DNA from: a virus
Length of the DNA stretch: 23,202 nt
Direction: 5' to 3' (one strand)
IMG/VR virus record: IMGVR_UViG_3300022602_000445
Coordinates: 1 to 23,202 of that record
Made by a program: the position numbers and the translations under genes. The stretch's first letter is position 1; every line of letters starts with the position of its first letter. Below the pieces are notes generated by a model. The model was not told where the DNA came from, searched no databases, and saw only the letters and a list, made by a program, of their open reading frames with translations. Positions 1 through 23,202 of this stretch are shown here, one piece after another.

Positions 1-742
1 TAGCTTCAACAACTTTATCTTGCACGTCAATCTTTGGCTTTAATGTACCTTTAGTCTGAAAAGCATCGCCTTTAGCAGCTAGCCCACCACTTGCTTTATG
101 CATCATCTTACCACCACGTTTCATTTGCTCGCCACCATGATGTACAGCAGGCATTGTTCCACCTGCAGCCATGTGTTTATGGTGCTCATGCATTTTCTTG
201 TGATGTGCTGAACCACTTTCTTTATGCATTTTCATATGGTGTTTAGCCATGTGCTTGTGGTGCTCATGTGAACCTACAGGATGACCTGAAATATGGTGAG
301 CTTTACCTCCGTGCTTGTATCCAGGTCCTTCTATAGCACCTGTTGAAGCTTTGTGATGTGGTTTACCTTCTCCAAGTAATCCACCTATCTGAGGGGTATA
401 CATAGCTTTACCGCCTTTAGCCATGTGAGCTTTTCCACCATGTGTAGAGTCTTTCATCTTTTCATGACGCTTCAGCTCTTTTTCAATCTTATGCATTTCC
501 TTCGTCTCTTTTCGTTCTTCTGCTTTACCACCGTCTTTACGTCTAAGTAAAGCAGGCGGCATAGCCATCGCACGACGAGGAGCCATTGCTCTTTGTGGCA
601 TTGCCATCATAGGATTACCACCCATTGCCATGTGCTTTTTATGCGCATGACCACCTTTTTTCATACCTTCATGCTTAAGTTCATCAGCAGAAGGTTCTGT
701 TGTCATCTCTTTTGTCTCACGTCCAAATTTGCTAGTTGCCAT
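1..742 (-). CDS. His/Lys/Met/Gly-rich KGG-repeat protein (partial, C-terminus beyond window)
   Basis: An open frame of 247 codons runs off the left edge without a stop. It starts at ATG 742 after an AGGAG site 8 bases upstream, just below the beta-rich structural gene. The protein is of very low complexity. KGG/RGG/HGG motifs occur at residues 29-31, 70-72, 101-103, 109-111, 144-146, 202-204 and 209-211. A Met-rich stretch covers about 38-62, and a His cluster about 145-190 has many HHK/HEHH runs. No signal peptide or membrane segment is visible. The same KGG signature occurs in two other proteins of this cluster (5663-5983 and the C-terminus at 8497-11673), so this is probably a virion-associated or assembly protein. 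Function unknown; the His-rich part could bind metal (inference). Confidence 0.8.
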   Translation of the reverse strand, partial: MATSKFGRETKEMTTEPSADELKHEGMKKGGHAHKKHMAMGGNPMMAMPQRAMAPRRAMAMPPALLRRKDGGKAEERKETKEMHKIEKELKRHEKMKDSTHGGKAHMAKGGKAMYTPQIGGLLGEGKPHHKASTGAIEGPGYKHGGKAHHISGHPVGSHEHHKHMAKHHMKMHKESGSAHHKKMHEHHKHMAAGGTMPAVHHGGEQMKRGGKMMHKASGGLAAKGDAFQTKGTLKPKIDVQDKVVEA

Positions 743-757
743 GGTGTTTTTCTCCTA

Positions 758-1798
758 TTAGGCTTGGGCTATGCCAAGTAAACCAGTTGTGGTGGAATTC
801 GGACCTACTTGAATAGCCGTTAAACCTAGTGTTAAAACTAGTTTATTTGAACCATTCAATGTTCCAGCGGGTGTATATGTTCCACGGGTATCCGCCGTTA
901 CAGAACTAGATACTAGTTGTGGCGTCATCGTAGCGGCGCTTGCTGTATATGAACCTGAAGTATTTACAAACGTACCAGCTAAATAGTTGGCTTGTGAAGT
1001 AGATAATTTTCCAGTGGTTGCAGATACATATGTCCACCAATAGTTTGTACCAGTACTTACACCACCTGGAGGAGTTCCTGTAAATTGAACAATAGTGCCA
1101 CTAGCAGGAGAATAACCAACTGTAAGTACGCCAGGTGAAGCAATCGTCCAACCTGTTACTGCTTGTACAGAGTAGGTTGTTGTATTACTATAAAAAGCAT
1201 ATGCCAATGTTCCGTTGTCAACCGCTGTAGAACCTGTAAATCCTGGGTCTACAATGTATGCTTCATCACTAATACGGCATGGTAAGCCTAGTGTAGTTGT
1301 TGTATCAACAGATACCGCAACAGTAGTTGCAGCGCTAAATGCGATACTGTAAATTTGAAAGAATGCTTTTCTTCCTTTAGTTTGCGTAGAAGCAACTGTA
1401 CCTGTTTGAATGATTTCAGTCATTGCATTACCGTAATAATCATAGCCAGTTACTGTTACTTGTGAGTTTGTTGGGCTACCTGATGCAGTTGTAACCGCAA
1501 CTGCTCTAGGCACATCTAATTGCGTTACTGTTGTACCATCAGTACGAATCACTTGTGTTGTTCCACCTGTACCAGATGCTAATTGTGTACCACTATAAGT
1601 AGTTGCGCCTGTTGGCGTTTTAGCAGCTAAAACAGCAGCTGTTGTTGCAGCATACGGATTTGTATCATATAAATAAACACGTCCCATTGGACCAAAACCA
1701 AGAGACATTGGTGAAGGATTACCTAAGTTACTGGTAGCATTTGTACCAACATAACTAGGGGCTGAACCTAAAAATAAATCATCGCTAAATTGTGGCAT
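758..1798 (-). CDS. beta-rich Thr/Ser/Gly-rich phage structural protein
   Basis: A 346-residue protein rich in Thr, Ser, Gly and Ala with short alternating hydrophobic stretches, typical of a beta-sandwich virion protein. A core around residues 118-175 reads 'GYDYYGNAMTE...FFQIYSIAFS...TLGLP', resembling a pattern I recall from head-region structural proteins in environmental podovirus-like clusters. It lies directly after the major capsid gene, from which it is separated by a terminator hairpin. It has its own GGAG ribosome site 8 bases before the ATG. Its stop lies just before the ribosome site of the next gene. A decoration, head-fibre or head-completion role is possible; the sequence does not decide. 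Confidence 0.8.
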   Translation of the reverse strand: MPQFSDDLFLGSAPSYVGTNATSNLGNPSPMSLGFGPMGRVYLYDTNPYAATTAAVLAAKTPTGATTYSGTQLASGTGGTTQVIRTDGTTVTQLDVPRAVAVTTASGSPTNSQVTVTGYDYYGNAMTEIIQTGTVASTQTKGRKAFFQIYSIAFSAATTVAVSVDTTTTLGLPCRISDEAYIVDPGFTGSTAVDNGTLAYAFYSNTTTYSVQAVTGWTIASPGVLTVGYSPASGTIVQFTGTPPGGVSTGTNYWWTYVSATTGKLSTSQANYLAGTFVNTSGSYTASAATMTPQLVSSSVTADTRGTYTPAGTLNGSNKLVLTLGLTAIQVGPNSTTTGLLGIAQA

Positions 1799-1824
1799 TG
1801 TCGTTCTCCATGAAAAGTTGACAA

Positions 1825-1853
1825 ATTAAAAAGAAGGGGTTTTTACACCCCTT
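1825..1853 (-). terminator. rho-independent terminator after the major capsid gene
   Basis: Read leftwards, AAGGGGT (1847-1853) pairs with ACCCCTT (1834-1840) across a six-base loop, followed by CTTTTT. It sits immediately after the capsid stop codon and would separate or attenuate transcription into the beta-rich structural gene, giving the capsid gene a defined mRNA end. Confidence 0.8.
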
Positions 1854-1859
1854 TGATAC

Positions 1860-2774
1860 TTAAGCTCCTGGTGTACCGTACATAGCACGTGGATCGGTCC
1901 AACCTGGGATATAACGTTCTGTTGCTTTGTAACGCATAGAGTCGGTTTCGAAGTCACCTTCCATTGTCTTCTCTAATGCACGACGCATCAACAATTTCAT
2001 ACCTTCTGGAGCATCTGTTTGGATCCACCAGTTAGTTGAAGATGTTAAACGGCTAATAACCGATGCACCTTCAGGCAATAAACCAATTGATTTAATTGGG
2101 TTAATGTCATTGTTTGCTGTACCAGTTCTTAGAACAGATTTCAACAATACTTCAGCTTGGAAAACGTTACCTGGGGCAACGACAATCTTAAGCGGTTGTA
2201 AGCGAATTTTCTTACCGTTGTTATCAACTGCTTGACGGATTTGAATTAACATCTGTTCGAGAGATGTTTGAGATAAAGCCGCTGCTGTTGCTAACTGATT
2301 GCTAAATGTACCTGAAGCAATCGGGTGAGCTGTGTTAATCAAAGATACGCCGTCACCACCAACATATGAAGAGTTAAATGCACGGTTCAAAATGTTAGCA
2401 CATAACAATTCTTTAGTTTCCACTAAAGATTGTGCTAAGTGCTTAGCGTATACTTGACCTAAACGGATATGGTCACCGTCTTCAACTAAAACTCTAGTTA
2501 AAGCAAATGCCAAACCGAATACTTGGTAAACATAACGCTGTAAGAACAATACACCACCTTGTTGATAAGTTACAGGTGAGCCGTCAGGGAGCTGAGGAGC
2601 TGCACCGAAACCATATAACACTGGTTCTTCATGGTAGTTACGTGGAATACCTGCTTGTTCACGGAAAACTGTAGACCATTCGTCGGAACGCTGATCATAC
2701 ACACCGTCAAAGGATTCGTTCAATATAGGTTCTACAATTGAACGGAAGTCCGTACTTCTCATTGGGGCTGCCAT
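1860..2774 (-). CDS. major capsid protein (HK97-fold type)
   Basis: A 304-residue protein that forms the icosahedral shell. The middle segment, residues about 123-151, has the pattern 'ELLCANILNRAFNSS' followed by 'GDGVSLINTAHPI', which I associate with HK97-fold phage capsids (N-R-A-F and G-D-G-x-x-L...T-x-H-P). The C-terminal third ends in 'RYKATERYIPGWTDPRAMYGTPGA', also typical. The length is normal, and there is no obvious N-terminal delta domain or protease nearby, so a separate scaffold (4074-5042) probably shapes the procapsid. The start has an AGGAG site 9 bases upstream. It sits 16 bases after the decoration-like gene and is followed by a terminator, as expected for a highly expressed gene. 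Confidence 0.9.
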   Translation of the reverse strand: MAAPMRSTDFRSIVEPILNESFDGVYDQRSDEWSTVFREQAGIPRNYHEEPVLYGFGAAPQLPDGSPVTYQQGGVLFLQRYVYQVFGLAFALTRVLVEDGDHIRLGQVYAKHLAQSLVETKELLCANILNRAFNSSYVGGDGVSLINTAHPIASGTFSNQLATAAALSQTSLEQMLIQIRQAVDNNGKKIRLQPLKIVVAPGNVFQAEVLLKSVLRTGTANNDINPIKSIGLLPEGASVISRLTSSTNWWIQTDAPEGMKLLMRRALEKTMEGDFETDSMRYKATERYIPGWTDPRAMYGTPGA

Positions 2775-2790
2775 AATCTATTCTCCTATA

Positions 2791-3426
2791 TTAAACTTGG
2801 GCTACATATTGACCGTAGAAGTTTGTGTTAGTGAGTTGTACACGAACGATTGTGTATGCATCACCCCACGCATTATCTACGTTTTGACATAAATCTACCA
2901 CACGCATTTGAGCTTGTTGACCGTTAGTAACGGCTGTTGAAGCTCCTAATGTTGCTTGTGATAACCCTGTTGTTGAATTACCTGCAGTAATGTTAGTAAA
3001 CCAATATTCACCACCGATACTTGTTTGAGCCATAGAACCGTCAGCTTGGATTTCATAAACAATGTTGAGGTCGTTATAGAAATAAGCATTTGTGACTGAA
3101 CCTGCTTGAACAGTAGTACCTGATGGCCAGTAGTTGGAAACACGACGACGGCCTGTTGTGTCAGTAAACTCAACGCCTTGGAATGAACCTGTTACGGCAT
3201 ACTGTTGGCTTGATGAATTTCCTGTTGTGGTTTGAGCAGCAATAATTGTACCGTTAGCAGAGCCAGTAGAACCTACGTTAGCAGCACTAACGTAGGCAAT
3301 AGGTTGCTGTTTGTAAATATTGGCTGCATAACCCGAAGTGATACCGTTTTGTAAGCATTGTGCTCTTTCTAATCCTGTTGGAAAGAAGGCAGGACGCAAA
3401 CCAAACGGAGCGGATACTGAAGACAT
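2791..3426 (-). CDS. probable head decoration or minor capsid protein
   Basis: A 211-residue Ser/Thr/Gly-rich protein starting 'MSSVSAPFGLRPAFFPTGLERAQCLQNGITSGYA'. Its middle 'FQGVEFTDTTGRRRVSNYWPSG' matches the pattern of a widespread uncharacterised phage structural family encoded next to capsid genes. No membrane segment is seen. It is preceded by AAGGAG and a roughly 110-base gap that may hold a promoter, and followed at 16 bases by the capsid gene, so the two are probably co-expressed. The position suggests a cement or decoration protein (inference). Another open frame inside it on the same strand is a shadow. Confidence 0.8.
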   Translation of the reverse strand: MSSVSAPFGLRPAFFPTGLERAQCLQNGITSGYAANIYKQQPIAYVSAANVGSTGSANGTIIAAQTTTGNSSSQQYAVTGSFQGVEFTDTTGRRRVSNYWPSGTTVQAGSVTNAYFYNDLNIVYEIQADGSMAQTSIGGEYWFTNITAGNSTTGLSQATLGASTAVTNGQQAQMRVVDLCQNVDNAWGDAYTIVRVQLTNTNFYGQYVAQV

Positions 3427-3515
3427 ATTTTACTCCTTAAAAATGGTTAATTAAAATTTTGTTTTTTGACGCTTTATTCAAAGCTATAAAGCAAAATCGC
3501 AATTAACGCAATTTT

Positions 3516-3528
3516 TAAAGACATTATA
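3516..3528 (-). promoter_or_regulatory. possible -10 element before the decoration/capsid genes
   Basis: Read leftwards, a perfect TATAAT (3523-3528) lies in the gap upstream of the decoration and capsid genes. No convincing -35 is present and there is no TGn extension, so this is only a candidate internal late promoter. An imperfectly explained 7-bp inverted repeat (GCTTTAT/ATAAAGC, 3471-3492) lies in the resulting leader. Confidence 0.3.
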
Positions 3529-3537
3529 TACTTGTTT

Positions 3538-4071
3538 CTACCACACGGTAGGAACAGGTCGTGACAAATCAAACTGCATTCCGTCACCTTCAATTTCACC
3601 TAATTTTCTACCATTCGAATCACGAGCATTCAATAATGAATCTTGTTGAACTCTAATCTTCTCTTGCTCATCCATTGGTGCATAATGGTGTACTTCTGCC
3701 ATGTATGCCTCATAAATGTCAATAGGAAGTTTATAGAGAACCATCTCATTACATGCAACAAATCCCTCCATTTCTCCCGCTTTTACACGGAAATTTTCAA
3801 AGCCTGGGACTTCGTCGGCTTTCACTGGAGTATACCCGATTCTCATACGACGGTGAATAGGATCATATTGATGTGTAGTAGATAACCAACAAGTATGAAA
3901 ACCCGGAATATCCGGTGCTTTAGGTAAAGCTTCTTGAAGGAACTCATCACGGAACATTCTACGACGTTCCTGAGATAATGCAAAATTACTTTCTGGTGAG
4001 GCACGTGAATCGTCCATTGCTGAACGAGTTTCACGACTTCTTACTGAATTCTTTTTTAAACGATCATCCAT
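3538..4071 (-). CDS. conserved phage head-region protein, unknown function
   Basis: A 177-residue charged, soluble protein. Residues 36-115 carry the pattern 'RRRMFRDEFLQEALPKAPDIPGFHTCWLST' then 'YDPIHRRMRIGYTPVKADEVPGF' and 'CNEMVLYKLP', which I recognise as a conserved uncharacterised family in environmental phages beside scaffold and capsid genes. It starts two bases after the stop of the scaffold-like gene, with an AGGAG site inside the end of that gene, which implies translational coupling. The C-terminus 'SRPVPTVW' is distinctive. A minor head or head-completion role is plausible from position only. Confidence 0.75.
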   Translation of the reverse strand: MDDRLKKNSVRSRETRSAMDDSRASPESNFALSQERRRMFRDEFLQEALPKAPDIPGFHTCWLSTTHQYDPIHRRMRIGYTPVKADEVPGFENFRVKAGEMEGFVACNEMVLYKLPIDIYEAYMAEVHHYAPMDEQEKIRVQQDSLLNARDSNGRKLGEIEGDGMQFDLSRPVPTVW

Positions 4072-4073
4072 GA

Positions 4074-5042
4074 CTAGCTCCTATTCTTGTTTTGGCGGTC
4101 CCACTCAATATAACGTTGAGTAGCTTTTCTACGAAGTTCTGGGTTGTCCCACATTCCGGCTTCTTTAATAGCATTCACACGATCTGTACTGAGTACATAT
4201 TCGTTTCCTCTAGTGTTTGCCATCGATTCTTTACCTGAACTTGTCACAACTGACCTCGGTCTTGGATTACGTGATTTAGTCTCATTATACTCATGTTTTG
4301 CAGTATTCGGTAAATATTTTTTAAGCCTATCATCAAGTTCATCCCAATAGTCTTCAGATGCTGGATCAAATCCTTCTTCTGTTAACTTTTTGTCAATCAC
4401 TTGTGCAATAGAAGACTCTTCATTTTTGCCATGAGGATCATACCACTCATTTCGTTCCATCCACTCAGCAGCAAGTCTTTGTACCATAGGATCAGGCACA
4501 TTGATATTCTGTTTAGATTGTGACATTTGAGTAGTTGCTTGTTTCTTCATGCTTTGAAGAGATTCTTGCTTACGTTTTGCTTCAAACCATCTTTCTTGTG
4601 CTTCTGTAAGACTTTGACCATCTTGTCTTGAAATCGCATCTTGCATTTTCATCTTTGCATATTCGACTTCAACTGCAGCATCTTCAATTGCTTTATCAAC
4701 TCTTGCAAGCTCAGCGCCACTAGTCTTTTGCTCAACACGAGCAAGACGCTCGGCAAGCATTTCATTTTGCTTCTTTAATGCATTGATTAAATGGTTTGAC
4801 TCTCGTGCTTTTTCACGATGAATTTGCTTCTTTAATCGACGTTCTTCACGTCTAGCAGCTCTAATCTGCTCTCTTTCATCATCTACATCATCTGAATCAT
4901 GAGATGCGCTTTGTGTTTCATTCTCATTATCAGGTAATGTTTCTTGTTGCTGTGGTGATTCTATGTTTTCTGGTAATTGTACAGTTGCGGAGCCGTCATC
5001 TGACTCAGCAATTTGCATCTCCAGCTTTTCTGTTGGCGTCAT
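4074..5042 (-). CDS. probable capsid scaffolding protein
   Basis: A 322-residue highly charged protein with the features of phage scaffolds: an acidic, Gln/Glu/Asp/Ser-rich N-terminus (1-58), a long predicted coiled coil rich in Arg, Lys, Glu and Ala (about 59-175), then a charged tail with 'AAEWMERNEWYDPHGKNEE' and 'DPASEDYWDELDDRLKKYLP' and a basic C-terminus. It lies between the portal side and the capsid gene, the usual scaffold location. Ribosome site GAGAGGA. Scaffold function is inferred from composition and position; primary sequence is poorly conserved in this class. Confidence 0.7.
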   Translation of the reverse strand: MTPTEKLEMQIAESDDGSATVQLPENIESPQQQETLPDNENETQSASHDSDDVDDEREQIRAARREERRLKKQIHREKARESNHLINALKKQNEMLAERLARVEQKTSGAELARVDKAIEDAAVEVEYAKMKMQDAISRQDGQSLTEAQERWFEAKRKQESLQSMKKQATTQMSQSKQNINVPDPMVQRLAAEWMERNEWYDPHGKNEESSIAQVIDKKLTEEGFDPASEDYWDELDDRLKKYLPNTAKHEYNETKSRNPRPRSVVTSSGKESMANTRGNEYVLSTDRVNAIKEAGMWDNPELRRKATQRYIEWDRQNKNRS

Positions 5043-5062
5043 GCAATTTTCCTCTCAAAAAT

Positions 5063-5485
5063 TTAAATGAATGCTTTAATTTCGCGTGGATCACCGGTGA
5101 CTTTGCCAATTAACTCATGGTCATTAAAGAAAGTAAATAAAGCTCTTCCTTTAGCGCCATTTTCATCTTCAAAATCAATTTCCCATCGATCTCCACCCCA
5201 TTTTGGAACACGTACGAAGTCACCAACACTTGCCCATGCACCTTCCGGCCATGGATCCATTGATTCTCGTTTTCTAAATGCTAAAGGACCAATTGCAATC
5301 ACTTTACCAATCATTGTGTTCCACTTCTCTGCTTCTTTTGTTTCTTCAGGAATATAAATTCCTGCACTTGTGACTTTTTCTTTGACTGCTCTTAATTGAA
5401 TAAGAACTCTTGCACCGTACGGAGCCATTAAAGGGTCTACAAGTGGAAATGCTTCTACTAACGTTTGTTCGATATCATTCGACAT
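5063..5485 (-). CDS. GroES-like co-chaperonin
   Basis: A 140-residue protein matching Cpn10/GroES: 'APYGARVLIQL' (21-31) is the first strand (GroES 'PLHDRVIVK' position). Residues 33-55 form the mobile loop, with the hydrophobic tripeptide region 'GIYIP' (42-46) that would dock GroEL. 'GKVIAIGP' (60-67), 'VGDFVRVPKWGG' (87-98) and the end strand 'NDHELIGKV' (121-129) follow the family order. It is longer than bacterial GroES (about 97 residues), with an insertion around 68-86, as in phage co-chaperonins such as T4 gp31. It sits in the capsid-assembly cluster, so it probably partners host GroEL to fold the major capsid protein. It overlaps the preceding small gene by 11 bases and has an AAAGGA ribosome site. 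Confidence 0.85.
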   Translation of the reverse strand: MSNDIEQTLVEAFPLVDPLMAPYGARVLIQLRAVKEKVTSAGIYIPEETKEAEKWNTMIGKVIAIGPLAFRKRESMDPWPEGAWASVGDFVRVPKWGGDRWEIDFEDENGAKGRALFTFFNDHELIGKVTGDPREIKAFI

Positions 5486-5663
5486 CTCTATCCTTTTCTT
5501 CTAAAAGATTGTTTAAAATATCCAAGGCTTCTGCCAGCCCTTGGTGTATACCTACATATCTCTGGTAACTTTCAAAGTTCACGAACCTTCCATTTACCAT
5601 TGACTCTACTACTTCTTGCTGCTTTGCTTTTACTGCACTAATAAAACTGTTTGTAAGGTCCAT
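5475..5663 (-). CDS. small helical phage protein between portal and co-chaperonin genes
   Basis: A 62-residue protein, predicted helical. 'VNGRFVNFESYQRYVGIHQGLAEALDILNNLLEE' resembles small uncharacterised phage proteins with the pattern 'L..G....F.EYQ...G...GL..A' found beside portal genes. Its ATG overlaps the stop of the upstream gene by one base (TAATG), and its own end overlaps the GroES-like gene, so all three are translationally coupled. Function unknown. Confidence 0.75.
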   Translation of the reverse strand: MDLTNSFISAVKAKQQEVVESMVNGRFVNFESYQRYVGIHQGLAEALDILNNLLEEKDRDVE

Positions 5664-5983
5664 TAACGACCTCTAGCATTCGGTTTCTTTCCCACTGCTA
5701 TTGCTATCATTAAACCAGGTTTCTTAGTCATTCCACCTTTTTTCATGGTAGCAACTGAATGAGGAACTGGTTTTGTTAACTTCGGCTTAGTTCCTTTAGC
5801 AGGTAAGTTTCTTACTTTGCTTTCAGGGTATGCACCGATTAACTCATTGTCAGGCTGATGTGACTCAGGAATCACTTGTCCGCCTTTAGCATACTTCTTA
5901 ACCTTACCACCTTTTTTAAGATGATTTGCTTCTTCCATTCCGTACATAGCCATGCGCTTATGCTTGTTAATTGCTTCAGACAT
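5663..5983 (-). CDS. small basic KGG-motif protein
   Basis: A 106-residue basic protein. I place the start at ATG 5983, which has AAGGAG six bases upstream, rather than at the further ATG at 6016 that lies within the portal gene and lacks a site. Three glycine-lysine motifs are seen: 'LKKGGKVKKYAKGGQV' (about residues 22-37) and 'MKKGGMTKK' (about 80-88). The middle is Pro/Lys-rich. It overlaps the portal end by 8 bases. The same KGG signature appears at 1-742 and at the C-terminus of the 1058-residue protein, suggesting a common interaction in the virion or the assembly line. Function unknown. Confidence 0.75.
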   Translation of the reverse strand: MSEAINKHKRMAMYGMEEANHLKKGGKVKKYAKGGQVIPESHQPDNELIGAYPESKVRNLPAKGTKPKLTKPVPHSVATMKKGGMTKKPGLMIAIAVGKKPNARGR

Positions 5984-8504
5984 TTCTTTCTCCTTGAAGT
6001 TGGTTTTGAGCTTCAATTGCAGTCTTCAGTTGCTCATGCTGAAGCTCTGCTGCGTCACTTGTAAGCTCAGCAGACTTAATTCTTTCTTGCGTTAGATTAT
6101 TCTCTGTATTTTGTTGCATTTCTGCTTGAATCTGTGCTGCTTTTTCTTGTGCAATCATCTGCATGTCTTGTGCTTTTAGCTGTATGTCAGCCTTGTCTTT
6201 TGCGGCTTTACGCTGTGTTTCTGCCATTGCAGTTTGTGTAAGCGCTTGTACTTGAGCCATGACATTCGGATCAGTAGGTTGCTGTTGCTGACCTTGCATT
6301 TTCTGCATCATCTGTAGCATTTGTTGTATAGAAGGCATAATCTGTTGTGTCAGTTTTTGTCCTGCATCTTGTAACACATGCTGTGTAGCCACTGCAATCA
6401 CTTGCTGAGCTTCTTTAATGATAGGACGAACAGTATGTACATCATATGGTTCACCGAGTGCATTCGATGCATACTTATCAGTCTCACTAAGGTACCATAG
6501 TGTTAAGTGTTGCTTCAAATGCTCTAGCATTGCTGGCAGAAGTACAGGCGCCATGATCGGATTAGATCCGTATAACGGATCCATTGCATATGGTAAGTGT
6601 GTTAAGAAATGTGCCAAGTGATCTTGATGAGGGAAGGCACCGACAGGTTTTCCGAGTGTCATTGCCACATTTTCAAGCGCTGGGTTCATATCTTGTACTT
6701 TTGCAGGATCTGGAAGCACTTCGTTAATGTCTGGAAGCTTAATTTGCTTTAAAATTCTTCTTTCTACCGCAAGTCTATTGTACAGATCAGGATTTGCTTG
6801 TGCTCTTTGTGACAAAGTCTGAATCTGTGCATATCTTTGTGACTCTGCAAAGATGTGTGGGTCAGATACAGGTATTACATCACTATTTGACTCAAAATCA
6901 TCAGGCGTGACATGCAGATCTGCAATAATGTCATTCTTTCTTTGCTCGTCTAAGTACCATTTGTTCAGTCTTGTAATAATTCTAAAGACTCGACGCTGAG
7001 AATCATGTAATCTTGAGTGAATTGATGAGAAAACCGCTGCGCCTTGCTCGATTAATGCTTGAGTTGTACCGACAGGCGCATTCGATGTTACATCTGCTAT
7101 CTTTTCTTCAGATGTAGTCACTACGCCTTTCGCAGCATCTGTTAACCATGCAAGAAGTTGAAAAAGAATAGGACTTGGTGGATTAAATGGCACTGGCATT
7201 GCAATTTTTCTTACATCATCTACTCCAGGCGCACCTTCAATTTCTGTAACTTGTGTAACATCAATACTCGTAGACTGACCCGAGATCTTTCCGCCCTTAA
7301 GCTTAAGCATGGTCGGAGCGTTATTGATGTGCGCAGAATCCAGTAAAGCACGGAGTGCGCCAGTAAGAGCAGCAGAAAGACCACCAATGAGATGAGGAAG
7401 CCCAACAGCATATGCCCCTCTCCAAGGAATGAACTTAAATTCGATAATCCAGTCAAGTTTAGTAAGTGTTTCATCGCCATTCTCCCAGTTACGATATAGA
7501 CCAAGTACTGCATTCTCTGATTGATCTATCATTAAAATGTAAGGAGCACGCTCACCTTTTGTGACCTTATCTTCTTGTAGTTCTAACCATGTATAGATGT
7601 GATAGACACGGCGAACACCGTCAATGTTTGTGTTTTCTGAAGTTTTACCTTCAATCTTATTATTTGCTTTTTCTGACTTCGTCATGTCAGGCTCTTGTGA
7701 TACTCTATACACGCCTAAATCACGGTACAAGCCACTTGCTACTCGAATCTCATATTCTTCTTGTGTAATGTCTTGTACTTCAGTTACACGGTGCGCTGTA
7801 TAAAAGTTTCCTGCAGCAAAAGGCAAATAGATGTTGTCAATCGGAACAAACTCAATGCAAGGGCGCTTCTTATGCTCGTCATACCATACTTTAAGATACT
7901 GTGAGCCACCGAGCGGAAGCTGTGTAAGCATTTGTTCTTGCTCATCACGATACTCTTCAATCTGCTCAGTTAACTGCCAGTTCATGTAATCACGCTTACG
8001 ATCAGCACGATCCACTTTATCTTTGGTCATCTCACCTACGATTTTTGTTCTTACTGGACCATCGGGTGGAAAGAGTTCTTTAATCGCACGAGCCGCAAAG
8101 TCAATACACGCCTCTGCCATTACAGGGTGAACAACCTTAGATGCTCCCATGAACTGAGCACCACCGGGCGCATCATGTCCTAGACCAGTTCTACGAATTC
8201 CCTCTTCATATTGCTTATCACGCTCTTCACGTGCATTCTTATCTTTCTCGATCAGCTCAATATACTTAAGTGAGACTTTATCTAGCTCCCACTCATCGAC
8301 TGAGTCTGCTAAGTTCTCATAAAAGTCAGGCGTTTCTTCTGGTCCTTTAAGATCATCTAGTCTTACGATTGCAGAGCCGTCTTCTTGCTCTTCAATCTCA
8401 GAGTTCTCGAACATCTCGTTGATTGAGGGATCATGCTCTGGTTCTTCTTGAGACAGAGGCGCAATAAAGCGATTAAAGTCTTGTGGTATGGGCATCTCAG
8501 CCAT
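5976..8504 (-). CDS. portal protein (P22/podovirus-type)
   Basis: An 842-residue portal, which forms the dodecameric ring at the capsid vertex through which DNA enters and leaves. Residues 115-155 'GAQFMGASKVVHPVMAEACIDFAARAIKELFPPDGPV...' and the following 'QLPLGGSQYLKVWYDE...IEFVPIDNIYLPF' match the head-to-tail connector family of short-tailed phages. The length fits that class, which is larger than siphovirus portals. The last 120 residues (723-842) are a Gln/Met/Ala-rich helical coiled coil, as in the P22 barrel. The start has GAGAGG upstream and overlaps the preceding gene by 8 bases. It lies two genes after terL, in normal packaging order. Confidence 0.88.
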   Translation of the reverse strand: MAEMPIPQDFNRFIAPLSQEEPEHDPSINEMFENSEIEEQEDGSAIVRLDDLKGPEETPDFYENLADSVDEWELDKVSLKYIELIEKDKNAREERDKQYEEGIRRTGLGHDAPGGAQFMGASKVVHPVMAEACIDFAARAIKELFPPDGPVRTKIVGEMTKDKVDRADRKRDYMNWQLTEQIEEYRDEQEQMLTQLPLGGSQYLKVWYDEHKKRPCIEFVPIDNIYLPFAAGNFYTAHRVTEVQDITQEEYEIRVASGLYRDLGVYRVSQEPDMTKSEKANNKIEGKTSENTNIDGVRRVYHIYTWLELQEDKVTKGERAPYILMIDQSENAVLGLYRNWENGDETLTKLDWIIEFKFIPWRGAYAVGLPHLIGGLSAALTGALRALLDSAHINNAPTMLKLKGGKISGQSTSIDVTQVTEIEGAPGVDDVRKIAMPVPFNPPSPILFQLLAWLTDAAKGVVTTSEEKIADVTSNAPVGTTQALIEQGAAVFSSIHSRLHDSQRRVFRIITRLNKWYLDEQRKNDIIADLHVTPDDFESNSDVIPVSDPHIFAESQRYAQIQTLSQRAQANPDLYNRLAVERRILKQIKLPDINEVLPDPAKVQDMNPALENVAMTLGKPVGAFPHQDHLAHFLTHLPYAMDPLYGSNPIMAPVLLPAMLEHLKQHLTLWYLSETDKYASNALGEPYDVHTVRPIIKEAQQVIAVATQHVLQDAGQKLTQQIMPSIQQMLQMMQKMQGQQQQPTDPNVMAQVQALTQTAMAETQRKAAKDKADIQLKAQDMQMIAQEKAAQIQAEMQQNTENNLTQERIKSAELTSDAAELQHEQLKTAIEAQNQLQGERNV

Positions 8505-11500
8505 GTTTACCTCTCATCATCAGTTCAAATTTCATTCGGTCGTGTTCCAACGATTTTATATGGCCGCCGCGTTTATGGCCTGTAGGCGGTTTGTCAAGAT
8601 ATGAATAATCTTTGTTTTTATAGTCTTGAAGCATCATTTTTATATTTTTTATTTCTTGAGAGTGTGTTGCATTTTTAAGCATTTCTTCTAACTGAAGCTG
8701 GTGAGGAGGTTCATATTTTTGACCTGTTTGCTCTGCAAAATGACGAAGACCTTTTTCAACTTCATCTATAGGGGTTAATTTAGTGTTGACTCCCATTACA
8801 TTTTCATATTGCTCTTCCAATGTTCCTTCATAATCTACAAATTTACCAGGAATATGTATCTTGTCTTTTAAAGGTATCTTATTAAGAGAAGCTAAAAAGT
8901 CTTTTTTAAGTTTTACTGCTGTTGGATTAGAATCTAAATCTTCATTTAATGCATCATCATCTAACTTTTTAAGCTGTGAATGAAGATGTTTAATTTCTTG
9001 AAATTCTTTTTCAGACAAATTCTTTTTAAACGGTTTAAGTGCTGCGCCAACCATTGCTTCAATGTGGCTTACAGATGAACCTCCACCTTCTTCATCATTA
9101 AGTAGTTCTTCAATGTATGAATCGTATTTCTCATTATAAAAGTCAGAAACTGCTTTTGTTACAGCATCAGGAAGTGTCTCTGTGCCATAAGGATCATGTA
9201 ATGACCCATGACCTTCAAGTATTTCTTTAGTGACTCTTTTTGCAATATCGCCTGAAACACTATTAGGCAGCGTCTTTGTTGCTTCATTTACAACTGCTTT
9301 TTTAAATTTACTATGCGCATAATCTAATAAGTCCTCATAGTCTACATCAGGGCCTAGATCATTGACTGCTTCTCTAGCACTGTCATTAGCCATACCTTCT
9401 ATATCTGAATTTGACCATACATGATTAAATCGATCTGCAGATCGATGATATGCTTCTTTTAAGTCCTTTTCAGTAAAATGCTCAGCAAAATGCTCTGCAG
9501 GTTTAGACGTCGCCTCTGAAAGCCCTGCATGAGTAAGCTGATTTGCTATATCTTGACGAGTTTCATTGTCTATTGTGTCGCCAAATGCAGGATGACCATA
9601 GCCCCAAAGTGTAGATATGACATGGTCTACTGCATGATTAATTGCTTCTTTCTTTAGCATTCCACTCACTGCTTTAACAGGGTTACCAATTAATCCTCTA
9701 CCTACATGAGAAATAGCAGCATTCACAGGAGTCTTCAATATCTGCCTTCTGGTCACTGGCATGTTCATCAATGCTTGTGCGGCATAGTCCAATGGAGAAA
9801 TAGTTTTAAGAGGCTCTGACGGAGTGGTTGTCGCTGACGGTGTTGTTAGTTCAGTACTTGTTGGTGAAGATGAAGGTGTTTCTGGATTAACAACAGCTGG
9901 TAGTTGATCTTGTTTAGGCGTAAGATCGAGCCCAAATAGTTTTCGTCTAGACAAATTAATCGGTTCTTTAGGCTTAATCGCCATTTCTTTACCAGGTGCT
10001 TCATTCTTAGCTTGCATCTCTGCTTTCATTTGAACAATAGACGGTGCTTGCTTATTTCTTAATTGCTGATGCAGCTGTCCTGAAGTGACGTACATACGCT
10101 CAAGATCAGGCGTGTACCCTTTATGCAAAATAGTCTGATTAGGGTTCATACCCATAACATCTGAGCTATAAGGGTACGCTTGTTTTAGCTCTTTCTCAGT
10201 TTTACCCCATAGTTTAAATGGAAGCCAAGCCTGCTGTTCGCCTGCTAAGTGTGAATACCAATCAAATTGTCGATGCTTAGGCACAAGATTTGCTTGACCA
10301 CTTAGCACTAAGTCTTTTGCTTTTTCTATCTCATCAGGCTTTAAAAAATTATGAGACTGACTCTCAATCATTGTTGCAAATTTTACTGCTTGATCAAGCG
10401 GCATGTTGATCTGTGGATCTTCCATCAGACTTTGTATGCCAGCAGCAAGCGATAGAACAGGACCTCTTGGAAACTGAGAAGGTGCTCCACCCTTAGGCCA
10501 GTTTTCATGCCACTGAATAGCATGAGCAGGCTCATGAGGAATAACTTCTGCTGCCTCATTAGGGTCAGTTAAGACTTTATTGTCATACGTAATTCTTTTT
10601 CTGTCACTATCATGCTCTCCGCCTCCACCTTCAAGATCTGCAAAACCTACTTTATAGTCTTTAAGCCATGGGTATGCTGTATAGAGATGCGGCCAATGCA
10701 TGACATCTTTTAAAGTAAGGTCTTTTCTATTTTTAAAACTAGGGTCTAAAGTCAATTTAGCTGCATCACTAGGTATGAACTGCTCCCAGTGTTTAGGATC
10801 TAGTCCTCGAGTTGTGAGTGTCTCAGCAAAGATCTCTTCAGGCGTATGACCTTTTGCTTCCATTTTTTCTGCTAAGTTCTTACGAGTCTCACTCCATAAA
10901 CTAGACTTAGGGCCGATTGGCATTGCATATGATTTTGAAGGAGCAAGGTCACCTAAGTTCAATCCGCCTATTGATACTAACGGTTTACCTGCTAGCTCTT
11001 GCCTTTCTAAATAGTCACCAAAGTCTGCAGCTTGTTTTTGCAGTTTTGCGCCTAATGTAGGTTCACCTGTTGCGCCTACTCGATTAACCCTTGATTGTGC
11101 ACTTGCAAAGTCCTGAGGTATGTCACGAATCTCTCTAGCTGCGTTAATACCCCTAGCGCCTAGCACTTGAACATCAGAAGGGCTTATCCTTGCAGGTGGC
11201 ATGTGACCAATGTAAGGTGGTATCTTAGCAGCAGTAAATGCTGATCCAATGTCTTCAAGCATCTGCTGTGATGCAGGGTTCGTTGGCTGATATTGTAGTG
11301 CATCAGATCTTGCTTGCGCTTGTTGATATGCTTCATTCGATGAGCCAGGAGGCACATAGCCATAAGCCAACGCTGCAGGAAAGCTTGAAGCAAGCGCTAA
11401 AGGCACCTCTACAGAAGGCTGTACTGCTTTCACGGCTGGAATCTGACCGATCATATTCTTTAAGTTCGTGATGCCTAACTGTTGCTCATAATTCTTTAGG

Positions 11501-11673
11501 TTATTATAGAAGTTCGATCCCATTTCTCCGATCGACATCTGTTGAGGCTTGTTCGTCGCTTGATTTGCATCAAGTGCTGCTTTCATTTTCTGAACAGCAA
11601 GAGGGTCTGTGACTGAATCCGTAGAATCATAGCCTGTTGGCAAACCAGTCATCGGATCATATGTATCAGGCAT
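8497..11673 (-). CDS. large phage protein with HExxH metallopeptidase-like domain
   Basis: A 1058-residue protein between terL and portal (residue numbers here count from a possible GTG one codon earlier; ATG 11673 is preferred). Residues about 340-485 form a zinc-peptidase-like domain. 'RKRITYDNK' precedes HEPAH (381-385, bases 10522-10536) in 'VIPHEPAHAIQWHENW', and 'YSHLAGEQQAW' (474-484) supplies a glutamate (E480) placed like a third ligand. This order (HExxHAIQ, then Y...xGExxA) resembles a peptidase-like domain of large polyvalent phage proteins. A Pro/Ser/Thr-rich linker (about 585-625) leads to a helical C-terminal half ending 'GHKRGGHIKSLEHDRMKFELMMRGKHG', with a KGG-like motif. It may be an internal or ejected virion protein (inference). 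No ribosome site is seen. Confidence 0.8.
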   Translation of the reverse strand: MPDTYDPMTGLPTGYDSTDSVTDPLAVQKMKAALDANQATNKPQQMSIGEMGSNFYNNLKNYEQQLGITNLKNMIGQIPAVKAVQPSVEVPLALASSFPAALAYGYVPPGSSNEAYQQAQARSDALQYQPTNPASQQMLEDIGSAFTAAKIPPYIGHMPPARISPSDVQVLGARGINAAREIRDIPQDFASAQSRVNRVGATGEPTLGAKLQKQAADFGDYLERQELAGKPLVSIGGLNLGDLAPSKSYAMPIGPKSSLWSETRKNLAEKMEAKGHTPEEIFAETLTTRGLDPKHWEQFIPSDAAKLTLDPSFKNRKDLTLKDVMHWPHLYTAYPWLKDYKVGFADLEGGGGEHDSDRKRITYDNKVLTDPNEAAEVIPHEPAHAIQWHENWPKGGAPSQFPRGPVLSLAAGIQSLMEDPQINMPLDQAVKFATMIESQSHNFLKPDEIEKAKDLVLSGQANLVPKHRQFDWYSHLAGEQQAWLPFKLWGKTEKELKQAYPYSSDVMGMNPNQTILHKGYTPDLERMYVTSGQLHQQLRNKQAPSIVQMKAEMQAKNEAPGKEMAIKPKEPINLSRRKLFGLDLTPKQDQLPAVVNPETPSSSPTSTELTTPSATTTPSEPLKTISPLDYAAQALMNMPVTRRQILKTPVNAAISHVGRGLIGNPVKAVSGMLKKEAINHAVDHVISTLWGYGHPAFGDTIDNETRQDIANQLTHAGLSEATSKPAEHFAEHFTEKDLKEAYHRSADRFNHVWSNSDIEGMANDSAREAVNDLGPDVDYEDLLDYAHSKFKKAVVNEATKTLPNSVSGDIAKRVTKEILEGHGSLHDPYGTETLPDAVTKAVSDFYNEKYDSYIEELLNDEEGGGSSVSHIEAMVGAALKPFKKNLSEKEFQEIKHLHSQLKKLDDDALNEDLDSNPTAVKLKKDFLASLNKIPLKDKIHIPGKFVDYEGTLEEQYENVMGVNTKLTPIDEVEKGLRHFAEQTGQKYEPPHQLQLEEMLKNATHSQEIKNIKMMLQDYKNKDYSYLDKPPTGHKRGGHIKSLEHDRMKFELMMRGKHG

Positions 11674-11681
11674 CACGAGCG

Positions 11682-11711
11682 ATTATATGTGAGAATAATG
11701 CAATCATAACA
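11682..11711 (-). promoter_or_regulatory. candidate promoter(s) before the HExxH protein gene
   Basis: Read leftwards, TATAAT (11682-11687) ends only 8 bases before ATG 11673. Further upstream is GTCGTGTTATGAT, which has an extended -10 form (TG-T-TATGAT). The GTCGTG-YTATRAT block is repeated before terL. If the proximal TATAAT is used, the transcript would begin at or next to the start codon, and no Shine-Dalgarno is visible. The -35 is not convincing. Confidence 0.4.
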
Positions 11712-11719
11712 CGACTCTG

Positions 11720-13156
11720 TTAGACTGCATATGGGTTTTCAGCTCTTTTATTGTAGTCGTCATCGATATAGTCATTTGACTGTTGTACAAAATGATCGAT
11801 CACAATAATGTTCGCATCCCTTAGGTAGCGTAGTGCTTGAGTCAGTGCGTCCACATAGTCGTCATGCCGACCTAATGGAAAACTACAGATCTCTGACAGG
11901 AACGGCTGTATCCACGTTCTGGCCTGTCCTGGATGCTCAGTCGACTCCGGCAAATACAGTAACCCTTTCTCGATCATCGGGGCAATAATGTTCAGTCTGG
12001 TTGCTTTATCAGCATTTCCTGGGTTATATCCTCTGATCGGAATTCGGGTCTTCTGAAGGTCCTGAATGAGTGCTATACCACTTGATTTGTTCTCTACAAG
12101 GACTAAGTCCACCTTCTTACCTGACCCAAACTCGTCCGGATCTCCATAGATCTCCTCAAACTCTTCTTTTAGCTTAGACCGTAAGTCTGGGTACAAGAGC
12201 CGCTCTGACCAACAGTCAATCAGCATCACACGATTCCCCTTATCCTCTGATGGTCGAAACACGCCTAACACTACACATGCGGTGGGATCGTTGATCTGCT
12301 TATCGGACGCTGCACAGTCGTAGGACTGAATCACATATGAAAACTCTGGAAACGGTCGGTCTGCATCCCACAGCTCAAACCAGCTACGCTTCACTAAGCC
12401 GCTTTCTTCCGGATCTAGTATCTCTGCATGTATCTCTTGGCGGCCGAGGCTTGTTCCTTCATACTGCATAATCTGATTCTGAAAGTTCGGTGCTAGGTTA
12501 TGCAAGTTTGAGTACGTAGAAGCTGTGGTCACATGCACGTCCTCACCATCTCTATCGTTTAACTCTACTATTTTCGGTACAGGCTTCGGAGTAGTAGTGC
12601 ACACCATACGTGGCGTTTTACCGAGTCGAAGACTGAACTGTATCATGTCCCATGCCTCATCCAGATAGTCCCAAGCGGCAAGCTCGTCAGCCCATACATG
12701 GTGCCACTGAGGACCACGGAAACGGCTAGGCTCGGATGCTGCAATTCCTTTGATTAAAGACCCATTCTTAAGAGTAAGCTCATGGAGCGATATTCCGTAG
12801 TTCTGAATAATCTCAGGCGGAGTCACATTTAACAAACCGGAGTCTCCGTTAAAACACACGTCACGTATATCACCTGAAGTCGGTGCTGACACAAGAATAC
12901 GACTACCAGGCTCGCTCCAAGCTTTCCACCATGTCCACTCTGCTGCTAATCGTGTCTTACCTGCTCCTCGGCCTGCAAGGAGCAACCACACTGACCAATC
13001 GGTCGGCGGTTCTATCTGGTGTGGTAGAGCAATCGTTAACCACTTCAATCGGGCTTTAAATGCTGCTCTCCACTCTGGCGACATTTGACTAAGCTCTTTA
13101 TCGTGCTTCTGAATTCGCTCTGCCACTTTTTGAATCTGTTGTTCGGTAAGAGGCAT
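11720..13156 (-). CDS. terL: terminase large subunit (DNA-packaging ATPase/nuclease)
   Basis: A 478-residue packaging motor that docks on the portal, pumps DNA and cuts it. The ATPase half has Walker A 'GRGAGKT' (62-68), Walker B 'VWADE' (154-158) and coupling motif 'TTTPKP' (187-192). The RNase-H-like nuclease half has acidic residues at D280 ('QSYDCAASD'), E355 ('LVLVENKSSG') and the D432/D433 pair ('GRHDDYVDALTQALRYL'). All key residues are present and the length is normal. The start has no Shine-Dalgarno; an extended -10 (TGCTATAAT) lies just upstream, so it may be read from a leaderless mRNA. terS lies upstream on the same strand, separated by a regulatory array and a small gene. Confidence 0.95.
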   Translation of the reverse strand: MPLTEQQIQKVAERIQKHDKELSQMSPEWRAAFKARLKWLTIALPHQIEPPTDWSVWLLLAGRGAGKTRLAAEWTWWKAWSEPGSRILVSAPTSGDIRDVCFNGDSGLLNVTPPEIIQNYGISLHELTLKNGSLIKGIAASEPSRFRGPQWHHVWADELAAWDYLDEAWDMIQFSLRLGKTPRMVCTTTPKPVPKIVELNDRDGEDVHVTTASTYSNLHNLAPNFQNQIMQYEGTSLGRQEIHAEILDPEESGLVKRSWFELWDADRPFPEFSYVIQSYDCAASDKQINDPTACVVLGVFRPSEDKGNRVMLIDCWSERLLYPDLRSKLKEEFEEIYGDPDEFGSGKKVDLVLVENKSSGIALIQDLQKTRIPIRGYNPGNADKATRLNIIAPMIEKGLLYLPESTEHPGQARTWIQPFLSEICSFPLGRHDDYVDALTQALRYLRDANIIVIDHFVQQSNDYIDDDYNKRAENPYAV

Positions 13157-13171
13157 GATGTGATTATAGCA
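13157..13171 (-). promoter_or_regulatory. extended -10 promoter immediately before terL
   Basis: Read leftwards, TGCTATAAT (13163-13171) is a perfect extended -10 element. Its expected start point falls about at the terL ATG (13156), so the mRNA would be leaderless, consistent with the absence of a ribosome site. The region behind it is occupied by short CTGCAG-containing repeats instead of a recognisable -35. Confidence 0.5.
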
Positions 13172-13172
13172 C

Positions 13173-13200
13173 GACTGCAGAGCTGCAGAGAGCTGCAGAG
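13173..13200. repeat. tandem AGCTGCAGAG decamer
   Basis: The decamer AGCTGCAGAG occurs twice exactly (13181-13190, 13191-13200), preceded by a partial GACTGCAGAG overlapping the first copy. The core CTGCAG is itself palindromic. It lies just upstream of terL, over the place where a -35 would be. Confidence 0.8.
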
Positions 13201-13217
13201 ACTGAAGTGTTTACGCT

Positions 13218-13279
13218 AAGTGCTAGGTGTTTACTTTAGGTACGAAGTGCTAGGTGTTTACTTTAGGTACGAAGTGCTG
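13218..13279. repeat. 27-bp direct tandem repeat upstream of terL
   Basis: Two identical 27-base units (13218-13244 and 13245-13271), beginning AAGTGCTAGGTGTTTACTTT, are followed by the first bases of a third (AAGTGCT). A degenerate relative (AAGTGTTTACGCT) precedes them. The area is non-coding and lies between terL and a terminator-like hairpin. It could be a packaging or regulatory site; nothing in the sequence decides. Confidence 0.85.
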
Positions 13280-13381
13280 AGGACTCAGAAGCTGACATAA
13301 GCGCGCCCATCTGCAAAGTCTCGAGGTCCTATGAATTCTGAGAGCAAAAAGCCCAGAATCTAAGCCCAAAGCCCACAGAAT

Positions 13382-13411
13382 AAGATCTAAGGCCCGTAGG
13401 CCTTAGATCTT
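13382..13411. terminator. 13-bp perfect hairpin, terminator-like
   Basis: AAGATCTAAGGCC (13382-13394) and GGCCTTAGATCTT (13399-13411) form a perfect 13-bp stem with a CGTA loop. It lies 10 bases after the stop codon of the small leftward gene, where a terminator is expected, and would insulate that gene's transcript from terL. Neither side has a clear U-tract, so rho-independent function is uncertain; it may block RNA decay instead. Confidence 0.5.
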
Positions 13412-13421
13412 GGTTTAAATA

Positions 13422-13610
13422 TTATAGAAACGTAATATAAATATAATCTTTAACTTCTACTTCGCATACTTCGCTATCTTGATCAAGAGATTTAAGATAT
13501 TCTAAAATCGATTTTTTCTCGATATTTACGTAAATTTCACTATTCGAGATTTGAGCTTTGAGTTTAGATGGGAAGCATTCGATGTTTTTAATTGCGAAAA
13601 TCGTTTTCAT
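13422..13610 (-). CDS. small unknown protein under the palindrome array
   Basis: A 62-residue protein 'MKTIFAIKNIECFPSKLKAQ...EVEVKDYIYITFL', with predicted alternating beta and helix and no membrane segment. It resembles no family I recognise. An AAAGG site lies 9 bases before the ATG, behind a leader carrying TTCTTAATTCTAAAC (13626-13640 on the opposite strand) and a TATAAT at 13679-13684. This is the same leader and promoter plan as the rightward early genes. It is therefore probably an early gene placed among late genes, with the palindrome array upstream as its control region. It is followed by a strong hairpin. Confidence 0.65.
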   Translation of the reverse strand: MKTIFAIKNIECFPSKLKAQISNSEIYVNIEKKSILEYLKSLDQDSEVCEVEVKDYIYITFL

Positions 13611-13671
13611 AATTTAATACCTTTCGTTTAGAATTAAGAATTTAAAAATACGTAGGTAAAATTTATTACCT

Positions 13672-13684
13672 AAGTACTATTATA
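13672..13684 (-). promoter_or_regulatory. promoter of the small 62-residue gene
   Basis: Read leftwards, TATAAT (13679-13684) gives an expected start near 13672 and a leader of about 60 bases. The leader begins with a TAGGTAA/TTACCTA stem-loop and contains the shared TTCTTAATTCTAAAC motif. The first palindrome (13731-13745) is centred about 66 bases upstream of this start. There is no good -35. Confidence 0.55.
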
Positions 13685-13730
13685 CACACTTCTACGAAAT
13701 AGTACATAATTTTTTAAATATTTTTAATCT

Positions 13731-13942
13731 TTTCACATCGTGAAATAACTCATTTTCCTATGTACAAAGTGAAAATTTCCTGATATATACGCGCAACTTT
13801 CATCATGTGAAAGTGCATGTCACATAGTGAAATTTCATCATGTAAAAGTGAGTTTTATATTGTGAAATTTCAGCATATAAAAGCTCATTTCATCATGTGA
13901 AAGTGCATGTCACTATGTGAAAGCTCATTTCACTATGTGAAA
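13731..13942. promoter_or_regulatory. array of 15-bp TTTCAC-N3-GTGAAA palindromes
   Basis: Nine copies are listed with starts at 13731, 13798, 13818, 13833, 13853, 13868, 13888, 13908 and 13928. A tenth, degenerate copy is near 13753. The consensus is TTTCAYNATGTGAAA; the last copy, TTTCACTATGTGAAA, has perfect 6-bp arms. From 13798 on, start-to-start spacing is 20, 15, 20, 15, 20, 20, 20. Copies therefore either abut or are separated by exactly five bases, usually GTGCA or GCTCA. Such phasing indicates cooperative binding of a dimeric protein along one face of the DNA. Identical palindromes occur before the rightward genes. It could be a regulatory super-operator, a partition or centromere-like site, or replication iterons. 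Confidence 0.9.
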
Positions 13943-14094
13943 AATCTTCAAATCTGATTCAGTTCAGAATCGAGTCACTGAGCAGAATCTGAGCCGAATC
14001 TGTTCAGAGCTAGAGCCCGTTTGACTGAGCCCTGATTCTCGTCTGAGATCTGAGTCTGAGCTCTCAGTACTAAGTGCTTGAGCCCGTTTGGCTG
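13943..14094. repeat. TCTGA/TCAGA-rich repeats and duplicated terS tail
   Basis: A non-coding stretch after terS is full of short related words (AATCTGA, TTCAGA, TCTGAG, CTGAGC). It also contains GAGCCCGTTTGACTG (14013-14027), a near copy of GAGCCCGTTTGGCTG (14080-14094), which lies inside the 3' end of terS; the offset is 67 bases. Packaging start sites often lie in or beside terS and are repeat-rich, so this is a candidate pac site, unproven. Confidence 0.5.
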
Positions 14095-14534
14095 TGGCCG
14101 ATCTGAAGATCATTCTGAATGTCGTTCAGAATCTCCTGTGCGATGGAGTGTGAAGTCTGAACCTGAATGGCTCCACCATTGTTGCCCGTAAGCTCGATTT
14201 TGTTCCGTTCTGAGTACTTTTGAGGAAATCTAGCGGCCATAATTCGATTATATACACCGCCATTAAGTCTTGAAGACCCTGGGTTTTCGACTATGTGCGA
14301 AATACCTAGATCTTCCCAATACGCCAACTCGAGCTCTTTAGCTGTGCGCAAGGCCAACAAAAATTCTTGGTGCTGCTCGGCCCAGTTATCTAGCGTTCCC
14401 CAATTCAACTTCAATTTTGCAGCAATTTGTTCTTTAGACATACCTTCTGAACCCATCTGAATAACTTGTTGACAATATTCAGGCTTATATTTAGTAGGTC
14501 GACCAATTTTCTTTTCAATTACGTCATATTGCAT
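14070..14534 (-). CDS. terS: terminase small subunit
   Basis: A 154-residue protein that recognises the phage packaging site and recruits TerL. I choose ATG 14534, five codons inside the longest frame, because AAGGA lies 8 bases upstream. The N-terminus 'GRPTKYKPEYCQQVIQMGSEGMSKEQIAAKLKLNWGTLDNWAEQHQEFLLALRTAKE' is the helix-turn-helix DNA-binding domain typical of TerS (HTH about 29-55). The remainder includes the 'YWEDLGISH' and 'NRIMAARFPQKYSERNKIELTG' segments found in this family. It overlaps the end of the homing-endonuclease gene by 16 bases. It is unusually separated from terL by about 0.9 kb holding an operator array and another gene. Confidence 0.88.
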   Translation of the reverse strand: MQYDVIEKKIGRPTKYKPEYCQQVIQMGSEGMSKEQIAAKLKLNWGTLDNWAEQHQEFLLALRTAKELELAYWEDLGISHIVENPGSSRLNGGVYNRIMAARFPQKYSERNKIELTGNNGGAIQVQTSHSIAQEILNDIQNDLQIGHSQTGSST

Positions 14535-15091
14535 GTTGTTTCCTTCCAAATGGAGTCTATGAGTTTATTTAATCTTGATGCTTTTATACCAAATGAACGA
14601 GCTTTAATGTGTTCAGGTGATAGTTTACGACCTTTTCTAACTGCCGATAATGCCGCAATGTGTTCAGGCGTTTGAGGAATTCCTTTTTTACCTTTGGAAA
14701 TATTTGCAGCATGTTTAGCTGATTTAGGTCTGCCTTTTAGTTTAATGCTGTTTAATCGACCGTTTCGTTGTCGAGTTTCTAAAGGAAGACCGCATAAAGG
14801 AGAATCTTTTGTCGTTTCTATAGCTTGATTCGCGTATTTATTACTTTTCCAATATTGAAATGGAAGAGAATTAAGCCATTTCTTTGCTTCTGTTTCTGAG
14901 TCGAACCATTGTTGAAAAATAACCTCGACGTTGTCGCGATGATGGCCTCCGTGCTTAGCGCAATGTGCGATCCAATATCTACCACTGCCACAATACAAAT
15001 TCATCTCAGTCATCACAGTTTGGCCTATGTACATCTTATCTGATGTTTTGTTTTTCATAATGTAATACCAGCGTGGTCGCCAATCGGTCAT
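14519..15091 (-). CDS. GIY-YIG homing endonuclease with NUMOD3-like repeats
   Basis: A 190-residue protein, taking ATG 15091, which has AAGGAGAG 6 bases upstream. The N-terminal nuclease has 'WYYIM' (8-12) and 'MYIGQT' (20-25) as the GIY...YIG pair, then 'YCGSGRYW' with the expected Arg (R38) and a Glu in 'SETEAKKW' (66-72). The C-terminal part has two basic NUMOD3-like DNA-binding elements: 'GRPKSAKHAANISKGKKG' (120-137) and 'TPEHIAALSAVRKGRKLSPEHIKA' (141-164). Free-standing members spread by cutting DNA of related phages near their own site. Its position beside and overlapping terS fits such an insertion. No split gene or intron is seen. Confidence 0.88.
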   Translation of the reverse strand: MTDWRPRWYYIMKNKTSDKMYIGQTVMTEMNLYCGSGRYWIAHCAKHGGHHRDNVEVIFQQWFDSETEAKKWLNSLPFQYWKSNKYANQAIETTKDSPLCGLPLETRQRNGRLNSIKLKGRPKSAKHAANISKGKKGIPQTPEHIAALSAVRKGRKLSPEHIKARSFGIKASRLNKLIDSIWKETTCNMT

Positions 15092-15113
15092 AATTTCTCT
15101 CCTTAGTGGGTGT

Positions 15114-15126
15114 GAAATTGATTGTA
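15114..15126 (-). promoter_or_regulatory. candidate promoter for endonuclease-terS
   Basis: Read leftwards, TGTTACAAT (with -10 hexamer TACAAT at 15121-15126) is an extended -10 lying 30-35 bases before the endonuclease start. There is no strong -35. It could drive leftward transcription of the endonuclease and terS, divergent from the rightward promoter near 15559. The TTTCAC palindrome is absent here. Confidence 0.4.
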
Positions 15127-15341
15127 ACACAAAGTGCTAAAAACAGGCACTATCGGTAAAAGTTACATCAGGATACAAAATTACACCTAGTCAAATTCAT
15201 ATATATAAAAATAAATTTAATAATAAAATTAAAAAAAAGTAACTCAGTAACTCAGTAACAGACCAACAGCAGCTTACCTCTCCCAAGTTACAAAAAGTTA
15301 CAAGAAATCTTCAATTCTGTTTACTTTTCAGTAACCTATTT

Positions 15342-15375
15342 GCTAAACTGTGGACTATGCTAAACTGTAGTATGT
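15342..15375. repeat. imperfect 17-bp tandem repeat
   Basis: GCTAAACTGTGGACTAT (15342-15358) is followed directly by GCTAAACTGTAGTATGT (15359-15375); the first ten bases are identical. It lies inside the candidate origin region, between GTTAC copies. Confidence 0.7.
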
Positions 15376-15384
15376 TCTGGTTAC

Positions 15385-15417
15385 AAAAGTTACAAAATCT
15401 CATTTTTTGTAACTTTT
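15385..15417. repeat. 13-bp inverted repeat of the GTTAC element
   Basis: AAAAGTTACAAAA (15385-15397) and TTTTGTAACTTTT (15405-15417) are exact inverted copies around a seven-base centre. They place two GTTAC elements head to head. It could form a cruciform or be a paired protein site in the candidate origin. Confidence 0.75.
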
Positions 15418-15445
15418 TCACAGCCAATTTTGTAACTCATTTTCT

Positions 15446-15484
15446 ACCCCATCTGTAACTTAGTTTCTAGGTTGCAGATGGGGT
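15446..15484. other. long stable hairpin before the first rightward promoter
   Basis: ACCCCATCTG (15446-15455) pairs exactly with CAGATGGGGT (15475-15484). As RNA the stem continues inward with two G-U pairs to give about 17 bp around a GTTTC loop. No U-tract follows on either strand, so it is not an ordinary terminator. It is GC-richer than its surroundings and stands between the GTTAC repeats and the operator pair. A structured RNA, primer or origin hairpin is possible. Confidence 0.6.
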
Positions 15485-15496
15485 TCCAATCTACCA

Positions 15497-15571
15497 TTTC
15501 ATAGTGTGAAAGACCACCTACTATTTCACTATGTGAAATCAACGATTCTAATCTATGGTATAATAATTAGG
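15497..15571 (+). promoter_or_regulatory. early promoter A with two palindromic operators
   Basis: Two operator copies, TTTCATAGTGTGAAA (15497-15511) and the perfect TTTCACTATGTGAAA (15524-15538), precede an extended -10, TGGTATAAT (hexamer 15559-15564). The expected start is near 15571, so the proximal operator is centred at about -40 and runs into the -35 position, which is unmatched (AAATCA). The 54-base leader holds TTCTTAATTCTTAAC (15591-15605). It drives the 15625-16898 gene set. Confidence 0.75.
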
Positions 15572-15624
15572 TAGTATATTTATTATAGATTTCTTAATTC
15601 TTAACTCAAAACAAGGAGTAAATC

Positions 15625-15969
15625 ATGCAAAAAACAAAAGATCAGCTCATAGAAGAAATTCGTGAGAACTTGTATATGAATCTCGGTGACGATTCAGGCG
15701 CAGTAGCTGATGCTCTATTAGATAGTCATTATCCAAACTTAGAATTAATGCCTATCGAAGATGTCCAACGTGCTTACAACTTCGAGTTTAATCTCGATGA
15801 CACTAAAGAGTTCATCATCAGTCCTCAGATTGTGTACGTATTAACCGATGACCTTAGTCATATGTCAATTCATGCAACACTCAATGCAGCAGAAAAAGCA
15901 CAACATGAACTAGCAGAAATGGATTCAGAATCAACCTCTTGGATTACAGAAATGGAGGTAGCAGCATGA
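15625..15969 (+). CDS. unknown acidic protein, first gene of the rightward early unit
   Basis: A 114-residue acidic protein 'MQKTKDQLIEEIRENLYMNLGDDSGAVADALLDSHYPNLELMPIEDV...', with predicted helices at the N-terminus and a short C-terminal helix. No known domain is recognised. AAGGAG lies 8 bases before the ATG. The first gene behind promoter A, it shares a 4-base ATGA overlap with the next gene and so heads a coupled operon of four genes. Position suggests an early host-takeover or regulatory protein, with no direct evidence. Confidence 0.75.
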   Translation: MQKTKDQLIEEIRENLYMNLGDDSGAVADALLDSHYPNLELMPIEDVQRAYNFEFNLDDTKEFIISPQIVYVLTDDLSHMSIHATLNAAEKAQHELAEMDSESTSWITEMEVAA

Positions 15970-16166
15970 AATTCACCAGACTTTACAAAAATCGGTTTTA
16001 CTACTATGAATGGACACCAGGCCATTTCTACGTCTATGACACCAAGGATCCTAGCGGCAAGCCTGTTGGCTACCCTAAAAACCCTGAAATTCCACTTTCA
16101 TGCCCACTTTTATCTACTGCACATTCTCTGTGCGATATGATCCTTAGAAAGGAGTCTCAAGTATGA
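15966..16166 (+). CDS. small unknown early protein
   Basis: A 66-residue protein starting at ATG 15966, which overlaps the previous stop (ATGA) and has GGAGGT 7 bases upstream. A longer frame from 15939 starts inside the upstream gene without such a site. The sequence is aromatic-rich ('YKNRFYYYEWTPGHFYVYD'), with a 'PSGKPVGYPKNPEIPLSCP' middle and a C-terminal helix. No family recognised. Its stop overlaps the next start by 4 bases. Confidence 0.7.
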   Translation: MKFTRLYKNRFYYYEWTPGHFYVYDTKDPSGKPVGYPKNPEIPLSCPLLSTAHSLCDMILRKESQV

Positions 16167-16486
16167 AAATCACTCAGTTTCATGATTCTATTCCTCATTC
16201 TAAATTTAAACCTCGTTATAAGACTTCAAGGTTGTACTTCGATTATAAAGGCGAGACATTAATGGATGACTTACAGAACCGTCGTTTCAGACCCGCTGAT
16301 CAACTTAAAGTCTTACTTCCAGAGATCTTCAAGCATTACAATATCAACCCTAAACATGCCAAATGGTCACAGTATGCCGGTTGTAGTTGCCCTTGTAGTC
16401 CCGGTTTTATCCTCTATGGCGTTTATGGTAAGAACTATGCAGTCACAGTAGAAAAGGAGTTACCACATGAATCAAGAACAAATTAA
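16163..16486 (+). CDS. conserved small phage protein with CxCxC motif
   Basis: A 107-residue protein. 'HAKWSQYAGCSCPCSPGFIL' (about residues 65-84) has three closely spaced cysteines and the 'AGCSCPCSPGF' pattern I have seen in uncharacterised phage proteins. These cysteines could bind a metal (inference). AAGGAG lies 9 bases before ATG 16163, which overlaps the preceding stop (ATGA). It overlaps the next gene by 20 bases. Function unknown. Confidence 0.75.
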   Translation: MKITQFHDSIPHSKFKPRYKTSRLYFDYKGETLMDDLQNRRFRPADQLKVLLPEIFKHYNINPKHAKWSQYAGCSCPCSPGFILYGVYGKNYAVTVEKELPHESRTN

Positions 16487-16898
16487 ATCAATTCAACGTG
16501 GTGGTTTTCCGTACAGATGCAGCTATGATGCAACAGGGAAGAGAACAGATTTTCACTGGAAAGTGTATGTTCGTGACTTTCATCCTACCAAGAAGGACTC
16601 CATTACGCCCGCTGACGAGATGTTACATCTGGTTCAGTCTTTCAGAAACAAGAAAGATGCTCAAGAATTTTTTGACTTATACTTAGCCCCTCTAATCGAG
16701 AAAGCAATCTATGACACGTTTAAAGACGATGAAGAATACCAAAGAGTCTATCGACATTTTCCTCGATTTATTAATGCGAGACTATATCGAGCAACAGAGC
16801 TGCTTAGTTTTGTAGATTTTTCAGATTTAAGTCCTCTTCATTCTTTAGCAGTTCAGGAATATCGTAACTTTTGTCAACAACTTAAACAAAATCAATAA
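16467..16898 (+). CDS. unknown early protein, last gene of unit A
   Basis: A 143-residue, mostly helical, soluble protein with AAGGAG 8 bases before its ATG. N-terminal 'RGGFPYRCSYDATGKRTDFHWKVYVRDF' looks beta-rich; residues 40-143 look helical and contain many aromatics. No family recognised. It ends 16 bases before a long inverted repeat that encloses the next promoter's operator. Confidence 0.7.
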   Translation: MNQEQIKSIQRGGFPYRCSYDATGKRTDFHWKVYVRDFHPTKKDSITPADEMLHLVQSFRNKKDAQEFFDLYLAPLIEKAIYDTFKDDEEYQRVYRHFPRFINARLYRATELLSFVDFSDLSPLHSLAVQEYRNFCQQLKQNQ

Positions 16899-16914
16899 CT
16901 TACAGATGCCAGAC

Positions 16915-16983
16915 TTTGTACTTTGTTTCAGCTATTTCACATAGTGGTAAAACAAAGTACAAAAATGTGGTATAATGTATCAT
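16915..16983 (+). promoter_or_regulatory. early promoter B with operator inside a 14-bp inverted repeat
   Basis: The operator TTTCACATAGTGGTA (16935-16949; right arm degenerate) is centred near -41 from the expected start (about 16983) of the extended -10 TGGTATAAT (hexamer 16971-16976). It is enclosed by TTTGTACTTTGTTT (16915-16928) and its exact complement AAACAAAGTACAAA (16950-16963). The leader contains TTCTTAATTCTTAAC (17007-17021). The inverted repeat may be a second protein site or an mRNA hairpin ending unit A. Confidence 0.7.
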
Positions 16984-17043
16984 GTAGTAAAAATGTTGTA
17001 GTTGTATTCTTAATTCTTAACACACTTAACAAGGAGCTTTATC

Positions 17044-17385
17044 ATGGAATTATCACCTATTAACACAGAAATGACAATGCCGGTTACAACCGCTGCTACT
17101 ATTACTCAGTCTTCACTTGCTGATTTGTTTCACTCAATGTCTTCAATTATGCAACAAATGTCTTACAAAATCAGTCAATTAGAAGCTAAGCTCGAAGCTC
17201 AGGCGCCTATAAGCATCGAAAATACGTTATCAGACTTTTTAACGAACACTGAATTCGAAGATAGAGTCAACGAGCTTGTCGAGCACCATATGCGTTACGA
17301 GTTTGATATCGATAACCATGTCGATATTGCAGATGTTGTACGTGATACACTTAACACTAGTCTCACCATTAGCTTCGATATTTAA
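17044..17385 (+). CDS. unknown early protein with central coiled coil
   Basis: A 113-residue acidic protein. It has a Thr/Ala-rich N-terminus, a predicted coiled coil at about 26-55 ('LADLFHSMSSIMQQMSYKISQLEAKLEAQ') and a helical acidic C-terminus with 'VNELVEHHMRYEFDIDNHVDIADVV'. AAGGAG lies 9 bases before the ATG, behind promoter B. It probably oligomerises (inference). The next gene starts two bases after its stop. No known family. Confidence 0.7.
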   Translation: MELSPINTEMTMPVTTAATITQSSLADLFHSMSSIMQQMSYKISQLEAKLEAQAPISIENTLSDFLTNTEFEDRVNELVEHHMRYEFDIDNHVDIADVVRDTLNTSLTISFDI

Positions 17386-17387
17386 TT

Positions 17388-17555
17388 ATGCCCTCAGCTC
17401 TTAAATATAAGACGCTAACTAAACCTAAGCACGTCTTCGTCCTCATCGACGAAGGCGATGTGCTTAAAGTTTACGAAAGCAAAATAGATGCTCAGAACGA
17501 TGCAATCAAGTATGAGCTTACCGATTATTTTATACAAGAAACGGAGTTTAAATAA
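17388..17555 (+). CDS. 55-residue unknown protein
   Basis: A short frame ATG 17388 to TAA 17555 encodes 55 residues, 'MPSALKYKTLTKPKHVFVLI...'. The fold 'HVFVLIDEGDVLKVYESKIDAQNDAIKYEL' looks like a small beta-hairpin plus helix. It starts two bases after the previous stop and its stop shares one base with the next ATG (TAATG), so it is likely translated by coupling; its own ribosome site is weak. No family recognised. Confidence 0.65.
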   Translation: MPSALKYKTLTKPKHVFVLIDEGDVLKVYESKIDAQNDAIKYELTDYFIQETEFK

Positions 17556-17893
17556 TGCAAAAACCCTATGTTACACACAACGATCAACCCATTAGTATTC
17601 GTGGCACACATGGCCTAGCCCGTTTGTCCAATCTTTCATACGCCCGAATCGTCGAGATGTTCGGTGAGCCTTGCGATGATTTCGATGATTTTAAGTCCGA
17701 TGCAGAGTGGACAATTCTATTTCCAGATGGTGAAGTAGCTACCATTTATAACTGGAAAAATGGTAAAAACTATTGTGGGCCCGATGCTCCACCTGTAGAA
17801 GAAATACGTGAATGGAACGTCGGTGGCTATACAACCGATGTCGTCCTACGTCTTCACCAACTTTTAATGAAAGAACCTATACATTATGCATAG
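17555..17893 (+). CDS. conserved uncharacterised phage protein
   Basis: A 112-residue acidic protein. The segment 'LSYARIVEMFGEPCDDFDDFKSDAEWTILFPDGEVATIYNWKNGKNYCG' (about residues 27-75) follows a pattern I recognise from many uncharacterised small phage proteins (LSYx.LVexFGeP...K.daEW...F.DG..atIYdwKn). ACGGAG is the ribosome site. It is the last gene of unit B and is followed by a rho-independent terminator. Function unknown. Confidence 0.78.
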   Translation: MQKPYVTHNDQPISIRGTHGLARLSNLSYARIVEMFGEPCDDFDDFKSDAEWTILFPDGEVATIYNWKNGKNYCGPDAPPVEEIREWNVGGYTTDVVLRLHQLLMKEPIHYA

Positions 17894-17933
17894 CTCATTG
17901 TAAACTATGTTAAAGTAATACACACTTACTTAT

Positions 17934-17958
17934 CCCCTCCCTAAAAGAGGGGTTTTTT
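17934..17958 (+). terminator. rho-independent terminator ending unit B
   Basis: CCCCTC (17934-17939) and GAGGGG (17947-17952) form the stem and are followed by TTTTTT (17953-17958). It is 40 bases after the stop of the preceding gene. A clear rightward terminator. Confidence 0.9.
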
Positions 17959-18023
17959 AAACTTCAAAATTGGTACAGAGTCTATGAGACATATACAACA
18001 AACACCAACTCACTCGCACAAAC

Positions 18024-18054
18024 AAAAAAATCCCCAATGTATGGCATTGGGGAT
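18024..18054 (-). terminator. leftward-facing terminator
   Basis: ATCCCCAATG (18030-18039) and CATTGGGGAT (18045-18054) form a perfect 10-bp stem with a five-base loop. The T-run lies on the left (as A at 18024-18030 on the given strand), so it stops transcription moving leftwards. No leftward gene lies to its right in this window, so it would block antisense transcripts from the replication gene region. Confidence 0.75.
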
Positions 18055-18088
18055 CTAAGCACTTATATTAACTAAGGTAGTCCAATCG

Positions 18089-18104
18089 TTCACTTGTGAA
18101 GGAG
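18089..18104 (+). promoter_or_regulatory. TTCAC-TT-GTGAA palindrome overlapping the primase ribosome site
   Basis: TTCACTTGTGAA (18089-18100) has the same arms as the operator but a two-base centre, and it runs into GAAGGAG (18098-18104), the ribosome site for the primase-helicase gene. It may be an altered operator or chance. A weak TATATT lies at 18064-18069. No standard promoter or TTCTTAATTCTTAAC leader is present here. Confidence 0.35.
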
Positions 18105-18111
18105 TCATTGA

Positions 18112-20157
18112 ATGAGTTTCAATGAAAAAACAATTAAACCAGAAACATTATATCACACATTTCTAAAAGATAGACAGTTTAATGACCAAGATGTACAGTC
18201 ATTAGGTCTAGAACACCTCGACCCACAACAAACCTCACAATTGATGGGGTTCACAGTCTATAGTGCATCGATCAAGATTCCGTACTTTGACATACACGGT
18301 CAGCCTACAGACTTTAATCGAGTTCGTCTTCTGAACCCGATCGGAAAGATGAAGTACTGCCAACCGCGTCAGTCTGGCTCTCACATCTATTTTCCGAAAA
18401 ACCCGTTATGGCCCTCAGCATTGACCAACTTACAAATTCCGTTGATCATTACAGAGGGGGAGTTTAAAGCACATGCCATTACCAAAGCGATTGTAGCAGA
18501 GAATCTGCAGTACATCTGTTTAGCGGTTCCAGGGGTATCATCATGGACAGACAAATCAGGCCTTCCCATGCACAAAGATCTAATGTCCATTCTCTATGAG
18601 AAGTCATTATCAGCCCGCGATGTGTACATTCTATATGACTATGACGGTAAAACAGATGATGGTGAGCCGAATGAGCAAGTGGCACTTGAAGAGAACAAGC
18701 TAGCTATTACACTTGCAGGATTAGGTGCTAAGGTCCACCTTTGTAGAATTGGTCGGTTCAAACCCGTAAAAGGACAGAAATATGCAATAGACGACCACCT
18801 ATTGATTGGTGGAACACTGTCTGAAGTATTGATGTCATGCATAGAGCCGACAATGATGAAAAACAGTGAAGAGTATCGTTTATACACGGCTCGTACACAG
18901 TGGGCGATCTATGATGGACAATGGATTCGGCTCAGTGACGGTAAACAGTTTAATGGGCAAAGAATAAGAATAGAGTTGGCGAACCATTCATGGATTCGGC
19001 CAGCTGCCAATGGTAGAACGACCACAGTAAAACTAACTGATGCATACCCTGCATGGTCAAAGCGTTTGAACCTACGAGGTATGGGCATGTACCCAAAACA
19101 TCAAGGGCTTCGTATTACGCCGGACGGATACTATAACTTTATGAAAGCATGGAAATATGAGCCATTAGAAGGCACGCCTACTCCATGGCTTGAGTGGTGC
19201 TCGTACTTTTTTAAGGATGCTCCAGAGTTTGAAGACTTTTTTCATAATTGGATAGCACAGATCATACAAAAACCGTGGGAGCGTAACAATACCACAATTC
19301 AGATCATCAGCCCTAAGCAAGGTATTGGTAAGTCATTTAGTATTGGTTGGATCGCAGAGATGATGGGTGATATGGCACTCTCTATTGGTCCTGATAGACT
19401 CTTTGAGAAGTTTAACCAACACGTACTGAACCGTGTGTTGATCACAGTGGACGAGCCAAGTACTGATAATGCAAGGCATGCAGATGAGCTGAAGAACCTC
19501 ATCACAAGTGATACACTCACATTAGAAGCAAAGAACCAAGATGCCATTTTCATTACGAACTATGTGAACTATGCATTTACCACGAACCACGCCAAAGTGA
19601 CCACAGTGAATGAAGGGGCACGCCGTGAAGCAATCTATATGCCACACTCTTTAGACCCTTCAGTATGTTCTGAGTTAATCTATAAGGTAAAAGAATGGTG
19701 TGAAAACCAAAATGGCTTTGAGATCATGATGCACTTTTACAATACACGTGATCTTTCTAATTTCGATGCAAAAGCACCTGCCCCAATGTCAGATCATAAA
19801 CAAGAAGTGATACAAGCCAGTAAGTCTGCATGGTCACAATTTGCACAAGAGGTGTGGGACTGGGTTGAGAACGAGCTTGATGGCTCTGCTGCAATCAGTA
19901 AAGGCATGATGAATGTATTGATTCGGCATTTTAGGTATGAGGACTCACGTATTACTGCACACTCAATAAATAACTCATTCAAAGAGTTGTGTTTCAGTCA
20001 ACAGAATAAGATGATCAAAGACGATAGAGGCCAATGTCTTCGATGCTTATTACTTACACGAACAGCAGAGGATACGCATAAAAGCTCTGGCTATAGAATT
20101 CTTCTACAAAAAACGAATGATGCAATCGAGAAATTAATAACAAAAACTTCGTATTAG
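18112..20157 (+). CDS. TOPRIM primase / superfamily 3 helicase replication protein
   Basis: A 681-residue replication protein. The N-terminal primase-like half has the TOPRIM signature 'LIITEGEFKA' (111-120, catalytic Glu) and 'VYILYDYDGK' (171-180, DxD). The C-terminal half is an SF3-type helicase ATPase: Walker A 'PKQGIGKS' (401-408), Walker B 'LITVDE' (443-448), and 'YAFTTNHAKVTTVNEGARREAIYM' (487-510) with the sensor Asn and an Arg finger region. It would open the origin, unwind DNA and prime it. AAGGAG lies 9 bases before the ATG. It stands alone between terminators and promoter C. An origin about 2.6 kb upstream is suggested. No DNA polymerase gene is in the window. Confidence 0.9.
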   Translation: MSFNEKTIKPETLYHTFLKDRQFNDQDVQSLGLEHLDPQQTSQLMGFTVYSASIKIPYFDIHGQPTDFNRVRLLNPIGKMKYCQPRQSGSHIYFPKNPLWPSALTNLQIPLIITEGEFKAHAITKAIVAENLQYICLAVPGVSSWTDKSGLPMHKDLMSILYEKSLSARDVYILYDYDGKTDDGEPNEQVALEENKLAITLAGLGAKVHLCRIGRFKPVKGQKYAIDDHLLIGGTLSEVLMSCIEPTMMKNSEEYRLYTARTQWAIYDGQWIRLSDGKQFNGQRIRIELANHSWIRPAANGRTTTVKLTDAYPAWSKRLNLRGMGMYPKHQGLRITPDGYYNFMKAWKYEPLEGTPTPWLEWCSYFFKDAPEFEDFFHNWIAQIIQKPWERNNTTIQIISPKQGIGKSFSIGWIAEMMGDMALSIGPDRLFEKFNQHVLNRVLITVDEPSTDNARHADELKNLITSDTLTLEAKNQDAIFITNYVNYAFTTNHAKVTTVNEGARREAIYMPHSLDPSVCSELIYKVKEWCENQNGFEIMMHFYNTRDLSNFDAKAPAPMSDHKQEVIQASKSAWSQFAQEVWDWVENELDGSAAISKGMMNVLIRHFRYEDSRITAHSINNSFKELCFSQQNKMIKDDRGQCLRCLLLTRTAEDTHKSSGYRILLQKTNDAIEKLITKTSY

Positions 20158-20160
20158 CTA

Positions 20161-20228
20161 TTTCACATGATGAAATCAAATAATTCAAAAGTGTAGTATA
20201 ATAAACTTAGTAATATATTTTATTACTA
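20161..20228 (+). promoter_or_regulatory. early promoter C with operator and 5' stem-loop
   Basis: The operator TTTCACATGATGAAA (20161-20175) starts four bases after the primase stop. It is centred at about -41 from the expected start (20209) of TATAAT (20197-20202). The -35 position is unmatched (AATCAA). The mRNA would begin with a TAGTAATA/TATTACTA stem-loop (20208-20228), which could protect its 5' end. A variant of the shared leader motif, ATCTTAAATACTTAAC, is at 20236-20251. Confidence 0.72.
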
Positions 20229-20268
20229 TTTTTAAATCTTAAATACTTAACTTTAAAGGAGCTTTATT

Positions 20269-21210
20269 ATGGCACATGAAATCGCCAAAACAGTAAACGG
20301 TAAAGATGCAATTGCCTATGTAGGTGATACACCATGGCATGGTCTTGGTCAACAACTCACACCTAATTCACCATTAGAAGTATGGGCAATCGAAGCAGGT
20401 CTAGATTTTCAGTTACAAACTACTCCTATTTGGTATTCACCATTTAGTGATGGTCAAAACATGAAATCATATACCGGTAAGCGTGTTATTCTTCGGAATG
20501 ATACACACGATGCACTAGGTATTGTGTCAACACGTTACAAAATAGTACAACCTATCGAGGTTCTAGAGTTTTTTCGTGACATTATCGGTTCCTCTGCTCA
20601 GTTGGAAACAGCAGGCGTACTTCGTGGTGGTGCACATTACTGGGCACTCGCTAAAATGGAAGGTGAGTTTAATTTAGCAGGCGATAAAGTAAACCAATAC
20701 TTACTCCTTGCATCATCAGCCGATGGTTCACTTGCCACACAAGCACGTCTTACTACAGTCCGTGTTGTATGCAACAACACAATGCAGATTGCACAAAGTA
20801 ATGGTCAAGCAGTGAAAGTACGCCATAGCTCTATCTTCGATCCATCAGAAGTAAAAGTAAAGTTAGGCGAGATTAATCAAAACTTTAAAGCATTTCAAAC
20901 CACCGCCGAGACACTTGCTCGTATTAAGTTATCAAGCCAACAGGCTTCTAAGTTATTTGTAAGTATACTCGGTGGCTCAGAAGATAAACCAAGTCGCCAA
21001 GCGGCACGTGCCTTACAGTTATTCGAAGGTAGTGGCATAGGTAGTGATCTGGAATCTGCAAAAGGTACTGGTTGGGGTGCACTAAATGCAGTCACACAAT
21101 TAGTTGATTGGGAAAATGCCCGAACAGATGATGCACGTATCCGTAGTGCATGGTTTGGTTATGGCGCCAATATCAAGCAACAAACTCTCGATGCATTAGT
21201 CACAATGTAA
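20269..21210 (+). CDS. DUF932 phage/plasmid-like protein
   Basis: A 313-residue member of the DUF932 (phage/plasmid-like TIGR03299) family. The signature 'TPWHGLG' (21-27) is followed by 'LGIVSTRYKIVQPIEVLEFF' (83-102), 'GGAHYWALAKM' (120-130), 'NQYLLLASSADGS' (142-154) and 'TTVRVVCNNTMQIA' (162-175). Length is typical. The family is common on phages and plasmids and its molecular role is not established; links to DNA metabolism or recombination are only guesses. AAAGGAG precedes the ATG. It has its own promoter with operator and is followed by a 15-bp hairpin, so it forms a single-gene unit. Confidence 0.88.
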   Translation: MAHEIAKTVNGKDAIAYVGDTPWHGLGQQLTPNSPLEVWAIEAGLDFQLQTTPIWYSPFSDGQNMKSYTGKRVILRNDTHDALGIVSTRYKIVQPIEVLEFFRDIIGSSAQLETAGVLRGGAHYWALAKMEGEFNLAGDKVNQYLLLASSADGSLATQARLTTVRVVCNNTMQIAQSNGQAVKVRHSSIFDPSEVKVKLGEINQNFKAFQTTAETLARIKLSSQQASKLFVSILGGSEDKPSRQAARALQLFEGSGIGSDLESAKGTGWGALNAVTQLVDWENARTDDARIRSAWFGYGANIKQQTLDALVTM

Positions 21211-21212
21211 TC

Positions 21213-21277
21213 TTTCACTATGTGATAAAGCACAAAAAGCTTTATCACATAGTACTTTCTATGATATAATGTTCATA
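21213..21277 (+). promoter_or_regulatory. early promoter D with operators in a 15-bp hairpin
   Basis: TTTCACTATGTGATA (21213-21227) and a degenerate partner TATCACATAGTACTT (21243-21257) face each other. ACTATGTGATAAAGC (21217-21231) and GCTTTATCACATAGT (21239-21253) are exact inverted copies around ACAAAAA. TGATATAAT (hexamer 21265-21270) is an extended -10; the expected start is about 21277. The partner palindrome covers the -35. The leader motif TTCTTAATACTCAAC is at 21285-21299. The hairpin may also end the DUF932 transcript, but no U-tract follows. Confidence 0.68.
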
Positions 21278-21312
21278 GTAATACTTCTTAATACTCAACA
21301 CAAGGAACTAAA

Positions 21313-21597
21313 ATGTCAAACTGGGATGCAGCATTAGATGCAGCAATGGAAAATCACTATATTCAACAAGATCTTCTTGAAGAACGAATTCAAGAAATAC
21401 TTGCAACTGAAGAACATGATCCATATAAATGGTTTAATGTTTGGGAAGCAATTGCTAATTCATCATTCACTAAAGAGCAAGAAATAGAGTTTGAAGCATT
21501 GTTAAGAGCAAAAGATGTAAAAGCTCTTGAGATGATCATTGATTTATCAACACAATATCAACGATACTTTATTGAGAAGGATATAGACAATGAATAA
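21313..21597 (+). CDS. unknown acidic helical protein, first gene of unit D
   Basis: A 94-residue strongly acidic protein, apparently all helical ('LLEERIQEILATEEHDPYKWFNVWEAIANSSFTKEQEIEFEALLRAKDVKALEMIIDL'). AAGGAA lies 7 bases before the ATG. It overlaps the next mini-gene by 8 bases. No family recognised. It opens a run of at least seven tightly coupled rightward genes that reaches the window edge. Confidence 0.72.
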   Translation: MSNWDAALDAAMENHYIQQDLLEERIQEILATEEHDPYKWFNVWEAIANSSFTKEQEIEFEALLRAKDVKALEMIIDLSTQYQRYFIEKDIDNE

Positions 21598-21682
21598 AAC
21601 AACATGGGCCGATTGGTTTGTAGCAACCGTTTTCGGAATTTTTTATGCAGTACTTTTAGCGAGTTTTTGTAAATTATTATGA
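21590..21682 (+). CDS. 30-residue single-membrane-segment mini-protein
   Basis: ATG 21590 to TGA 21682 encodes 30 residues, 'MNKTTWADWFVATVFGIFYA...'. One hydrophobic segment (about 9-27, F-V-A-T-V-F-G-I-F-Y-A-V-L-L-A-S) spans a membrane's width. GAGAAGGA lies upstream at normal spacing. The start overlaps the preceding gene by 8 bases and the stop overlaps the next start (ATGA), so it is well placed for coupled translation. It could be an inner-membrane effector; no homolog is recognised. Confidence 0.55.
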   Translation: MNKTTWADWFVATVFGIFYAVLLASFCKLL

Positions 21683-21963
21683 CACCTATTCAATGGCACA
21701 GAAAAAGAACTAAAGCAAATATGCCGCATGTGGCAGAGTCAATGCTTGATTTAATGAATGAACACGGACCTGTTCGAATTACCGAGTTTATCGAAACAGT
21801 AGAAAAAGATGAACTAGGTTCAAGAGCACATTTGTACTTTAATTTAAACTGGCTTCGTGAACATGGCTATGTAAAAGCCACGAGCCCTGTAAATAATCTT
21901 CGTGTAAAAGAAGTAAGCATTACAGCTAAAGGTTTACGTTACTTAGAGAATGATCATGGATAG
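21679..21963 (+). CDS. winged-helix DNA-binding protein
   Basis: A 94-residue protein with the layout of a winged helix: helix 1 'HVAESMLDLMNEHGPV' (residues 14-29), helix 2 'ITEFIETVE' (31-39), recognition helix 'SRAHLYFNLNWLREHGYV' (46-63), and beta-wing 'VNNLRVKEVSITAKGLRYLEN' (69-91). The final 'ITAKGLRYLE' is typical of MarR/PadR-like or phage winged-helix regulators. It is a candidate for the protein that binds the TTTCAC-N3-GTGAAA palindromes, though nothing links them directly. The start overlaps the mini-gene stop (ATGA); the ribosome site is weak. Confidence 0.75.
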   Translation: MTPIQWHRKRTKANMPHVAESMLDLMNEHGPVRITEFIETVEKDELGSRAHLYFNLNWLREHGYVKATSPVNNLRVKEVSITAKGLRYLENDHG

Positions 21964-22387
21964 TATCTCTTCTAAAGAGTACGATCATTGGAAACATGAG
22001 AGCACTAAAAAACAAGTTCGTCATCTTACTTGGTATCATGTGAATGAGCTTGTTGATACACTCGAAGCCAACATTAGAAAAGCAAAGTATCATTATGAGT
22101 TAATTGTAGGCGTTACAAGAGGTGGTTTGGTTCCTGCAGTGATGCTAAGTCATCGTCTTAAACTTCCGATGATGGCAATCACACCACGAACATTGATACC
22201 TATCACAAAAAGATGCCTCGTGATTGATGAGATCTACGATACTGGTGATACGATTAAACAAATTAAAGAAGTAAACCCAGGCATTCATGTAGGTGTTTTG
22301 TTTCATAATGAAGCATTACCTAACTTAGAATACTTTGCAACCAAGGATCCTTTGAATCAATGGATCGTTTTTCCGTGGGAGAATTAA
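21956..22387 (+). CDS. phosphoribosyltransferase (purine salvage type)
   Basis: A 143-residue type I phosphoribosyltransferase. The PRPP loop 'CLVIDEIYDTGDT' (87-99) is complete, with the acidic pair D91/E92 and the D95-T-G turn. 'VGVTRGGLVPAVML' (51-64) matches the segment of xanthine/hypoxanthine/guanine phosphoribosyltransferases, and the C-terminal 'WIVFPWEN' matches that class too. It would transfer ribose-5-phosphate from PRPP to a purine base. I prefer ATG 21956 because AGAGA is 6 bases upstream; ATG 21950 lies directly against it. It overlaps the winged-helix gene by 8 bases. The MazG-like gene downstream suggests a nucleotide-pool function. Confidence 0.88.
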   Translation: MDSISSKEYDHWKHESTKKQVRHLTWYHVNELVDTLEANIRKAKYHYELIVGVTRGGLVPAVMLSHRLKLPMMAITPRTLIPITKRCLVIDEIYDTGDTIKQIKEVNPGIHVGVLFHNEALPNLEYFATKDPLNQWIVFPWEN

Positions 22388-22388
22388 C

Positions 22389-22529
22389 ATGAAAAAGCAG
22401 CCTAATCCAGTACCTGATTGGAGAAATCCTCAGTTTGTATATAGATCATCAGTGGCTACTGATGTAATGAAGACAATGAAACAATACGGTTTTGTACCAC
22501 CCTCTGAAAAGAAAGAGCAAAAGCAATGA
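22389..22529 (+). CDS. 46-residue unknown protein
   Basis: ATG 22389 to TGA 22529 encodes a basic 46-residue protein, 'MKKQPNPVPDWRNPQFVYRS...', ending Lys/Gln/Glu-rich. It starts one base after the phosphoribosyltransferase stop, and its end overlaps the next start (ATGA). No family recognised; its coding nature rests on the coupled layout. Confidence 0.55.
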   Translation: MKKQPNPVPDWRNPQFVYRSSVATDVMKTMKQYGFVPPSEKKEQKQ

Positions 22530-22915
22530 ACTCAGATATTTTTCATAAAGTGAAAGAGTTTCGAACGAAACTGAATTTACCGACTAATACTAAGCCTCAA
22601 CTCCTTAAGCCCGAGGATATTAGTTTTTATGCTCGTTTTATTATGGAAGAGCTAAGTGAGTTGATGAAAGCCCATGAGAAAGGGAACCTTGTAGATGCTG
22701 CTGATGCACTTGCTGATTTGTCTTATGTCACTATGGGTTGTGCTCATCATATGGGTGTTTATCTACCTCGTGTACTTGATATTGTCCATGAAGCCAATAT
22801 GCGTAAAGAGCCAGGAACCACGCAAAGAGGTTACCAACAAGATGCAATGAAACCCCAAGGATGGATAGGGCCTGAGGAGATGATTGCATTAGAGTTATTC
22901 GAGCAATGTAGATAA
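22526..22915 (+). CDS. MazG-like nucleotide pyrophosphohydrolase
   Basis: A 129-residue all-alpha NTP pyrophosphatase. The metal site is 'EELSE' (41-45, E-E-x-x-E) followed by 'DAADALADLSY' (57-67), whose Asp residues (D60, D64) complete the ExxE...D-xxx-D pattern of the MazG/PRA-PH family. The C-terminal 'DIVHEANMRKEP' is also typical. It would hydrolyse a nucleoside triphosphate to monophosphate and pyrophosphate. In phages such enzymes are thought to adjust nucleotide or alarmone pools. ATG 22526 overlaps the preceding stop; its own stop overlaps the next start (TAATG). Confidence 0.85.
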   Translation: MNSDIFHKVKEFRTKLNLPTNTKPQLLKPEDISFYARFIMEELSELMKAHEKGNLVDAADALADLSYVTMGCAHHMGVYLPRVLDIVHEANMRKEPGTTQRGYQQDAMKPQGWIGPEEMIALELFEQCR

Positions 22916-23079
22916 TGAAAACATTTGCATTAATAACATCATTATTTATTTGTGGGTGCGTCATTTTTTTAACAGAACTCGCACGAAAAGAAATAGCATA
23001 TGACTGCCATATGTTAATTGGTGGGTGGCATCCTGATGTACCACAACAAGTAATCAAACAATGTAGGGGAACAATATGA
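22915..23079 (+). CDS. small membrane or lipoprotein-like protein
   Basis: A 54-residue protein, 'MKTFALITSLFICGCVIFLT...', with one hydrophobic N-terminal segment (3-20). 'ICGC' at 12-15 loosely resembles a lipobox, with the lipidated Cys at 15, but no spanin or other known partner is in view. The rest is a short soluble tail with two more Cys (31, 50) that could pair outside the cytoplasm. The start is coupled by TAATG to the MazG-like gene, the stop by ATGA to the next. Confidence 0.6.
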   Translation: MKTFALITSLFICGCVIFLTELARKEIAYDCHMLIGGWHPDVPQQVIKQCRGTI

Positions 23080-23202
23080 CAGACGAACAAATGAAAGAGT
23101 TGGCTGAATTGCGTGTAGCCATACAAGATTTAAAGTATCAGTTGATACAAAAGCATGATTTGCGTGAATTAAGTGATGCAACAATACGAGAACTGTCAGT
23201 TG
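23076..23202 (+). CDS. helical protein, partial (cut by window end)
   Basis: An open frame from ATG 23076 continues past the right edge; 42 codons are visible. 'MTDEQMKELAELRVAIQDLK...' is charged, with heptad-like Leu/Ile spacing suggesting a coiled coil. AGGGGA lies 7 bases before the start, which overlaps the preceding stop. Function cannot be judged from the fragment. Confidence 0.55.
   Translation, partial: MTDEQMKELAELRVAIQDLKYQLIQKHDLRELSDATIRELSV

Follow-up and report, generated by a model that had tools for sequence, protein, structure and literature searches.

Promoter architecture of the kind described here is already known, whereas the site, the phage family, the candidate regulator and an associated palindrome array are new. 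In phage lambda, CI bound at OR2 activates PRM, and its palindromic operator, with the half-sites TATCAC..GTGATA, is centred near -42. At class II promoters of CRP such as galP1, the activator site is centred at -40.5 or -41.5 and overlaps the -35 element (PMC4693257). At promoter Pm of phage Mu, which is used by host sigma70 RNA polymerase, a Mor dimer sits on an inverted repeat (centre -43.5) in place of the -35 element, and promoters of the form TRTGn-TATAAT can fire without a -35 element or any activator (PMC4390567). KorA/TrfB of IncP plasmids binds a site (GTTTAGCTAAAC) that overlaps the -10 element and represses transcription (PMC2680271).

The window analysed here is an entire virus record of 23.2 kb. 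Its minus strand holds the structural genes (terminase, portal and capsid), and the plus strand from 15625 carries a second cluster with small proteins, a primase/helicase-like protein with DUF3854 and DUF5906 (18112-20157, +), a DUF932 protein (20269-21210, +) and a 94-aa winged-helix protein with a MarR/PadR-like fold (21679-21963, +). A homing-endonuclease-like ORF upstream of the terminase small subunit (14519-15130, -) is present in some relatives only, and about ten GTAAC/GTTAC repeats at 15237-15470, between promoter A and the minus-strand genes, are possibly origin iterons. Relatives, including genomes of 56-58 kb, were retrieved with the primase, DUF932, terminase and other proteins. 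The portal protein relates the family to Caulobacter phage RW, Roseobacter phages CRP-901/902 and Pelagibacter phages HTVC023P/027P; searching phage records with the nucleotide sequence of the region gave no match, and promoters of the kind described below are absent from MW202545, a relative whose portal is 57% identical.

An earlier note on this DNA had proposed that one palindrome is common to several scattered promoters, and TTTCACnnnGTGAAA is present at every place it named. The note had also suggested a motif search beyond those promoters. With at most one mismatch, 11 copies were found in the window where 0.08 would be expected (mean of 60 first-order Markov resamples, maximum 2), and with at most three mismatches 37 copies against 18.4 +/- 4.3 by chance. 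The note had overlooked a minus-strand promoter, here called E, and the candidate regulators.

At promoters A, B and C the palindrome had been placed at -40 to -41 from the start predicted by a perfect TATAAT, and these coordinates, -10 boxes and spacings are correct. Promoter A combines its proximal palindrome TTTCACTATGTGAAA (15524-15538, centre -40) with TGG-TATAAT (hexamer at 15559-15564, +; predicted start 15571), promoter B combines TTTCACATAGTGGTA (16935-16949, centre -41) with TGG-TATAAT (16971-16976, +; predicted start 16983), and promoter C, whose transcript begins with the DUF932 gene, combines TTTCACATGATGAAA (20161-20175, centre -41) with TAG-TATAAT (20197-20202, +; predicted start 20209). 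The hexamers at a 17-nt spacer read AAATCA, TAAAAC and AATCAA as reported, leaving the -35 unmatched, and the TGn extension claimed for three of four promoters is seen at A, B and D and missing from C. Promoter A has an additional distal palindrome TTTCATAGTGTGAAA with one mismatch (15497-15511, centre -67), found at the same position in G001, G002, L004, L007 and L008. The palindrome of promoter B sits inside a 14-bp perfect inverted repeat, TTTGTACTTTGTTT (16915-16928/16950-16963), which is kept in G002 and L019 and may be a second regulator site.

The same layout recurs across the phage family. After all intergenic TATAATs of the family loci had been collected and those more than 80% identical dropped, 177 non-redundant instances were left, and 15 of them have the palindrome centred at -41 (14) or -40 (1). 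Other centres in this set are -50/-51 (n=5), -57/-58 (n=2), -62 (n=1), -66/-67 (n=2) and -74 to -76 (n=4), and between -34 and +40, the usual range of repressors, family promoters show isolated palindrome matches only. Thirteen of the 15 promoters in the -41 group carry TGn. The class II geometry, with a site near -41.5 overlapping a poor or absent -35, is found at A, B and C and at these 15 family promoters: the best TTGACA match in the -41 group scores 2.93 versus 2.65 in shuffles, compared with 3.42 for promoters with the palindrome further upstream, which carry a -35-like TTATCA, TTGTCA, TTTACT or TGTACT. When 12 diverged -41 sites are compared in pairs, identity averages 0.34 in the upstream flank and 0.41 in the downstream flank, with values of 0.83 for the palindrome, 0.50 for the spacer and 0.93 for positions -17 to -7. 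The flanks have thus diverged to near background while the palindrome and -10 have been kept, which points to constraint on the spacing; with flanks this diverged, recent duplication of promoters was rejected as the only reason for the constant spacing. Exact matches to the composite pattern of palindrome and extended -10 comprise 20 unique family sites, of which 18 have a gap of 16 nt and two a gap of 15 nt; this count omits two matches with a 17-nt gap, which are consistent with L201 and L205, contigs outside the family. A common regulon with activator geometry is well supported by these sequence comparisons for A, B, C and their counterparts in relatives.

Promoter D has a different layout. 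The earlier note had treated it as a fourth promoter of the same kind, which is contradicted by its palindrome TTTCACTATGTGATA (21213-21227), centred at -57 rather than near -41, and by its own -35-like TTATCA, separated by a 17-nt spacer from TATAAT (core promoter 21242-21270, +; predicted start 21277). The second palindrome placed at D (about 21240-21254) is the right, mirror arm of a 15-bp perfect inverted repeat (21217-21253, arms 21217-21231 and 21239-21253). In L010 the arms co-vary, with a T-to-C change on the left matched by A-to-G on the right, and in L019 the repeat carries a T-rich tail and resembles a terminator hairpin; no such repeat was found downstream of DUF932 in L006, L011-L013, L015, L017 or L018. 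The repeat is probably a hairpin closing the DUF932 transcript, and the preferred reading of D is a single operator together with this hairpin. In view of the changes seen in relatives, a pair of operators was judged less likely.

Promoter E (TATAAT at 13679-13684, -; predicted start 13672) lies at the edge of the array, ahead of a 62-aa ORF (13422-13610, -) that it is predicted to drive. Its nearest palindrome, TTTCACATCGTGAAA (13731-13745), is centred at -66, and the interval 13731-13942 holds ten matches with at most three mismatches: this one, a weak one at 13760 and the array of eight further copies (13798-13942), some of them degenerate, which start 15 or 20 nt apart. A palindrome lies upstream of the 62-aa ORF in all 25 contigs found to contain it, representing 17 distinct upstream sequences. 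The nearest site in these is at -41 (n=3), -51 (n=5), -61 (n=3), -66 to -68 (n=4) or -75 (n=1), the truncated contig L197 being the one in which the -10 is not reliably assignable. Among the homologues of promoter E, different relatives thus show the palindrome at -41, -51 or -61, in steps of one helical turn, and it lies further upstream where a -35-like element is present. Promoter E is a fifth member of the palindrome set and is conserved alongside the 62-aa gene wherever that gene occurs. The 62-aa protein itself is highly conserved and its distribution follows the palindrome regulon; directly after its ORF, a 13-bp hairpin with a cUACGg tetraloop (13384-13413, minus strand) is a likely terminator before terL.

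The note had further extended the regulon to the array, and this is supported: the same palindrome makes up the array, and in relatives the locus consists of two divergent promoters whose palindrome is centred at -41 or -50/-51. G012 and G010 have nothing more there than such a pair, with two or three palindromes, and in G012 each of the two promoters has its palindrome at -41. The window-type array therefore looks like a promoter's operator region in which the palindrome has increased in copy number, and this number differs between relatives. Its copies may serve as extra binding sites that compete for, or concentrate, the same protein near the terminase genes.

Each of the closest described systems shares some of these features and lacks others. 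As at Mu Pm, an inverted repeat stands in place of the -35 element, and use by host sigma70 RNA polymerase is proposed here; unlike Pm, the site is a 15-bp palindrome at -40/-41, it serves at least three extended -10 promoters and an array, and no Mor-family protein was found (no PF08765 match at E<=1 in seven family records, possibly incomplete, whereas control genomes matched). CRP class II promoters have a site centre near -41 that overlaps the -35 position in the same way, but their site sequence is unrelated, CRP is a global regulator of the host whereas the present set is phage-specific, and no CRP-family protein scored above cut-off in the family genomes. The lambda operator is a palindrome of comparable size and half-site placed near -42, yet no XRE/HTH_3 protein was found (no PF01381 match at E<=1 in the seven family records, against matches in all control genomes), and no evidence of lysogeny was seen. 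KorA/TrfB resembles the present case in that one palindrome serves several scattered promoters, and these phages encode a KorA-like protein; it differs in that the site here lies at -41 and has another sequence, a separate GTTTACTnnnnAGTAAAC dyad being more KorA-like. No sigma-factor homologue scored above cut-off in the family genomes, and a search for single-subunit phage RNA polymerase (PF00940) gave no match in the family and none in control genomes either, which makes it uninformative.

The leading candidate for the palindrome regulator is the winged-helix protein at 21679-21963. Its predicted structure (pLDDT 83) has the winged-helix fold of MarR/PadR regulators, with MarR as the best PDB structure match (E 5e-4) and the centromere protein AspA among the other fold matches; a PadR Pfam match was below cut-off, and a PDB sequence search with the winged-helix alignment gave no match. 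The residues GSRAH at the start of the recognition helix are invariant in ten aligned sequences, and the protein is encoded in all eight multi-palindrome genomes compared. In G019, G025 and G027, which keep a single palindrome at about -67, it is 36-38% identical and has a different recognition helix. This assignment, made from fold and co-occurrence, is a lead rather than a result, because co-occurrence is confounded by shared ancestry. A second candidate is a KorA-like protein (G001, 11870-12109), with KorA and ArdK as best PDB matches (E about 0.1) and homologues matching Pfam KORA (PF16509) at E 0.08-0.18, below cut-off; it occurs in both multi- and single-palindrome groups and therefore tracks the regulon less well than the winged-helix protein. 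Neither protein had a match in named phage records. The GTTTACTnnnnAGTAAAC dyad, whose spacing varies, resembles the KorA operator and has one exact copy per genome in G001 (L112, 2502-2519), G010, G014, G025 and G027; a KorA-like protein is encoded by most of these phages. In G001 the dyad overlaps a promoter, TTTACT-17-TGGTATAAT, that lies immediately upstream of a gene resembling pyrimidine-dimer glycosylases.

We consider it somewhat probable that a dimeric protein encoded by the phage uses the palindrome as its operator and switches promoters on by activating host sigma70 RNA polymerase in class II fashion. The dimer, possibly the winged-helix protein, would bind at -40/-41, take the place of the missing -35 and help the polymerase to use the extended -10, and A-C would be early-to-middle promoters. 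An activator touching RNA polymerase is favoured because of the strict -40/-41 position, the lost -35, the helical-turn steps at promoter E and the near absence of sites in core promoters. Against it, the positions -57, -66/-67 and -75 are out of helical phase with -41, and a common helical periodicity of all sites was accordingly rejected, with -41, -51 and -61 alone fitting. Moreover, activation need not be required, because promoters with TRTGn-TATAAT are able to work with neither a -35 nor an activator. This last point also feeds the main rival, an unlikely one, in which A-C would be strong promoters with an extended -10, active from the moment of infection until a phage protein made from them later binds at -41 and shuts them off, the array being extra operators or a sink. 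A perfect TRTGG-TATAAT should need no help to be active, and a lytic phage must have promoters working before its own proteins are made. MarR/PadR-like and KorA-like proteins are repressors for the most part, and at D an arm of the inverted repeat overlaps the -35. Repression fits less well with the positions of the roughly 30 non-redundant sites, nearly all of them at or upstream of -40 with isolated matches only in core promoters, or with a spacing fixed to within 1 bp although the flanks diverge freely, and in the -41 group no -35 is left to occlude.

The binding protein could instead be a host regulator recruited by the phage, as class II promoters such as galP1 rely on a host factor, but the distribution of the composite element makes this distinctly improbable. 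When TTTCAYnnnRTGRWA-N15-17-TRTGnTATAAT was scanned against 2.9 million viral contigs and 84,980 prokaryote species genomes, it was found in 31 viral stretches, 28 of which carry genes of this phage family and three of which look like chance matches. The bacterial and archaeal genomes yielded one match each in nine unrelated species; a regulon of this layout was seen in none of the sequenced species genomes, among which the phage host may be absent. Near-confinement to the family argues for a phage-encoded regulator. Least probable of all is a chiefly structural role, with the array acting like a centromere or origin and its binding protein also touching promoters. A cluster of about ten copies whose number varies between strains would suit such a role, as would the AspA match of the winged-helix protein; against this, the corresponding locus of G012 and G010 is just a divergent promoter pair, so the promoter role is independent of the array. 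A more specific version of class II activation, in which the winged-helix protein is the dedicated activator of early-to-middle promoters and replicating arrays titrate it, turning the programme off before packaging, is a doubtful proposition, slightly less so than the host regulator.

The regulatory logic predicted here, from sequence alone, is that of a family of uncultured freshwater phages whose genomes yielded no phage sigma factor. Confirmation of the regulator would add a class II activator of phage origin with no relation to Mor, and the idea that operator titration serves as a timer in lytic infection could be tested directly on the array.

Transcripts of the -41 promoters (15571, 16983 and 20209 onward) tend to start near GTAGTA, and the leaders of A, B, D and E have in common a TTCTTAATTCTTAAC-like stretch; a 5' hairpin could form in some of them. 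At terL, a TATAAT at 13156-13168 (-) puts the predicted start on the A of its ATG, a possible leaderless late promoter; a repeated CTGCAG precedes this TATAAT, and its 6-nt spacing is the same in L006.
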